Shown: in pieces, positions 1 through 64,000 of the stretch
Layout of the letters: every line of letters starts with the position of its first letter
Position numbering within the stretch: position 1 is the stretch's first letter
Assembly (NCBI GenBank): GCA_019638475.1
Contig: JAHBTR010000003.1
Span: 62,001 to 126,000 of the forward strand
Source of the DNA: Chitinophagaceae bacterium
Lineage (GTDB): Bacteria; Bacteroidota; Bacteroidia; Chitinophagales; Chitinophagaceae
Direction: 5' to 3'
Length of the DNA: 64,000 nucleotides
The notes under the pieces: generated by a model
Seen by the model: the letters and a program-made list of their open reading frames with translations, nothing else
What the model was told of the DNA's origin: nothing
The model's database searches: none
Translations under genes and position numbers: made by a program

Positions 1-123
1 GCTACATTAATAAAAGCACTTCATAAAAAAGGTATTTATATACTTGACATTAATGAAAGAGATAGAGAAGAATCTATAAAAGTTGTAGAAGCCTGCCCTG
101 CCAAAGTAATAAAGGTGAACTAA
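1..123 (+). CDS. C-terminal end of a ferredoxin-like protein (partial)
   Basis: The frame is open from the first base and ends in TAA, giving the last 40 residues of a protein whose start lies outside the window. The tail contains VEACPAKVIKV, which resembles the last cysteine-proline segment of small 3Fe-4S/4Fe-4S ferredoxins (typically a CPxxxI ending). Only one of the cluster cysteines would be inside the window, so the assignment is a weak inference. The gene runs in the same direction as the outer-membrane operon that follows, separated from it by about 145 bases of AT-rich spacer. Confidence 0.4.
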   Translation, partial: ATLIKALHKKGIYILDINERDREESIKVVEACPAKVIKVN

Positions 124-267
124 TTTACTTTTAAAAATTGCTTATTCGCCGTTTTTGTAATACCACTTATGTATTATTTCTTAAATAATATGTTTAGTTT
201 GTTATTATATATTATTATTGCCGTTAAGTCAGTTTTCCCTATTTATAAAAATTTTCTAAATTAAAAT

Positions 268-981
268 ATGAGATTATTATTACTGGGTATAATACTAATT
301 ACAACAAGTAAAATAAAAGCACAAAATAAAGTAACAGCAGCAAATACTAATGCTGCTACTGCTGCTCAAAACATATACCACACCACCATTGCTGCAAAAG
401 AAAATATTTATAATGGACAAGAATATTTTCATAATAATGGACCAATTATAGGTCATGTGTTTTGGAATGATAATCTTTTCATTAAGGGGTCGGTAGGTTA
501 TGAAGGAAATATTTATCCTAATATTCCTCTAAAATTAGATTTATTATTTGAAGAATTGGTAACTCGTGGAAGTAATTTAGGTATTCAAATTAAAATTATT
601 AAAGAAAAAATTGACTCTTTTAATATTGGAGGTATTAGCTTTTTACATTTAACACAAAACAATCTTCATAAAATACCTACTGGGTTTTATGAAGTTTTGC
701 ATAATGGAAAATATAGTGTTATATGTAGAAGAATAAAATCTATTAAAGAAACAGTATTGCCTGATGGAGTTGAAAGAAAAATAGTTCAAAAGAATAGCTA
801 TTATCTAAAAGAAAATGGTGTGTATTATGAAATAAGAAATAGGCAAACATTATATAATTTTTTCAAAAACAAAAGAGAAGAAGTAAAAAATTATATTAGA
901 ACTGAAAACCTAAACTTTAATAAAGACCCAGAATCTTTCATTGTTTTATCCATTAAATATTTAGAGCAAATAACCCAATAA
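268..981 (+). CDS. Secreted protein of unknown function, first gene of outer-membrane operon
   Basis: The 237-residue product starts with a hydrophobic signal segment (about residues 1-18, ending KAQ) followed by an alanine/asparagine/threonine-rich stretch. The rest is mixed alpha/beta, with lysine-rich C-terminal helices and no transmembrane segment. I do not recognise a family. It lies 4 bases upstream of the TonB-dependent receptor and on the same strand, so it is probably co-transcribed and may be a periplasmic or surface accessory of that receptor. The ATG start is supported by the signal peptide that follows it. Confidence 0.75.
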   Translation: MRLLLLGIILITTSKIKAQNKVTAANTNAATAAQNIYHTTIAAKENIYNGQEYFHNNGPIIGHVFWNDNLFIKGSVGYEGNIYPNIPLKLDLLFEELVTRGSNLGIQIKIIKEKIDSFNIGGISFLHLTQNNLHKIPTGFYEVLHNGKYSVICRRIKSIKETVLPDGVERKIVQKNSYYLKENGVYYEIRNRQTLYNFFKNKREEVKNYIRTENLNFNKDPESFIVLSIKYLEQITQ

Positions 982-985
982 TAAA

Positions 986-3751
986 ATGAAATTTCTTTTT
1001 AAAATATTAGCTATAGCTATATTAATACTTTTATTTTCTAATGTTAATGCACAAAATACAAGTGTTATTACACTTGATGTAAAGCAAGTAACATTTAAAG
1101 AATTTGTACAAATTGTAGAAAAGCAAACTAATTATTTTTTCTATTACAATCATTTAGATACTGATAGTATTAGAATTACTACTACTGCTAATAATAAACC
1201 ATTGGAAGAAGTATTAAAGGCTGTTTTTGAAAATACAGAACTCTACTTTTCCATCACCAATAATCATAAAATTTTTATTTCAAGAGATGTACAATTATAT
1301 ACACAACTTGGAACAACTTTTTTTAATGCCGATGCACAGTCTGTAGATAAAAAGAAAATTATACAAGTATTTGAAGATTCTATTGAAGAAAAAACGCCAG
1401 AAGATGCAGCAGTACAAAACAAATTAATAGTTGTAGGAAAACCCAATGCTGCTATAAGTGGAAAAGTTACCATTACAGGACATATAAAAAATATAAAAAA
1501 CAATGAACCATTAGAAGGTGCAGTAGTTGCTGTAGGTAAAACATCTGTAGTTACTGACTATATAGGCAGATTTTCTATCAATGTACCCAAAGGAAGAAAT
1601 GTACTTACTGTATCAAGTGTAGGTATGAGAGATGCTATTCGTCAGTTATTAGTACACTCTTCTGGTAATGTAGAAATAGAAATGCAAGAAAATATTACCA
1701 AGCTAAAAGGTGTAGTTGTAACTACTTCTAAACAAAATACAGGTATTAAAACACCTAAAATGGGTGTTGAAAAAATAAGTATTAAGCAATTAAAACAACA
1801 GCCTGTTATTTTTGGAGAAGCAGATGTATTAAGAGCTGTATTAACCTTACCAGGTGTAACTTCTGTAGGTGAAGCAAGTACAGGCTTTAATGTAAGAGGG
1901 GGCTCTGTTGACCAAAATCTCATCTTATTTAATGATGCAACTATTTTCAATCCATCACATTTATTTGGATTCTTTTCTGCCTTCAATCCTTCTGTTGTCA
2001 ATAGTGTGGAATTATTTAAAAGTAGTATTCCTGAAAAATATGGAGGTCGTATTTCTTCTGTATTAGATGTAAAAGTACAAGAAGGTAATAAAAAGAAATT
2101 GGGAGGTGCTGGAGGTATTGGTCCATTAACAAGCCATTTAATGATTGAAGGACCTACTAAAAAAGAAAAAGGCTCTTTTATTATTGGTTATAGAACAACT
2201 TATTCTAACTGGATTTTGAAAAATTTAAAAGATGAAAATTTTAAAAATAGTAGAGCTTCCTTTTATGATATAAGTCTTCATCTATCTCAACAAATTAACA
2301 CTAAAAACTTTTTATACATTACAGGATATTTAAGTAAAGATAATTTTAGGTTAGATAAAGACACACTTTATCAATATAAGAATAATAACATCAATATAAA
2401 ATGGAAACATATTTTTAAAAATGGGCTATTCAGTATTTTTACAGTTGGTTTTGATAATTATAATTATGGTATAGAAAGTTCATTAAAACCATTGAGTGCA
2501 TATACTTTAAAATTTGATATAAATCAATATTACTTCAAAGCAGATTTTACAAAATCAATTGGTAATAAACATCGTTTCAACTTTGGTTATAATGGTAATT
2601 TCTTAAAATTAAATCCAGGAAATTTTCAACCTAATGGTAGCACATCTTTAATACTACCCATTACTGTACAACAAGAACAAGGAATAGAAAATGCAATTTA
2701 TTTTGGCGATAAAATAGAAGTAAACAATAAGTTAGCTATTGAAGCAGGATTAAGGGTTTCTGCTTTTACTGCACTTGGTGCATCAAGAGTTTATACTTAT
2801 GCAGCAGGTACAGAAAGAAGTATAACTAACATTCAAGATACATTATTCTATAAAAAAGGACAACCTATAAAAACCTATTGGGGACCAGAAATAAGGCTCT
2901 CTGCCAGATACACTTTATCTGAAACAGCTTCTATAAAAGCTGGATTTAGCACTCAACGACAATATATGCACATGCTTTCAAATACAACTGCTATTTCTCC
3001 TACAGATATTTGGAAGCTGAGTGATGCTCATATAAAACCACAATATGGAAAACAAATTTCTTTAGGCTTCTACAAAAATTTTCCAAGAAGAGATATTGAA
3101 ACATCTGTAGAAGTATATTATAAATGGTTAGATAATTTTCTTGACTATAAAAGTGGAGCTAAACTTTTGTTGAATGAACACATAGAAACAGATGTCTTAA
3201 ACTCTAAAGGAACAGCTTATGGTATAGAGTTTATGGTGAAAAAAAATATTGGAAAATTAAATGGTTGGTTTAGTTATACATATTCAAGAACATTGCTTCA
3301 AACAGATGATGCAACAATAAGTCATCCTGTAAATAAAGGAACTGCTTACCCTGCCAATTTTGACAAACCACACAGTATTAATATTATTGGTAATTATAAA
3401 TTTTCTCATAGATTCAATATTTCTTTAACAACAGTGTATAGCACTGGTCGTCCTATAACATTGCCTATTGCCATTTATAATTATGGTGGTGGAGATAGAG
3501 TTTATTATTCCGACAGAAATCAATTCAGAATTCCTGATTATTTCAGAGCAGATTTTTCAATGAATATAGAAGGCAGTCATAAAATAAAAAAATTAGCCCA
3601 TAGTTCTTGGTCATTAGGAGTGTATAATATTACTGCCAGAAAAAATCCTTATTCTGTTTATTTCACTACCGAAAATAGAGTTATCAAAGGTTATCAGTTA
3701 TCTATTTTTGGTTCAGCCATTCCATTCATTACATACAACTTTAAGTTTTAA
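986..3751 (+). CDS. TonB-dependent receptor with STN and carboxypeptidase-regulatory-like domains
   Basis: This 921-residue outer-membrane protein has a signal peptide (1-22, ending NAQ), an STN-type secretin/TonB N-terminal domain (about 30-100), a CarboxypepD_reg-like beta-sandwich (about 160-235), a plug domain (about 260-370, with FNVRGGSVDQNLILFNDA and KYGGRISSVLDV) and a long beta-barrel ending in an aromatic strand (FITYNFKF). The STN domain is the kind that receives signals for a cytoplasmic-membrane anti-sigma factor, but no anti-sigma/sigma pair is adjacent. In Bacteroidota such receptors are often paired with DUF4249 lipoproteins, as here. The substrate cannot be told from sequence; uptake or export of a peptide, siderophore or glycan are all possible. 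Confidence 0.92.
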   Translation: MKFLFKILAIAILILLFSNVNAQNTSVITLDVKQVTFKEFVQIVEKQTNYFFYYNHLDTDSIRITTTANNKPLEEVLKAVFENTELYFSITNNHKIFISRDVQLYTQLGTTFFNADAQSVDKKKIIQVFEDSIEEKTPEDAAVQNKLIVVGKPNAAISGKVTITGHIKNIKNNEPLEGAVVAVGKTSVVTDYIGRFSINVPKGRNVLTVSSVGMRDAIRQLLVHSSGNVEIEMQENITKLKGVVVTTSKQNTGIKTPKMGVEKISIKQLKQQPVIFGEADVLRAVLTLPGVTSVGEASTGFNVRGGSVDQNLILFNDATIFNPSHLFGFFSAFNPSVVNSVELFKSSIPEKYGGRISSVLDVKVQEGNKKKLGGAGGIGPLTSHLMIEGPTKKEKGSFIIGYRTTYSNWILKNLKDENFKNSRASFYDISLHLSQQINTKNFLYITGYLSKDNFRLDKDTLYQYKNNNINIKWKHIFKNGLFSIFTVGFDNYNYGIESSLKPLSAYTLKFDINQYYFKADFTKSIGNKHRFNFGYNGNFLKLNPGNFQPNGSTSLILPITVQQEQGIENAIYFGDKIEVNNKLAIEAGLRVSAFTALGASRVYTYAAGTERSITNIQDTLFYKKGQPIKTYWGPEIRLSARYTLSETASIKAGFSTQRQYMHMLSNTTAISPTDIWKLSDAHIKPQYGKQISLGFYKNFPRRDIETSVEVYYKWLDNFLDYKSGAKLLLNEHIETDVLNSKGTAYGIEFMVKKNIGKLNGWFSYTYSRTLLQTDDATISHPVNKGTAYPANFDKPHSINIIGNYKFSHRFNISLTTVYSTGRPITLPIAIYNYGGGDRVYYSDRNQFRIPDYFRADFSMNIEGSHKIKKLAHSSWSLGVYNITARKNPYSVYFTTENRVIKGYQLSIFGSAIPFITYNFKF

Positions 3752-3764
3752 TAATTATTAATAA

Positions 3765-4904
3765 ATGAAAACAAAAAAATTATTTTACTTCATTATTTTT
3801 TCTGCCTTAGCAATAAGTTGCAGAAGAAATTATACACCACCAGAAGTTACAACAGACTATCATATTTTAGTAATAGAAGGATTTATTAATACAGGTGCAG
3901 ATTCCAGTTTTTTTAAATTATCTCGTACACAAAAATTAGGCAATGCTACCTCTATTAAAACAGAATTGGGTGCTCAATTAAGTATTCTCTCTTCTACAGG
4001 TTCTGTATTATCTACATCTGTAAGCAAAGGCAATGGAGAATATGCTATTTACAGTGCTACACTTACTGCAACAGAATCTTATCGTCTTAAAATTATAACA
4101 TCAGATGCTAAAGTATATCAGTCAGATTTAGTTGAAGTAAAACAAACACCTGCTATTGATAGTGTAACTTGGAAAATAGATAATGAAAAAAATGGCATCC
4201 AATTTTTTGTCAATACACACGATGCAACGAAAAAAAGTCTTTACTACAAATGGGATTGTGAAGAAGTGTGGGAATACAGAGCTTATTTTGAATCTCAATA
4301 TAAATATTTAGGAGATTCAACTATAGAATTTAGAACACCAGACGAACAAGTATATCGTTGTTGGTCTTCAGAAAAAAGTGCAGAAATATTTATCAACTCT
4401 ACAGAAAGATTAGGAGAAGATATTGTTAGTAATGAAAAAATATTATTCGTCAAAAAAGGAGGCAATCGTTTTAACCAACGATATAGTTTATTGGTTAAAC
4501 AATATGCCCTTACAAAAGAATCTTATGAATATTGGCAACAATTAAAACAAATGACAGAATTAGGAGGCTCTGTATTTGATGTACAGCCTACACAATTAAT
4601 AGGCAATATTCAGTGCATTTCTAATCCTGATGAACCTATTATTGGTTACATTAGTGCTGCTACTGCTTCAGAAAAAAGAATTTTTATCAATAGAGATGAA
4701 GTGCCTTCATTTGTCATGTCCTACCCCATAGATTGTGATATGAAAACAGTAGCTCCAAATATAGATAGTATGAGCTTGTATTATAACATCAGAAAATATT
4801 TACCAATAGCTCCTGATGTATTAGGTGCATACCTTGCATCAACTTTAGAGTGTGCAGATTGTAGATTTTATGGAGGGACAACAACAAAACCTTCTTTTTG
4901 GTAA
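3765..4904 (+). CDS. DUF4249-type lipoprotein
   Basis: The 379-residue product has a lipoprotein signal (hydrophobic 1-18, lipobox ALAISC with the cysteine at about 19) and the early motif LVIEGFINTGADSSFFKLSRT that is characteristic of DUF4249 family proteins. The middle is an Ig-like beta region and the C-terminal part has a run of cysteines (SNPDEP region, PIDCD, ECADCRFYGG). It follows the receptor by 13 bases and should be a surface- or periplasm-facing lipoprotein partner of that receptor. The molecular function of DUF4249 is not established. Confidence 0.88.
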   Translation: MKTKKLFYFIIFSALAISCRRNYTPPEVTTDYHILVIEGFINTGADSSFFKLSRTQKLGNATSIKTELGAQLSILSSTGSVLSTSVSKGNGEYAIYSATLTATESYRLKIITSDAKVYQSDLVEVKQTPAIDSVTWKIDNEKNGIQFFVNTHDATKKSLYYKWDCEEVWEYRAYFESQYKYLGDSTIEFRTPDEQVYRCWSSEKSAEIFINSTERLGEDIVSNEKILFVKKGGNRFNQRYSLLVKQYALTKESYEYWQQLKQMTELGGSVFDVQPTQLIGNIQCISNPDEPIIGYISAATASEKRIFINRDEVPSFVMSYPIDCDMKTVAPNIDSMSLYYNIRKYLPIAPDVLGAYLASTLECADCRFYGGTTTKPSFW

Positions 4905-4924
4905 TAAATAATATTTAAGAGTTT

Positions 4925-7297
4925 ATGAATACGCATAAAATAAAATTGTTGATAATAATTTGTATAGCATTTAGCTTAAAAACTTTTTCGCAAAGTAGCG
5001 AAGGAGAGCAAATAGCTACTAAATTTCAACAATATGTAGTAGGAAATTTTCAAGAAAAAATGTTTGTACATATTGATAGAAGCTTTTACTTATCTGGCGA
5101 AACAATGTGGTTTAAAATATATAATACAGATGCTTCAACAAACCAACTTTCCTCTATCAGTAAAATAGCTTATGTAGAACTTCTTAATACTGACAATAAA
5201 GCTGTATTACAAGCCACAATTCAATTACAAGAAGGTACAGGAAATGGTCAATTTTCTTTGCCAATAACATTACCCACAGGCAACTATACTTTTAGAGCAT
5301 ATACCAACTGGATGAAAAATTATAGTGAAGAAATAGCTTTTCATAAAATAATTGGTATTGTAAATGTTTTTGAAAAAAATAATGATAGCATCAATCATAC
5401 CAATAAATATGATATGCAATTTTTTCCAGAAGGAGGCAATCTTGTAAAAAATATTCAAAGTAAAATAGCTTTTAAAGCTGTGAACAATGTAGGCGAAGGC
5501 ATTTCTTTTCAAGGAAAAATTGTTAATCAAAATAACAATGTTATTGTTTCTTTTGAACCACAAAAATTTGGTATAGGCTCTTTCTTATTTACACCAGAAG
5601 CAGATAATACTTACAAAGCAATTATCATTACAGCATCTAATGACACACTTAGTTACAATATACCTGCTATTTATGACAAAGGTTATGTAATGCTTACAGA
5701 AACAACAGAAGATTTTGTTACCATATCGGTACAAGCTAATAATAACAATAGCGAAAAACTTTATTTAGTAGCTTATAACAACAATACCATTCAAATCAAT
5801 CAATCACAAAACTTACAAAATGGTAAAACTGTTTTTAATATTCATAAAGCATCTTTAAAAGATGGAATAAATTATTTTACCTTATTTAATAGCAATAACA
5901 AACCTGTTTGTGAAAGATTATGGTATAAAAGACCTGTGGCAAAAGAGTTTGTAAAAGCTACCATTAATCAACCTCATTTTGCTAACAGAGAAAAAGTAAA
6001 TATTGAAGTGCTTAGTTATAATTATCAAAAGCAACCAATAGCTTCAAATATGTCAATAGCAGTTTTTAAAACTGATGAATTACAACCAGCAGAAAGTATA
6101 GATATTCAACAATATTTTTGGCTTACATCTAACCTAAAAGGAAATATTGAAAATGCAGGTTATTATTTAAACACCATATCTAAACAAACAGATGAAGCAT
6201 TAGATAATTTATTGCTTACGCAAGGATGGAGAAGATTTGATTGGAACAATATTTTACAAAATACATCACCAGTAAAAAAATATTTACCCGAATATGAAGG
6301 TCAGCTTATAACAGGAAAAGTAATTAATAAAAATACATTAACACCTGTTAGCAGTATTGGCGTTTTTCTAAGTACATCAGGCAAAGATTTTGGTTTTACT
6401 GCTGCCCTATCAAATAATGAAGGAGATTTTGTAGCTATTATGCCTAAGGTTATCAACAAATCAATATTGGTAGCACAAACCAATAACAGAACTGATAGTA
6501 ATTATAGAATAGATATTAATAGTCCATATTGGAACAAAGAATCATCTTTTAACTTACCTTATTTTACGCTACATAAAAAAGTAGAAAGTGAACTAAATAA
6601 TTATAGTATTAATTTACAAGCAGAAAATATTTATGCAAAAAAACCTTCTGTAACACAAGTCTTAGATTATACACCATTTTATGTTAAAGCAGATGAAAGT
6701 TATTTGTTAGATAACTATACAAGATTTACTACAATGGAAGAAGTAATGAGAGAATATATACCTGGTGTATCTGTTAGAAAAAAATCAGGGAAATTTACCT
6801 TTTATAATATAGATGCTCCAAGATTTCAACACTTTGTTACCGAGCCTTTAATATTATTTGATGGAATACCAGTTTTTGATGCAGATAAAATAATTGAATC
6901 CAATCCTTTAAAAGTGCAAAAGATAGATGTAGTAACCAGAAAATTTTATTATAGCTCTTTTGCTTTTGATGGCATCGTTAGTTATACAAGCTATACTGGC
7001 AAAATGGGTACTACTGTTTTAGATAAAGAATCTTTATTAATAGATTATGATGCTATACAACAACAAAGAGAATTTTATGTGCCTAAATATGATTTGCAAG
7101 AAAACAAAGAAAGCAGATTGCCCGATTATAGAATGTTATTACACTGGTCGCCAAATGTAATAACAACAACAAATGGAGCTACTAATATTACATTTTATAC
7201 ATCAGATATTGAAGGCAATTTTACTGCAATTATTCAAGGATTAACACAATCGGGAGAGCCAATAAAAAGTAGCATCAATTTTACAGTAGCAAAATAA
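4925..7297 (+). CDS. Macroglobulin-like (MG2) / plug-like secreted protein
   Basis: This 790-residue protein carries a signal peptide (to about residue 22, TFSQ) followed by KMFVHIDRSFYLSGETMWFKIY, a sequence typical of the MG2 macroglobulin-like domain found in Bacteroidota proteins linked to TonB receptors. A carboxypeptidase-regulatory-like domain follows (around 455-530, GKVINKNTLTPVSSIGVFL). The C-terminal third resembles a TonB plug (TEPLILFDGIPVFDADKI) but there is no beta-barrel after it. It sits 20 bases after the DUF4249 gene and closes the operon. Such barrel-less plug proteins are common in the phylum; a role in substrate capture or receptor gating is an inference only. Confidence 0.82.
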   Translation: MNTHKIKLLIIICIAFSLKTFSQSSEGEQIATKFQQYVVGNFQEKMFVHIDRSFYLSGETMWFKIYNTDASTNQLSSISKIAYVELLNTDNKAVLQATIQLQEGTGNGQFSLPITLPTGNYTFRAYTNWMKNYSEEIAFHKIIGIVNVFEKNNDSINHTNKYDMQFFPEGGNLVKNIQSKIAFKAVNNVGEGISFQGKIVNQNNNVIVSFEPQKFGIGSFLFTPEADNTYKAIIITASNDTLSYNIPAIYDKGYVMLTETTEDFVTISVQANNNNSEKLYLVAYNNNTIQINQSQNLQNGKTVFNIHKASLKDGINYFTLFNSNNKPVCERLWYKRPVAKEFVKATINQPHFANREKVNIEVLSYNYQKQPIASNMSIAVFKTDELQPAESIDIQQYFWLTSNLKGNIENAGYYLNTISKQTDEALDNLLLTQGWRRFDWNNILQNTSPVKKYLPEYEGQLITGKVINKNTLTPVSSIGVFLSTSGKDFGFTAALSNNEGDFVAIMPKVINKSILVAQTNNRTDSNYRIDINSPYWNKESSFNLPYFTLHKKVESELNNYSINLQAENIYAKKPSVTQVLDYTPFYVKADESYLLDNYTRFTTMEEVMREYIPGVSVRKKSGKFTFYNIDAPRFQHFVTEPLILFDGIPVFDADKIIESNPLKVQKIDVVTRKFYYSSFAFDGIVSYTSYTGKMGTTVLDKESLLIDYDAIQQQREFYVPKYDLQENKESRLPDYRMLLHWSPNVITTTNGATNITFYTSDIEGNFTAIIQGLTQSGEPIKSSINFTVAK

Positions 7298-7438
7298 TTA
7301 TTTACTTGTATAAAATGAAGTAACATGTTAATTTATTGTACATTATCTTCTCTCTAATAGAAGAAAAATATTTTTACTCTAAGGCTACTCTGCATGATAA
7401 ATAATACATTATTTTTATTTCTTTAAATTAAAGCAGTA

Positions 7439-7927
7439 ATGAAAAATCTTTTAATCATTCGTCATGCAAAAAGCAATATGAGTTTTTTGGGAAGAGATAT
7501 TGAAAGACCACTCACAACTCAAGGCAATGCAGATGCTATAATGATGGCAAAGAAAATTGTTGATACTAATTTAATGATTGATGCTTTTGTTTCAAGCACA
7601 GCAATTAGGGCATTTACTACTGCTACTCATTTTGCACAAACTTATCAAACAAGCGAAAAAAATATTATTCAAATTCCCAATTTATACCATGCTTCTGTTA
7701 ATACTTTTTTTCAAGTTATAACTACTTTACACAATGCTTATACTACAGTAGCTTTATTTTCTCACAACCCTGGTATTACTGATTTTGTTAATCAACTAAC
7801 ATCTGTACAAATTGATGATATGCCACCTTGTGGTGTATTTGCTATAAAAATACATACCACAACATGGAACGATTTTTTAACTGCCAAAAAAGAATATTTA
7901 TTTTTTGATTATCCAAAAATAAAGTAG
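7439..7927 (+). CDS. SixA-type histidine phosphatase
   Basis: The 162-residue protein belongs to the histidine phosphatase superfamily: the RHG-type motif is near the N-terminus (IIRHAKS, catalytic His at about residue 8) and the second catalytic histidine is in FSHNPGITDF. Its size and the RHAKS sequence match the small SixA-like phosphohistidine phosphatases. No ArcB-like sensor kinase is present nearby, so the substrate is unknown. It converges tail to tail with the EamA transporter gene with no spacer between the two stop codons. Confidence 0.88.
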   Translation: MKNLLIIRHAKSNMSFLGRDIERPLTTQGNADAIMMAKKIVDTNLMIDAFVSSTAIRAFTTATHFAQTYQTSEKNIIQIPNLYHASVNTFFQVITTLHNAYTTVALFSHNPGITDFVNQLTSVQIDDMPPCGVFAIKIHTTTWNDFLTAKKEYLFFDYPKIK

Positions 7928-8815
7928 CTACACTTGTTTCTTTTTATTAACTAAATACACTCCTACAAAAATTAATATAGCCGATAGAATTTTAATGAAA
8001 GTAAGTTTTTCATTAAACAAAATCATAGAAGTAATAGTAGCAAAAACTGGTTGTGTATAAATGTATGTTCCTGTAATAGTTGCTCCTAATTTATCTACAC
8101 CATATACCATAAATAAATAAGCCAAAAATGTAGAACCAATAACAACAAAAATTAATGATAGCCAATGATACCACAAAAACATTTCCCATTGTATGGTTAG
8201 TGCATCATTAAATCCTAAAGGAACAATCATGAATGCACCAAATAAAAACACCCAACGTATTACATGTTCAGGTTTATAATTTGCCATTAAAGGCTGCACA
8301 AGCACTAAATAAAAAGCATAAGAAATAGCATTAATAATAATAAAAATATCGCCAAGCATATTACTATCTTTATCTGTTGTTGTTTTTATAAGAATTAAAA
8401 TAGTAGCACCGCTAATACCAAGTATTAACCCTGTAGTTTTATTGAGTGTAATTTTTTCTTTTAACAACCAAGCTGCTATGGCAGTAATAGCAATAGGTGT
8501 TCCAAGAGATAATAATGCTGCATGAATAGCACTTGTCATAGATGTGCCTTGTATAAATAAAATTTGATTAATAGCAATTCCTGTTGCTGCACATAATATA
8601 AAAAGTGGAATATCTTTTTTACGAATAGTAGCTTTTGATGGTTTAAATAAAAGCATCAACCAAAATAATGAAAGTGCAATAGATACACGCAATACATTCA
8701 AAGCTAAAGGAGGCATTACAGATGGTGTAAGGTATTTTACAGCAACTACAGAAATACCAAAAAAGAAATTTCCTGTAAGTACGGCAATGTGTGCTTTTAA
8801 TCTATCATTACTCAT
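7928..8815 (-). CDS. EamA/DMT-family transporter
   Basis: The product is 295 residues with about ten hydrophobic segments arranged as two EamA repeats of five helices, the usual architecture of drug/metabolite transporters (RhaT/YdcZ superclan). Each half has the glycine/proline-rich helix ends expected (for instance ALLSLGTPIAITAIAAW in the first half and AYLFMVYGVDKLGATITGTYIY in the second). The substrate is unknown. It is followed upstream on the same strand, after 16 bases, by a glycosyltransferase gene, so the two may be co-transcribed. Confidence 0.9.
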   Translation of the reverse strand: MSNDRLKAHIAVLTGNFFFGISVVAVKYLTPSVMPPLALNVLRVSIALSLFWLMLLFKPSKATIRKKDIPLFILCAATGIAINQILFIQGTSMTSAIHAALLSLGTPIAITAIAAWLLKEKITLNKTTGLILGISGATILILIKTTTDKDSNMLGDIFIIINAISYAFYLVLVQPLMANYKPEHVIRWVFLFGAFMIVPLGFNDALTIQWEMFLWYHWLSLIFVVIGSTFLAYLFMVYGVDKLGATITGTYIYTQPVFATITSMILFNEKLTFIKILSAILIFVGVYLVNKKKQV

Positions 8816-8831
8816 GATTGGTGCAAAGTAA

Positions 8832-9920
8832 TTACAAACTTTTTAATAATACAGCAATCTTTGTTGCTAATGAATTGGTTTGTAATGTAGGTAAATCATA
8901 CTCATTATTTTCTGCTGTTGAAATTATTTGTTGCAAAGAAAAATATTGTTGTTCTACCGAATAACACCATTGCTGTTGCATTAATTTTTTGGCTAAATAT
9001 TCTTGTTCTGTTTGCCCTGGTGTTGGTATTAAAATAGATTTTTTTTGCAGGCTTAAAACTTCCATTACAGTAGTATAACCACTTCTGCAAATAATATAAT
9101 TGCTTTGTTGCATAGCAATATTTAGCTCTTTATTTGCCAAATGATTTTTGATGGTTATATGTTTTGGTGTTGAAAAAATTTCTTGACTATCGGGCTTTCC
9201 TCTTACCAATAAAATGGTTGCTTTTACTGTATCAATAGCAGCTAAAATTTTTTCTTCTAAAATAGTTCTTTGAGGTTCTGGACCTGACAGCACTATACAA
9301 TAATCATATTTTATTTCACTAACTTCTTGTGTAGAAAATCTGGACAACAAACCTATATAATGAACAGGTGTAGTAGGCATTTTTTGAGGATGTGATAAAA
9401 CACCTGCAAGATTATTTTCTCCTTCAAAATCAGGCACCCAACATGCAGAAAATTGATTAATGAATCGGTAATTAATTTTTTGAACCAATTTTTCTAACCA
9501 ATAAAATGGCATTTTTATTGTTAGTTGATGTGTAATAAAAACACAAGGCTTTGTTGAATGATATAAACCATATCTATTATCACTAATAACAAGGTCTATA
9601 TGGTATTGCTCAACAACTTTTTTCAACCATTGATGTTCATAACGTATAGCAGAAAGAATTGTAGGAATTTGTGTGATAATTTTTAGTGGTAAAAAAAATT
9701 TGCTTTTTGAATAACTAATTTGATACCCTTTTAATTCTATAAAAGTGATAGAAGGAAATTCTTGCTGAAGTAATATTTTTTGTTTGCCTGTGGCAGCAAT
9801 GATAACAGTATAACCATTGTTAAGCAATGTTTGTATAATAGGAATACACCTTGTAGCATGTCCTAAACCCCAATCTAATGGGGCTACTAAAATGGTTTGT
9901 ATGTTAAATTTTTTGTTCAA
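8832..9920 (-). CDS. MurG/MGT-like glycosyltransferase (GT-B fold)
   Basis: The 362-residue protein starts with a Rossmann half containing PLDWGLGHATRC, the glycine-rich loop of GT28/GT1-type GT-B enzymes, and its C-terminal half has the donor-binding pattern (IICRSGYTTVMEVLSLQKKSILIPTPGQTEQEYLAKKL), where SGYTTVMEV and PGQTEQ correspond to the nucleotide-sugar site. It probably transfers a sugar from a UDP-sugar to a lipid or polysaccharide acceptor. The start used here is TTG because no in-frame ATG or GTG lies between the upstream stop and the conserved loop. The enzyme's acceptor cannot be inferred from neighbours. Confidence 0.82.
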   Translation of the reverse strand: MNKKFNIQTILVAPLDWGLGHATRCIPIIQTLLNNGYTVIIAATGKQKILLQQEFPSITFIELKGYQISYSKSKFFLPLKIITQIPTILSAIRYEHQWLKKVVEQYHIDLVISDNRYGLYHSTKPCVFITHQLTIKMPFYWLEKLVQKINYRFINQFSACWVPDFEGENNLAGVLSHPQKMPTTPVHYIGLLSRFSTQEVSEIKYDYCIVLSGPEPQRTILEEKILAAIDTVKATILLVRGKPDSQEIFSTPKHITIKNHLANKELNIAMQQSNYIICRSGYTTVMEVLSLQKKSILIPTPGQTEQEYLAKKLMQQQWCYSVEQQYFSLQQIISTAENNEYDLPTLQTNSLATKIAVLLKSL

Positions 9921-9972
9921 TGCCGCAATAAAAGTAATTTTTTAATTGATAAGTATTAATTTACGCTCTATT

Positions 9973-10098
9973 ATGAAAACAAGTTTTGCAAAAATTATAT
10001 TTTTTATGCTTTTGATAAGTGTAGTAACATCTTCTTGTAGTATTTTTGGTAAAGGCAGAAAAGATAAATCTTGTATGTGCCCTACATACAAAAGATAA
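9973..10098 (+). CDS. Very small predicted lipoprotein (41 aa)
   Basis: A short ATG-started frame encodes a hydrophobic signal segment followed by a lipobox-like VTSSC, with the cysteine at about residue 21, and then a short basic, cysteine-containing tail (GKGRKDKSCMCPTYKR). The order signal, lipobox, charged tail is the pattern of small Bacteroidota lipoproteins. It is followed 25 bases later by another small gene on the same strand. The function is unknown. The short length makes the call tentative, but the lipobox is unlikely by chance. Confidence 0.5.
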   Translation: MKTSFAKIIFFMLLISVVTSSCSIFGKGRKDKSCMCPTYKR

Positions 10099-10123
10099 CT
10101 TTAAAGAATTTTAAACTAAATGT

Positions 10124-10369
10124 ATGAGCAAAGAAGATAATAATTGGTTACTATTTTCTACCAGAGTAATACAATATGAAATAGCTCAAAGGCAAGAACA
10201 TATTCTGAATAATATTTTAAATAAGGCAGAGGCAGAACACCTTTTTTGCCTTTCTTGCGAAGTGATAGATGTTAATCGTTGTAAAATATTGTATTCACAA
10301 CACCATGTAAAAGAAACTATTTATCAGTATTACAACAAGCCTTTTGTATTTATTTTTTGTAAAAACTAA
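10124..10369 (+). CDS. Small hypothetical protein (81 aa)
   Basis: The product is a soluble 81-residue protein, predicted helical in its N-terminal half (RVIQYEIAQRQEHILNNILNKAEAEH) and then beta-rich, with three cysteines (LFCLSC, NRCKI) and a final FIFCKN. I recognise no family. It follows a predicted small lipoprotein on the same strand and is followed by a rho-independent terminator about 20 bases after its stop, so the two small genes likely form their own transcription unit. Confidence 0.55.
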   Translation: MSKEDNNWLLFSTRVIQYEIAQRQEHILNNILNKAEAEHLFCLSCEVIDVNRCKILYSQHHVKETIYQYYNKPFVFIFCKN

Positions 10370-10390
10370 CAAAGAATTTTCTATTTCATC

Positions 10391-10419
10391 ATGCTACATT
10401 TTGTAGCATTTCTTTTTTT
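10391..10419 (+). terminator. Rho-independent terminator
   Basis: ATGCTACA and TGTAGCAT form a perfect 8-bp stem with a three-base T loop, followed by a T-rich run (TTCTTTTTTT). It lies just after the 81-residue hypothetical gene and before the next gene on the same strand, so it should end the small upstream transcription unit. Confidence 0.75.
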
Positions 10420-10462
10420 ACACAAATCAATATTATCTTTATACTGAAATTATTTTTCTTTT

Positions 10463-12490
10463 ATGAAAAAATTATACGCTTTATTATTACCTATTTTTTT
10501 ATTTACTGTTCATGCTCAGGCTCAAATTAATTATGCTTTTACTGCTACAGCAGAAGCATATACAGCATTGAGTAGTGGCACAAACCCTACACTTTTACCT
10601 ACCACTTCTGGAGGTGCAACAGATGAAGGTTATGCCAATAATATTCCTATTGGTTTTACATTTAATTTTAATGGTACTAATTATACTTCTTTTGGTATTT
10701 GTACAAATGGCTTTATATATTTAGGCAGCACAGGACTTATTAATACCAATATTACTTACAACAATAATCTTGAAACAGGTTTGCCAACTATTCGTCCTAT
10801 CATTGCTCCACTTTGGGATGATATAGATGTACAATCTTCTTCTAATATACAATACCTTATTACAGGTGTTGCACCAAATAGGGTTTTAACTATTGAATGG
10901 AAAAATGCACTATGGGACCCATTTGCAGTTGCTGCTGCTATTTCTTTTCAAGTAAAATTATATGAAACTACTAATGTAATAGAGTTTATATACCAACAAG
11001 AAGCAGGAGCTATTGAAGATAATTTTGGTGGTGTAGGAGCAAGTATTGGTATTACAAATGCTAATACAGGAACAGGAAATTTTTTATCTTTAAATAATAG
11101 TAGTAACACACCTACTGCAAGTACTACATTTAGCACAAATGATATTGCTACAAAACCAGCTACGGGGCAAGTGTATAGATTTACACCTCAAACACCTTGT
11201 ACAGGAACACCAACAGCAGGCACAGCAAGTGCATCTGTACATGAAAGTTGTTCTAATATTGTATTTAATTTAATGCTGAATGGTTATTCATCTGAGGCTG
11301 GTGTAACCCTTACATGGCAAGCATCTGCTACTGGACAAAATAATTGGTCTGATATAGGTGCTTCTACTGATTTTACAACAATAGCACAAATAGCAGCCAA
11401 TGATTATCGTTGTGTAGTTACTTGTACCAATTCTTCTTTATCAAGTATTTCAAATGTAATAACAGTAAATTTATTATCGGGTAGTAATTGTGTTTTAAAT
11501 AATGATGATTGCAGTAATGCCGAAACCATTATTCAAACTTTATACAATACTAATTGTACAGGAGCTGAATTTAATACAAGTCTTGCTACTCAATCTACCA
11601 ATCCTTCTTCATTTTTTGGTAGTAGCCATGATGATGATGTGTGGTATAAATTTATTGCTACATCAAATAAAGTAGTTATCAGGCTTACAAATATTTCAGC
11701 TATTAGTGGTGTTTTAAGTAATATGGCTTTTGCATTGTATAAAGGTTCAAGTTGTGGAAGCCTTACAGATTTAGGAGGTGCTACTATAACTATTGCTAAT
11801 GGAGAAGGAGAAATATTGATAGATACACTAACTAATGGCGATACTTATTATATAAGAATGGCTACATCTGGAACTACTTGTAGAGCAAAAGGAAATATTT
11901 GTGTTACTGAAGCTCAAATTGTAGTGCCAGTAACTATTCAATATTTTTCAGGAGAAAAAATAGGCAATGCAAATGTGTTGTATTGGAAAACAACCAATGA
12001 AATAAACAACACTGGTTTTGATATACAAAGAAGTGCAAATGGTATTTATTTTTCATCTATTGCTTCTATACTGTCTAAAGCAAATGGTAGTGCAAACACT
12101 ATGTACAACTATCAATTTACAGATAATCAAATATTGAATGGCAATAATTATTATCGTTTAAAGCAAATAGACAAAGATGGTAGTGTTCATTATTCATCTA
12201 TAGTATTGATTAAAGCTATTAAAACCAACACACCTTACATAGTAAATATATTTCCTAATCCTGTAAAAAATATTTTGCAAGTAAATATGTATTTACCAAC
12301 ATCTGATAATATTCATTTTACTGTAAATGATATTGTAGGAAGAGTAGTTTTAGTAAATACTATTTATTTATCGGAAGGAAATGTTTTTGCAAAATTGAAT
12401 ATGACAACTTTGGGTAATGGTATTTATACTGTAAAAATGTATGGTAGCAATGGAACATTAATTGGTACACAAAAAATGGTGAAAGAATAA
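10463..12490 (+). CDS. Secreted protein with type IX secretion (type A) sorting domain
   Basis: The 675-residue protein has a signal peptide (1-20, ending HAQA), a beta-sandwich N-terminal region (about 25-245), an Ig-like segment (about 250-335), a jellyroll-like region (about 345-485) and a C-terminal T9SS type A sorting domain of about 80 residues (NIFPNPVKNILQV through GIYTVKMYG, ending KMVKE). The segment before it (VTIQYFSGEK, NGNNYYRLKQIDKDG) is the fibronectin-like linker typical of these proteins. It should be exported through the Por/T9SS machinery and anchored on or released from the cell surface. The T9SS apparatus genes are not in the window, apart from a PorG-like protein. Confidence 0.87.
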   Translation: MKKLYALLLPIFLFTVHAQAQINYAFTATAEAYTALSSGTNPTLLPTTSGGATDEGYANNIPIGFTFNFNGTNYTSFGICTNGFIYLGSTGLINTNITYNNNLETGLPTIRPIIAPLWDDIDVQSSSNIQYLITGVAPNRVLTIEWKNALWDPFAVAAAISFQVKLYETTNVIEFIYQQEAGAIEDNFGGVGASIGITNANTGTGNFLSLNNSSNTPTASTTFSTNDIATKPATGQVYRFTPQTPCTGTPTAGTASASVHESCSNIVFNLMLNGYSSEAGVTLTWQASATGQNNWSDIGASTDFTTIAQIAANDYRCVVTCTNSSLSSISNVITVNLLSGSNCVLNNDDCSNAETIIQTLYNTNCTGAEFNTSLATQSTNPSSFFGSSHDDDVWYKFIATSNKVVIRLTNISAISGVLSNMAFALYKGSSCGSLTDLGGATITIANGEGEILIDTLTNGDTYYIRMATSGTTCRAKGNICVTEAQIVVPVTIQYFSGEKIGNANVLYWKTTNEINNTGFDIQRSANGIYFSSIASILSKANGSANTMYNYQFTDNQILNGNNYYRLKQIDKDGSVHYSSIVLIKAIKTNTPYIVNIFPNPVKNILQVNMYLPTSDNIHFTVNDIVGRVVLVNTIYLSEGNVFAKLNMTTLGNGIYTVKMYGSNGTLIGTQKMVKE

Positions 12491-12498
12491 ATGGCTAC

Positions 12499-13149
12499 AT
12501 GAATAAAAAACAAAAATACCAATACGTTATAGATTATTTTCAAGAGCAAATACCTATTGCAGAAACAGAATTAATATATGATAATCCTTATCAGCTTTTA
12601 GTAGCAGTTATTTTATCTGCACAGTGTACAGATAAAAGAGTAAACCTTACTACACCAGCTATTTTTAAAAAATATGCTACAATAGAAAAATTAGCTAAAG
12701 CAACATTTGATGATTTATTTCCTTTAATCAAAAGTATTTCATACCCTAACAATAAAACCAAACACTTAATAGGTATGGCTTCTATGGTAGTGAAAAATTT
12801 TGATGGAAAAATTCCTATGACTGTTCAAGAGTTAATACAATTACCAGGTGTTGGCAGAAAAACAGCTAATGTAATAACAAGTGTGATAGATGAACAACCC
12901 AATATGGCTGTAGATACTCATGTTTTCAGGGTAAGTAAACGTATAGGATTGGTTTCGGAAAAAGCTACTACAACTTTAGCTGTAGAAAAAGAATTGATAA
13001 AAAATATTCCTGAAGAATTGATACACAAAGCACATCATTGGCTAATACTACATGGTCGTTATACTTGTGTGGCACGCAATCCTAAATGTTCTATTTGTGG
13101 CTTAACAGAAGTTTGTAATTATTACAAAAATGTAGTGCTAAAAAACTAA
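12499..13149 (+). CDS. nth: Endonuclease III (DNA glycosylase/AP lyase)
   Basis: The 216-residue product is a full-length endonuclease III, which excises oxidised pyrimidines and cleaves abasic sites in base-excision repair. The helix-hairpin-helix is LPGVGRKTANVI (about 115-126), the catalytic lysine lies in CTDKRVN and the catalytic aspartate in VDTHVFR. The C-terminal 4Fe-4S cluster ligands follow the Cx6Cx2Cx5C spacing (CVARNPKCSICGLTEVC). The gene starts 8 bases after the stop of the T9SS protein gene and converges with the barrel protein gene downstream. Confidence 0.96.
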   Translation: MNKKQKYQYVIDYFQEQIPIAETELIYDNPYQLLVAVILSAQCTDKRVNLTTPAIFKKYATIEKLAKATFDDLFPLIKSISYPNNKTKHLIGMASMVVKNFDGKIPMTVQELIQLPGVGRKTANVITSVIDEQPNMAVDTHVFRVSKRIGLVSEKATTTLAVEKELIKNIPEELIHKAHHWLILHGRYTCVARNPKCSICGLTEVCNYYKNVVLKN

Positions 13150-13150
13150 A

Positions 13151-16100
13151 TTAAAAATCAAGTCCTAAAGCAAAATAAAAAATTGGTTTACCTTTAAAAA
13201 TTCCTTTCATTTCCCAAGCTACATCTGCTTTAAGAAAATAACCTAACAAAGTGCTTCTTACACCAAAACCATAACCACCTACAAAAGGACCAATACCACC
13301 AGCTTTAATTCTTACAGAAACAGGGTCATCTGGATTAGTTCCAGGATAAACAGTTGTAGGTCTTTGAATACCATTAAACTTACCATTCCATGCAGTACCT
13401 AAATCTACAAATTGTACCAGTTGAAAATTTCTAATAAAAGCATTATTGATTGGCTTATTTAACAATGTAGCAAAAACAGGCAATCTTAATTCACTATTAA
13501 TCACTACTACATTATTTCCATTAGCTACATTTTGATTAAAGCCACGCATATTTACAGCAAGACTTTGAAAAGCATAAGTTTGGTCTAATGCTGGGCTATT
13601 GCTATTATTGAATTTTGGTTTTATCCAACCATCTACACCTCCTAAATAATAAATTATTTTTTGGTCGCCCCAACTAAAATCTCCTGCTGCACGAACTGCC
13701 CAAATAAAGTTTCTATAAATTTCTATATAATTTCTTGCATCAAAACCAAAATTAAAATTGAATTTTTGAGATACTCCTTTACTCATGGGTAAATTAAAAT
13801 CCATATAAGTTTTCCAACGCAACCCTTTCCAAATATTTTGAGCAGGATTTAATGTATTATCATACACATACTCTAAACGAGATAAAGCATAATTAGTAAT
13901 ACTATCTCTTGCTTGCAATACTGCTTGGTCTTCTGCTTTTACAAGTACTCTATCTGTACGATAGCCTATAGTAGCTCTTAAACTTCTTGTTTCATCAAAA
14001 GGATAAGAAACATTTGCCTGATATAAATTAGTATTTAATTTGCCTGAATAAATTCTTGAAGAAATATTTGTCATTATACCAACAGACATGGTGCTTCTAT
14101 AATAAGTTACTCCCCAATCTAATTTTTTACGAAAATTTTGAAAAGAAATAAAAGCATCTTTATCGCTTAATGACTGACCAAAACGTAAGCCACCTATAAA
14201 TTTAATATCTTCCATCAAATCGCTTACACCTACTCTAAAACTCCAATTCATATCGCTTCCATTGTTTAATTGAATTGGACCAGAGCCACCACTATAAAGT
14301 TGATAACGATTGATAAGAATATTATTAGTAATACCACCTAAAACATAATCAGTACTAAACTTTAATTTATAATTAAACATTTTTGATTTTATAATAGGCG
14401 ATTCTTTTTCTGTTGTGTTGGTTACAATTTCAGTATAAACAGAGTCTGTATTATTATTTTCATCATCAAATTCTGTTTGAAATATTTTTTTCTTTTCTGT
14501 TTTTATAGTATCTGCTACTGCAACAGGTTTTTCTGTTTCTTTGGCTTTAGTATCTTTTTTTGCTTTGGTAGGTTTTCCTTTTTCTTGTTTAGCTATACCT
14601 CGTAATTGCCTCATATAATTACTTAAAGCAGGGTTTACATTTCTGCTATTAAGGGCTTTTTCATCTACTTGTAATTTGAATAAATATTTATAATCGCCTT
14701 CTCTTCTTACTTCACTTACTGTGCCATTATTACCTGCAATACGAGTTTCTAAAATAGAACTTTGATAATTAGTAATAGGAAAAGTATAAGTAGAATCTTT
14801 ATATACTTGAAAATAATCTACATTATCTGGTTTTTCTTTTCTCCAAGCTGCTAAAGTGCTGTCTAATTCGCCTTTAGATGGGTTTCTTAAAATTTCATCA
14901 CCTATATAATATAAAGTATCTAAGCCATCTCTTTGTGTAGAGAAAAATCCTGCATATCTATTGCCTATACCTGTTTCATCTGCTATAAATGTAAAATGAT
15001 TTACATTGTATTGCATAGGGTAAGAAGCATTGCCATACTTTAAATTGCTTAATTGAGTTATTTGTTTTTGAGCACTTGTATTTAATATATCTACTAAAAA
15101 AACATTAAATCTGTTTCTACTTGGCAATACTGTATCACTGCTTGGAGCATCTGCACTTGGACGATTAGAAGCAAAAATGATTCCTGAACGATTAGGAAAT
15201 GAAACATAAGTTGGGTTTAAGTCATCATAAATATCATTGGTTACTTGCTCTAATTTATTTTCCTGTATTTTATAAATGAAAATATCTGAATGTCCATTTT
15301 TTACAGCACTTAAAATAACTGTATTAGCATCTAACATAAAAGAGGCATCTAATATTTGGTCTAACCCTTCTATTTGTTGTTTAAATCTTTTGTATTTAGC
15401 TACATAATCCCAAACAAACATTTTAATTTTTGCATCTTCTGCATAAATTACTAAAAGCCTTGTTCCTTTTCCATCCCATGTCATTACAGGATAGTTAGGG
15501 CTTTGGTCGCCTTCTTTTACTTTAACACCTCTTTTTAAAAGTGTTCTTACGTCATAATAATTATCATTCAGTATTACACTATAAATTCCTTTTTTATACC
15601 TCACTACCGAATAAGCATTATTTTTTGGATTAGGATTTATTTGAAAATTGTAATAATTGTATTTGCTTACATCTTCAGAAATGGTACGTTTTCCTTTAGG
15701 ATTATTTTTTCTTTTTCTAATATCTTCATAATACTGGTCTTGTTTATAAGTCATAAAATCTGTAAGAACTTCTTTAAATTTTTTCTTACAAATTTTTTGA
15801 GACGCTGTATTTAAGTTTTTGTAAATACGAGCTAAGTATAAAAAATAAGTAACACTTTCTTTTTTATATTTTTCTGCTATATAATTCCAAAAAGACTGAC
15901 CAGCCAATGTAGGTTTTAAATAAGCAAAATGATAAAAGTTTTTATACTTTCCTGCAAGTAATTCACTTTTTAGTTCATCATCTTTTTGGGTATTCCAATT
16001 TTCTGCTGCATAAGCTATATAACCATCAGTAAGCCATTGAGGTAAATCTAATAATGCTTGATTGCTGGCAAATTCTCCAATATCATCGCCAAATAATAAA

Positions 16101-16558
16101 TTATCTGTTAGTACTTTGGCTATGCCTTGCCTTATTTGATTTCTGAGGTTGTTATGATTGCCATCAAAAAATACAACTATTTTATTGTTTACTAATTTGG
16201 TTAATCCACCAGCTTGTTGCCAATCTATTCCTAAACCTATATTACTTTGTTTATAATCTTCAAAATTTGTATAAACAACAATATTGGCACGGCGGTGCAA
16301 AGAGTATTCAATAAAAGTTTCTAACTCTGGTAATTCTTCTTCTGCTACTTTGGCTACAAATTTTCCTAACTCTGTACCACCTTGTGCTACATAAGTATCA
16401 AAGTTATTTGACTGATAAAATTTCCATTTTAATTTTTTATGTTGAATACGATTCTTACCAAATTCTACAGTATTTACCTGTGCATTCAGTTTAATGGATG
16501 TAAGAATAAAAAGAGAAAAAGGAATAAATAATAACTGTCTAAAAATATTTCTTTGCAT
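13151..16558 (-). CDS. Large outer-membrane protein: peptidase-like + PD40 propeller + Omp85-like barrel
   Basis: This 1135-residue protein has a signal peptide (1-26), an N-terminal region (about 30-270) shaped like a gluzincin/peptidase-MA domain but with IRQGIAKVL where an HExxH helix would be expected, TolB-like PD40 propeller repeats in the middle (about 300-600, for example GHSDIFIYK and SGIIFASNRPSADAPSSDT), a charged low-complexity linker (about 655-710, rich in Lys/Glu) and a C-terminal beta-barrel (about 730-1135). The barrel has a VNMRGFNQN loop reminiscent of the VRGF motif of Omp85 proteins and ends in FYFALGLDF, a typical outer-membrane insertion strand. It is often annotated as TolB-like in relatives. 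It is convergent with nth with almost no spacer. Confidence 0.75.
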   Translation of the reverse strand: MQRNIFRQLLFIPFSLFILTSIKLNAQVNTVEFGKNRIQHKKLKWKFYQSNNFDTYVAQGGTELGKFVAKVAEEELPELETFIEYSLHRRANIVVYTNFEDYKQSNIGLGIDWQQAGGLTKLVNNKIVVFFDGNHNNLRNQIRQGIAKVLTDNLLFGDDIGEFASNQALLDLPQWLTDGYIAYAAENWNTQKDDELKSELLAGKYKNFYHFAYLKPTLAGQSFWNYIAEKYKKESVTYFLYLARIYKNLNTASQKICKKKFKEVLTDFMTYKQDQYYEDIRKRKNNPKGKRTISEDVSKYNYYNFQINPNPKNNAYSVVRYKKGIYSVILNDNYYDVRTLLKRGVKVKEGDQSPNYPVMTWDGKGTRLLVIYAEDAKIKMFVWDYVAKYKRFKQQIEGLDQILDASFMLDANTVILSAVKNGHSDIFIYKIQENKLEQVTNDIYDDLNPTYVSFPNRSGIIFASNRPSADAPSSDTVLPSRNRFNVFLVDILNTSAQKQITQLSNLKYGNASYPMQYNVNHFTFIADETGIGNRYAGFFSTQRDGLDTLYYIGDEILRNPSKGELDSTLAAWRKEKPDNVDYFQVYKDSTYTFPITNYQSSILETRIAGNNGTVSEVRREGDYKYLFKLQVDEKALNSRNVNPALSNYMRQLRGIAKQEKGKPTKAKKDTKAKETEKPVAVADTIKTEKKKIFQTEFDDENNNTDSVYTEIVTNTTEKESPIIKSKMFNYKLKFSTDYVLGGITNNILINRYQLYSGGSGPIQLNNGSDMNWSFRVGVSDLMEDIKFIGGLRFGQSLSDKDAFISFQNFRKKLDWGVTYYRSTMSVGIMTNISSRIYSGKLNTNLYQANVSYPFDETRSLRATIGYRTDRVLVKAEDQAVLQARDSITNYALSRLEYVYDNTLNPAQNIWKGLRWKTYMDFNLPMSKGVSQKFNFNFGFDARNYIEIYRNFIWAVRAAGDFSWGDQKIIYYLGGVDGWIKPKFNNSNSPALDQTYAFQSLAVNMRGFNQNVANGNNVVVINSELRLPVFATLLNKPINNAFIRNFQLVQFVDLGTAWNGKFNGIQRPTTVYPGTNPDDPVSVRIKAGGIGPFVGGYGFGVRSTLLGYFLKADVAWEMKGIFKGKPIFYFALGLDF

Positions 16559-16674
16559 ATCAAATGCTTGATTTATTCTTTTTAAAAGTATAACAAATGT
16601 ATTGCAATACTAAGCATTACAATTTACACTTGCTAAAATTAAGTATTTAGAGTTTATTTTGCCATAAAAAAGAT

Positions 16675-17313
16675 ATGATAAATGTTAAGGTTTTTACATT
16701 TAACCCTGTTCAGGAAAATACTTATATCATTTATAATGAAAATAGAAATGCCATTATTATAGACCCTGGCTGCTATTTTAAAAATGAACAAGCCGTTTTA
16801 AGAGCTTTTATACAAGAAAATAAACTAAAACCTATACAGTTACTTAACACACATTGCCATTTAGACCATGTATTTGGCAATTATTGGGTACATGAAACAT
16901 ATCAATTAGCATTATATATACATGCAAACGAAAAGCCTGTTTTAGAATATGCCCCAATTAGTGGCTTACAATGGGGTTTATCTTTTAAAAATTATGATGC
17001 TTCATTACATTATTTAAAAGAAGGCGATACCATCTATTTAGATAATGATGAATTAGAAGTATTGTTTACACCAGGTCATAGCCCAGGTAGTATTTCTTTT
17101 TATTGCAAAAAACAACATTTTGCTATTGTAGGCGATGTATTGTTTTTTGAAAGTATTGGTAGAACAGATTTGCCAGGTGGCAATCATGAAACTTTGCTAC
17201 AAAGCATTAGAGAAAAATTATTTGTATTGCCAGAAGAAACCATTATTTATAATGGTCATGGAGCATCTACAACTATTGGGCACGAAATAAAATACAATCC
17301 ATTCCTTTTATAA
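16675..17313 (+). CDS. MBL-fold metallo-hydrolase (glyoxalase II-like)
   Basis: The 212-residue protein carries the metal site motif THCHLDHVFGN (HxHxDH), a further histidine in TPGHSPGS, the bridging aspartate in VGDVLFFE and the last histidine in YNGHGAST. This is the pattern of the hydroxyacylglutathione-hydrolase-like branch of the metallo-beta-lactamase superfamily. Bacteroidota homologues of this size usually hydrolyse thioesters or related small substrates, but the true substrate is unknown. The gene is alone on its strand, with about 115 bases of AT-rich spacer upstream. Confidence 0.92.
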   Translation: MINVKVFTFNPVQENTYIIYNENRNAIIIDPGCYFKNEQAVLRAFIQENKLKPIQLLNTHCHLDHVFGNYWVHETYQLALYIHANEKPVLEYAPISGLQWGLSFKNYDASLHYLKEGDTIYLDNDELEVLFTPGHSPGSISFYCKKQHFAIVGDVLFFESIGRTDLPGGNHETLLQSIREKLFVLPEETIIYNGHGASTTIGHEIKYNPFLL

Positions 17314-17371
17314 AAACAACTATTCCGATAACTATTTTTTGCCTAAATATTTATGCCATTTTATTTATAAT

Positions 17372-17379
17372 TACCTTTG
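17372..17379 (+). promoter_or_regulatory. Bacteroidota -7 element upstream of the chloride channel gene
   Basis: TACCTTTG matches the TAnnTTTG consensus of the phylum's primary sigma factor exactly. It is followed by about 108 bases before the ATG of the ClC gene, which would give a leader of about 100 bases. No clear TTTG -33 partner is present at the usual 19-20 base distance. Confidence 0.4.
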
Positions 17380-17487
17380 TGGCTATTACATCATACAATG
17401 TCAAATTTTTCATCTGTTACAGATGTGTACACAATAGCGTAATGTAATACAGGTATTTTAGTTGTAGAAATTAATTATTGTATAAAA

Positions 17488-19356
17488 ATGTTGAAAAACG
17501 GCATACCTATTTCAATTTCATTATCACCTACTCTGCAAAGAGAACATGTAACATCAAAAAAAAAGTATAACAAACAACGAACATTAAGATTATCGTTGCT
17601 TGCTGTGCTCATTGCTATTTGCATAAGTTTTATTGCAAAATTTCTTATTCACCTGATTGATTTAATAACCAATATTTCTTTTTATGGAAATATTTCTTTA
17701 GAAGCATCAAGCCCTTCACACAATTCTCTTGGATTATGGGTAATTATTGTACCAGCAATTGGTGGATTAATTGTTGGTTTAATGGCATTATATGGTTCTA
17801 AAGCAATAAGAGGTCATGGTATTCCAGAGGCAATGGAGCAAATTCTTACTAATCAAAGTAAAATAAAACCTTCTATTACTTATTTAAAACCTTTATCATC
17901 TGCCATTACAATAGGTACAGGAGGTCCATTTGGTGCTGAAGGTCCTATTATTGCTACAGGAGGTGCTTTAGGCTCTACATTTGGTCAGCTAATTAATATT
18001 ACACCCAATGAGAGAAAAATATTACTTGCAGCAGGTGCCACAGCTGGTATGTCTGCTATTTTTTCAAGTCCTGTGGCAGCTATTTTATTAGCCATTGAAT
18101 TATTGCTTTTTGAATTTTCTGCACGTTCATTTATTCCTGTTGCTTTGGCTTGTATTACAGGTGCAGCAGGTCATCATTTATTATTTGGTGCAGAAGTTGT
18201 ATTTCCTCTTTCTTCTGCCATTTCAGCCCCTTCAAATTATGCCTTATTTTTTTATAGTATTATGGGCATAGCTATTGGTTTATTATCTGTGGTAGTTACA
18301 AAATTGGTTTATTGGTTAGAAGATGTTTTTGAAAAATTACCTATTCATTGGGCTTGGTGGCCTGCTATTGGTGGTATTGCTGTAGGTATAGTAGGATATT
18401 TTTCTCCTCGTACTCTTGGGGTTGGTTACAATAATATTATTGATTTACTTTCTGGTTCTATGTCTATTCAAATTGTAGCATCATTGTGTATTTTAAAATT
18501 TGTTTCTTGGGCTATTTCATTAAGTAGTGGCACTTCAGGAGGTACACTTGCTCCATTACTTACCATAGGTGGTGCTATAGGTGTTTTAATAGGTAGTATT
18601 GGTATGTATTGGTTTCCAAATGCAGGAATCAATTTACCCCTTGCAGCACTTGTAGGTATGTCAGCATTGTTTGCAGGTGCTTCAAGAGCTTTTCTTACCT
18701 CTATTGTTTTTGCTTTAGAAACTACAGGACAGTCTAATGCTTTATTGCCATTATTAGCTACTTGTACAACATCATATTTCACCTCTTTCTTCTTAATGGA
18801 AAATACTATTATGACAGAAAAAATTGCTCGTAGAGGTATTGCTACTCCTGAATCTTATGAACCAGATATTCTTGAAAAAACAACAGTTGAACAAATTGAA
18901 ACTGATAGCGGAATGGTTATAAACGATGAAATGGAAATAGGTGAAGTAAGAAGTTGGTTGCTCAATGAAACAGATTTACACGCAAATTATTTTATAGTTG
19001 CCGATAATGAGGGTATTTATAAAGGTATTTTAAGTTCATCTAACCTTAATAATGCTCATCACAAAGCTACCAATATGGTAACATCAATCGTAAAACGAAA
19101 TAATGTTTACATTCAACCATCAGAATCATTAAAAAAGGCTGTAGAAATTATGGCAAAAGAAAATATTGATATTTTGCCTGTGGTATTAGGCAAAAAAATA
19201 GTTGGTATATTAACGTATCAACACATCATATCAATTTATAAAACAGGTATTGATGAGCAAGAGAAAAAACAAACCCATATTTCGCTACATAGACAACGAT
19301 TGAAATTATTAGTTCATGGTCAAAAATTAGTATCATTTTTAAAAATAAAAAAATAA
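17488..19356 (+). CDS. ClC-family chloride channel/transporter with CBS domains
   Basis: The 622-residue membrane protein has the ClC core with the three selectivity-filter segments: GHGIPEA (GxGIP), GAEGPII (GxEGP, with the gating/proton glutamate present) and SGTSGGTLAPLL (GxxxP-type). The glutamate argues for an H+/Cl- antiporter rather than a pure channel. Ten or more hydrophobic helices end near residue 440, followed by two CBS domains (about 465-590), which usually sense adenine nucleotides. The start ATG gives a short cytoplasmic N-terminus. The MazG-like gene begins 2 bases after the stop, so the two are probably co-transcribed. Confidence 0.93.
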   Translation: MLKNGIPISISLSPTLQREHVTSKKKYNKQRTLRLSLLAVLIAICISFIAKFLIHLIDLITNISFYGNISLEASSPSHNSLGLWVIIVPAIGGLIVGLMALYGSKAIRGHGIPEAMEQILTNQSKIKPSITYLKPLSSAITIGTGGPFGAEGPIIATGGALGSTFGQLINITPNERKILLAAGATAGMSAIFSSPVAAILLAIELLLFEFSARSFIPVALACITGAAGHHLLFGAEVVFPLSSAISAPSNYALFFYSIMGIAIGLLSVVVTKLVYWLEDVFEKLPIHWAWWPAIGGIAVGIVGYFSPRTLGVGYNNIIDLLSGSMSIQIVASLCILKFVSWAISLSSGTSGGTLAPLLTIGGAIGVLIGSIGMYWFPNAGINLPLAALVGMSALFAGASRAFLTSIVFALETTGQSNALLPLLATCTTSYFTSFFLMENTIMTEKIARRGIATPESYEPDILEKTTVEQIETDSGMVINDEMEIGEVRSWLLNETDLHANYFIVADNEGIYKGILSSSNLNNAHHKATNMVTSIVKRNNVYIQPSESLKKAVEIMAKENIDILPVVLGKKIVGILTYQHIISIYKTGIDEQEKKQTHISLHRQRLKLLVHGQKLVSFLKIKK

Positions 19357-19358
19357 CT

Positions 19359-19685
19359 ATGACTTTAGAAAATGCACAACAACAAGTAAATACATGGATA
19401 ACAACTGTTGGAGTAAGGTATTTTAATGAATTAACTAATTTAGGTATTCTTATGGAAGAAGTAGGAGAACTATCCAGAATAATGGTAAGAACCTATGGAG
19501 AACAATCTTTTAAAGAAAGCGATAAAGGCAAAGAATTGGCAGATGAAATGGCAGATATTTTATGGGTACTTATATGTTTAGCCAATCAAACAGGGGTAAA
19601 TCTTACAGATGCTTTTCAAAAAAATATGGAGAAAAAAAATAAAAGAGATTTTAACCGCCATTTACACAATAAAAAAATACAGTAA
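19359..19685 (+). CDS. MazG-like nucleotide pyrophosphohydrolase
   Basis: The 108-residue protein is an all-alpha NTP pyrophosphohydrolase domain. The metal-binding pattern is ILMEEVGELSR followed by ELADEMADILWVLICLAN, i.e. the ExxE...ExxD motif of the MazG/dUTPase-like superfamily. It likely hydrolyses non-canonical or excess nucleoside triphosphates to monophosphates. It is a stand-alone single domain, half the length of E. coli MazG. It starts 2 bases after the ClC gene and is followed by a small membrane-protein gene. Confidence 0.9.
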   Translation: MTLENAQQQVNTWITTVGVRYFNELTNLGILMEEVGELSRIMVRTYGEQSFKESDKGKELADEMADILWVLICLANQTGVNLTDAFQKNMEKKNKRDFNRHLHNKKIQ

Positions 19686-19719
19686 GCGTTACATATATTA
19701 GTATTGAAAAGATTAATGT

Positions 19720-19968
19720 ATGGAAATAAGTACTATTTTATTATCTCATGGCTTTTTAATTTATGGTTCTGCCATAGCACTTATCATAATAAGTGCAATA
19801 ATGCTTAAAGTATTCTATTCCTCTTCTATAAAAATGAAATTAAAAGAATACCAAAGCGAAATAGCCAAAAGCCACTCTAAAATATTGAAATTAGAGGCTT
19901 CTAATGAAAAACTACAACAACGTATAGCTGAATTAGAAAATATGACACATAGAGTTAGAATAGCTTAA
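19720..19968 (+). CDS. Small membrane protein with coiled coil (82 aa)
   Basis: The product has one strong transmembrane helix (about residues 8-30, GFLIYGSAIALIIISAIMLKV) followed by a heptad-rich, charged coiled coil (about 38-76, EYQSEIAKSHSKILKLEASNEKL and onward). No family is recognised. The layout, a short membrane anchor plus a coil, suggests a self-associating scaffold, but that is inference. It lies 34 bases downstream of the MazG-like gene on the same strand. Confidence 0.6.
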   Translation: MEISTILLSHGFLIYGSAIALIIISAIMLKVFYSSSIKMKLKEYQSEIAKSHSKILKLEASNEKLQQRIAELENMTHRVRIA

Positions 19969-20075
19969 ACTTTATCTTTCATACCAAAATGTTCATTTCT
20001 ACAAAAGATTTTCTCTAATTTTTCCTCAACTTATTATTAGTTTAATATACCTGCATACTATATCTGCTTTTTCAT

Positions 20076-20083
20076 TAGGTTTG
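20076..20083 (+). promoter_or_regulatory. Bacteroidota -7 element of the glycyl-tRNA synthetase gene
   Basis: TAGGTTTG is an exact TAnnTTTG match, only 8 bases upstream of the ATG. If transcription starts the usual few bases downstream, the mRNA has almost no leader. Confidence 0.5.
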
Positions 20084-20091
20084 CCGCCATT

Positions 20092-21564
20092 ATGAGTACT
20101 CAACAAGACAATAAATTTCAACAAATAATTTCTCATGCCAAAGAGTATGGCTTTGTGTTTCCATCAAGTGAAATATATGATGGTTTAAGTGCTGTGTATG
20201 ATTACGGACCTTATGGCTGCGAACTGAAAAAAAATATCAGAGATTATTGGTGGAAAAGCATGACCCAACTGCATGACAATATAGTAGGTATTGACGCTGC
20301 TATTTTTATGCACCCTACAACTTGGAAAGCAAGTGGACATATAGATAACTTTAGCGACCCAATGATTGATAATAAAGACAGTAAAAAGCGTTACAGAGTT
20401 GACCATTTAATAGAAGCCAAAGCTGAAGAACTTGCACAAGAAGGAAAAAAAGAAGAAGAACAAGCATTGCTACAAAAAATGGACGAACTATTAGCTGCTG
20501 AAGATTTTGTAGCATTGAAAAAAATGATTGATGATTATAATATAAAATGTAGCATTAGTGATACTGCCAATTGGACAGATATTCGTCAATTTAATTTAAT
20601 GTTTAAAACAGAATTTGGTGCAGTAGCAACAGATAATCCTGATGATAACATTGTATATCTAAGACCAGAAACGGCACAAGGTATTTTTGTCAATTTTTTG
20701 AATGTACAAAAAACTGCCAGAATGAAAATACCTTTTGGTATTGCACAAACAGGTAAAGCCTTTAGAAATGAAATTGTAGCCAGACAATTTATTTTTAGAA
20801 TGAGAGAGTTTGAACAAATGGAAATGCAATTTTTTGTTCGCCCTGGCACTGAAGGAGAATGGTATCAATTTTGGAAAGAAGAAAGATTAAAATGGCATAT
20901 CAGTTTAGGTTTACCAAAAGAAAAATATCGCTATCACGACCATATAAAATTAGCTCACTATGCTAAAGAAGCATGTGATATAGAATTTGAATTTCCTATT
21001 GGTTTTAAAGAAGTAGAAGGCATACACAGTAGAAGCGATTTTGATTTAACCCAACACCAACAATATAGTAGAAAAAAGCAACAATATTTTGACAATGATA
21101 TAAACCCTGCAACAGGAAAACCTTATGGCAACTATGTTCCCTACGTTATAGAAACTTCTATAGGATTGGATAGAATGTTTTTATTAATTCTTGCTAATGC
21201 TTATGAAGAAGAAGTAATTAATAAAGAAGATGGTAGCACAGATAGCAGAACTGTTTTACATATTCCTGCAAAAATTGCCCCTGTTAAATTAGCCATTCTT
21301 CCACTACTTAAAAAAGATGGATTACCCGAAATTGCTCAACAATTATTAGCAGAGTGTAAACCTCATTTTAAATGTTTTTATGAAGAAAAAGATGCTATAG
21401 GAAAACGTTATAGAAGACAAGATGCTATTGGTACACCTTTTTGTATAACTATTGACCATCAAACAAAAGAAGATAATACTGTAACCATTCGTTACAGAGA
21501 TAGTATGAAACAAGAACGTATTGCTATAAGTAGTGTAAAACAATTAGTATTAGAAGCAATATAA
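20092..21564 (+). CDS. glyS: Glycine--tRNA ligase (single-chain, dimeric type)
   Basis: The 490-residue enzyme is the alpha2-type glycyl-tRNA synthetase of class II, charging tRNA-Gly in the cytoplasm. Class II motif 2 is seen in GIAQTGKAFRNEI, the arginine-rich ATP site at MREFEQMEMQFFV, and motif 3 in IETSIGLDRMFLLIL; the C-terminal part (about 400-490) is the anticodon-binding domain. The charged insertion at about 105-160 (rich in Glu/Lys/Ala) is normal for this family. The window also encodes a tRNA-Gly with a TCC anticodon, a substrate of this enzyme. Confidence 0.96.
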   Translation: MSTQQDNKFQQIISHAKEYGFVFPSSEIYDGLSAVYDYGPYGCELKKNIRDYWWKSMTQLHDNIVGIDAAIFMHPTTWKASGHIDNFSDPMIDNKDSKKRYRVDHLIEAKAEELAQEGKKEEEQALLQKMDELLAAEDFVALKKMIDDYNIKCSISDTANWTDIRQFNLMFKTEFGAVATDNPDDNIVYLRPETAQGIFVNFLNVQKTARMKIPFGIAQTGKAFRNEIVARQFIFRMREFEQMEMQFFVRPGTEGEWYQFWKEERLKWHISLGLPKEKYRYHDHIKLAHYAKEACDIEFEFPIGFKEVEGIHSRSDFDLTQHQQYSRKKQQYFDNDINPATGKPYGNYVPYVIETSIGLDRMFLLILANAYEEEVINKEDGSTDSRTVLHIPAKIAPVKLAILPLLKKDGLPEIAQQLLAECKPHFKCFYEEKDAIGKRYRRQDAIGTPFCITIDHQTKEDNTVTIRYRDSMKQERIAISSVKQLVLEAI

Positions 21565-21639
21565 TTTTTAAAAAAGACAATGTGGTTAAAAATGGTTGGT
21601 AAAATCAGCTAAGAGTCAATAGCAGTAATATTTTTAGAA

Positions 21640-21676
21640 GAAAGCAATGAAAACCGTTTCATTGCTTTCTTTGTTT
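21640..21676 (+). terminator. Strong terminator after the glycyl-tRNA synthetase gene
   Basis: GAAAGCAATGAAA and TTTCATTGCTTTC form a perfect 13-bp stem with a four-base ACCG loop followed by TTTGTTT. It ends 1-2 bases before the ATG of a truncated transposase, so it may equally be the outer hairpin of that insertion element, acting to block readthrough into the transposase gene. Confidence 0.7.
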
Positions 21677-21677
21677 A

Positions 21678-22310
21678 ATGAAAAAAAGTAACAAAAAATG
21701 CCTTTGTTGTGGCAGTAATTGTATCCAAAAATGGGGCAATAGAAACGGTAGTCAACGATTTAGATGTAAAGATTGTGGTTATTGTTTTACGTTAAAAAAT
21801 CACTCAGTTAAACTGCGTAATCAATTTGTTTGGTTTAAGAAATGGATAATAGAATGGCAAGTATATAAGTACCTTATAAGAGATAGTGGAATGAGCCAAA
21901 CAACAATACAAAAACTACTTAAAACTTATTTAAAAGCAGCACCAACTATTGCCATTAAAAGTAAAACAAATGTTCATTTACTCATTGATGCAAGTTATTT
22001 TTCCAATGGCTTATGTTTACTATTATACTATGACCACGATATAAGATATGTTCAGTTATATAGAACTACTAATAGAGAAAAGTATAAAGAAATTAAGGGG
22101 GATTTAGAGAATTTAATGAAATTGAATGTAGCTGTTTATAGTGTTACTTGTGATGGACATAAGACTATTTTAAAAGCAGTAAGAAAAATATTTCCTAATG
22201 CTGTTATACAACGTTGCTTGGTGCATATAAAAAGACAGGTAAAAAACTATCTAAGTGAGCATCCAAAGCTATTACAGGCTAAAGAGCTACTTAGTATATC
22301 TAGTCGTCCC
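21678..22310 (+). pseudogene. Truncated IS256-like transposase with N-terminal zinc ribbon
   Basis: The first 70 residues form a zinc ribbon (CLCCGSNCIQKWG and FRCKDCGYCF) followed by a helix-turn-helix-like segment, and then the start of a DDE catalytic domain with an aspartate in LLIDASYF and another in SVTCDGHK; the segment VIQRCLVHIKRQVKNYL matches the CxxHxxR block of IS256-type transposases. The conserved glutamate region and about half the protein are missing. The last 12 or so codons (SRPSKSRFFNF) come from the adjacent IS5-like end, not from the transposase. It belongs to the Zn-binding variant group related to IS256. It cannot be functional as it stands. Confidence 0.8.
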
Positions 22311-22889
22311 TCAAAAAGTCGTTTTTTCAATTTTTAGGGTAATACAATTTCCATAAGCTATTCTGATGAACATAAGCAGCAGTTGCCAACAATGGATTAT
22401 CTCTGTGAGCCAGAGGTTGATGACTCGTTTAAAATTAAAAGCAGCAGCACTTAATAACAAGTTTATGCTATCGCCTATTGAGCCTTTTAAAAAATTACGG
22501 ATGAGCCGATAATCATATTTTAAATGACCGATAACCTGTTCAATGGCTGCCCTACGACTATGTTTTTTTCGTTGTGCTTTGGTAATATTTTATTGGATAT
22601 AGGTACTTTTATGGCAACATTGTTTACTTGTTTGGGTCCACGATAACCCCTATCTACATACACTTCTTTGGGCTTCTTTTTATTGATGCGTTCATACTGC
22701 TCCAAAACTGGTTCCAACGTTTTGGAATCATGTATGTTTTCATTAAAATTTAATGCTCCTACAATTACACTACTGCTTTGTGTGATAAGAATAGATGCCT
22801 TACTGCCAAACTCAAACTTTTTATGTTCTTTGCCTTTGGTGTAGCATTTTACTTCGGGTTCATGTAAACTATAAATCTTGTTACTGTCA
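22311..22889 (-). pseudogene. IS5-family transposase fragment with -1 frameshift
   Basis: The fragment encodes the C-terminal half of an IS5-type DDE transposase: YSLHEPEVKC, HKKFEFGSKA, ALNFNENIHDSKTLEPVL and EVYVDRGYRG (the last holds the conserved aspartate), then after a frame change HSRRAAIEQVIGHLKYDYRL (with the DDE glutamate) and LLLSAAAFNFKRVINLW to a TGA stop. The frame change lies at an AAAAAAC heptamer (22562-22568 on the complement), a classical -1 slippery sequence, so it could be programmed; a homopolymer deletion is equally possible. The N-terminal half is missing: the reading frame runs straight into the arm of the neighbouring hairpin element, and the apparent TTG start there is artificial. 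Confidence 0.8.
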
Positions 22890-23031
22890 CTTTCGTTTCC
22901 GCAGAGTGTTCTTTTTAGGCTTTTGTGCAAAGCTAAGACACTCTGTCGGAAATTAATGCTAAATGTACCAATACCTCAGAGTCCCTTACCTATACACAAA
23001 GCTATGTAAGAACACTCTGCGGAAACGAAAG
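22890..23031. repeat. Hairpin (MITE-like) element with perfect 24-bp inverted repeats
   Basis: The left arm (22890-22913) and right arm (23008-23031) are exact reverse complements over 24 bases and contain ACTCTGCGGAAACGAAAG. The 94-base interior has weaker inverted symmetry (TTTGTGCAAAGCT against ACACAAAGCTATGT). It contains no coding frame. Close relatives of the arm occur at 51752-51769 and 51955-51998 and a weaker one near 23263, so this is a dispersed family. The size, inverted ends and lack of coding capacity fit a non-autonomous element. Confidence 0.65.
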
Positions 23032-23287
23032 CTCCTGTTAAATTCCATTTTGTTGTCTGTTTAATTGTTGCACTGTCGGTCTGTCAGAGTTGCCACTAAC
23101 TCACAAATTTATGCTATATCATGCTACTATTAGAAATTTTTTTTATTGTATATCAGCCAATTAGCATTATTTAATTTATAGATTGTCGTTAGGACAATCC
23201 GTTTTTTTTAATTCTTCCTTCCCCGCATCTTCTCCTCTTTTTGTCGGCATTCTATCTTAAAAAAATACTCTGCCGATACGAAATTCT
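23032..23287. other. Non-coding spacer with a weaker element end
   Basis: This AT-rich stretch has no convincing frame. It holds a hairpin terminator (separate entry) and, near its right end, ACTCTGCCGATACGAAATTC, a diverged form of the hairpin-element end motif. It probably consists of debris from the adjacent mobile elements. A GCATCTTCTCC string here recurs in the repeat-rich region near 51800. Confidence 0.4.
23181..23208 (+). terminator. Rho-independent terminator-like hairpin in mobile debris
   Basis: GATTGTC and GACAATC form a 7-bp stem with a five-base loop, followed by an eight-T run. No intact plus-strand gene precedes it, so it is either the remnant end of a lost gene or the end of an unannotated small transcript. 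Confidence 0.55.
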
Positions 23288-23776
23288 TTACATCTCAAAC
23301 ACTACACTTGCTTTTGGATTTTCTAATTTATAACTTTTATCTTTTCCATTGGCTTTTACCTGAAAAATATTAATTTGTTCTTGCTTATAATCGTACAAAA
23401 AATTACAAAAAATAGTTACTTTTTGTAGTGTAGCAATATTGGGAATTTCCATATATACCCAAACACTTTCTTTGTTTATTTCAAAACCTACATAATCTAA
23501 CTGCTTATAATGATTGTCTATACTAATTTTTAATTTCTCCTGAATATATTTTTTTAAAAGACTATCTACCAATGCAGGATTTTTGGGGTGCATAATATCA
23601 ATAGAAGTATTGCCATAGTTTTCTAAAGTAAGTTCCATATCATCTGTAAATACTCTTATAGAAATTTCTACAGACTTATCTTGTACATTATGATTCAATT
23701 CTATTTTACTAACATAAAATGGATGCAGTAATGCTACACAACCTATCAATAACCAATTAAATAAACTATTGACCAT
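23288..23776 (-). CDS. DUF6702-type protein
   Basis: The 162-residue protein begins with a hydrophobic segment and HPFYVSKIELNHNVQDKSVEISIRVFTDDMELTL, which matches the DUF6702 family of Bacteroidota (an N-terminal HP[FY]YVS motif and a following FTDD). The rest is a beta-rich domain with no transmembrane segment. It is probably exported to the periplasm. It is divergently arranged with a HupE/UreJ-like membrane protein and an M1 peptidase, an association that I recall seeing in other Bacteroidota. Its biochemical role is unknown. Confidence 0.8.
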   Translation of the reverse strand: MVNSLFNWLLIGCVALLHPFYVSKIELNHNVQDKSVEISIRVFTDDMELTLENYGNTSIDIMHPKNPALVDSLLKKYIQEKLKISIDNHYKQLDYVGFEINKESVWVYMEIPNIATLQKVTIFCNFLYDYKQEQINIFQVKANGKDKSYKLENPKASVVFEM

Positions 23777-23819
23777 TTAGCTATATTTTTTTGCTTAAAC
23801 AATATTTCTTATCTACTTT

Positions 23820-23827
23820 CAAAAGTA
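23820..23827 (-). promoter_or_regulatory. -7 element for the DUF6702 gene
   Basis: On the minus strand the sequence reads TACTTTTG, an exact TAnnTTTG match, about 43 bases upstream of the DUF6702 start codon, in the divergent spacer shared with the HupE/UreJ-like gene. Confidence 0.45.
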
Positions 23828-23881
23828 GTTTTAAAATTCAATATTTTTATTGCCTATTTTTAACAACACACAAAAATAATA

Positions 23882-24463
23882 ATGGGAAATTTTCAGTTGT
23901 ATTTTGATTTGGGTTTTAAGCATATAGTCAATATTGGAGCTTTAGACCATATTTTATTTATGGCAGCTATTGCACTTCGTTATCAATTGGTAGATTGGAA
24001 GAAATTATTGATAATAGTTACTGCATTTACCATTGGTCATGCCATTACTTTAGCATTAGCCATTTTTAATATTGTTCATTTACCCAAAAACTGGATAGAG
24101 TTTTTAATTGCAGTTACCATCATCATTACTTCTTTCAGTAATTTGTTTGTAAAAAAATTTGTGTACAAAACAAAATTTCCACCTATTTATTTCTTTGCTT
24201 TATTTTTTGGTTTAATTCATGGAATGGGCTTTGCTACTGAATTTGTAGCCATAGAAGGCACAGGTTTTAATGCTGCTTTAAATTTATTATATGCCAATAT
24301 TGGTATAGAGGCAGGACAATTATTATTTGTATTTATTGTATTAATACTGTCATTTATTTGTCTAAATATTTTAAAATTCAGCCGAAGAGAATATATTTTA
24401 TTTACCAGTGGTGCTATATTTGGTATTGCTTTAGAAATGGCAATAACAAGATTACCTTTTTAA
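23882..24463 (+). CDS. HupE/UreJ-family membrane protein
   Basis: The 193-residue protein has about six transmembrane helices and the HupE/UreJ signatures: an early GxxHIxxxGALDHILFM stretch, then TAFTIGHAITLALA and FGLIHGMGFA, whose histidines and glycines are the expected metal-transport residues. Family members move nickel or cobalt in hydrogenase and urease clusters, but here no hydrogenase or urease gene is near, so a different metal or role is possible. It is separated by only 10 bases from the M1 peptidase gene downstream, suggesting they are expressed together, perhaps to supply metal to exported enzymes. Confidence 0.87.
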   Translation: MGNFQLYFDLGFKHIVNIGALDHILFMAAIALRYQLVDWKKLLIIVTAFTIGHAITLALAIFNIVHLPKNWIEFLIAVTIIITSFSNLFVKKFVYKTKFPPIYFFALFFGLIHGMGFATEFVAIEGTGFNAALNLLYANIGIEAGQLLFVFIVLILSFICLNILKFSRREYILFTSGAIFGIALEMAITRLPF

Positions 24464-24473
24464 ATATTGTGTT

Positions 24474-26870
24474 ATGAAAAAAATTTTTCTTTCTATTTTA
24501 TTACTTGGCATATTAAATATATATGCTCAGAATATTCAAAATAATCCTACCAGCAATCATGGAAATAAGTTTGAACAATTAGGCACTATTTTACCAACGC
24601 CCAATGTTTTTAGAACTGCAAGTGGTGCACCAGGTAGTCAGTATTGGCAACAGCGTTGTGATTATAATATTGTTTGTGAATTAGATGAAAAGAATTTAAA
24701 ACTTACAGGGAAAGAAACACTCACTTATTACAACAATTCTCCAGATGTATTAACCTATTTATGGATTCAGTTAGATGAAAACCAACACAGCACTATCAAT
24801 AATGCCAATTATCAAGATGCAAGTACATTAAATAAAACAATGTCTGTAACAACTTTAGAAAGAATGGAAAACACAAAAAAAGATAATGGCTATGGAGTTA
24901 CTATTGAAAAAATAACAGAAATAACAGGTAAGTCTTTACAATATGCTATTAATAAAACCATGATGAGAGTAGATTTGAATGCTCCATTAAAATCGGGAGA
25001 ACAAATTTCTTTTATAATAGAGTGGAATTATAATTTAGCCAATAGAATGGCAATGGGAGGAAGAGGAGGTTATGAATTTTTTCCAGAAGATGGTAATTAT
25101 CTATTTACCATGACACAATGGTTTCCTCGTCTTTGTGTATATAGCGATTTTCAAGGATGGCAAAATCATCAGTTTACAGGGCGTGGAGAATTTGCTTTAA
25201 CTTTTGGAAATTATACAGTACAAATGACAGTACCAGCAGACCATATTGTAATGGCAACAGGAGAATGTCAAAATTATAAACAAGTATTAAATACTACTCA
25301 ACAACAACGTTGGGAAAAAGCACAAACAACTAATGAACCTTTAGAAATAGTAACATTAAGTGAAGCTACTAAAGCAGAAAAAACAAAAAGTACTAAAACT
25401 AAAACATGGATTTTTAAAGCAGATAGTGTTAGAGATTTTGCATGGTGTAGTTCTCGTAAATTTATTTGGGATGCAATGCCCATAACTGTAGAAGATAAGA
25501 AAATAATGTGTATGAGTGCATATCCTAAAGAGGCTTATCATTTATACAGAAAATTTTCTACCAAAGCAGTAGCACATACCATTAAAACGTATTCAAAATT
25601 TACCATTCCTTATCCTTATCCTGTAGCACAAAGTATAGAAGCAAGTAATGGTATGGAATATCCTATGATATGTTTTAACTATGGAAGAACAGAAAAAGAT
25701 GGTACTTATAGCGAAGCAATAAAAAATGGAATGATTGGCGTAATAGTACATGAAGTAGGGCATAACTTTTTTCCTATGATTGTTAATAGTGATGAACGTC
25801 AATGGAGCTGGATGGATGAAGGCTTAAACACTTTTGTAGAATACCTTACAGAAGAATTGTGGGATAATAAATTTCCTTCAAGAAGAGGACCAGCCTTTAG
25901 CATTACAGATTATATGCGTTTGCCAAAAGAACAGTTAGAACCTATTATGACCAATAGTGAAAACATTATTCAATTTGGACCCAATGCTTATAGCAAACCA
26001 GCAACAGGATTAAATATTTTAAGAGAAACTATTATGGGTCGTGAATTGTTTGATTTTGCTTTTAAAGAATATGCAAAACGCTGGGCTTTTAAACATCCAA
26101 CACCTGCCGATTTTTTTAGAACAATGGAAGATGCCAGTGGCGAAGATTTAGATTGGTTTTGGCGTGGATGGTTTTATGGCATTGAACCTTGCGATATTGC
26201 TATAGATAGTGTAAAAGTTGCTACATTAAATACAGAAGCTACAGCTTCATTTGGAGGAGGAGGAAGAAGAAATAATACCGCAAGAACATTAGATAAACCA
26301 CAAGTTCCTTTGTTTGACGATATTTCTAAAGTAAGAAATAGAGAAGATAAAAATATTGTGTTTGCAACAGATGCTGATACTACTTTAAGAGATTTTTATT
26401 GGCGATATGCAAGAGGTTTAGAACCTTATGATACTACAAAATATACACCAACAGCAAATGCTTTTAATGCAGAGCCAATAGATGCTTCAACAAAAACAAA
26501 ATATGCCAATACACATATATATGAAATTACCTTTTTAAACAAAGGAGGTTTGGTAATGCCTATTATTGTAGAGTTTAGGTTGGAAGATGGAACAAAACAA
26601 TTAGAAAGAATACCTGCTCAAATATGGAGAAAAAATGAGCAAAAAGTTACCAAAGTTTTTATGACACCCAAAAAAGCAACTGCCATTATTTTAGACCCAA
26701 TGAGAGAAACAGCAGATATTGATGAATCTAACAATGTATGGACAGAAACCAATAGTAATACAATACCAACTAAATTTAGTTTGTTCAAATCGGGTTTAAG
26801 CAATAGAAGAAACCCAGGCGGTGCAGGAAAAAATCCTATGCAAGCAGCAAAGGAGAAAAAGAAAAAATAA
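24474..26870 (+). CDS. M1-family zinc metallopeptidase (secreted)
   Basis: The 798-residue protein has a signal peptide (1-18, ending YAQ), an N-terminal beta-domain, and a gluzincin catalytic domain with VIVHEVGHNFF and, 18 residues after the last histidine, the third zinc ligand in WMDEGLN (HExxH-x18-E). SIEASNGMEYPMICF corresponds to the exopeptidase GxMEN-like segment, here GMEYP, so the aminopeptidase N-terminus-binding motif is altered. A glycine/arginine-rich linker (about residues 588-602, GGGGRR) precedes the C-terminal domain, and the tail is basic (KEKKKK). It likely cleaves peptides in the periplasm or at the surface. Confidence 0.92.
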   Translation: MKKIFLSILLLGILNIYAQNIQNNPTSNHGNKFEQLGTILPTPNVFRTASGAPGSQYWQQRCDYNIVCELDEKNLKLTGKETLTYYNNSPDVLTYLWIQLDENQHSTINNANYQDASTLNKTMSVTTLERMENTKKDNGYGVTIEKITEITGKSLQYAINKTMMRVDLNAPLKSGEQISFIIEWNYNLANRMAMGGRGGYEFFPEDGNYLFTMTQWFPRLCVYSDFQGWQNHQFTGRGEFALTFGNYTVQMTVPADHIVMATGECQNYKQVLNTTQQQRWEKAQTTNEPLEIVTLSEATKAEKTKSTKTKTWIFKADSVRDFAWCSSRKFIWDAMPITVEDKKIMCMSAYPKEAYHLYRKFSTKAVAHTIKTYSKFTIPYPYPVAQSIEASNGMEYPMICFNYGRTEKDGTYSEAIKNGMIGVIVHEVGHNFFPMIVNSDERQWSWMDEGLNTFVEYLTEELWDNKFPSRRGPAFSITDYMRLPKEQLEPIMTNSENIIQFGPNAYSKPATGLNILRETIMGRELFDFAFKEYAKRWAFKHPTPADFFRTMEDASGEDLDWFWRGWFYGIEPCDIAIDSVKVATLNTEATASFGGGGRRNNTARTLDKPQVPLFDDISKVRNREDKNIVFATDADTTLRDFYWRYARGLEPYDTTKYTPTANAFNAEPIDASTKTKYANTHIYEITFLNKGGLVMPIIVEFRLEDGTKQLERIPAQIWRKNEQKVTKVFMTPKKATAIILDPMRETADIDESNNVWTETNSNTIPTKFSLFKSGLSNRRNPGGAGKNPMQAAKEKKKK

Positions 26871-28286
26871 TTATTGTAGTGTAATATCTGTTTCATTATC
26901 CCAATTAGCACGAACAGATAATTTTTTGTCTAAGATGTAAACAATTTCGGGTTGTAGCTTTTTATTGTAATTACCAGCATCCCAAACACCATTATTGTTT
27001 TTATCAAACAAAATTTTTAATACATATTCACCCGGCTTAAATAATTTTCTGCTCAATTCTTTTTGGGTAATTTTTATTGCTTCTACCAATTCTGTTTGTT
27101 TGTATATAAGCAAAACAGGGTATTTGCTTGTATCTAAATTATTGAACCTAATTTTTACAGAGCCATAATCTGTTGTTTTTTTTGTCCAAAAATGTAACGT
27201 GTCATTTTTTTCTAAAGCATTGCCCAAGCTGTCTTTAAAAGCATTTTTGTATAAGAGTAAATTATAAGGAGTATTTTCTTTCCAAGTAGTAGTAATAGTA
27301 ATTTGTGTGTTGCTGGTATCTTTTTCTATTGTATAATTATTGAAGTACTGATAATTGGTATCTGTCAATAAAATTCTTGTACTATCAAAACTATTTAGTG
27401 GTGTAACAAACTTTATAATAAGCTGATTGCTTAAAATATCTTGCTTACCTGCTTCAAGAGAGGTAGTGTATTTTATATACTTTGGTTGTTCATTTTCCTT
27501 TTTAGATTTTCCTGAAGGAGATGATGAAGTAGCGGTTTTTTCTTCTCTCTTGGCTTCTTGATAAGCATATAAAGTAATAGGGTTTGTTTTCTCTTTAATA
27601 TATATTACACTATCAGCAAAAGCAAAAAGTTTGGTACTATCATCATACTTTTTTGAATAATCATTGGGCATAGCATATAAAGCAAATGTGCCTTCTGGTA
27701 AATGATGAAAAGTAAAACTACCATCTCCTTTTAGCTTAGCTATATATCTTGGTTTTTCATGCAATACAGCAGTATCATTAATGTTATTATACAACACAGC
27801 TATTAATGAAGAATCTATTGTTCCTGTTTCGGCTAAAATTATTTTTCCAGAAAAAGTATTGTTATCAATTTCATTGCCAGTAGAAAAAACATACATAAAA
27901 TTTTTTGCAGGATTGTTTTCATTTACATCAACAATACCATTGCCAAAGTCAAGAGAGTAAGTTGTGTTAGGCTCTAAACTATCTTTTAATTTTATGGTAA
28001 CAGTTTTTAATTTATAATCTACAATAGGGGTGTTTTTTGGTAAAGGAGATACAACAAGATTTTTAGACACTTCTTTTACTTCTACATATTCATCAAATGT
28101 CAAAACAATTTTATTGCTATTAAAGTTTAAAGAAGAATCTTTAGGAATAGCCGTTAATAATTTTGGTGGAATAGTATCTTTTGCTCCACCACCTGGAGGA
28201 ATAATATTGGCACAACCTGATGTTGTAACAGATATAATTACAACAATACAACAAAATAAAAATGCAAATGATAAAAAAGGTTTCAT
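26871..28286 (-). CDS. Ig-like domain lipoprotein
   Basis: The 471-residue product has a lipoprotein signal (hydrophobic 1-24, lipobox TTSGC), then PPGGGAKDTIPPKLL and a Big_5-type Ig-like domain (LTAIPKDSSLNFNSNKIVLTFDEYVEV). The remainder is beta-rich repeats and a C-terminal part with GEYVLKILFDKNNNGVWDAGNY, a segment that resembles the calcium-site-like end of related Bacteroidota proteins. It is probably anchored in the outer membrane. Its stop codon abuts the M1 peptidase stop on the other strand. Function unknown. Confidence 0.82.
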   Translation of the reverse strand: MKPFLSFAFLFCCIVVIISVTTSGCANIIPPGGGAKDTIPPKLLTAIPKDSSLNFNSNKIVLTFDEYVEVKEVSKNLVVSPLPKNTPIVDYKLKTVTIKLKDSLEPNTTYSLDFGNGIVDVNENNPAKNFMYVFSTGNEIDNNTFSGKIILAETGTIDSSLIAVLYNNINDTAVLHEKPRYIAKLKGDGSFTFHHLPEGTFALYAMPNDYSKKYDDSTKLFAFADSVIYIKEKTNPITLYAYQEAKREEKTATSSSPSGKSKKENEQPKYIKYTTSLEAGKQDILSNQLIIKFVTPLNSFDSTRILLTDTNYQYFNNYTIEKDTSNTQITITTTWKENTPYNLLLYKNAFKDSLGNALEKNDTLHFWTKKTTDYGSVKIRFNNLDTSKYPVLLIYKQTELVEAIKITQKELSRKLFKPGEYVLKILFDKNNNGVWDAGNYNKKLQPEIVYILDKKLSVRANWDNETDITLQ

Positions 28287-28420
28287 TAATAATTTTCAAT
28301 ATTCAATAAACAATGTGCAATGTTCATTTGCAAACATAGTTGGTTTTGGTATTAATGTAATCCTAATAATAGAAATGCAAAAGAAGATGTGTTGCACAGA
28401 TATTTTTTAATACATCTATG

Positions 28421-31400
28421 CTAATCTGTATCATCAGCATCATCTGTATTTCTATTAATAGTTAGTTCATTTGTTTTTACGAAACTGCACCACTCACATT
28501 CTGGCTTCCCACATCCTGTATGAAATTCTTTTGCCTGAATTTTTTGCCAAGTATCTTTTATTTGTGCAGTTACAATGTTGATGTCATTGGGCGTTACAAC
28601 TACTTTTTGTGTTAGGTATTCTTTGTTTTCAGGTTCTACAAATTCAAACACAGTGCTTAATGCTTGCCAATCATTACTCTTGTCATTATCTATCAATATT
28701 GTATAAAAAACAGCTTGTCGCCAATAATCACCACCATTTTCATATTCTTTTGCATTGTTGGGTTTATTTTCATCTCTTGCCTTTTGTGCTTTTATTGCAT
28801 CGGGTGAATTTAGTTTCTTTTTTGCATTGTCAAATTTGCCTGTTTTGTAATCTATCACAGTTACCTGTTTGCCTGTAAATTCTAACTTATCTAATTTACC
28901 ATTCAAAGGCACATTGCTTACAGCAACATTGCGAATATTTTTTTCTACTACTACAATTTTATTCCACTTATCAATATGTTCATTATAATATGGTGGCAAT
29001 ATTTTTTTGCCGTAATCCATTTTTAAAACAAAACTTTCAGGTGTAAATGCTTCCCTATTTTTTTGCATATACCAATTAAAATCATTCAACAAATCATCTG
29101 CTGAAGCAAATGTTTGATTATTCTCTTTCATTTTCTCAAACAAACGCTGTAATGCAAAGTGTACAGCACTTCCAAATACCATGCTTTCACTTTTTGCAGA
29201 AGGCACTTTAATTAAATTTTGATAATAAAACTTCAATGGGCAATCCAAATAGTTATTCAAATGCGTAACGCTTAATGAATAGTTTTTCAAAATTTGATTA
29301 ATATAATTTTCTTCTACCAATTCAATTTCGGGTTGGGCTGTTTCTTTAAACTGTAAGGCTAAATAATCAACCAATTGCTCATCGGGAACAATTTTTTGTA
29401 CAGGTTGCCAATTCATTTCTTTGCATATTTCTGTAACAAAAGTTGATTTAATTAAATCTTTTTCATTCTTATCTTTTACAGAATAAGAAATATGCAAATG
29501 TGTTTTAGCTCTTGTAACAGCTACATAAAACAATCTTCTGCTTTCTTCTAAACTATTATGCTCATTTTTTGTTTCATCGCCTATTAAATTATCAGGATAT
29601 TTATAAGCACGATTTTTACTTGCATTGTTTTCATCCCAAATTTTATCGGTACAACCAATTACAAAAACATAAGTAAACTCTGAACCTTTTGAAGCATGTG
29701 CAGTAATTAAATTAATACCATTATCTGTTGCCACAACTTTATATAACGGAATGGCAATTTTATTTTTTTGCATAAGATGAATACCATTCAATAATTCATG
29801 CAAAGTGGTTTCAGGGTTGCGTTTGCAAGTGTCTTTAATATAATTGAAGAATGAATTTAACACCTGCATTAGCCAAGGTTTTTCAGGGCTTTGCATAATA
29901 TAAGAAAGCACATTTGCTTTTTGAACAACCAATTCTACTAAATGCTGAACTGTAATATTATTGGCTTGTTTCAATAAATTTTCCAGCACACTGCTTATTT
30001 GTTGTAAGCTGTTATTTGGTTGAGAAAATAAATCTCCATTGCTTGGTTGTATTTCGTTCAACATTCTGCGTAAAGAATAACGATTTTCTTTTCTACCAAT
30101 ATTTTTTTCATTCACCTGCATATTTAGTAAAGCAATATCGGCGGGCTTTGCATCAAAAAAATTAAAGTGCAAAATTTTAAACAATAAATCATCTGCACTG
30201 TACGAAATAGTATTTTCTTTATCAATCCATGTTAAGATAGTAATAATATTTTGTATAAAAGGCAGTTGCAAAACATCTATTTTCTTTCTGGAATTAACCG
30301 CAATATTTTTACTTTCAAGAATGGTAACAATTTCTTCTACCTGTGCATGATTACGATAAATAACAGCAATTTCTTTTCCCGAAACTCCTTTGTTTACAAG
30401 CGTTTCCAACTGCAAAGCAATATTCATTGCTTCATGTGTTAAGTTAGGATATTCAACAATTTCGGGCTTAATAGAAATGTTTTGCAAAGAAGGTAGAGAT
30501 GAGATTAACGGCTCATCATTTTTTTGTGTTCTTCCAATATTTTTTTTAATTAACCTATGTGCTGCATTTAAAATGATTTGTGTAGAACGATAATTGTTTA
30601 TTAGATTAATAACAGTAATGTTTTCTTTATACTTTTTTTCAAACTCAACAATATTTTCTACGTTAGCACCTTGAAAAGAATAAATACTTTGGTCTGCATC
30701 GCCTACTACAAATACATTAGGTACATCCCAATAATTAATTAAATATTGCAACAATAAATTTTGAGAACGGCTTGTGTCTTGAAATTCATCTACCAAAATG
30801 TATAAAAACCTTTCTTGATAATCGAGCAATAAATTTTTATTTTTTTCAAAAGCATTCAGCACCCACAAAATCATATCATCAAAATTATAACGGCTTATTT
30901 CCTTCATCATTTCATTATAGCGTGGATATAAGGCTGCTGCTGCTTTCAGCACTCCCAAACTTTCTTCTAATTTATAAAAATCCTGTTTTAAATCTCCAGC
31001 TTCTTTATCCTTAAACTTTTTTTGATACTTATATTTTTTATAGTAAGGTGTATCTTTTTCGCTATTTCTAATTTCTTCTAAAAATTCATCTGCTTTGTTA
31101 TTAATATACTCTACACTAAACGCTTCTTTTTTCATTAAAGCAAATAATGCTTTTAATCTTGATGTTTCATAATACACATCGCCACGAAAACGTTTTAAAA
31201 TATTATCAGAGTCAATGCTGTCAATTAATTTATTAAACAAATCAATTTCTTCTAACTCGCTAATAGGTTCTAAATTCAGTTTGCCGAAATAGGAAATATT
31301 ATCTTGTATTACTTCATTACAAAAAGAGTGAAACGTATGAATTTTTACACCATAAGCTGCTGTATCAATAATTTTCAGCAAACGATTACGCATTTCTACA

Positions 31401-31624
31401 GCACCATTATCTGTATAAGTTAAACACAAAATATTATTAGGATTGGTATCTGTTTTCAATAAAATATTACCAACACGGGTAGATAGAATTTGTGTTTTAC
31501 CTGTACCTGGACCTGCATTTACCATTACAGGACCTTCAGTGGTATTTACAGCAAGCAACTGTTCTTTATTCAGCCTTTGATATACCTCGTTGAAATTTTG
31601 CAAAGTTTTATTATTAGTAGTCAT
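28421..31624 (-). CDS. UvrD/Rep-family DNA helicase with C-terminal PD-(D/E)XK nuclease
   Basis: The 1067-residue protein combines a superfamily 1A helicase (Walker A GPGTGKT at about 38-44; Walker B LVDEFQDTS; motif III GDADQSIYSFQGA; motif VI VAVTRAKTHL) with a C-terminal nuclease domain carrying VIDYKTGK, the catalytic D-x-K of RecB-like nucleases. One cysteine in LDCPLKFYY plus three in CGKPECEWC form the four-cysteine pattern of an iron-sulfur staple as in AddB. It likely takes part in double-strand break or stalled-fork processing. It is single-gene here, without a recognisable AddA/RecC partner. Confidence 0.92.
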   Translation of the reverse strand: MTTNNKTLQNFNEVYQRLNKEQLLAVNTTEGPVMVNAGPGTGKTQILSTRVGNILLKTDTNPNNILCLTYTDNGAVEMRNRLLKIIDTAAYGVKIHTFHSFCNEVIQDNISYFGKLNLEPISELEEIDLFNKLIDSIDSDNILKRFRGDVYYETSRLKALFALMKKEAFSVEYINNKADEFLEEIRNSEKDTPYYKKYKYQKKFKDKEAGDLKQDFYKLEESLGVLKAAAALYPRYNEMMKEISRYNFDDMILWVLNAFEKNKNLLLDYQERFLYILVDEFQDTSRSQNLLLQYLINYWDVPNVFVVGDADQSIYSFQGANVENIVEFEKKYKENITVINLINNYRSTQIILNAAHRLIKKNIGRTQKNDEPLISSLPSLQNISIKPEIVEYPNLTHEAMNIALQLETLVNKGVSGKEIAVIYRNHAQVEEIVTILESKNIAVNSRKKIDVLQLPFIQNIITILTWIDKENTISYSADDLLFKILHFNFFDAKPADIALLNMQVNEKNIGRKENRYSLRRMLNEIQPSNGDLFSQPNNSLQQISSVLENLLKQANNITVQHLVELVVQKANVLSYIMQSPEKPWLMQVLNSFFNYIKDTCKRNPETTLHELLNGIHLMQKNKIAIPLYKVVATDNGINLITAHASKGSEFTYVFVIGCTDKIWDENNASKNRAYKYPDNLIGDETKNEHNSLEESRRLFYVAVTRAKTHLHISYSVKDKNEKDLIKSTFVTEICKEMNWQPVQKIVPDEQLVDYLALQFKETAQPEIELVEENYINQILKNYSLSVTHLNNYLDCPLKFYYQNLIKVPSAKSESMVFGSAVHFALQRLFEKMKENNQTFASADDLLNDFNWYMQKNREAFTPESFVLKMDYGKKILPPYYNEHIDKWNKIVVVEKNIRNVAVSNVPLNGKLDKLEFTGKQVTVIDYKTGKFDNAKKKLNSPDAIKAQKARDENKPNNAKEYENGGDYWRQAVFYTILIDNDKSNDWQALSTVFEFVEPENKEYLTQKVVVTPNDINIVTAQIKDTWQKIQAKEFHTGCGKPECEWCSFVKTNELTINRNTDDADDTD

Positions 31625-31631
31625 ACTTTTG
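31624..31631 (+). promoter_or_regulatory. -7 element for the secreted-protein/TonB pair
   Basis: TACTTTTG is an exact TAnnTTTG match overlapping the start codon of the divergent helicase gene, about 28 bases upstream of the ATG of the next plus-strand gene. Confidence 0.45.
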
Positions 31632-31659
31632 TTCTATACAATTTTTAAAAATAACGCAC

Positions 31660-32262
31660 ATGAAAAAAATATTTTTTATTATATTGGTTCTATTGTCAAT
31701 TAATGTTTTTTCTCAACAAAATGATGATTATAAAAACTTTATTCAGCAAATAAAAAAAGATACAAAAATTGACAAAGATGATAATACCATATATAATTTA
31801 TTAAATGATTTTTATGAACAGGCTTTACAATCAGATGAAGGAGAGCTTAAACCTGACATCCCATTAAAAATTCAAAAGCTATATGAAGATAAAAATACTA
31901 AAAACATTCATATATTAATCATGCTTTTAACTTATCAGGAACATATAAGTGAAACTGCGGCGGTAGGAAAAAAGCCAGATTCAGAGTTTCAAGTAAACCT
32001 AATGACTGATTTAGAAAACGAAATGAAAGCCATATACGATAAAATTCCCCCCATTATTTATATCTATAAAGCAGAAGCCCTAAGTTCTAATGGGCAAAAA
32101 AATAATGCATCAATTATCGTATCAAAAGGATTAGTGGAATACCCTAATTCTATTCCACTTAAAGTATATAAGTATATAGAAACAAATGACGAAAAAATAA
32201 AAAATGATTTAATACAAAATCATTCAAATCATTGGATGATAAAACAATTCGGAATAAAATAA
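31660..32262 (+). CDS. Secreted protein of unknown function (200 aa)
   Basis: The product begins with a clear signal peptide (1-18, NVFSQ) and continues as a charged, mainly helical domain (for example NTIYNLLNDFYEQALQSDEG and AKALSS-like helices further on, with ASIIVSKGLVEYPNSIPL). The helical pattern could be TPR-like, but no repeat is clear enough to claim. I recognise no family. It precedes a TonB-like gene by 18 bases, so the two probably share a transcript. Confidence 0.6.
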   Translation: MKKIFFIILVLLSINVFSQQNDDYKNFIQQIKKDTKIDKDDNTIYNLLNDFYEQALQSDEGELKPDIPLKIQKLYEDKNTKNIHILIMLLTYQEHISETAAVGKKPDSEFQVNLMTDLENEMKAIYDKIPPIIYIYKAEALSSNGQKNNASIIVSKGLVEYPNSIPLKVYKYIETNDEKIKNDLIQNHSNHWMIKQFGIK

Positions 32263-32280
32263 ATAAAAAACAGTTTTCTT

Positions 32281-32691
32281 ATGAGATATCTTCTTTTTTT
32301 TATACTGATAATTTTTTCTGTCGTTTCTTCCAATGCTCAATCAAAGGATAAACCTATTGAACCACCAGAGCTTGATACTATTTATAATGTAGTAGATGTA
32401 GTGCCAAGTTTTCCTGGAGGCGATAAAGCATGGAAAAAATATTTGAAAGAAAATATGAAATATCCCAAAAAAGCGTGGTGGGAAGAATTAGAAGCCGATG
32501 CTGTTTTAGAATTTGTAGTAAGAAAAGATGGCAGCATTACCAATATAACCAACCTTACTGTTAATGGTTGGGGCTTTGAAGAAGAGGCTGTAAGGCTTTT
32601 AAAAAAATCGGGCAAATGGATTCCTGCTGTTAAAAATGGAAAGAAAGTACATTATCACGCCAAACTAACTTTTCCTTTCAGGCTTAAATAA
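32281..32691 (+). CDS. TonB C-terminal-domain protein
   Basis: The 136-residue protein has a signal peptide (1-20, SNAQS) and then a TonB C-terminal domain: VPSFPGGDKAWKKYLKENMKYP and AVLEFVVRKDGSITNITNL followed by GFEEEAVRLLKKSGKWIPA. The N-terminal membrane anchor and proline-rich spacer of full TonB are absent, and the signal peptide appears cleavable, so this is a soluble periplasmic version rather than a canonical energy transducer. Such short forms are common in Bacteroidota. It is followed by a divergent-free spacer and the MarR gene. Confidence 0.85.
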   Translation: MRYLLFFILIIFSVVSSNAQSKDKPIEPPELDTIYNVVDVVPSFPGGDKAWKKYLKENMKYPKKAWWEELEADAVLEFVVRKDGSITNITNLTVNGWGFEEEAVRLLKKSGKWIPAVKNGKKVHYHAKLTFPFRLK

Positions 32692-32785
32692 AAATTTTCT
32701 GATTAACCCGATATATTTTCAATATATCTATTTCTTATACTTTCGGTATTAACAGAATTTTTTTTATCCTAATTAAAAATCCCCC

Positions 32786-32815
32786 TACCTTTGAATAGTT
32801 GCATAAACAACTATT
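32786..32815 (+). promoter_or_regulatory. Promoter with overlapping MarR-type operator
   Basis: TACCTTTG (an exact TAnnTTTG element) is followed directly by AATAGTTG, six bases, and CAACTATT, a perfect 8-bp inverted repeat that ends at the base before the ATG of the MarR-family gene. The predicted start of transcription falls inside the palindrome, so a bound dimer would block initiation. This is the standard layout for autoregulation by MarR-family repressors; the bound regulator is inferred, not seen. Confidence 0.65.
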
Positions 32816-33262
32816 ATGACTAAAAGCCATTTTAAAAGAGGAGAATTATATAGCGTTTTAAACGCTATGGCAGCAACTGCTATAGCCAGAAGGTTGCAAA
32901 AAAATTTTCGAAATAATGGTATTGACATCACCATTGAACAGTGGAGTATTTTATATCACTTATGGAAAGAAGATGGATTAAGCCAACAAGAATTGTGCAA
33001 TAGAACTTTTAGAGATAAACCCAGTATAACAAGGCTGATACATAATTTAGAAAAACAAAAATTGGTTAAACGGGTTTCTGATAAAAAAGATAAAAGAGTA
33101 AACTCTGTTTGCCTTACAGAATCTGCAAAAAAATTACATGATATAACCATCAGTATTGCTAACCAAACAATGGATGAAGCATTAGTAAATGTTTCTAAAG
33201 AGGAAATAGAAACAGTAAAAAATGTTTTGCAAAAAGTGTATGACAACGTAACAATTAAATAA
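32816..33262 (+). CDS. MarR-family transcriptional regulator
   Basis: The 148-residue protein has the winged helix-turn-helix of the MarR family: ITIEQWSILYHLWKEDGLSQQELCNRTFRDKPSITRLIHNLEKQKLVKRV is the DNA-recognition region, with the wing at SDKKDKRVNSVCLTE, and the flanking helices form the dimer interface. The operator-like palindrome immediately in front of its own ATG suggests autoregulation. It is followed after 24 bases by a large acyl-CoA dehydrogenase gene, so it may control that gene, with a fatty-acyl or aromatic compound as the effector. That effector is not known. Confidence 0.92.
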   Translation: MTKSHFKRGELYSVLNAMAATAIARRLQKNFRNNGIDITIEQWSILYHLWKEDGLSQQELCNRTFRDKPSITRLIHNLEKQKLVKRVSDKKDKRVNSVCLTESAKKLHDITISIANQTMDEALVNVSKEEIETVKNVLQKVYDNVTIK

Positions 33263-33286
33263 TCAACTTAAAATAGACAATATATT

Positions 33287-35077
33287 ATGAGCACAGTACA
33301 ACAAAATACAACCTTGAAAGGAGGAGAGTGGATTATAAAAGACACCAACTCATCTGACATTTTTGCTCCAGAAGATTTTAATGAAGAGCAAAAAATGGTT
33401 ATGGATATGTGTTATCAATTTTTAGAAGCAGAGATAACGCCTAACCTTGAAAGAATTGATAAACAAGAGCAAGGCTTAGTGCCTTCTTTATTAGAAAAAG
33501 CAGGTGAGCAAGGATTGCTTTCTACCACTTTTCCTGAAGAATATGGTGGCTTAGGAAAAGATTTTATTACAGGCACTATTGTAAATGAAGGTTTAGGTGC
33601 TGGTCATAGTTTTAGTGTAGCTGTTGCTGCACATACAGGTATTGGTAGCTTGCCTATTTTATATTTTGGCACAGAAGAACAAAAGCAAAAATATATTCCA
33701 AAACTATCCACAGGAGAATGGAAAGGAGCTTATGGATTAACAGAACCAAATAGTGGTAGCGATGCTCTTAGTGCAAAAACAACAGCCAAACTTAGTGATG
33801 ATGGAAAATATTATTTATTAAATGGACAAAAGTGTTGGATAACCAATGGTGGTTTTGCAGATGTATTTACTGTATTTGCAAAAATTGATGGTACACAATT
33901 TACTGCATTCATTATTGAAAGAGGCTTTGAAGGTTTTACACAAGGACCAGAAGAACATAAAATGGGCATCAAAGGTTCATCAACTGTTCAGCTATATTTT
34001 CAAGATTGCAAAGTGCCAGTAGAAAATGTTTTAGGAGAAATAGGAAAAGGACATGTAATAGCATTTAATATTTTAAACATTGGACGCTTAAAATTATGTG
34101 CTGCAACTTTAGGTGGAGCAAAAAGAGCAGCATCTATATCTGTTCAATATGCTAATACAAGAGAACAGTTTAAACTACCTATTGCAAAGTTTGGAGCTAT
34201 TAAACATAAGTTAGGAGAAATGGCTATTAAACTTTGGGTTGCAGAAAGTGCCTTGTATCGTACATCAAAATGGATTGATGATAAAGAACATGAATTATTA
34301 AATGAAGGAAAACCTTTTAATGAAGCACTACTTGGCTCAGCAGAAGAATATGCCATAGAGTGTGCTATATTAAAAGTATTTGGTAGCGAAACTTTGAACT
34401 ATGTAGTAGATGAAGGAGTACAAATACATGGGGGTAATGGTTTTAGTGATGAATATGTTATTAGCAAAGCATATAGAGATAGTAGAATAAATAGAATTTT
34501 TGAAGGTACAAATGAAATAAACAGATTGCTTATAGTAGATATGGTATTAAAACGTGCTATGAAAGGAAAATTAGATTTAATGACACCTGCTATGAATGTA
34601 CAAAAAGAATTGATGAGCATTCCAGATTTTGGTAGTGAAGAAGAAGGTGCATTTGGCAAAGAATTAAAATATATAGCCAACTTTAAAAAAGCTGTTTTAA
34701 TGGTAGCGGGTGCAGCAGTTCAAAAATTAATGATGCAGTTAGAAAAAGAGCAAGAAGTGTTAATGAGTATTGCAGATATGGCAATAGAAACTTTTCATGC
34801 AGAAAGTGCTTTAATGCGTTTAATGAAATTAACTGCACAACAAGATGAAGCTACAACAACTTTACAAACAGATATGGTAAAAACATATATTTATGATGCT
34901 GCTGATAGAATAAATAAAGCAGGTAAAGATGCTCTTAACAGTTTTGCAGAAGGCGATGAATTGCGTATGATGCACATAGGCTTAAAAAGATTTACTAAGG
35001 TAGAACCATTTAATACCAAAGATGCAAGAAGAAGAATTTGTAATAAAATGTTAGAAGCAAATACTTATTGCTATTAA
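33287..35077 (+). CDS. Acyl-CoA dehydrogenase (long form)
   Basis: The 596-residue flavoenzyme catalyses the first, alpha-beta oxidation step of fatty-acyl-CoA degradation. The FAD/substrate core is in the first 400 residues: GAYGLTEPNSGSDA, the FAD-binding WITNGGFAD loop, and INRIFEGTNEINRL with the catalytic-position glutamate. A C-terminal extension of about 180 residues, helical and lacking an obvious second domain, matches the VLCAD/ACAD9-like long forms frequent in Bacteroidota. The gene belongs to the MarR unit and ends at a terminator. The chain-length preference cannot be read from the sequence. Confidence 0.95.
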   Translation: MSTVQQNTTLKGGEWIIKDTNSSDIFAPEDFNEEQKMVMDMCYQFLEAEITPNLERIDKQEQGLVPSLLEKAGEQGLLSTTFPEEYGGLGKDFITGTIVNEGLGAGHSFSVAVAAHTGIGSLPILYFGTEEQKQKYIPKLSTGEWKGAYGLTEPNSGSDALSAKTTAKLSDDGKYYLLNGQKCWITNGGFADVFTVFAKIDGTQFTAFIIERGFEGFTQGPEEHKMGIKGSSTVQLYFQDCKVPVENVLGEIGKGHVIAFNILNIGRLKLCAATLGGAKRAASISVQYANTREQFKLPIAKFGAIKHKLGEMAIKLWVAESALYRTSKWIDDKEHELLNEGKPFNEALLGSAEEYAIECAILKVFGSETLNYVVDEGVQIHGGNGFSDEYVISKAYRDSRINRIFEGTNEINRLLIVDMVLKRAMKGKLDLMTPAMNVQKELMSIPDFGSEEEGAFGKELKYIANFKKAVLMVAGAAVQKLMMQLEKEQEVLMSIADMAIETFHAESALMRLMKLTAQQDEATTTLQTDMVKTYIYDAADRINKAGKDALNSFAEGDELRMMHIGLKRFTKVEPFNTKDARRRICNKMLEANTYCY

Positions 35078-35097
35078 TGACAAATAATAATCTATAT

Positions 35098-35126
35098 AAA
35101 AGGCTACTTTCATTGTAGCCTTTTTT
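35098..35126 (+). terminator. Terminator after the acyl-CoA dehydrogenase gene
   Basis: AAAGGCTAC and GTAGCCTTT form a 9-bp stem with a seven-base loop and a T run. It separates the MarR/acyl-CoA dehydrogenase unit from the convergent copper ATPase gene. Confidence 0.8.
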
Positions 35127-35174
35127 GTATCGTTATGATTGTATAATTACTCTGTTGCTACAAGAAATAATTTT

Positions 35175-37301
35175 TTAAAATACTTTCTTCCATCTTAGTC
35201 TTACACTATTTATAGCCAATACTACATCGCTTAAACCCATAATTAATGCACCAATAGTAGGGCTTAAAAAGCCTAATGATGCTACAGGTATAGCAACAAT
35301 ATTGTAAGAGAATGCCCAAAATAAATTTTCTTTAATAGTTATGTAAGTATGTTTTCCTAAGCCTAATGCTTCTGGTAAATTTTTTAAGCCATGATTCATT
35401 AAAACCACTTGGGCACTTTGCATAGCTACATGACTTGCATCGCTTAATGAAATGCCCACTGTGGCTTTGGCTAATGCTGGTCCATCATTGATGCCATCAC
35501 CAATCATAGCAGTTGGTGCTTGTTCATTTAGTTTGCTTATGTATTGTAATTTTTGTTCAGGACTTTGTTCTGCTATTACTTCATCTAATCCTACTATTTC
35601 TTGCACTTGCAAACATTTTTCTTTTTTATCGCCACTTAATAAAATTGTTTTGATGCCTTTAGATTTTAGTTGTTGAATGACCGATGCTGCTTCTTCTCTT
35701 AATTCATCTTTTACATCTATCCAACCTATCAACTCTCCATTTTTAGAAACATATACATTGTGGAAATCATCTTCATTTAATTTATCAGAAGTTTTGTAAG
35801 AGCCTGCAATAAATTCATTATCGTCCATATCTATTGCTTTCATGCCAAGCCCTTTTACTTCTTCTATATTTTTCCATCGTATATCATTTTTTATTTTCCA
35901 TTCTTTAGCTATAGATTTTCCTATTGGATGATTAGAATATTTTTCTAATGAAAAAACAATTTGTTTAAATTCATCTTCTTGAATAGAAGTATTAAAATCG
36001 GCAATTTGAAATTTTCCTGTTGTTAATGTACCTGTTTTATCAAACACTACTTGTTTAATAGATTTGAATACTTCAAGGCTTCTGGCATTTTTAAATAGTA
36101 TGCCTTTTTTTGCACCACGTCCTAAACCTACAGCAATAGCTGCTGGTGTAGCCAAACCCATAGCACAAGGGCAACTAATTACTAATACTGCAATACTTCT
36201 TAATAAACTTTCTGCAAATGTGTGATGAGCCAAAAAATAATTTGCCAATAAAGTAATCAATGCAATACCTACTACTAAAGGAATAAAAATGGCACTTATT
36301 TTATCTGCCAACTGTTGTACAGGAGGTTTTTCTGTTTCAGCTTCTTTAATCATTTTTAAAATATTGGCTAATACAGTATCTTCTCCTACTGCTGTTATTT
36401 GTGCTTTTACAGTTCCTGTTTCTACAATACTTCCTCCTATCAATTTATCTTTCATTGTTTTTTTTAGAGGAATACTTTCACCAGTTACAATGGCTTCATT
36501 TACTTCTGCTTCGCCCCAAAGAATTTTGCAATCCATAGGCACATGTTCTCCATTGCGTATTAACACTAAATCGCCTACTCGTAAGTCTTTACTTTCTACC
36601 TGAAAAATTTGTTCTTGGTGCTTGCCGTCAAAAGCAATCATGTTTGCCATTGTTTTTTGAGTAGTAGCTAATTTTTTAAGTGCCGATTGTGTTTGCTCTA
36701 CAGTTGCATCTTCCATATAATTACCCAAGAAAACCAAAGTAATAATAGTAGCGGCTGTTTCAAAAAATAAAAAATCTTCGGCTCTACCAATTATTAATCC
36801 ATACAGGCTATAAAAGAAAGCTGCTGTACTACCAATGGTTATTAGTACATTCATATTTGGTATGCCTTTGAGAACACTGTTTATAGCACTCTTGCCAAAA
36901 AAATCCATACCAACTATGTAAACAGGAATGGTTAATGCTAATTGTACATAAGGATTCATTAAAAAATGAATGTGTACAAAAGGTAGCATGTGCAACATTA
37001 ATGGTGCTGTGAAAATGAGACAAAACCAAAAGCGTTGTAAATTATTTTTAAAAGGAAGTAATCCATAATATTCATGATGATGATGACCATGACCATCTTC
37101 TTTCTTAACAGAATAGCCCAGCTTTGCAATACCTTTTTCTATTTCTTGTAAAGAAATATTATCATCTTTTTCAAAACTTACATCACCGCCTATAAAGTTT
37201 ACTTTTACTTCATTAAGTCCTTTTCCTTTTAAATATTTATCTATGGTTAAAGCACAGTTTGTACAACTCATTCCACCCACTTTCATTTCTATTTTTTCCA
37301 T
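35175..37301 (-). CDS. copA: Copper-translocating P1B-type ATPase
   Basis: The roughly 708-residue protein has an N-terminal heavy-metal-associated domain (GGMSCTNCALTID), a histidine cluster (GHGHHHHEYYG), the transmembrane CPC motif (VISCPCAMGLATP), the phosphorylation site DKTGTLTTG, the HP locus (SNHPIGKS) and the hinge GDGINDGPALA. The helix-7 pattern ENLFWAFSYNIVAIP agrees with Cu+ pumps. In the last helix the usual MxxSS metal ligand is MGLSD, so the second serine is replaced by aspartate. ATG at 37301 is preferred; the longer TTG start adds only three residues. It exports copper from the cytoplasm. Confidence 0.93.
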   Translation of the reverse strand: MEKIEMKVGGMSCTNCALTIDKYLKGKGLNEVKVNFIGGDVSFEKDDNISLQEIEKGIAKLGYSVKKEDGHGHHHHEYYGLLPFKNNLQRFWFCLIFTAPLMLHMLPFVHIHFLMNPYVQLALTIPVYIVGMDFFGKSAINSVLKGIPNMNVLITIGSTAAFFYSLYGLIIGRAEDFLFFETAATIITLVFLGNYMEDATVEQTQSALKKLATTQKTMANMIAFDGKHQEQIFQVESKDLRVGDLVLIRNGEHVPMDCKILWGEAEVNEAIVTGESIPLKKTMKDKLIGGSIVETGTVKAQITAVGEDTVLANILKMIKEAETEKPPVQQLADKISAIFIPLVVGIALITLLANYFLAHHTFAESLLRSIAVLVISCPCAMGLATPAAIAVGLGRGAKKGILFKNARSLEVFKSIKQVVFDKTGTLTTGKFQIADFNTSIQEDEFKQIVFSLEKYSNHPIGKSIAKEWKIKNDIRWKNIEEVKGLGMKAIDMDDNEFIAGSYKTSDKLNEDDFHNVYVSKNGELIGWIDVKDELREEAASVIQQLKSKGIKTILLSGDKKEKCLQVQEIVGLDEVIAEQSPEQKLQYISKLNEQAPTAMIGDGINDGPALAKATVGISLSDASHVAMQSAQVVLMNHGLKNLPEALGLGKHTYITIKENLFWAFSYNIVAIPVASLGFLSPTIGALIMGLSDVVLAINSVRLRWKKVF

Positions 37302-37339
37302 AAAATTCAATTTTATTATAGTAACTATATTTATAAAAA

Positions 37340-37347
37340 CAAAGGTA
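37340..37347 (-). promoter_or_regulatory. -7 element of the copper ATPase gene
   Basis: On the minus strand the bases read TACCTTTG, an exact TAnnTTTG match, about 39 bases upstream of the copper ATPase start. It lies in a 75-base divergent spacer shared with the tsaE promoter. Confidence 0.5.
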
Positions 37348-37373
37348 AATTATATAACTTCCGTATAAGAAAA

Positions 37374-37381
37374 TATCTTTG
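37374..37381 (+). promoter_or_regulatory. -7 element of the tsaE gene
   Basis: TATCTTTG is an exact TAnnTTTG match ending only four bases before the tsaE ATG, so the transcript would be leaderless or would start at or just past the ATG. If transcription starts past the ATG, a downstream start codon would have to be used. Confidence 0.45.
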
Positions 37382-37385
37382 TATC

Positions 37386-37811
37386 ATGGATGCAATATTT
37401 ACACTTGAGTCTATTAATAAAGTAGCAGAAATGTTTTGGAATAAATTTAATAAGCAAAAGTTATGGGCATTTCATGCACCAATGGGTTCGGGTAAAACAA
37501 CTTTTATTCATGCGTTGTGTAGCCATGTTTTACAAATAAAAGAAAATATTAGTAGTCCTACTTTTTCTATTATTAATGAATATACAAGCCCTATTGTAAA
37601 AACTGTTTTTCATACAGATTGGTATAGGTTGAAAAGTGAACAAGAAGCTATAGATGCTGGTGTAGAAGATATATTAGACAGTGGTTTTTTATGCTTAATA
37701 GAATGGTCAGAAAATGCTATACATCTTTTGCCAGAAAATACATTGCATATTTATTTAGAAGCATTAGATACAACAACAAGAAGAATTTTTGTACATACAG
37801 AAAATGGGTAG
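37386..37811 (+). CDS. tsaE: tRNA threonylcarbamoyladenosine biosynthesis ATPase TsaE
   Basis: The 141-residue protein is the TsaE ATPase of the t6A37 tRNA modification pathway, which acts with TsaB, TsaD and TsaC. It shows a P-loop APMGSGKTTFIHALC, the switch segment ISSPTFSIINEY with the conserved S/T-P-T-F, HTDWYRL (the conserved H-x-D-x-Y-R) and LIEWSENA (the E-W pattern). The size and motif order are those of the family. The other t6A genes are not in the window. The end of the gene is convergent with the ABC permease gene, 4 bases apart. Confidence 0.95.
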   Translation: MDAIFTLESINKVAEMFWNKFNKQKLWAFHAPMGSGKTTFIHALCSHVLQIKENISSPTFSIINEYTSPIVKTVFHTDWYRLKSEQEAIDAGVEDILDSGFLCLIEWSENAIHLLPENTLHIYLEALDTTTRRIFVHTENG

Positions 37812-37815
37812 AGAG

Positions 37816-39093
37816 TTATTCATACCTCAATGCATTAATTGGGTTTAGTTTAGATGCTTTAATAGCAGGATATAAACCTGCTAATAAACCCACTATTGTA
37901 CAAATAATAATTCCACCTATTACCCAATTCCAAGGAACAATAAATCCTGTTTCAAGATATGAGGCAAAAATATTACCTACCAAAATTCCTAAAGCAATAC
38001 CAAATGCTGCACCCATAAGGCTTATTAAAATACTTTCAAATAAAAACTGGGCTCTTACACTTTTGCTTTTTCCGCCAATAGCTTTTATCAATCCTACTTC
38101 TCTGGTTCTTTCATTTACTGCTACTAACATAATATTCATTAATCCAATGGCAGCACCTATTAATGTAATCATGCCAATAGCTCCAGCACTTCCAGATATG
38201 CCACTTAAAAAACCTATAAACATTTCGGCTACTTTATCACTTTTTTCTATGGCAAAATTATTGGCTTCTGTAGGATGTAGTTTTCTAACACCTCTAAATG
38301 TTGCAGTAGCTTCTTCAATAGCCATATCCATTGCAGCAACATTGTTTGCAAGCACACCAATCATAAATGAAGCTGCTGCATTTGTTGATGGTATTTTTAA
38401 AACATTGGTATAAGTTGTAATAACAATATCATCCATTCTTAAAAAACCACTTGAGCCTTTCTCTTTTAAAAGTCCAATAACTCTATAAGGTAAGCCACCT
38501 ACTCTTATTATTTTATCTACACTTTTTTCTGGGTTTTCGCCAAACAATGTTTTTGCAGTATTGCTACCTATTAAACAAACATTTCTGCCACTACTAACAT
38601 CTATATTATTTAGATTTCTTCCATTTGTTATAGTATATCCATTTACAGCTAAATAATTTTCATCGCCTCCCATAACAGTTGTTATAGGATTAGTTTTTTT
38701 ATTTCCATAAGAACATTCTACACCATTATTACCTCTTTTAAAAATACTAACTATAGCAGGGTATGTATAATTTGCTTTAAAATATTCTGCTTCGTCTTTA
38801 ACGATATATTTATTTAGATTAGATTTCTTTTCTTTTTTACCTTTTTTATTTACTTCACTCTTATTGCCTCCACCCCCTATTCTTATGGTCATTTCTTTAT
38901 ACCTTATACTAAAAGCATTTGCTCCCATTACTGAAAAACTTTCTTTTAAACTATGCTCCATAGCAGTAATAGCTGTAATAATACCAATAAGTGCCATAAT
39001 GCCAAAAGCAATAATAGCAACAGTAATACCTGTACGAAGTTTATTGCCTCGTACAGTTCTAAAAGCTAATTGTACAGTATCGGATAAAGTCAT
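37816..39093 (-). CDS. MacB/FtsX-type ABC transporter permease
   Basis: The 425-residue protein has the MacB layout: an N-terminal transmembrane helix with TVRGNKLRTGITVAIIAFGIMALIG, a periplasmic domain (about 50-290) that contains a lysine-rich stretch near 75-95, and three C-terminal helices of the FtsX domain, with GLMNIMLVAVNERTREVGL and KAIGGKSKSV as the coupling segment. It would pair with an ATP-binding subunit that is not adjacent. Such permeases export lipoproteins, peptides or drugs. It is followed upstream on the same strand by gpmI. Confidence 0.9.
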   Translation of the reverse strand: MTLSDTVQLAFRTVRGNKLRTGITVAIIAFGIMALIGIITAITAMEHSLKESFSVMGANAFSIRYKEMTIRIGGGGNKSEVNKKGKKEKKSNLNKYIVKDEAEYFKANYTYPAIVSIFKRGNNGVECSYGNKKTNPITTVMGGDENYLAVNGYTITNGRNLNNIDVSSGRNVCLIGSNTAKTLFGENPEKSVDKIIRVGGLPYRVIGLLKEKGSSGFLRMDDIVITTYTNVLKIPSTNAAASFMIGVLANNVAAMDMAIEEATATFRGVRKLHPTEANNFAIEKSDKVAEMFIGFLSGISGSAGAIGMITLIGAAIGLMNIMLVAVNERTREVGLIKAIGGKSKSVRAQFLFESILISLMGAAFGIALGILVGNIFASYLETGFIVPWNWVIGGIIICTIVGLLAGLYPAIKASKLNPINALRYE

Positions 39094-39129
39094 TGAAAAT
39101 GATTATTAGTAATTCTAAAATATTAGCTT

Positions 39130-40653
39130 TTAATTTTCTATTAAAATATTGCCTGTCATTTCTTTTGGTATAGGTAATTGCATTATGTGTAATATAGTAG
39201 GTGCTATATCTCCTAACTTACCCTGTTTTACTTTCCCTTTCCATTCATTATCTATAACAAATAATGGCACTAAGTTTAAAGAGTGTTGTGTATTAGGACT
39301 TCCATCTTCATTTATCATATAATCTGCATTGCCATGGTCTGCTGTAAGTAAAATAGTATAATTATGCAAAAGAGCCGTTGTTATCAAACGTTGCACACAA
39401 GCATCTACTGTTTCTAAAGCTTTTATTACAGCACTAAAAACGCCTGTATGACCTACCATATCTGGATTTGCAAAATTTAAACAAATAAAATCAGCAGTTT
39501 CTTTTTCTAATTCAGGAAGTAATTTTTCTGTAATTCCCAATGCACTCATTTCTGGTTGCAAATCATAAGTAGCTACTTTGGGTGATGGTACAATCATTCT
39601 TGTTTCTCCTTCAAATTCTTTTTCTCTTCCACCACTAAAAAAGAAAGTAACATGAGGATATTTTTCAGTTTCTGCAATGCGTATTTGTTTTTTCTTATTC
39701 AAAGAAAGCACTTCACCTAAAGTATTATTCAAATTATCGTTTTCAAAAATCACATAAACATTTTTATATGTTGCATCATATTCTGTCATGGTAGTATAAT
39801 GCAAATTAAAGCTGTGCATATTATACTCAGGAAAATTTTGTTGTGTTAAAACTTGTGTTATTTCTCTACAACGGTCTGTTCTAAAATTAAAACAAATAAC
39901 TGCATCATCATTTTTTATTTGTGCATCATTGCCAGAAAGATTGGCATTAATAATTGGTTTTAAAAATTCATCTGTAATACCTGCATCATAAGACTGCTGA
40001 ATAGATGAAAGCAAATCTGTACTTTGCTCTCCTTGTGCATGTGCCAAAGCATTGTAAGCAAGTTGTATTCTCTCCCATCGTTTGTCTCTGTCCATTGCAT
40101 AATATCTTCCTATAATAGAGGCAATTGTAGCATGAGTATTTGCAATATGCTCTTGCAATTCTTTGATAAAACCAAAACCACTTTTAGGGTCGCAATCTCT
40201 ACCATCTGTAAAAGCATGAATAAATATTTTGGTTAATCCTGCTTTATCAGCAATATCAATTATTGCTTTTAAATGATTAATATGAGAGTGTACGCCCCCA
40301 TTACTTACCAAACCAATTAAATGCAATGCTGTATTGTGTTCTTTAGCATATTGAATAGAAGATAATAACTCTTTATTGGTAGCAAAAGAACCATCTTTAA
40401 TAGCTACATTTATTCTTTGTAATTCTTGATATACAATACGCCCTGCACCAAGATTAAGATGCCCTACTTCACTATTGCCCATTTGACCATCAGGCAAACC
40501 AACAGCTTCGCCACAAGCTACTAATGTAGTATTGGGATATTTATTATATAAAGAACTAACAAAAGGAACATTTGCATTTTGAATAGCATCGGCATTTTTT
40601 ACTTTTCCTAAACCCCAGCCATCCATTATCATTAAAATAACTTTCTTACTCAT
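39130..40653 (-). CDS. gpmI: 2,3-bisphosphoglycerate-independent phosphoglycerate mutase
   Basis: The 507-residue enzyme interconverts 3- and 2-phosphoglycerate in glycolysis and gluconeogenesis. The alkaline-phosphatase-type metal sites are visible: LMIMDGWGLG, the catalytic serine in MGNSEVGHLNLGAGR, and the second site in TADHGNADYM with FANPDMVGHTG. The phosphotransferase domain interrupts the core around residues 80-300, as normal. Its start faces a 370-base spacer that contains a plus-strand hairpin terminator and probably a small RNA. Confidence 0.96.
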   Translation of the reverse strand: MSKKVILMIMDGWGLGKVKNADAIQNANVPFVSSLYNKYPNTTLVACGEAVGLPDGQMGNSEVGHLNLGAGRIVYQELQRINVAIKDGSFATNKELLSSIQYAKEHNTALHLIGLVSNGGVHSHINHLKAIIDIADKAGLTKIFIHAFTDGRDCDPKSGFGFIKELQEHIANTHATIASIIGRYYAMDRDKRWERIQLAYNALAHAQGEQSTDLLSSIQQSYDAGITDEFLKPIINANLSGNDAQIKNDDAVICFNFRTDRCREITQVLTQQNFPEYNMHSFNLHYTTMTEYDATYKNVYVIFENDNLNNTLGEVLSLNKKKQIRIAETEKYPHVTFFFSGGREKEFEGETRMIVPSPKVATYDLQPEMSALGITEKLLPELEKETADFICLNFANPDMVGHTGVFSAVIKALETVDACVQRLITTALLHNYTILLTADHGNADYMINEDGSPNTQHSLNLVPLFVIDNEWKGKVKQGKLGDIAPTILHIMQLPIPKEMTGNILIEN

Positions 40654-40862
40654 GGTGTAAAACTAAAGTATTTGATTAAAAGTTGTTATGAACATACATA
40701 AACTAAATAAAATAATTGTAAATGGTAAGATATATTATTACCAATATTTTATTAAATTCATCAAAAATACCCAATAGGCGGTATTGTTTACTGTTATTAT
40801 TTTTTACTTCTTACAGTAGAATTTGTAATTAATTGCAGATTTTTATTTTCAAGGGGGATGAT

Positions 40863-40894
40863 AGCTGGTGACATTCTTGTCATCAGCTTTTTTT
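40863..40894 (+). terminator. Strong orphan terminator
   Basis: AGCTGGTGACA pairs with TGTCATCAGCT over 11 positions (one G-T pair) around a TTCT loop, followed by a seven-T run. As there is no plus-strand gene upstream, it most likely ends an unannotated small RNA. Confidence 0.75.
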
Positions 40895-40995
40895 ATTAAT
40901 TAATATATCGTTAAACTTTAAAAGATATTAAATATTTAGTAATCAAAAAACCCTTTATTTTGCAGCCACTAAAAAATAATACCAAAAAAGAGAAG

Positions 40996-41022
40996 TCTAT
41001 TTTGGAAATTAAATTCGTATAA
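40996..41022 (+). repeat. Diverged copy of a dispersed ~30-bp repeat
   Basis: The sequence TCTATTTTGGAAATTAAATT and the following CGTATAA match the perfect-repeat copies at 50555-50584 and 60222-60251 at 24 of 27 positions. It lies directly in front of the DUF5606 start codon and so occupies the leader. Confidence 0.5.
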
Positions 41023-41024
41023 AA

Positions 41025-41438
41025 ATGGAATACAATAAATTAATTTCAGTTACTGGTTTATCAGGCTTATTTGAATTAGTAAATAGTAAAACAGATGGGG
41101 CTATTGTAAAAAGTATTGAAGACAAAACTACTAAGTTTGTGAGCAATCGTATTCATAACTTTTCACATTTAGAAAGTATTGAAGTTTATACGATACATGA
41201 AAATGTAAATTTAATAGAAGTATTTAAGGCAATGGAGGTAAGTACAGAAACTTTGCCCAATGAAAAAGATGCTAAAGCTGTAAAGGCATATATGGAAAAA
41301 GTATATCCTGAAATAGATTTTGAAAAAGTGTATGCAAGCGATATGAAAAAAATGATAAAATGGTTTGGCATTTTAAAAGCAAATAATGTAGAATTGAAAC
41401 TTACAGAACAAGAAGAAGAGCCTGAAACAGAATCTTAA
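41025..41438 (+). CDS. DUF5606-family protein
   Basis: The 137-residue protein starts MEYNKLISVTGLSGLFELVNSK and continues with KTTKFVSNRIHNFSHLESIEVYT, a pattern typical of the DUF5606 family restricted to Bacteroidota. It is soluble, mixed alpha/beta, with an acidic C-terminal tail (QEEEPETES). Its role is unknown; the N-terminal small beta fold is sometimes likened to nucleic-acid-binding folds, which I cannot confirm here. A hairpin terminator follows the gene. Confidence 0.85.
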   Translation: MEYNKLISVTGLSGLFELVNSKTDGAIVKSIEDKTTKFVSNRIHNFSHLESIEVYTIHENVNLIEVFKAMEVSTETLPNEKDAKAVKAYMEKVYPEIDFEKVYASDMKKMIKWFGILKANNVELKLTEQEEEPETES

Positions 41439-41465
41439 AACATTTTATAAATCATAAAATATTAT

Positions 41466-41490
41466 AGCCACTTTTTTAAGTGGCTTTTTT
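41466..41490 (+). terminator. Terminator after the DUF5606 gene
   Basis: AGCCACTT and AAGTGGCT form a perfect 8-bp stem with a TTTT loop, followed by a T run. Confidence 0.85.
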
Positions 41491-41523
41491 GTTTGTACAT
41501 TAGCACAAATATTTTAACGCATA

Positions 41524-44436
41524 ATGAAGCCAATTTTTATTCTACTCATTAGTATATTTATTTTTTCAAAGCCAATTAATGCTCAACAATTTTCTGAACA
41601 AACCCCAGAAGCTTTGCATTGGGCAGATAGTGTTTTTGCTACATTAACACCTCAGCAAAAAATAGCTCAGTTAATGATTATCAGGGCACATAGCAATCTT
41701 GGAGAAGAACATATTCAATACATCACAAACCTTATTAAAGAATATAATATTGGAGGCTTATGTTTTTTTCAAGGCTCTCCTGTAAAACAAGCAAACCTTA
41801 CAAACTATTATCAAAAAATAGCACAAACACCTTTAATGATTTGTATTGATGGAGAATGGGGTTTAGCTATGCGTTTAGATAGTGTTATTAATTTTCCAAG
41901 ACAATTAATGATAGGAGCTGTACCAGATGCAGCATTGGTTTATCAATTTGGAAAAGCTGTGGGAGAGCAATGCAAACGCTTAGGTATTCATGTAAATTAT
42001 GCTCCAGTGGTTGATGTAAACAATAATCCTAACAACCCTGTAATTAATGATAGAAGTTTTGGAGAAGATAAATATAAAGTAGCTCTTTATGGTATTCAAT
42101 ATATGAAAGGAATACAAGATGTAGGCGTAATGGCTTGTGCCAAACATTTTCCAGGTCATGGAGATGTAAGTGTTGATAGCCATTATGATTTACCAGTCAT
42201 TAATAAAAGCAGACAGCAATTAGATAGTTTAGAATTATATCCTTTTAAAGAATTAATAAAAGCAGGTGTAGGAAGTATGATGATTGCTCATTTATATATT
42301 CCTGCTATTGATTCTACCAAAAATTTAGCTACATCATTATCTAAAAAAAATGTAACCTTTCTTTTAAAAAATGAATTAGATTTTAAAGGCATCACTTTTA
42401 CAGATGGTTTAGAAATGCAAGGAGTAAAAAAACTTTTTCCAGATGATGAAGTAAATGTACAAAGCCTTATAGCTGGTAATGATATGCTTTGCTTACCTGA
42501 AAATGTATCTAACAGTATTCATAAAATTATTGAAGCCATCAATAATGGAAGATTATCATGGAGTAGCATTGACGAAAGTGTAAAAAAAGTATTGATAGCA
42601 AAATATCATTTAGGCTTAAACAATTTACAAGAAATTGATACTGAAAATTTGGTAAATGATTTGAATAAAACCACCAATCAACTTCGTCAAAAAATTAGTG
42701 AGCAATCTCTTACTTTATTACAACTAAGCAACGAAAATTTATTACCTATAAAACATAAAAAGAAAGTAGCTTATGTAGGTATTGGATTACAGCAAACCAA
42801 CAGTTTTGCAAGGGCTGTTAAAGAACAATACAATGCCAAAATATTTTTAAGAAATTATAAAGACAGTTCTTCTTTAACAGATTTAAAAAAACAACTTCTT
42901 AAATATAAAATCATCATTGTAGGTGTTCATAATTATAGCAGACGACCCAATAATAATTTTGGTATTAATGATAGTGCTGTTAGCCTTATTCAATATTTAG
43001 CAGAAAAGGAAAATACTATTATTGTTGATTTTGGTAATCCTTATGCTATCAAAAATTTTTGTGGTGCAAAAAACTTAATAGCTTGTTATGAAGACGATAG
43101 TATAACACATCAAGCAGCAATAAATTTATTGAAAGGAAATATTACTGCTAAAGGAAAATTACCAGTAACCGTTTGCGATAATTTTAAATTTGGCGATGGT
43201 ATTACCTATCATTATTATATGCCTTTTACAACGCCAGAAACAGAAAATGTATATAGTACAAAACTGGCAGTAATTGATAGCATTGCTACAAATGCTCTTG
43301 CACAAAACGCTACACAAGGCATGGAAATATTGGTAGCCCGAAATGGAAAAATTATTTATCAAAAAAGTTTTGGTTATACAGATACTACACATGTACAAAC
43401 TGTAACAAATAATACAGTATATGACCTTGCCTCTATTACAAAAGTTGCTGCTACTACTATTGCTATTATGAAGTTGTATGAAGAACATAAAATTGATGTA
43501 GATAAAACAGTAGGAGATTATTTAACATGGACAAAAGGAACTAATAAAGCTACTTTAAAAATCAGCAATCTTTTGCTACATCAATCTGGTTTAGTACCTT
43601 ATATTTCTTTTTACAAACAAGTTACAGATACTACTATTGGCAAACCTTTGGCACAATATTTTAATTCTACTCAAAATAAAAATTTTCCTTATCGTGTAGC
43701 AGAAAATTTGTTTTTAAAAAATGATTATCAAAGCAAAATGCTTGATACCATTGCATCAAGTGAATTAGAAAGACAAAATGAATATGTATATAGCGACAAT
43801 AATTTTATTCTTTTAGGATTAATAGTAGAAGCTATTTCTGGTAAAACTTTAGATAATTATGTAAGAGAAAATTTTTATCAACCATTGCAAATGACCAGCA
43901 CTACCTTTAAACCAAGGGAACATTATACTTTACAAAACATTGCACCTACAGAGTTAGATACTTATTTCAGAAAACAATTAATATATGGAGATGTGCATGA
44001 TGAAGGAGCAGCTATGTTTGGTGGCGTAGCCGGTCATGCAGGGTTGTTTAGCAATGCGTATGATTTAGCACAACTGTTTCAAATGCTGTTGAATGGAGGA
44101 GAATTAAATGGCAAAAGATATTTGCAGAAAAAAACTATTCAATTATTTACTGCTTACAATAGCAATATCAGTAGGAGAGGTTTTGGTTTTGATAAGCCCG
44201 AAAAAAATAATGCTACGCTTTCTCAGCCTTATCCTTGTAAATATGCTTCTTCTAAAACCTTTGGTCATACAGGCTTTACAGGCACTTGTATTTGGGCAGA
44301 CCCTTCAGAAAAGTTGATATATATTTTTCTTACCAATAGAGTTCATCCAACAAGAAAAAATATTTTATTGAATACAGAACACATTAGAAACAAAATTCAA
44401 GATGCTGTGTATAATGCCCTAAATATTGATAAATAA
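41524..44436 (+). CDS. Glycoside hydrolase family 3 fused to a serine beta-lactamase-like domain
   Basis: The 970-residue exported protein (signal peptide 1-20, ending NAQQF) has a GH3 domain resembling beta-N-acetylglucosaminidase NagZ, with the diagnostic AKHFPGHGDVSVDSHYDLP (His-Asp catalytic pair loop) and TDGLEMQGV, then an alpha/beta C-domain, then a class-C beta-lactamase/esterase domain from about residue 590: SITK (S-x-x-K nucleophile motif) in LASITKVAAT and YSDNNFILL for the Y-x-N. The combination is known in Bacteroidota and suggests the trimming of peptidoglycan fragments, with the two halves cutting a glycan and possibly an amide or ester bond. It ends in a bidirectional terminator. 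Confidence 0.93.
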   Translation: MKPIFILLISIFIFSKPINAQQFSEQTPEALHWADSVFATLTPQQKIAQLMIIRAHSNLGEEHIQYITNLIKEYNIGGLCFFQGSPVKQANLTNYYQKIAQTPLMICIDGEWGLAMRLDSVINFPRQLMIGAVPDAALVYQFGKAVGEQCKRLGIHVNYAPVVDVNNNPNNPVINDRSFGEDKYKVALYGIQYMKGIQDVGVMACAKHFPGHGDVSVDSHYDLPVINKSRQQLDSLELYPFKELIKAGVGSMMIAHLYIPAIDSTKNLATSLSKKNVTFLLKNELDFKGITFTDGLEMQGVKKLFPDDEVNVQSLIAGNDMLCLPENVSNSIHKIIEAINNGRLSWSSIDESVKKVLIAKYHLGLNNLQEIDTENLVNDLNKTTNQLRQKISEQSLTLLQLSNENLLPIKHKKKVAYVGIGLQQTNSFARAVKEQYNAKIFLRNYKDSSSLTDLKKQLLKYKIIIVGVHNYSRRPNNNFGINDSAVSLIQYLAEKENTIIVDFGNPYAIKNFCGAKNLIACYEDDSITHQAAINLLKGNITAKGKLPVTVCDNFKFGDGITYHYYMPFTTPETENVYSTKLAVIDSIATNALAQNATQGMEILVARNGKIIYQKSFGYTDTTHVQTVTNNTVYDLASITKVAATTIAIMKLYEEHKIDVDKTVGDYLTWTKGTNKATLKISNLLLHQSGLVPYISFYKQVTDTTIGKPLAQYFNSTQNKNFPYRVAENLFLKNDYQSKMLDTIASSELERQNEYVYSDNNFILLGLIVEAISGKTLDNYVRENFYQPLQMTSTTFKPREHYTLQNIAPTELDTYFRKQLIYGDVHDEGAAMFGGVAGHAGLFSNAYDLAQLFQMLLNGGELNGKRYLQKKTIQLFTAYNSNISRRGFGFDKPEKNNATLSQPYPCKYASSKTFGHTGFTGTCIWADPSEKLIYIFLTNRVHPTRKNILLNTEHIRNKIQDAVYNALNIDK

Positions 44437-44437
44437 A

Positions 44438-44459
44438 AAAGAGGCTTTAAAGCCTCTTT
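44438..44459. terminator. Bidirectional terminator between the GH3 fusion gene and nusG
   Basis: AAAGAGGCTTTAAAGCCTCT continued by TT is a perfect 22-base palindrome placed between two convergent stop codons, with A/T runs at both flanks. It can end transcription from either side, including that of the tuf-secE-nusG unit. Confidence 0.85.
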
Positions 44460-44462
44460 AGT

Positions 44463-45068
44463 TTAACTTATTTTTTCTACCTGCATATAATTTAATTCTA
44501 CAGGAGTACTTCTTCCAAAAATCTTTACTACTACTTTTAGTTTCTTTTTCTCATCATTTACTTCTTCAATCACACCATTAAAATCATTAAATGGACCTTC
44601 AATAATTTTGATAGTTTCACCAACAATATAAGGCTCACTGATAGATATACCACCATCATTCATTTCATCTACTCTACCAAGCATTTTATTTACTTCGTTT
44701 TCTCTCAAAGAAATAATATTGCCTTTAGAACCTTTACCATCAGTTAAAAAGTGCATAATGTTAGAAATGTTACTAATATGCTGAACAATGTCATCACTTA
44801 ACTTTCCTTTCAATACTTCAAGCATTACATAACCAGGAAAATAGTTTTTCTCTCTCATTACTTTTTTGCCATTCTGCACTTTATACACTTTTTCCATAGG
44901 CAAAAAAACTTGCTTAATAATTTTTGTCCAGTTATTGCGTGCAATATCTTTATCTAAATATTCTTTTACGCTACGTTCTTTACCACTTACTACACGCAAT
45001 ACATACCATTTAGTACTTTCAGCAGGTTGTTGTTGCTCTATAGCTTCTTGTGCTATTTTTTCTTCCAT
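44463..45068 (-). CDS. nusG: Transcription termination/antitermination protein NusG
   Basis: The roughly 201-residue protein has the NGN domain (KWYVLRVVSGKERSVKEYL), a bacterial-type insertion with MEKVYKVQNGKKVMREKNYFPGYVMLEV, and a KOW domain at the C-terminus (EPYIVGETIKIIEGPFNDFNG). It binds RNA polymerase and links it to Rho and the ribosome. The internal ATG at 45068 is preferred to the GTG one codon upstream. It follows secE closely, as in nearly all bacteria, but the terminator after it and the convergent GH3 gene mean that rplK is not downstream. Confidence 0.95.
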   Translation of the reverse strand: MEEKIAQEAIEQQQPAESTKWYVLRVVSGKERSVKEYLDKDIARNNWTKIIKQVFLPMEKVYKVQNGKKVMREKNYFPGYVMLEVLKGKLSDDIVQHISNISNIMHFLTDGKGSKGNIISLRENEVNKMLGRVDEMNDGGISISEPYIVGETIKIIEGPFNDFNGVIEEVNDEKKKLKVVVKIFGRSTPVELNYMQVEKIS

Positions 45069-45076
45069 CACAATTA

Positions 45077-45271
45077 TTAATTTAATAGCTTATAAATCAT
45101 TTTTAATACTTGGCTACTTACAGAGTCCATTGCCCAAATAAGTGCAGTTATAATTAAAGTAGCTACTAATACAATTACAGTACTTTGTTGTAACTGAAGC
45201 CAAGTAGGCCAGGTAACTTTTTCTGACAATTCTTTATAACTGTCTTTAAAGTAAGTTGAAATTTTGTTCAC
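45077..45271 (-). CDS. secE: Preprotein translocase subunit SecE
   Basis: The 64-residue protein has the SecE signature: an amphipathic helix (STYFKDSYKELSEKVTWPTWLQLQQ) and one membrane span (STVIVLVATLIITALIWAMDSV). It stabilises SecY in the translocon. I chose the GTG at 45271 giving VNKISTYF, because the longer TTG-started frame would begin inside the tRNA-Trp gene. The distance to tRNA-Trp is about 40 bases and the spacing to nusG is 8 bases. Confidence 0.9.
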   Translation of the reverse strand: MNKISTYFKDSYKELSEKVTWPTWLQLQQSTVIVLVATLIITALIWAMDSVSSQVLKMIYKLLN

Positions 45272-45308
45272 AATATCAAAATTTAAAATTAAAAAACTAA
45301 TTAAGTTG

Positions 45309-45379
45309 CACGGGCACAAGGATTCGAACCCTGATCAAAGGTTTTGGAGACCTCTATTCTACCATTGAACTATGCCCGT
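45309..45379 (-). tRNA. tRNA-Trp (CCA)
   Basis: The sequence folds as a cloverleaf: acceptor ACGGGCA/TGCCCGT, D-arm GTTCAATGGTAGAAT, anticodon loop CTCCAAA with anticodon CCA, and T-arm CAGGG/CCTTG with TTCGAAT. The discriminator base is G. The CCA end is not encoded. It lies between tuf and secE, the usual place in the phylum. Confidence 0.95.
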
Positions 45380-45479
45380 AAAAGAACAGCCTTCAAAATC
45401 TCTCCAAAGGAGGGACTTTTTAAAAGTACAAAGTACCTAAGAGCTTAAAACCTCAAAGGTACTTTATAAATTGAACCAC

Positions 45480-45502
45480 CAAAATCCCCTCTTTTGGAGG
45501 GG
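45480..45502 (-). terminator. Hairpin after tuf
   Basis: CCCCTC and GAGGGG form a 6-bp stem in the spacer just after the tuf stop. A second, similar GC-rich hairpin (CTCTCCAAAGGAGGG) lies about 80 bases further on. The T run after the stem is short (TTTTGG), so termination may be partial, allowing readthrough into tRNA-Trp, secE and nusG. Confidence 0.5.
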
Positions 45503-45516
45503 TTTGGGGAGGCATT

Positions 45517-46704
45517 TTATTTTAAAATTTCAGTTACCTGACCAGCACCTACAGTTCTTCCTCCTTCACGAATGGCAAATTTTAAACCTTTTTCCATCGC
45601 AATAGGCTGAATTAATTTTACTGTAATGCTTACATTATCTCCAGGCATAACCATTTCTGTACCTTCAGGTAATACTACTTCACCTGTAACATCTGTAGTA
45701 CGGAAATAGAATTGTGGACGATATTTGTTAAAGAATGGAGTATGACGACCACCTTCATCTTTACTTAATACATATACTTCACCTTTAAATTCTGTATGTG
45801 GAGTAATAGATTTAGGAGCACAAATTACCATACCACGGCGAATATCTTTCTTTTCTATACCACGTAATAATAAACCTGCATTATCACCTGCTTCACCACG
45901 GTCTAATAATTTTTTAAACATTTCTACTCCTGTAACTGTAGAGTTTAGAGGAGCTTCTTGTAAACCTACAATCTCAACAGCATCGCCTACTTTAATTACA
46001 CCACGTTCAATACGACCTGTAGCTACAGTACCACGACCTGTGATAGAAAATACATCTTCTACACTCATTAAGAATGGTAAATCTATTGGACGAGGAGGTA
46101 AAGGAATATATTCATCTACAGCAGCCATTAATTCTTTAATAGCATCTACCCATTTTGTATCTCCTGCTAAAGCACCAGTAGCTGAACCTTTAATGATAGG
46201 TGTATTATCTCCATCAAATCCTCTTTTTGATAATTCATCACGAACTTCCATTTCTACTAAGTCTAATAACTCTGGGTCATCAACTAAGTCCACTTTGTTT
46301 AAGAATACTACCATTTTAGGTACACCTACCTGAGCAGCCAAAAGAATGTGTTCTTTTGTTTGAGGCATAGGACCATCTGTAGCAGCAACTACTAATATTG
46401 CTCCATCCATTTGAGCTGCACCAGTAATCATATTTTTTACATAGTCAGCGTGACCTGGACAGTCAACGTGAGCATAGTGACGATTGGCAGTTTGATATTC
46501 TACGTGAGCTGTATTAATGGTAATACCACGTTCTTTTTCTTCTGGAGCACCGTCAATTTCATCATACTTTTTAGCCTGTGCCAGACCTTCTTTAGATAGA
46601 ATGTCTGTGATGGCAGCAGTTAAAGTTGTTTTACCATGGTCAACGTGACCGATAGTACCAATGTTTACGTGAGGTTTCTCCCTCTTAAAGGTCTCTTTAG
46701 ACAT
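45517..46704 (-). CDS. tuf: Elongation factor Tu
   Basis: The 395-residue GTPase delivers aminoacyl-tRNA to the ribosome. G1 [10 protein letters not shown]2/switch region with [13 protein letters not shown]3 DCPGHADYV and G4 NKVDLVD are all intact, as are domains 2 ([13 protein letters not shown]) and 3 ([21 protein letters not shown]). The gene is downstream of four tRNA genes and upstream of tRNA-Trp, secE and nusG, the usual arrangement in Bacteroidota, and no second copy is present in the window. Confidence 0.98.
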
Positions 46705-46807
46705 TTTTATCGATTTTTAGTTGTGTTAAAAATTTATAGCTTCTTAGGCTATATTTATATTATTACTATTTAGTAACCTTGTTTAATTAAGTTTTAAAGT
46801 TTTTTAG

Positions 46808-46879
<72 letters not shown>

Positions 46880-46956
46880 TGGTAGAGTTAAGAAGTGAGC
46901 AAAAATCTTTTCTCACAACACCTTCTCATCTAAAACCTACAAGAACTTAAAAAATG

Positions 46957-47029
46957 AGCGGAAGACCGGGCTCGAACCGGCCACCTGAAGCTTGGAAGGC
47001 TACCGCTCTACCAAATGAGCTACTTCCGC
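46957..47029 (-). tRNA. tRNA-Gly (TCC)
   Basis: The cloverleaf has acceptor GCGGAAG/CTTCCGC, anticodon loop CTTCCAA with anticodon TCC, and T-arm GCCGG/CCGGT. The anticodon stem (GTAGC/GCTTC) holds one T-T mismatch at the second pair. The discriminator base is T. Confidence 0.93.
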
Positions 47030-47091
47030 TTGAATAATTTTAAATGTTTATCAACATTAAAAATTCATCATTCAACATTATATAAAGAACG

Positions 47092-47174
<83 letters not shown>

Positions 47175-47183
47175 AAAAATTTG

Positions 47184-47256
47184 AGCCGAGGAAGGGAGTC
47201 GAACCCACGACCTGCTGATTACAAATCAGCTGCTCTACCAACTGAGCTACCTCGGC
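47184..47256 (-). tRNA. tRNA-Thr (TGT)
   Basis: The cloverleaf has acceptor GCCGAGG/CCTCGGC, D-arm GCTCAGTTGGTAGAGC, anticodon stem GCTGA/TCAGC with loop TTTGTAA giving anticodon TGT, and T-arm GTGGG/CTCCC. The discriminator base is T. It is the first gene of the minus-strand transcription unit. Confidence 0.95.
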
Positions 47257-47300
47257 TTAATTTTTATAATCAATAAGAACTGCCCCATTTTTCAGGATTG

Positions 47301-47330
47301 CAAAGGTAATGGAAAACTTATACCAACAAA
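47301..47330 (-). promoter_or_regulatory. Promoter of the tRNA-tuf-secE-nusG unit
   Basis: On the minus strand a TTTG -33 element is separated by 18 bases from TACCTTTG, an exact TAnnTTTG -7 element. It lies about 45 bases before the first tRNA-Thr and fits a strong Bacteroidota housekeeping promoter. Confidence 0.65.
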
Positions 47331-47576
47331 ATTCTTAAAAAGATTTTTTTGATATTTTCAGCCCTATTTGATAGATTTTCTTCTAAAGTTATCCATTTCC
47401 TTTAATAGATGGGTATTTTAGAATAGATTTTTCAGCCTTTTTATGAGCTACTTGCTTCGCTGAACTGTATCAGTAAAATTATTTTTATTAAAATTATTAT
47501 TAATGTAAATAAGGTAATCTAATAAGCTATGGTTAGCTTTTAGTAAAAATGTACACTTTGCTGCTTTTTGATGCTA
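47331..47576. other. AT-rich spacer without a gene
   Basis: Between the tRNA promoter and the stop of the TlpA-like gene I see no frame with a credible product. A weak hairpin (AAGCTA with TAGCTT) lies near 47530 and could end the TlpA-like transcript, but the T run is poor. Confidence 0.3.
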
Positions 47577-48680
47577 TTAATTCAAAACTTCACCTAACTT
47601 TTTTTCTAAAGCATCTCCACGCAAACCTGTAGCTATAATTTTTCCTGAAGGGTCTATCAGTACATTAAAAGGAATACCATCAAATTTATATACTTCAATT
47701 AAGGGTGTATCCCATTGTAATAAATCGCTAATATGTGTCCATGTAAGATTGTCTTTAGCAATAGCATCAACCCAACTTTTCTTATCATTATCTAAAGACA
47801 CTCCTAAGATGGTAAAATTTTTGTCTTTGTATTTGTTATATGCTTTTACTACATGAGGGTTTTCTTGTCTGCATGGCTTACACCAACTTGCCCAAAAATC
47901 TACCAACACATATTTACCTTTATAATCGCTTAGTTTTACTGTTTTTCCTTCTGGTGTATTCAAAGCAATTTCTGGGGCTTGTTTATTTAATAATGGATAT
48001 TCTTCCCCTTTAAGCATGGCAGTAAATTTTTGTATGTTGCCATTGTCTTTAAATTTACCAACTGCTTTTGCTGCTAAGGTTTGTAATTCTTCTAAATCCA
48101 TACTACGAGTAGCCATACCAAGAGCTTGTAGGCAAGCTGCTGGGCTTTCTGTTTTAGCAACAAAATCAATAATAATTGTATTTAGCTTATTCATTTCATT
48201 ATCACGCTGTAAAAAATGAAGTTTCAAAGTGCTATCATTAGCATTTTTTTCTTGCAAAGAATCTAAAACTGTATAGGCTTTTTTTACTTTCGTTAATTGT
48301 GCATCATAATCACTAAAAAGTTGTTTTAATGAAGAAGATGCTTTTGAGCCTTTCACCTGATAGTCTTTAAAATTATTTACATCTAAAGTTACTTCTATAT
48401 TCTTGCTATCATTGACCAATAAAATTTGTGGACCCTTATGAATGGTTAAAGCAAATAATCTTTCATCTGGAGCTATTCCTTTAAGGTTAAAACTATTGTT
48501 TTGTAAAGTTGTTGAATCTATTACTATTGCTTTTTGTGCAGCAAATGGAATTTCTTCTAAATATACTGTATCAGATGTGGTATTTAATATTTTTCCTGTT
48601 ACTGTAAAAGTTCCATTGTCTTTTGTTTTACAAGCAACAATGCTAACAGCAGCCAAAATAAAGATTAAGTATTTTTTCAT
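47577..48680 (-). CDS. TlpA-like thioredoxin lipoprotein with DUF4369-like N-terminus
   Basis: The 367-residue product has a lipoprotein signal (lipobox AAVSIVAC, cysteine at about residue 17), an N-terminal beta-rich DUF4369-like domain (FTVTGKILNTTSDTVYLEEI), a helical middle (about 110-220) and a C-terminal AhpC/TSA-TlpA domain with the active site WASWCKPCRQE. It is likely a periplasmic or membrane-anchored thiol-disulfide reductase used in cytochrome or envelope protein maturation. No cytochrome maturation gene is adjacent to confirm that. Confidence 0.9.
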   Translation of the reverse strand: MKKYLIFILAAVSIVACKTKDNGTFTVTGKILNTTSDTVYLEEIPFAAQKAIVIDSTTLQNNSFNLKGIAPDERLFALTIHKGPQILLVNDSKNIEVTLDVNNFKDYQVKGSKASSSLKQLFSDYDAQLTKVKKAYTVLDSLQEKNANDSTLKLHFLQRDNEMNKLNTIIIDFVAKTESPAACLQALGMATRSMDLEELQTLAAKAVGKFKDNGNIQKFTAMLKGEEYPLLNKQAPEIALNTPEGKTVKLSDYKGKYVLVDFWASWCKPCRQENPHVVKAYNKYKDKNFTILGVSLDNDKKSWVDAIAKDNLTWTHISDLLQWDTPLIEVYKFDGIPFNVLIDPSGKIIATGLRGDALEKKLGEVLN

Positions 48681-48880
48681 TTACTTATTATTTTAATTGT
48701 TTGATACTTTATATAGTCTTCTTATAAAGCATTGGTTTCATTATAAAAGTTGTAAAGTTATTATTTGAGCCTATATAAACTACCAGTAAAAGCAAGAAAT
48801 AAAATGTTTAACAAGAATTTGATATATTGTTTCTGCTGTGTATTAAACAATAATACCTTTACAAAATTGAAATTTGCAGC

Positions 48881-50566
48881 ATGAAAATATTTTTAGCACA
48901 ACAGAACTATCATATAGGAAATTTTGAACAGAATGTTTCTATCATTATTGATGCTATACAAACAGCCAAACAACAAGGAGGCGATTTAATTGTATTTAGT
49001 GAACTGTCTATATGTGGTTATCCTCCTATGGATTTATTAGAGTTTGATAGTTTTATAAACAAATGTTATACAGCTATTGATACCATAAAACAATATGCAG
49101 ATTCAATAGGCGTACTTATTGGCTCTCCTTCTAAAAATGATACCAACAAAGGGAAAAAATTATTTAATACCGCTTTTCTTTTATACGAAAAAGAAATAAA
49201 AGCAGCAGTACATAAAACATTGTTACCTACTTATGATGTGTTTGATGAGTATAGACATTTTGAACCTGCTTATCAATGGAATGTTATAACATTCAAAGGA
49301 AAAAAATTAGCTGTAACAATATGTGAAGATATTTGGAATATAACCGATACGCCATTGTATCGTTTATCTCCTATGGATGAATTAATAAAGCAACAGCCAG
49401 ATTTGATAATTAATATAAGTGCCAGCCCTTTTGATTATACACATATTGAAGATAGAAAAGCCATTATAAAAGCCAATGTGTTAAAGTATAAGTTGCCTTT
49501 GTTGTATTGTAATGCAGTAGGTTGCCAAACAGAGATTGTATTTGATGGCTCAAGTCTTGTGTTTGATAAAAATGCTAATTTAATAAAAGAGCTACCAGCA
49601 TTTAAAGAATCTTTAGAACATATTGTTATCAACAATGATGGAACACTCCAATCTTCCATAACAACATTTGCAAATACTATTGCTGATAAAGAATTAATAC
49701 CTACAACATTTGATGAAAACCTTAACATTAAACACATACACGATGCTTTAATAATGGGCATTAAAGATTATTTCTCTAAAATGAAATTTACAAAAGCTAT
49801 TGTAGGCAGCAGTGGTGGTATAGATAGTGCTGTAGTATTGGCTCTTGCTTGTGAAGCACTTGGTGCAGAAAATGTACATGCTGTTTTAATGCCTTCTTTG
49901 TATAGTACAGAGCATAGTGTAAATGATGCTGTACAATTAAGCAAAAACTTAAATAATACTTACGATATAATCAACATCAACAATATTTATGAAAGTTTTT
50001 TACAATCATTAAAACCTGTTTTTAAAGATTTACCTTTTAGCCTTGCAGAAGAAAATATTCAAAGTAGAACAAGGGGCAATTTATTAATGGCAATTAGCAA
50101 TAAATTAGGTTATATATTATTAAACACAAGCAATAAAAGTGAATTGGCAGTAGGCTATGGCACTTTATATGGTGATATGGCAGGAGGCTTGAGTATTTTG
50201 GGCGATTGTTATAAACTACAAGTATATGCTTTAGCAAATTATATAAACAAAGACAAAGAAATTATTTCTACAAATATTCTTACAAAACCACCAAGTGCAG
50301 AGTTAAGACCTAATCAAAAAGATAGTGATAGCTTACCAGACTATACCATATTAGATAAAATTTTGTATCAATATATAGAAATGAATGTAGCAGCTTCTGA
50401 AATTAAAGCATTAGGATTTGATAATGATTTGGTTGATAAAACTTTGAAGCTGGTCAATATTAATGAATACAAAAGGCATCAATTTTGCCCTATTATACGC
50501 ATTAGTCCAAAAGCATTTGGCGTGGGTAGAAAAATGCCTATTGTTGCCAAATATGGTCTATTGTAG
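48881..50566 (+). CDS. nadE: Glutamine-dependent NAD+ synthetase
   Basis: The 561-residue enzyme performs the last step of NAD biosynthesis. The N-terminal nitrilase-type glutaminase has the Glu-Lys-Cys triad in VFSELSICGYPP, VHKTLLPTYDVF and VTICEDIWN. The C-terminal synthetase has the P-loop SSGGIDSAVVLAL and NTSNKSELAVGYGT. The last bases of the gene and the spacer after it contain one copy of a 30-bp dispersed repeat. NAD kinase is encoded about 2 kb further along on the same strand. Confidence 0.96.
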   Translation: MKIFLAQQNYHIGNFEQNVSIIIDAIQTAKQQGGDLIVFSELSICGYPPMDLLEFDSFINKCYTAIDTIKQYADSIGVLIGSPSKNDTNKGKKLFNTAFLLYEKEIKAAVHKTLLPTYDVFDEYRHFEPAYQWNVITFKGKKLAVTICEDIWNITDTPLYRLSPMDELIKQQPDLIINISASPFDYTHIEDRKAIIKANVLKYKLPLLYCNAVGCQTEIVFDGSSLVFDKNANLIKELPAFKESLEHIVINNDGTLQSSITTFANTIADKELIPTTFDENLNIKHIHDALIMGIKDYFSKMKFTKAIVGSSGGIDSAVVLALACEALGAENVHAVLMPSLYSTEHSVNDAVQLSKNLNNTYDIININNIYESFLQSLKPVFKDLPFSLAEENIQSRTRGNLLMAISNKLGYILLNTSNKSELAVGYGTLYGDMAGGLSILGDCYKLQVYALANYINKDKEIISTNILTKPPSAELRPNQKDSDSLPDYTILDKILYQYIEMNVAASEIKALGFDNDLVDKTLKLVNINEYKRHQFCPIIRISPKAFGVGRKMPIVAKYGLL

Positions 50567-50584
50567 AAATCAAATTCGTATAAC
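50555..50584 (+). repeat. Dispersed 30-bp repeat, copy 1
   Basis: The 30 bases beginning GGTCTATTGTAGAAATCAAA overlap the nadE stop codon and are repeated without mismatch, inverted, at 60222-60251; a diverged copy is at 40996-41022. No gene of the same strand follows until tRNA-Lys. Confidence 0.65.
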
Positions 50585-50592
50585 CTATTTTT

Positions 50593-50763
50593 TTAGTGAG
50601 CATTATCAACAGCAGGGGCATTGTGATGTTCACCAGATTTTTCTGTACGATAATCTCCATGACAACAACTAAATAAAACTAAAAAAACAAAAACTACTGC
50701 AAATGATACAAATGCAGTTAATGTAAATTTTTTTGTATCGCCTTCAAAATTTGAATGTAACAT
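50593..50763 (-). CDS. Small membrane protein (56 aa)
   Basis: The frame encodes MLHSNFEGDTKKFTLTAF, then a single membrane span (VSFAVVFVFLVLFSCC) and a hydrophilic histidine-containing tail (CHGDYRTEKSGEHHNAP). The double cysteine at the membrane end might be a lipid-attachment site. It is a single gene converging with nadE. The function is unknown and the call is tentative because of its size. Confidence 0.5.
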   Translation of the reverse strand: MLHSNFEGDTKKFTLTAFVSFAVVFVFLVLFSCCHGDYRTEKSGEHHNAPAVDNAH

Positions 50764-50878
50764 AACATGTAAAGTTTAGTGGCAGCAAGATATAATTATT
50801 TTTCAGAAAGTAGCGGTATTTATTTTTAAAAAAACAGAAAACAAATTTGTTCTTATTTTTACACCCTTAAAAAACTTA

Positions 50879-50951
50879 GACTCCTTAGCTCAGTTGGTAG
50901 AGCTACTGACTCTTAATCAGTAGGCCCAGGGTTCGAGTCCCTGAGGGGTCA
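50879..50951 (+). tRNA. tRNA-Lys (CTT)
   Basis: The cloverleaf has acceptor GACTCCT/AGGGGTC, D-arm GCTCAGTTGGTAGAGC, anticodon stem ACTGA/TCAGT with loop CTCTTAA giving anticodon CTT, and T-arm CAGGG/CCCTG. The discriminator base is A. Confidence 0.95.
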
Positions 50952-51052
50952 CAAAATTATTAAATACTACTTGGCAATTTATTAGTAGTATTTAAGTTCT
51001 TCTATTAGTATGTAGAAATAAATAGTTTCTATTGTAAACCTTATTAAGAAAT

Positions 51053-51628
51053 ATGAATAAAATTTTTCTTCTTATAGCTACTCTGTTTTTTTATACTTTG
51101 TGTAGTGCTCAAAAAAATAAATATGATACAACTTTAAAAGTTGGCAAAAATGGATTTAGGGTTTTGTGTAGCAATAAATCATCCACAAAAAATGCTTTAC
51201 GTATAAGCCCCATAGGTTTTGAAGAAGTAAATGATGATATTCATATTGACATAAAAGGAAAAGTATTTGGTGCAGAAATAGATGATTTGAATAAAGATGG
51301 CTTTAATGATTTGGTAGTATATATTTTAACAGACGAAAAAAAAAGAAAAGGCACTGTATTAGCCATAGCCTCTGACGAAAATAAACGTATTATGCCTATT
51401 ACTTTTCCTGAAGTTTTAAGTAATGAAAAATTAAAAGTAGGCTATGATGGAGACGATTCTTTTAAACTACTAAATGGCACACTAACACATAAATTTTCTG
51501 TCAATGACACAACAAGCCATAGCGAAAATCCTATTATAGCTCGTCAAGTATTGTATAATGTAGTAAAAGGAGATTATGGAAACTGGAAATTTAAAGTACA
51601 AAGAATTGTAGATATATTTAAGCAATAA
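51053..51628 (+). CDS. Secreted protein with a calcium-site-like motif
   Basis: The 191-residue product has a signal peptide (1-19, CSAQ), followed by a compact beta-rich domain with DDLNKDGFNDLVVYI, a DxNxDGxxD pattern found in FG-GAP/dockerin-like calcium sites. No other domain is clear. It is probably periplasmic. A run of palindromic sequences begins right after its stop codon. Confidence 0.6.
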   Translation: MNKIFLLIATLFFYTLCSAQKNKYDTTLKVGKNGFRVLCSNKSSTKNALRISPIGFEEVNDDIHIDIKGKVFGAEIDDLNKDGFNDLVVYILTDEKKRKGTVLAIASDENKRIMPITFPEVLSNEKLKVGYDGDDSFKLLNGTLTHKFSVNDTTSHSENPIIARQVLYNVVKGDYGNWKFKVQRIVDIFKQ

Positions 51629-51653
51629 AATAATACCGAAAGCATATTTGTAA

Positions 51654-51674
51654 TAGACCAATAAAATTGGTCTA
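51654..51674. repeat. Perfect 9-bp inverted repeat
   Basis: TAGACCAAT and ATTGGTCTA surround AAA just after the secreted-protein gene. No T run follows, so it is not an obvious terminator. It is the first of three palindromes in a row. Confidence 0.55.
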
Positions 51675-51676
51675 AA

Positions 51677-51693
51677 TTCCGAATTGTTCGGAA
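51677..51693. repeat. Perfect 7-bp inverted repeat
   Basis: TTCCGAA and TTCGGAA surround TTG, 3 bases after the preceding palindrome and 10 before the next. Confidence 0.5.
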
Positions 51694-51702
51694 CAACTCG
51701 GC

Positions 51703-51750
51703 ATTATACCAAATCATTTTGGACTAAATTATAAATCAAATTGGTATAAT
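51703..51750. repeat. Perfect 10-bp inverted repeat with 28-base loop
   Basis: ATTATACCAA and TTGGTATAAT are exact inverted repeats enclosing an AT-rich loop. Together with the two neighbouring palindromes this looks like a small non-autonomous repeat. Confidence 0.5.
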
Positions 51751-51751
51751 A

Positions 51752-51998
51752 CATTCGTTTCCGCACTCTATCTTTAAAACAAAATTCTTTAGCAGCATCT
51801 TCTCCTTGTTAACTAAGGGAAGATGCGTAATAAAAAATTATCGCTGCTGATTATTTCAATATCAAGCCAAATTATTGGCAATACCAATGTTGTTTGTTGG
51901 CATTGTTAGTAGGCTATTTGTTGGTTGTTTAGCTCTACGTTAAAATTTACTTTTGCTTTACACAAAAGCCTAAAAAGAACACTCTGCGGAGACGAAAT
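51752..51998. repeat. Second hairpin-element (MITE-like) locus
   Basis: The left end CATTCGTTTCCGCACTCT and the right end (51955-51998, with AACACTCTGCGGAGACGAAA) are inverted relative to each other and match the arms of the element at 22890-23031; the right end agrees with it at 41 of 44 positions. An internal hairpin (GCATCTTC with GAAGATGC) lies at about 51799-51829. It has no coding content. Confidence 0.55.
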
Positions 51999-52084
51999 GC
52001 CTTTTTAAAGCTGCCAACTAAATTTTCAAAAATATTTTCTTGTTGTTCCATAAAAGTTATATATTTACACTGTCGGGTTCAATG

Positions 52085-52117
52085 ACCTGCACCCCCCTCA
52101 CAGTAATGTGGGGCTTT
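52085..52117 (+). terminator. GC-rich hairpin terminator
   Basis: CCCCTCACA pairs with TGTGGGG around GTAA, followed by CTTTTTA. It lies between the repeat locus and the minus-strand toxin-like fragment and may work in either direction. Confidence 0.55.
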
Positions 52118-52507
52118 TTATTTTATAGGATATACCTTATTATTTACATCTAACAGTAGTACTTGTTTAACATTCACTAAGTGTTTTGTACTTTTTTCAA
52201 GTGAGCCTTTAGCTCTTTTTATCACTTCATCAATATTTGCCTTATTTTTCAATTTTAAAATTATTCTATCGCTTTGCTCTGCTCCATTTTTTAACATGTT
52301 AGAAATTTTGCCATACTTAAAATTTTTATCATAGCTTTCTAATTCCCAATGGTGGTCAAAGAAAAAATAATCAGGCTGTTTAAATGGCTTTACGCCCGAA
52401 AAGTAAGTACTATAACGCATATCTTTATCTGGGGTGGGCATCTCAGGATTTAGCCATATTGTAGTGTCAAAATAATCAGCTAAAGCATCTGCTGCTTTTT
52501 CTTTCAT
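52118..52507 (-). pseudogene. CdiA-C-terminal-like tRNase toxin fragment
   Basis: The 129-residue frame reads ADYFDTTIWLNPEMPTPDKDMR, then KQPDYFFFDHHWELESYDK, ISNMLKNGAEQSDRIILKLK, and IDEVIKRAKGSLEKSTKHLV, the order of motifs of the BECR-fold CdiA C-terminal tRNase family (polymorphic toxins). It starts mid-domain: upstream the frame that reads AAKNYTQLRELGNALLDDE breaks by one base into this frame at about 52510, and a further broken piece lies upstream to about 52620. No export domain or immunity gene is recognised next to it. It is best seen as a decayed remnant of a toxin gene; a functional solo cytoplasmic protein is less likely. Confidence 0.6.
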
Positions 52508-52639
52508 CGTCTAAAAGAGCATTGCCCAATTCTCTTAATTGGGTATAGTTTTTAGCAGCAGAAAATTGCCAACAGTTATTTTATAAGTATCTTTGGCGTT
52601 TGAAGCTGACAAAACTTTATTTTAAAAATATTGCTGTAT

Positions 52640-53518
52640 ATGAAAATAGCCATTTACAGTCGTGGATTAGATACAGAACAAGAAAGCCCTTTGAGCTACT
52701 TGTTATATGAATTAAAAAAGCATCAGATAGACATAGTTGTTTATCAACAACTATTGCAATTATATAACCTACCCAATGAATTAAAAGAGAATATTCGTAC
52801 TTTTCAATATACCGAAGAATTAGAAAATACAACAGATTGTTTAATTAGTCTTGGTGGCGATGGAACAATGTTAGATGCTGTGGCTTTGGTAAAAGATAAA
52901 GGTATTCCTATATTGGGCGTTAATTTTGGAAGACTTGGTTTTTTAGCCAATATTCACAAAGAAGAATTATCAATGGCAGTAGATGCTATTGTAAACAGAA
53001 CTTTTGTAACAGATAACAGAACATTAATTCACCTTGATTCTAATATAAATCTTTTTAGCGATAGCCCTTTTGCTTTAAATGAATTTTCAATTCATAAAAG
53101 AGATATATCGCCTATGATTAGAATAAACACTTACTTGAATGGAGAATTTTTAAATACTTTTTGGGCAGATGGACTAATAGTTTCTACTCCTACAGGCAGT
53201 ACAGGATATAATATGAGTTGTAATGGTCCAATTATTTTTCCTGATTGCTCCAGTTTTGTTATTACTCCTGTAGCCCCACATAACTTAAATGTTAGAAGTA
53301 TTGTAGTGCCAGATGATAATGTTATTTCTTTTGAAATAGAAGGAAGAACAGAACAATTTATTTGTGCTTTAGATGCTCGTAAAGAAATTGTGAGTAAAAC
53401 GGTTCAATTAGCAGTAAAAAAAGAGAGTTTTTCTGTAAAACTAATTCGTTTGAATGAAGGAAGTTTTCTTTCTACTTTAAGAAATAAACTTACTTGGGGA
53501 ATGGATAAAAGAAATTAA
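52640..53518 (+). CDS. nadK: NAD kinase
   Basis: The roughly 292-residue enzyme phosphorylates NAD+ to NADP+. The GGDGT motif is in CLISLGGDGTMLDAV and the second conserved site in STPTGSTGYNMSCNGPI. I start at the ATG at 52640 (MKIAIYSRGLD), not at the TTG three codons upstream. It leads a plus-strand set with the PorG-like and PsuG genes; NAD kinase next to a DUF6089/PorG-like gene is a conserved pairing in the phylum. Confidence 0.95.
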   Translation: MKIAIYSRGLDTEQESPLSYLLYELKKHQIDIVVYQQLLQLYNLPNELKENIRTFQYTEELENTTDCLISLGGDGTMLDAVALVKDKGIPILGVNFGRLGFLANIHKEELSMAVDAIVNRTFVTDNRTLIHLDSNINLFSDSPFALNEFSIHKRDISPMIRINTYLNGEFLNTFWADGLIVSTPTGSTGYNMSCNGPIIFPDCSSFVITPVAPHNLNVRSIVVPDDNVISFEIEGRTEQFICALDARKEIVSKTVQLAVKKESFSVKLIRLNEGSFLSTLRNKLTWGMDKRN

Positions 53519-53637
53519 CAATATGGCTAAAAATATATTTACTTTTAATCAACTTCAATAATAAATTAACTTTTTGACTATAAGAAAATTGTACTATTTT
53601 TCGTTTACAATAAAAATAGTGTTTTAATTTGCCCCCT

Positions 53638-54504
53638 ATGCTTTTTAAAAGAATCATCATTATTGTTTTTGTTTGTATATTTTCTCTCCCTACAAAAGGG
53701 CAGATAATGGATGCTTTTGTACATGAAGGAGAATTTGGTGTAGGTATTGGCACCAGTCAATATTTTGGCGATTTAACAGCAGGTATGAAAATAACAGACT
53801 GGAAGCCTAAAATTTCTGCAAGTGCTTTTTTTAGAAAACAATTTAATAATTATATAGGGGTAAAAATAGCTGCTTCTTATGCCTTTTTAGGTTATGCTGA
53901 TAAATATACCAGCTATAAAACCAATATTGTCAAAAAAACAAGAAATCTTAGTTTCAATTCCAATATTTGGGAGCTTAGTATTAGTGGAGAATTTAATTTC
54001 TTTCGTTTTCAACCAGGGTTTCCTGATTTCCGTTTTACTCCTTATATGTCCTTAGGTATTGGGGCTTTTGCTTATGACCCTTATACTTATTACGGGGGAG
54101 AAAAATATTTTTTAAGACCACTTGGCACAGAAGGACAACATGATAAAAATAATTATCCTAATCTTAAACCTTATGGCACAATGGCTATTTGTTTTCCTGT
54201 TGGTTTTGGATTAAAATATAGCCTTACAGAAAAATTAAATATATATGCAGAAGCTGTTTACAGATTTACTAATACAGATTATATAGATGATGTAAGTGGC
54301 AATTATGCACCAGATGCATTTTCATTCAATCCAAATGGCACTCCCTCTATTGGATTTTTATTACAAGACAGAAGTTTTGAATATGGACCACCTGTTGGTA
54401 TAAAAGGAAGACAACGAGGCAACAGCCAACAAAAAGATAGTTATATGACTGCTCAAATAGGTATCAGCATTAATATTGGCTCTTACAGATGTCCTACTTA
54501 TTAA
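53638..54504 (+). CDS. PorG/DUF6089-like outer-membrane beta-barrel protein
   Basis: The 288-residue protein has a signal peptide (about 1-20, PTKGQ) and GEFGVGIGTSQYFGDLTAGM, a segment typical of DUF6089/PorG proteins, followed by an eight-stranded-like barrel pattern (alternating hydrophobic strands, for example YVGVKIAASYAFLGYADKY-like) and a C-terminal strand ending SINIGSYRCPTY. PorG belongs to the type IX secretion machinery, and two T9SS substrates occur in this window, which makes a T9SS role plausible. The start ATG is chosen over a TTG three codons upstream because it precedes the signal peptide directly. Confidence 0.82.
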   Translation: MLFKRIIIIVFVCIFSLPTKGQIMDAFVHEGEFGVGIGTSQYFGDLTAGMKITDWKPKISASAFFRKQFNNYIGVKIAASYAFLGYADKYTSYKTNIVKKTRNLSFNSNIWELSISGEFNFFRFQPGFPDFRFTPYMSLGIGAFAYDPYTYYGGEKYFLRPLGTEGQHDKNNYPNLKPYGTMAICFPVGFGLKYSLTEKLNIYAEAVYRFTNTDYIDDVSGNYAPDAFSFNPNGTPSIGFLLQDRSFEYGPPVGIKGRQRGNSQQKDSYMTAQIGISINIGSYRCPTY

Positions 54505-54518
54505 TACAAAATTATTTT

Positions 54519-55427
54519 ATGAATTCTTATATAAAACTAACTTCAGAAGTTGAAGAATCTCTTCAACAAAATAAACCTATTGTAGCTTTAGAAAGTACCA
54601 TTATTTCTCATGGAATGCCATATCCAAAAAATGTAGAAACAGCTTTAGCTGTTGAACAAATTGTAAGAGATAATGGAGCAATACCAGCAACAATAGCTAT
54701 TATTAATGGACAATGCTGTGTTGGTTTAAGTAAAGATGAAATAGAAGTTTTTGGAAAAGAAAAAAATGTTTGGAAAGTAAGCATCAGAGATATACCTTAT
54801 GTTATTTCTAAAAAAATATTTGGAGCTACAACTGTTGCTGCAACAATGCGTATTGCATCTATGGTAGGTATAAAAATTTTTGTAACAGGGGGTATAGGGG
54901 GTGTACATAGAGGTGCTGAAAAAAGTATGGACATTAGTGCAGACCTTACAGAAATGGCACAAACCAATGTAGCAGTAATTTGTGCTGGCGTAAAATCTAT
55001 TTTAGACATTGGTTTAACCTTAGAATATGTAGAAACATTAGGCATTCCTGTTGTAACTTATGGGCAAGATGAGTTTCCAAGTTTTTATTCAAGACAAAGT
55101 GGTTATACATCTCCTTTAAGATTAGATAGTTTCTCAGAAATTGCTAATCTTCTACAAACCAAATGGAGCTTAGGTTTAAAAGGTTCTGTACTAATTGCAA
55201 ATCCAATTAACGAAAAAGATGAAATTCCTTTTACTACTATGGAACAATATATTTTACAAGCCATACAACAAGCAGAAAAACAAGGGATAAAAGGAAAAAA
55301 TGTTACTCCTTTTTTATTACAATATATTGCAGAAAATACACAAGGAGAAAGTTTAGAGGCTAATATTGCCCTTATAAAAAATAATGCAAAAGTAGGTACT
55401 GAAATAGCAAAAGTATTATACCTTTAA
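54519..55427 (+). CDS. psuG: Pseudouridine-5'-phosphate glycosidase
   Basis: The roughly 302-residue enzyme splits pseudouridine 5'-phosphate to uracil and ribose 5-phosphate. It shows VALESTIISHGMPYPKN, VRDNGAIPATIAIINGQ, CVGLS, and GIGGVHRGAEKSMDISADL, all family landmarks. The ATG at 54519 is preferred; the other in-frame ATG at 54489 overlaps the previous gene. No pseudouridine kinase (PsuK) gene is next to it, so the kinase step, if present, is encoded elsewhere. The stop is 4 bases from the next gene, which may be co-transcribed. Confidence 0.95.
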   Translation: MNSYIKLTSEVEESLQQNKPIVALESTIISHGMPYPKNVETALAVEQIVRDNGAIPATIAIINGQCCVGLSKDEIEVFGKEKNVWKVSIRDIPYVISKKIFGATTVAATMRIASMVGIKIFVTGGIGGVHRGAEKSMDISADLTEMAQTNVAVICAGVKSILDIGLTLEYVETLGIPVVTYGQDEFPSFYSRQSGYTSPLRLDSFSEIANLLQTKWSLGLKGSVLIANPINEKDEIPFTTMEQYILQAIQQAEKQGIKGKNVTPFLLQYIAENTQGESLEANIALIKNNAKVGTEIAKVLYL

Positions 55428-55431
55428 AGTT

Positions 55432-55947
55432 ATGAATATTTTTTCGCCATATAATACAATCAATCATGCGCAAGGAGAGAAGATTGAACTTGAATTACCC
55501 AATTGGAGAAAGAAATTTTATTACATCACTTTCAGAATTTTTCCATTTATACTACTGGCAATTAATATTAATGCTTTTGTTTTTGCCTATAGAGATATAC
55601 CAGCTTTTTTTGGTATTACATTAGGTATTTGTATTCCCTTTATTTGCGTTGTTATGCTTTTTAAAAAATATCCTATTGTAATTAAAATCAGTAATGATTA
55701 TATAGAAGTAAACAGAAATACTATTAAAGGAAATGAAACAATAAAATTTTCTGTAAGTTCAATTAAAAAAATTACTTGTAAAATAAGGGGTGGTAGAAAT
55801 GGGGGTACTTTCTTTTTTCTACATACTATTAATGACTATAAAGCAGAGTTTTTAACTATTCCACCTTTGAATATGGAAAAAGAAAAAACAACTGCTATCA
55901 TAGCCGAATTAGAAAAAATTACAGGAATAGAAGTTAAACAAGTCTAA
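55432..55947 (+). CDS. Two-helix membrane protein, PH-like domain possible (171 aa)
   Basis: The product has a short cytoplasmic start (NYNTINHAQGEKIELELPNWRKK-type), two membrane helices (about 32-50 and 57-77, IFPFILLAININAFVFAY and FGITLGICIPFICVVML) and a beta-rich soluble C-terminal domain (about 85-171) with VIKISNDYIEVNRNTIKG and FSVSSIKKITCKIRGGRNGGTFFF. That layout resembles bacterial PH/YdbT-like membrane proteins, an inference without family proof. It overlaps no other gene and follows psuG by 4 bases. Confidence 0.55.
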   Translation: MNIFSPYNTINHAQGEKIELELPNWRKKFYYITFRIFPFILLAININAFVFAYRDIPAFFGITLGICIPFICVVMLFKKYPIVIKISNDYIEVNRNTIKGNETIKFSVSSIKKITCKIRGGRNGGTFFFLHTINDYKAEFLTIPPLNMEKEKTTAIIAELEKITGIEVKQV

Positions 55948-55977
55948 ACCTATTGCCCCAATATTTACTTTTTAGTA

Positions 55978-56184
55978 TTAAAAATTTTTCTTAGCCACCC
56001 CGTCTGATATGGCTTGTAAAGCCTTTGATTCACTAAGAATAGCAGCCATTTTGTTTCCTTTACCATCATGTCCAGAAGCCATATAACCTCCTCTTGCTGT
56101 TTTAGTTATAACTGCATCTTGCATAGGTACATTTTTTTCTTTTGTTTTTAAGCAATAAGCTTTAATCATTTTACTTGTGTCCAT
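55978..56184 (-). CDS. Small conserved-looking protein (68 aa), DUF5679-like
   Basis: The product is KAYCLKTKEKNVPMQDAVITKTARGGYMASGHDGKGNKM with a helical C-terminus. The order Y-C-x-K-[TC]-K-x-K followed by GGYMASG resembles DUF5679, a small zinc-ribbon-like family, but only one cysteine of the expected four remains, so the metal site has been lost in this protein if it is homologous. Basic and compact, it could bind nucleic acid. The call is an inference and there is no neighbour that helps. Confidence 0.55.
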   Translation of the reverse strand: MDTSKMIKAYCLKTKEKNVPMQDAVITKTARGGYMASGHDGKGNKMAAILSESKALQAISDGVAKKNF

Positions 56185-56383
56185 AAGGAGCTGTTTTTTA
56201 TGTTAAATAATTTAATAACTATGGCACAAGCTACTATTTTTCTTTTAAATCTAAAAAAAGAATATTACTTATACCCATTTTGCAAAATAAAAAGTTAATA
56301 AAAAAATTTATGAACTAATGAGACCCCTTAATTTTTCAAAAAAATCTTGGGCATAGTGTTGTATGTAATTACAACAAAACCCC

Positions 56384-56391
56384 TACTTTTG
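56384..56391 (+). promoter_or_regulatory. -7 element of the tRNA-Leu/trigger-factor unit
   Basis: TACTTTTG is an exact TAnnTTTG match, 20 bases upstream of tRNA-Leu. A TTG triplet lies 22 bases further upstream, a poor -33 candidate. Confidence 0.5.
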
Positions 56392-56411
56392 CCACCCTAA
56401 TTAAAATGTCT

Positions 56412-56493
56412 GCGGGTGTGGTGAAATTGGTAGACACGCCAGACTTAGGATCTGGTGCTGCGAAGCATGGGGGTTCGAGTCCCTCCACCCGCA
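56412..56493 (+). tRNA. tRNA-Leu (TAG)
   Basis: A class II tRNA with acceptor GCGGGTG/CACCCGC, D-arm with AATTGGTAGACAC, anticodon stem CCAGA/TCTGG with loop CTTAGGA giving anticodon TAG, a long variable arm and T-arm GGGGG/TCCCT-type with TTCGAGT. The discriminator base is A. It precedes the trigger factor gene by 97 bases. Confidence 0.95.
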
Positions 56494-56590
56494 CAAAAGT
56501 AAAGTTGATAGTGAAGGGGTTGATTAGTACTCTTCAACTTCTTTCTTATCAACTTTTTATTTTTTACATAAAACACAATATGCTCTTACA

Positions 56591-57958
56591 ATGGCAACAG
56601 TAATCAGAGAAAACATTGGTAATCTTACCGATAAACTTACAGTACAAATTTTTAAAGAAGATTATTTCAAAAATTTTGAACAAAGTTTAAAAAAATATGC
56701 AAAATCTGCCAATATACCTGGCTTTAGAAAAGGTATGGTACCTGCTGGATTAGTAAAAAAAATGTATGGACAAAGTGTTTTTACTGATGAAGTTTTAAGA
56801 ACAGTAGAATTACAACTAAACGAATATTTAACCACAGAAAAAATAGACATTTTTGCTCAACCATTACCATTAGATAATATAGAAACAGGATTAGATATGA
56901 ATAATCCTGCTGATTATAGTTTTGCTTTTGAAATAGGCTTAAAACCAGATTTTACTGTAAATACCAATATTCCTGTTACACGTTATAAAGTAACTGTAAC
57001 CGATGAAATGATAAATGAAGAAGCAGACAGATTACAAAGACGTTTTGGAAAAATGACAGAACCAGAAACTGTAACAGACGAAGAAACAATGTTGAACGTT
57101 ACATTTACAGAAGTAGATAATGCTGGCAATGTTTTAGAAGAAGGTATTAACAAACCAAATAGTGTTTTAGTAAAATATTTTGCTCCATCATTTAGAGCTA
57201 ATGTGTTAGGAAAAAAGAAAGATGATGTAATTGATGTGCATTTAGCTACTGCTTTTGAGGATAAAGAATTAGATGTTATTCTTAGCGATTTAGGATTAGA
57301 CAAAAACATAGCTGGTGTAGCCGATAAAAATTTTAAACTTACTATTACTAAAATAGGATTGGTAGAAAAAGCTGAATTAGGAGAAGAATTTTTTGCCACA
57401 GTATATCCTTCTAAAGAAATAAAAACAGAAGCCGATTTTAGAAATACTGTTAAAGAAGATATTGAAGCATATTTTGCATCTCAAAGCAAAAATCAAATAC
57501 ACGACCAAATTTATCATCACTTATTAGACCATACAACAATAGAACTCCCTGAAGAATTTTTAAAACGATGGATGCTACACTCTGGAGAAACTAAAAAAAG
57601 TGCAGAAGAAATAGCACAAGAGTTTCCATCTTTTAAAAATAGTTTACAATGGAGTTTAATAACATCTAAACTTACAGAAGAAAACAAAATAGAAGTATCG
57701 CCAGATGATATAAGAAACTTTGCTAAGCAACAGTTGTTTCAATATATGGGCAACCAAATGAATGTATTAGATGAACAACAACAATGGTTAGAAGACTATG
57801 CAGACAAAATGATGAAAGATAAAAAATTTGTAGAAGATAGCTTTCACAGAATAAGTACAGAAAAATTGTTTAACATATTAGAAGAAAGAGTAACTGCCAA
57901 AGAAGAAAGTATTAGTGCAGATGATTTTGCCAGCAAATTGCATCACCATCATCATTAA
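56591..57958 (+). CDS. tig: Trigger factor
   Basis: The 455-residue ribosome-associated chaperone binds nascent chains. The ribosome-docking loop reads IPGFRKGMVPAGLVKKMYG, i.e. the GFRxGxxP signature, with methionine in place of the second lysine. The central PPIase-like region (about 160-250) is diverged and the C-terminal chaperone arms are helical. The protein ends in five histidines (DFASKLHHHHH), a natural polyhistidine tail. It follows tRNA-Leu on the same strand. Confidence 0.93.
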   Translation: MATVIRENIGNLTDKLTVQIFKEDYFKNFEQSLKKYAKSANIPGFRKGMVPAGLVKKMYGQSVFTDEVLRTVELQLNEYLTTEKIDIFAQPLPLDNIETGLDMNNPADYSFAFEIGLKPDFTVNTNIPVTRYKVTVTDEMINEEADRLQRRFGKMTEPETVTDEETMLNVTFTEVDNAGNVLEEGINKPNSVLVKYFAPSFRANVLGKKKDDVIDVHLATAFEDKELDVILSDLGLDKNIAGVADKNFKLTITKIGLVEKAELGEEFFATVYPSKEIKTEADFRNTVKEDIEAYFASQSKNQIHDQIYHHLLDHTTIELPEEFLKRWMLHSGETKKSAEEIAQEFPSFKNSLQWSLITSKLTEENKIEVSPDDIRNFAKQQLFQYMGNQMNVLDEQQQWLEDYADKMMKDKKFVEDSFHRISTEKLFNILEERVTAKEESISADDFASKLHHHHH

Positions 57959-58041
57959 TCAATAATTCATATAAGATATTGCTTAATTAGGCTAAATAAA
58001 TATAGTTCCATTTTGTGGTATTCTATATGCTTTATTGGGCT

Positions 58042-59436
58042 TTAAATCTTTGCCAATTTCCATTTACCTTTTCTAAATAAATAAAATGCAGTACAGGTTA
58101 ACAAAGCATCTGTAACTACAATACTAATATATATACCCCATTCGCCCAAGTTTAAAAAAGAAGTTGTAAAATATGCTAAGGGTATTTGAAAAATCCAAAA
58201 CCAAAAAAAGTTTATTATAGTAGGTGTTCTTGAATCTCCAGCACCATTAAACGCATTCATTAATACCATACCAGTTCCAAAAAATACATAGCCCAAACAT
58301 ATTACCCTTAAAGCATGTACAGCAGTGTTGATAATAGCTGTTTCTTTGGTAAAAAAGTGTACAAAATATTCTGCACCAATTAAAAACAATAAAGATACAA
58401 AGCCCATATAAATAGCATTGTATTTAGTTACTTTCCATACACTTTGTTCTGCACGTTCAGGTTGTTTAGCTCCTAAGTTTTGACCTACCAATGTAGCAGC
58501 AGCATTAGCAAAACCCAATGCTGGTAAAATAAAAAATATAATAAGCCTTATAGCAATAGTATAACCTGCAATAGCATTATTGCCAAAACTTGTCATTATT
58601 CTTGCCATAATAATCCAACTGGCACTTGATATAATAAATTGAAGAGATGCAGTTATTGTTACGTTTAATAAACTTTTAATAATAGCAAATTTTGGTAAAA
58701 AATAATTGATGTAAATTTTAATGATTCCCTTTCCTTTCAGTAATTGTCGTAATTGATATACTACACCAATACCTCTTCCTAAAACTGTGGCATAAGCAGC
58801 CCCTGTTAATCCATAAAAATGTATTAATATAGGACATAAAATAATATTGAAAATATTAGCAATCCATAAACTTTTCATTGCTATTGCAGCATTGCCAGCA
58901 CCTCTAAAAATACCATTTAATAAAAACAAAAGAATAATAACAATATTTAAACCCAACATAATAGCAGTATATAAATAACCATATTCTACAATTTCTTTTG
59001 TAGCACCCATTAAGTATAAAAGATATTTAGAAAAAACAATGCCTATGGTACTAATAATGATACTGATGAGTATAGCAATGAGTATGGCTTGAGAAGCTGC
59101 TTTTGCTGCATCTGAATATTTTTTTTCGCCTACTCTTCTTGCTACCATTGCTGTAGTAGCAATACTAATACCAATGCCTAAAGAATAAATGATGGTTAAA
59201 ATACTTTCTGTTAAACCAACTGTTGCAGTAGCCAATGCCCCAAGTTTGCTTACAAAATAAATATCTACTACAACAAAAATGCTTTCCATGCTCATTTCTA
59301 AAATCATGGGTACAGCCAATAAAAAAATAGCTTTACGAATGCTACCAGAAGTAAAATCTTTATCATCGCTATTCAATGATTCTTTTATCAGTATTCCAAT
59401 ATTTTGTAAGGAAGATATTTTTTTACGAATGAGCAT
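58042..59436 (-). CDS. MATE-family multidrug exporter
   Basis: The roughly 464-residue membrane protein has about twelve helices in two halves. Family segments include AVPMILEMSMESIFVVVDIYFV at the start of the first half, the VGLTESILTI helix, and GFANAAATLVGQNLGAKQPERAEQS, which is the second-half counterpart of the MATE repeat. It likely exports cationic compounds with Na+ or H+. The ATG at 59436 is preferred to a TTG 11 codons upstream. It is a single gene convergent with the trigger factor gene. Confidence 0.9.
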   Translation of the reverse strand: MLIRKKISSLQNIGILIKESLNSDDKDFTSGSIRKAIFLLAVPMILEMSMESIFVVVDIYFVSKLGALATATVGLTESILTIIYSLGIGISIATTAMVARRVGEKKYSDAAKAASQAILIAILISIIISTIGIVFSKYLLYLMGATKEIVEYGYLYTAIMLGLNIVIILLFLLNGIFRGAGNAAIAMKSLWIANIFNIILCPILIHFYGLTGAAYATVLGRGIGVVYQLRQLLKGKGIIKIYINYFLPKFAIIKSLLNVTITASLQFIISSASWIIMARIMTSFGNNAIAGYTIAIRLIIFFILPALGFANAAATLVGQNLGAKQPERAEQSVWKVTKYNAIYMGFVSLLFLIGAEYFVHFFTKETAIINTAVHALRVICLGYVFFGTGMVLMNAFNGAGDSRTPTIINFFWFWIFQIPLAYFTTSFLNLGEWGIYISIVVTDALLTCTAFYLFRKGKWKLAKI

Positions 59437-59521
59437 TAATAATAATCTCTTTTTAGAGAAAGGAAACAAATATAAAACCTATTAACTAAAATGTTTGATA
59501 GAATTGTAAGTATTATAAAAC

Positions 59522-59555
59522 AAAAAAAATCCTGAACAATAATTTGTCAGGACTT
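59522..59555 (-). terminator. Terminator after the NifU-like gene
   Basis: On the minus strand TCCTGA and TCAGGA form a stem extended by three pairs across one bulge, followed by a run of eight T. It ends the NifU-like gene transcript. Confidence 0.7.
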
Positions 59556-59578
59556 TTCAAAAAAATAAAACATAAAAA

Positions 59579-60181
59579 TTATCCTGCTTCGGCAATTACT
59601 TCCTTTACTTCTGGTATCATGCGTTTCATCATTCCTTCTATACCAGCTTTTAATGTAATTAAACTACTTGGGCATCCACTACAACTACCTTGCAACATTA
59701 CATTTACTACACCATTATTATAACTTTTAAATTGAATAGCCCCACCATCCATTTCTACTGCAGGTTTTACATAATTTTCAAGAAGCTCTTTTACTCTTTT
59801 TACTACATCTGTATCATCTGCATTAATAACATTACCAGAATCAAGATGTGCATTTTCATTTACTTCTTCTTCATTAATAATTACACCTCCATTTTCTAAA
59901 TATTCTTTTAAAAACTGTTTAATAGATGGTATAATATCATCCCAATTTTCTGTGTCTTCTGTTTTAGTAATAGTAACAAAATTGCTGGCAATAAATACAC
60001 CTTTTATAAATGGAAAACCAAAAAGTTCTTTAGCCAAAGGAGATGGAGTAGCTGTACCCTCCTCTTGAAAATCTATGCTTTTACCAGGGTACAATAATTT
60101 GTTAGCAACAAACTTCATTGTTTCTGGATTAGGAGTCATTTCTGTATAAATACTAATAATAGGATTACCTGTTTTTATCAT
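59579..60181 (-). CDS. NifU-like (Nfu) iron-sulfur scaffold protein
   Basis: The 200-residue protein has an Nfu N-terminal domain (MTPNPETMKFVANKLLYPG, GVFIASNFVTITKT) and a C-terminal NifU domain with the CxxC cluster site in GSCSGCPSSLITLKAGIEGM. It carries iron-sulfur clusters to client proteins. I start at ATG 60181; a longer GTG-started frame would add 31 residues that come from a dispersed repeat (VYCRNQIRIT) and should be rejected. Promoter TACTTTTG is about 22 bases upstream of the ATG. Confidence 0.93.
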   Translation of the reverse strand: MIKTGNPIISIYTEMTPNPETMKFVANKLLYPGKSIDFQEEGTATPSPLAKELFGFPFIKGVFIASNFVTITKTEDTENWDDIIPSIKQFLKEYLENGGVIINEEEVNENAHLDSGNVINADDTDVVKRVKELLENYVKPAVEMDGGAIQFKSYNNGVVNVMLQGSCSGCPSSLITLKAGIEGMMKRMIPEVKEVIAEAG

Positions 60182-60202
60182 AATAAAATTTTTTAACCAA
60201 GG

Positions 60203-60210
60203 CAAAAGTA
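60203..60210 (-). promoter_or_regulatory. -7 element of the NifU-like gene
   Basis: On the minus strand TACTTTTG is an exact TAnnTTTG match; its -33 region falls in the 3' end of the adjoining 30-bp repeat. Confidence 0.45.
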
Positions 60211-60221
60211 CAGAATTACAC

Positions 60222-60251
60222 GTTATACGAATTTGATTTCTACAATAGACC
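60222..60251 (-). repeat. Dispersed 30-bp repeat, copy 2
   Basis: On the minus strand these 30 bases match the copy overlapping the nadE end without mismatch. It lies upstream of the NifU-like gene in the same orientation as the gene. Confidence 0.65.
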
Positions 60252-60323
60252 CTTCTTTTTTCGGTATAAGCCACAACACTTTTGATATACAGAATTTGCC
60301 AATTTCTTTTTCAGTACCTAAAA

Positions 60324-60385
60324 TGCGGTAAAAAATTAAAATAATCGCCGCAAATTTGCGGTAAATAATTCATATATTTACCGCA
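60324..60385 (+). promoter_or_regulatory. Operator array in front of the fic gene
   Basis: Four copies of the half-site TGCGG lie within 62 bases: TGCGGTAAA at 60324; a 14-bp perfect palindrome CCGCAAATTTGCGG at 60348-60361; and the inverted pair GCGGTAAATA (60358-60367) and TATTTACCGC (60375-60384) around a seven-base spacer, extended one pair further by flanking T and A. The array ends 17 bases before the ATG and would cover the promoter. It should bind a dimeric regulator, possibly the winged-helix end of the Fic protein itself. Confidence 0.7.
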
Positions 60386-60401
60386 TAATTTATTTTGAGC
60401 A

Positions 60402-61508
60402 ATGGCAAAATACATTTACGAATATAAAAATTGGACAAATTTTTCTTGGCAAGAGAAAGATATAAATACTGTATTTGGACAAGTTAGATTAATGCAGGGT
60501 AAAATAATTGGGCAAATGAATACACTTGGTTTTTCTGTTAAAGAAGAAGCTACTTTAACTGCTCTAACACTTGATGTAGTTAAATCATCAGAAATAGAAG
60601 GCGAATTACTCAATTACGACCAAGTACGTTCTTCTATAGCAAGGCGTTTGGGCATTAATACAGCAGGACTTGTTTCAAGCAATCGCCACATTGAAGGCAT
60701 TGTAGAAGTAATGTTAGATGCCACACAACGTTACAATTTACCATTAACCGAAAAACGTTTGTTTGGTTGGCATGCTGCTCTTTTTCCAACAGGTTATAGC
60801 GGACCTTATGCAATAGAAACAGGCAAATATCGTACAGGCGAAATGCAAATAGTTTCTGGAGCAATGGGTAAAGAAAAAGTACATTATGAAGCCGTAAAAC
60901 CAAAAAAAGTAAAACTTGAAATGGATAAATTTTTGAAATGGTTTAATAACAATAATCAACTTGACCCTGTATTAAAAGCAGCTATTGCTCATTTTTGGTT
61001 TATCATCATTCATCCTTTTGATGATGGTAATGGACGAATAGGAAGAGTGATAACCGATATGCTTTTAGCACGTGCAGAAGGAAGTGGTGAACGTTTTTAT
61101 AGTATGTCAAACCAAATTTTAGTAGAACGTAAACGCTACTACGAAGTATTGCAAAAAGTACAACACAGCTCTGGCGACATTACTGAATGGATTGAATGGT
61201 TTTTGCATTGCTTACAAAATGCAATACTTGCTACTGAAAATACTACACAACATATTTTGCGTAAAGCTGAGTTTTGGAAACTGCATGAACACACACCTAT
61301 CAACGAACGACAACGAACTATTTTAAATTTATTGTTTGACGGATTTGAAGGTAAATTACAAACAAGTAAGTGGGCAAAAATTACCAAAGTTTCTACAGAT
61401 ACAGCATTACGTGATATTAAAGACTTAATAGAAAAAAACATCTTACAACAAACCAACGAAGGTGGACGAAACGCTAATTATGAATTAAAAAATTTTATGC
61501 TCAGCTAA
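60402..61508 (+). CDS. Fic-family protein (AMPylation-type) with N-terminal DUF4172-like domain and C-terminal winged helix
   Basis: The 368-residue protein has the full Fic active-site motif HPFDDGNGRIGR (about 204-215), with the catalytic histidine present. The inhibitory-helix pattern SSEIEG is at about residues 62-67, so the enzyme looks self-inhibited. The last 65 residues (RQRTILNLLFDGFEGKLQTSKWAKI and TALRDIKDLIEKNIL) form a winged-helix-like DNA-binding domain. Fic enzymes usually attach AMP or other nucleotides to target proteins. No separate antitoxin gene is adjacent. The palindromic array in front of the gene argues for autoregulation. Confidence 0.92.
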   Translation: MAKYIYEYKNWTNFSWQEKDINTVFGQVRLMQGKIIGQMNTLGFSVKEEATLTALTLDVVKSSEIEGELLNYDQVRSSIARRLGINTAGLVSSNRHIEGIVEVMLDATQRYNLPLTEKRLFGWHAALFPTGYSGPYAIETGKYRTGEMQIVSGAMGKEKVHYEAVKPKKVKLEMDKFLKWFNNNNQLDPVLKAAIAHFWFIIIHPFDDGNGRIGRVITDMLLARAEGSGERFYSMSNQILVERKRYYEVLQKVQHSSGDITEWIEWFLHCLQNAILATENTTQHILRKAEFWKLHEHTPINERQRTILNLLFDGFEGKLQTSKWAKITKVSTDTALRDIKDLIEKNILQQTNEGGRNANYELKNFMLS

Positions 61509-61549
61509 TAAATTTTCAGCAAGGGCATAATTCAGTAAAATAAATTTTT

Positions 61550-63131
61550 TCACTCAACCACCAACTTTTGTGTTTGTGTATTGCCTTCGGTATTTGTAAC
61601 CTTTACAAAATAGATACCTTTTGATAAAGTAGCAATATTTAATTGTACAAAAGTTAAATCATCATAATTTTTGTTCAATAATCTTCTTCCTGTTAAATCT
61701 ATTATACTTACTTCTTTTATGTTTGAATATTGAATGTTTAGTACATCTTTTGCAGGATTAGGATAAATTGACAATTGAGTATTGAAAGTTGAATATTGAA
61801 TATTTTCTATTTTACTATAAGTAATTTTTCCATCTTTATCTACCGCCTCTATTCTATAATAGCTCCTTCCATTCAAAGGCTGTACATCTGTAATGCTGTA
61901 TTCATTGTAGCTTTCGTTTTTTGCATTTACTTTATTGATAGCATAAAAATCAGTTCCGTTACCACTTCTTTGTACATTAAAGTAAGATACATTTATTTCA
62001 TTAGCTGTTTGCCATTGTAAAGAAACATTTTTGTTTTGTAATGTGGCTGTAAAATTGGTATAGATTAATGGAACGGCAGAGTTGGTGTATTTAGCTACAT
62101 AACGATTACCATTTGAGTTCGTAAAATGTCCTGCGGCATAAATGTTTCCTACGGCATCACTACATATAGAACTAATTTGAGCATTTGCCTCTAAACTATT
62201 TTCCCCACCTAATTCGCTCCATGTGCTACCATTGAATTTTGCCACATATTGCTTGCCGTTTGCATTTGTAAAGCGTCCTGCGGCATAAATGTTTCCTGCT
62301 GCATCAGTACAAATAGAAGTAATGCCATCATTTGCTTGCAAACTATTTGTCCCACCTAATTCACTCCATGTGCTGCCATTAAATTTTGCTACATAGCGTT
62401 TACCATTTCCGTTGGTAAAATTTCCAGCGACATATATATTTCCTGACATATCACTACAAAAACTCCAAATATAACTATTAGCTTGTAAGCTATTTGTACC
62501 GCCTAATTCACTCCATACACTACCATTAAATTTTGCTACATAATAATTACTGTTTGCATTTGTAAACTCTCCCCCTGCATAAATATTTCCTGCTATATCG
62601 CTGTAAAGAGCAAAAATATACCAGTTTGCCTGCAAACTGTTTGTACCACCCAATTCATTCCATGCTGTTCCGTTAAATTTAACTACATAATGCAAGTTGG
62701 TCAATACCGTTGCATAAATGTTTCCCGCAGCATCGCTACACAACTCAGCAATAACACTATTCATTACAAAACTATTTGTACCGCCTAATTCACTCCATGT
62801 ACTACCGTTAAATTTGGCTACATAAAATCTAAAATTTGAATTTGTAAAAAATCCTGCGGTATAAATATTTCCTGTTGCATCACTGCAAAGAGCATAAATA
62901 GTATTATTAGCTTGTAAACTATTTGCCCCCCCCCAATTCACCCCATGTAGTTCCATTGAATTTTGCTACATAACGTTTGCCATTTGCATTGGTAAAATTT
63001 CCAGCAGTATAAATATTCCCCAATGCATCTTTACAGATAGAATTAATATAATTATTAGCTTGCAAACTATTTACTCCTCCCAATTCACTCCATTGGGCAT
63101 TTGTTGCAGTAAAGGCAGAAAGAAAAACCAA
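61550..63131 (-). pseudogene. T9SS-sorted seven-repeat propeller protein, frameshifted at a G9 tract
   Basis: The frame encodes seven repeats of about 41 residues, each with SELGGxNSLQAN, SICSDAxGNIYAAGxFTNxNGKxYVAKFNGSTW, then a fibronectin-like linker and a T9SS type A sorting domain (LSIYPNPAKDVLN to NTQTQKLVVE). A run of nine G (62925-62933 on the complement) puts the first repeat out of frame; eight G would restore ELGGANSLQAN. The first coding part, with the hydrophobic signal TIYAILLVFLSAF ending TNAQW, lies in the other frame and has no ATG; the sequence in front of it is a GC-rich repeat, so its 5' end may have been lost. It is either a pseudogene or a phase-variable surface protein. 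Confidence 0.75.
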
Positions 63132-63139
63132 TAATATAG

Positions 63140-63400
63140 CGTATATCGTTTGGCGGCTTGGCGTAGTGGCGGATTTTTAGCACAAAAGCTCAATCGAAGA
63201 ACTGCACTTGAACCTACCACAAAACTATCATACGAAGCACTGCACCCGCCATTACGCCAAACCGCTGTTAGCTGCTGCCCTTCTGTCTTTCGTCCTGATT
63301 GTCTGTCGGTTGTGAGGTGGGACAGACACACTCTTTGCCAAGTTTTGGTTTGAGCGTTGGCTTGTGCGACTTGGCAATGTGTGTGGCTGTGAAGCGTTAG
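63140..63400. repeat. GC-rich structured repeat resembling an integron attC site
   Basis: The stretch is clearly more GC-rich than its surroundings. It holds an imperfect inverted pair CGGCTTGGCGTAGTGGCGG (63154-63172) and CCGCCATTACGCCAAACCG (63246-63264), matching at 17 of 19 positions, followed by CTGTTAGCTGCTG; further right TTGCCAAGT and ACTTGGCAA form a perfect 9-bp stem (about 63336-63378), followed by AAGCGTTAGCA. The two GTTAGC units at the right end of paired arms recall attC recombination sites, but the classical GTTRRRY/RYYYAAC boxes are not exact. It lies between the propeller gene and a TIR gene. Confidence 0.45.
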
Positions 63401-63415
63401 CATACTGTCTCTTTT

Positions 63416-64000
63416 TTAGTTTAATACTCTGTCTGATATTTCTTTTGCGATTTCTTCAATTGTAAAACTTGATGTATTCAATGCCAACATATCAGCTATT
63501 ATTGGGCTGAATTTTAAAACTTCGTTTTTACTGATTTTATGCCAAATTGGAAGTATTACTTTTTCTCCGTTTACTTCTCTTGCAAAAAGTCCATCCAATT
63601 CTCTTTGTGGCCATTCTTTGCTAAAAAATGCTTCTGATAAAACTACTATTCCGTAACGTGAATTTTTAAGTCCGTTGTCAATGGAACGTCTAAGACTATC
63701 GCCAACTCTCAACGTAAATTCATCATACCAAACTTTAAGTCCGTGTTGCTGTAAACACTTTACAAAATCTCTAACAAAGTCTTCCTTGTCTTCGGATGCG
63801 TGAGAAACGAAAACATCGTAAGCGACTTCTTGATTTTTTTCAGAATTAAATAAAATGCTTTCAGAATGATATTGGGTATGATGTAGTATGCTTAATTGTT
63901 CCCCACAATAGTTCATTACCTTAACCGTGTTTATAGAATAAAAAACATACAATTCTATTAGCCTTGATAAAGAAACAGTACCATCAAGCATAAAAGGGAA
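63416..64000 (-). CDS. TIR-domain protein (possibly partial at the window edge)
   Basis: The frame remains open to the last base of the window, with an ATG at 63991, so the true start may lie outside. The C-terminal two thirds (about residues 57-185 from that ATG) form a TIR domain: YDVFVSHASEDKEDFV, GLKVWYDEF, GDSLRRSIDNGL and GIVVLSEAFFSKEWPQREL, where the glutamate of WPQREL is at the catalytic position for NAD+ cleavage. The first 50 residues have no recognised domain. TIR proteins in bacteria often act in anti-phage defence by degrading NAD+ or in making signals, but a partner gene is not seen because the window ends here. Confidence 0.85.
   Translation of the reverse strand, partial: FPFMLDGTVSLSRLIELYVFYSINTVKVMNYCGEQLSILHHTQYHSESILFNSEKNQEVAYDVFVSHASEDKEDFVRDFVKCLQQHGLKVWYDEFTLRVGDSLRRSIDNGLKNSRYGIVVLSEAFFSKEWPQRELDGLFAREVNGEKVILPIWHKISKNEVLKFSPIIADMLALNTSSFTIEEIAKEISDRVLN

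Follow-up and report, generated by a model that had tools for sequence, protein, structure and literature searches.

What is the GC-rich, palindromic block that lies between a TIR-domain protein gene and a propeller-type gene without its 5′ end, and did it bring the TIR gene to this position? The block lies in a window of 64,000 nucleotides (G000:C6:62001-126000; C5, C6, C7, and C8 are contigs of the source genome). An initial annotation of the window inferred a cassette-like or mobile origin for the TIR gene from a layout resembling integron recombination sites. It proposed searching for copies, looking for an integrase, and folding the structures, and it held that scattered intergenic repeats without flanking variable genes would rule out a cassette role. 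The relevant features are as follows, all on the minus strand where a strand is given.

61550–63146, minus strand: target gene, encoding a secreted repeat/propeller-type protein; its 5′ end is parted from the start codon by the cassette, and it carries a frameshift.
63146/63147, minus strand: right junction, cassette ...CCAAACG / ATATACGC... propeller gene, from reading of the flanks.
63147–63275, minus strand: attC-like recombination site of the inserted cassette, by homology to about 45 array sites, a 9/9 end match, and its circle-form fold.
63319–63394, minus strand: H2 element of END type, a hairpin that follows the TIR stop codon and precedes the attC-like site, with invariant CACATT/AAAGAG.
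63416–64000, continuing to window-equivalent 64603, minus strand: TIR-domain protein gene, the second cassette gene, 395 aa (Pfam TIR_2, E 4e-21; PADLOC PDC-S66, E 4e-75).
C6:130401–130477 (window-equivalent 68401–68477), beyond the window: H2 element of START type, partner of the END copy in the window.
Window-equivalent 68546/68547, minus strand, beyond the window: left junction, ATGAAAAAG / TTAGCTGC, from reading of the flanks.

The GC content of positions 63075–63449 is 0.43 to 0.53, compared with about 0.30 to 0.37 in both flanks, and both of the inverted structures described earlier are present. The arms of the first are GGCGG.C.TTGGCGTAGTGGCGG and CCGCCATTACGCCAA.A.CCGCTGTTAGC, while those of the second (63322–63390) are 86% complementary. 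As inserted in the window, the two hairpins fold with only a modest gain over shuffled sequences (z −1.84 and −2.03, respectively). However, when the first hairpin is rebuilt as it would be in a circular cassette, z drops to −4.7 and none of 200 shuffles is as stable. On the minus strand the site reads R″ GCAGCTAAC (63275–63267), inner stems, a loop of approximately 70 nucleotides, and a G at 63147 that is the last cassette base. No known RNA family matched the site. The likeness to integron sites is borne out for the first hairpin, which is attC-like, but the second is a different element, H2. The two hairpins do not bracket the TIR gene as flanking sites; the cassette has two genes and is closed by a single attC-like site.

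The insert is a two-gene anti-phage cassette of 5.4 kb that extends beyond the window end and encodes a type IIG restriction-methylase and the TIR protein. The TIR gene belongs to this insert, only part of which the initial annotation had in view; its frame runs past the window end, where it is preceded by a 1237-aa Eco57I-type methylase (PADLOC type IIG restriction enzyme-methyltransferase, E 5e-272). On the minus strand, the order is ...ATGAAAAAG, then TTAGCTGCAACCCTAAAGAACAGACGACAG ... methylase, TIR, H2, GCAGCTAAC-hairpin-CCAAACG, then ATATACGCTATATTATTGG..., and the insert ends GTTAGCTGC and GCAGCTAAC are complementary at all nine bases. The propeller gene is split between ATGAAAAAG and ATATACGC, that is, between codon 3 (AAG) and codon 4 (ATA). 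Rejoining of the flanks (ATGAAAAAGATATACGC / ATGAAAAAGATATACGCTATATTATTGG) restores the in-frame signal-peptide start of a secreted propeller-type protein. The earlier suggestion that the 5′ end of this gene had been cut was thus correct, and its start codon now lies 5.4 kb away at the far end of the insert. The breakpoint is certain to one base, a G common to both sides, an uncertainty that is expected of a G|TT crossover. Cassette anatomy and insertion junction are direct observations. A search of the genus gave no natural empty target site; the empty state is inferred from the sequences on both sides. A frameshift at a C run near 62926–62936 (two overlapping open reading frames, 62919–62957) also breaks the propeller gene and could reflect real decay or a homopolymer sequencing error.

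The insertion target, G|ATAT, agrees with GWTMW, the rule for integron-integrase secondary sites (PMC4618277). The locus resembles attG, or secondary-site, cassette insertion (Loot et al. 2024, cited in PMC11023631) in this target fit and in that a lone cassette sits at a non-integron locus where only one att site remains. It differs in belonging to a non-IntI system and in carrying a two-gene, 5.4-kb defence cassette.

If the site belongs to a cassette, relatives are expected beside other variable genes. About 25 DNA-level relatives were found within the source genome, mostly on one strand of C8, and a covariance model of the site gave 54 matches, a few of which represent the same palindromes read on the opposite strand. 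About 45 sites form one co-oriented, defence-rich array of at least 100 kb on C7 and C8, which spans C8 from 1 to 95 kb, where every site has the same strand, and extends over the initial ~11 kb of C7. C8 holds 42 sites, and 77 of the 81 open reading frames between them are on the same strand. C7 begins inside a site, from which we infer that the two contigs, unjoined in the assembly, adjoin there. The genes carried by the array encode, among others, MzaC/D/E, three type I restriction-modification sets, a HindIII-family nuclease, AbiU, PDC-S26, DpdF/GajB-like helicases, type III restriction-modification, reverse transcriptase, HNH, GIY-YIG, and NYN-LOTUS proteins; ordinary enzymes are also present. 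The second cassette from attI (C7:7069–10104) has genes for a reverse transcriptase and for a BT4734/primase-like protein, which appear to form a defence-type RT pair.

A few lone, decayed copies of the site exist elsewhere in the genome, as would be expected if the sites were scattered intergenic palindromes of REP or MITE type that merely happen to lie between accessory genes. We considered the lone sites as fresh secondary insertions, but they are mostly decayed, and a matching cassette end is kept only at C5:81219–82377. A weak H2 copy accompanies one decayed lone site outside the array (C5:437013–437290), and the pair may be what is left of an earlier insertion of a large cassette.

The dispersed-repeat explanation can be separated from a cassette by the ends: the two ends of one cassette are expected to agree with each other more closely than with the ends of other cassettes. 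In the C8 array, 31 of 36 neighbouring pairs match at all six variable positions beside GTT/AAC, compared with a mean of 1.9 and a maximum of 8 in 20,000 shuffles. The same holds for arrays of other members of the order (57/63; shuffle mean 2.7, maximum 10) and for further genomes of the phylum (31/40; shuffle mean 1.6, maximum 8). In total, 16 arrays or array segments gave 139 neighbouring pairs, of which 119 match exactly, and one cassette in the C8 array with GTA in place of GTT has TAC at its opposite end. This co-inheritance of complementary ends is observed directly and indicates, as far as sequences can, that cassette ends travel with their cassette, as in integrons. Such cassette-specific ends, a one-way array, and shared attI breakpoints (see below) are not expected of dispersed repeats. 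The neighbour-complementarity test refutes the REP/MITE explanation, and we give it next to no credence; the outcome that the initial annotation would have taken as ruling out a cassette was not met.

Moreover, positions 12 to 14 past the 9-bp box co-vary (0.79–0.97 vs 0.29–0.42 in shuffled pairs; 0/2000). This covariation across a 2- to 3-nt mismatch suggests that the folded circle has an additional outer stem. We know of no such outer stem in canonical attC sites. For 30 of 35 sites, folding prediction favours the circle form over the array form (mean −6.5 kcal/mol), and 11 of the 18 stem pairs of the site show compensatory changes. The boxes had been called noncanonical, and this holds: in R boxes such as GTTATAGGC, GTTAGCTGC, and GTTGTAGGC, only GTTR is near-constant, and the attC consensus RYYYAAC/GTTRRRY is not fulfilled by these sites. 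In the bottom-strand orientation, AACG is nearly constant (C and G are invariant in A1) and the stem co-varies; a C.A mismatch is frequent in the stem and a constant bulge is absent.

Which enzyme would act on these sites? Beside the array lies a gene for a 356-aa tyrosine recombinase, here called BctInt (C7:11362–12432), one of only three found in the source genome; the other two are Xer-type. This recombinase is not a canonical integron integrase. Its best NCBIfam matches, NF040815 (201.7 bits, cut-off 220) and TIGR02249 (191 bits), both fall short, the latter of a curated cut-off of 265 bits, and no canonical IntI above cut-off was found in the source genome. The catalytic residues R214, K239, H303, R306, H329, and Y338 are invariant in A2. 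The additional domain near patch III that is a defining trait of IntI (PMC9668308), and that IntI activity is reported to need, is missing: VchIntI has 64 residues in this region and BctInt 21, i.e., about 43 fewer. The domain is likewise absent from all BctInt homologues with an aligned C-terminal region.

BctInt aligns to archaeal XerA without a large gap. It resembles XerA-type recombinases (NF040815; PDB 4a8e, 5hxy) in this ungapped catalytic domain and in having the same catalytic residues and tyrosine, but differs in its link to hairpin-site cassette arrays and in its N-terminal domain. Its SPLD C-terminus is common to IntI and not to the XerC/D-type enzymes of the source genome. The AlphaFold model (pLDDT 81.5, pTM 0.52) has VchIntI and XerA as best structural matches and an extra N-terminal domain. 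This domain of ~80 aa (C7:11362–11600) is common to BctInt homologues, with conserved H15 and W43-S44, has no Pfam match, and is predicted to be arranged as strand-strand-helix-strand-strand-helix; it is possibly a DNA-binding arm domain. One tree placed IntI and BctInt together and the Xer-type enzymes of the source genome apart (99/97); these Xer enzymes are just two long branches in it, and we give the tree no weight.

In four genomes, the 9-mer partner of the first site lies upstream of the recombinase, at a distance of about 190 to 220 bp, and a conserved TC...ATACGCAA stretch comes next. In three metagenome-assembled genomes (L038, L039, and L049), this putative attI region is identical over about 190 bp; the sequences then part exactly at (T)AAC, each running on into a different first cassette. 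This breakpoint, itself a direct observation, is the strongest comparative evidence for what appears to be insertion at attI. In some relatives (L051/L078; G109:C3), the array is instead downstream of the recombinase gene and co-directional with it, not divergent.

Two further explanations concern the recombinase. Housekeeping XerC/XerD might move the cassettes, as in dif/pdif modules, with BctInt nearby by chance. The Xer-like sequence of BctInt (its NF040815 score) and the two other Xer-type recombinases in the genome are compatible with this idea. Sites of the dif type are 28 bp, however, and those described here are hairpins of ~124 nt with loops of ~70 to 80 nt; in addition, they track BctInt across genomes, within a few kb of it, and attI is in the region upstream of BctInt. 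We regard this explanation as very improbable.

The other is that of an ordinary integron, in which a canonical IntI acts on merely divergent attC sites. The same cassette logic, an attI by the recombinase, the AACG bottom-strand signature, and secondary-site insertion would all fit, and canonical IntI is present in 105 of 395 genomes of the phylum. The distribution of the sites speaks against it. Of the 149 genomes from the order, 98 carry them, as do 171 of 395 (43%) from the phylum. Their presence is associated with BctInt (odds ratio 11.9, p 3e-23), but not with canonical IntI (odds ratio 0.5); the p value overstates independence, because the genomes are related. Among the listed sites (capped per genome and at the best 150), 41 of 100 in BctInt genomes are within 30 kb of BctInt, compared with 0 of 17 within 30 kb of IntI in genomes with canonical IntI; in genomes with both enzymes, no listed site is near IntI. 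The association with BctInt is thus observed, as are the failure of any IntI to reach the cut-off in the source genome and the lack of the IntI insert in the adjacent recombinase. Accordingly, the ordinary-integron explanation is largely refuted and very unlikely to hold. The 79 genomes that have sites and no BctInt match at the cut-off used suggest that cassette clusters can stand alone or use a more distant recombinase.

We therefore return to the attC-like reading, to which we assign a probability of roughly 0.9: positions 63147–63275 are the attC-like site of a mobile gene cassette of a Bacteroidota integron-like system. This reading rests on sequence comparison alone; recombination and present mobility are inferred. 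The mobile origin proposed for the TIR gene is supported by end complementarity, the base-level junction, the large array, and the adjacent recombinase.

The H2 element marks the large cassettes. On C8 it is found in all seven cassettes of at least 5 kb and in none of the 34 smaller ones; in other genomes it is in five of six cassettes of at least 4 kb and in 2 of 56 smaller ones. By a strict pattern or a covariance model, it lies near both ends in five of the seven large C8 cassettes, in the window cassette, and in the C7 type III cassette, while in the two other large C8 cassettes the END copy alone is clear. The covariance model finds 15 strong copies in the source genome, all within large cassettes, and one weaker copy by another lone site. 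An intrinsic-terminator scan found no terminator-like hairpin at H2; the element may serve in termination or insulation, or as a second signal for recombination or protection.

In the mechanism that we propose, cassettes would be kept in a long one-way array beside attI and BctInt. In an excised circular cassette, the ends GTTNNNNNN and NNNNNNAAC would pair, so that one strand of the site could fold into a long hairpin; such single-strand folding in vivo is inferred. BctInt would recombine the folded site with a GTT-type attI position through a G|TT crossover and may occasionally use a chromosomal position outside attI. In the window, the type IIG restriction-methylase and TIR cassette would have been put into the secondary site G|ATAT by the same route. 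The system would thus work like an integron, with the same logic, but with a recombinase that is not IntI and a noncanonical R box; catalysis by BctInt and mobility today are inferred.

Like sedentary chromosomal integrons (e.g., Vibrio superintegrons), it has a large one-way array, palindromic sites with AAC...GTT ends, an attI by a divergently transcribed recombinase (in its own genome), a G|TT crossover, and complementary cassette ends. Unlike them, it has a recombinase without the IntI-specific domain and with ~80 additional N-terminal aa, an R stem of 9 bp plus a co-varying 3- to 4-bp block across a 2- to 3-nt mismatch instead of heptamer boxes, R boxes outside GTTRRRY, and multi-gene operon cassettes of 5 to 9 kb with H2 hairpins at their ends. 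We lean, only slightly, toward a separate Bacteroidota integron lineage, sister to IntI integrons or independently evolved, whose recombinase lacks the additional domain and acts on hairpin attC sites, and whose cassettes can be whole defence operons bracketed by H2; H2 would then provide a further signal for recombination, protection, or insulation.

Published descriptions treat integrons as rare in Bacteroidota. With IntegronFinder 2.0, a complete integron is reported for Salinibacter ruber (Bacteroidetes), where previously only In0 was detected, and Bacteroidota are not among the 11 taxa of the published attC models. We found no description of a system such as this one in open-access full text (subscription papers and preprints were not covered). 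Bacteroidota appear to have a widespread integron-like gene-capture system. If this is true, sites in 43% of the sampled genomes of the phylum would represent a major unrecognised gene-capture platform loaded with anti-phage systems, overlooked by surveys in which the IntI domain and canonical attC are prerequisites. The need for the IntI additional domain in recombining folded single-stranded sites would now be directly testable, and the cassette boundaries would offer a handle for mining defence operons.
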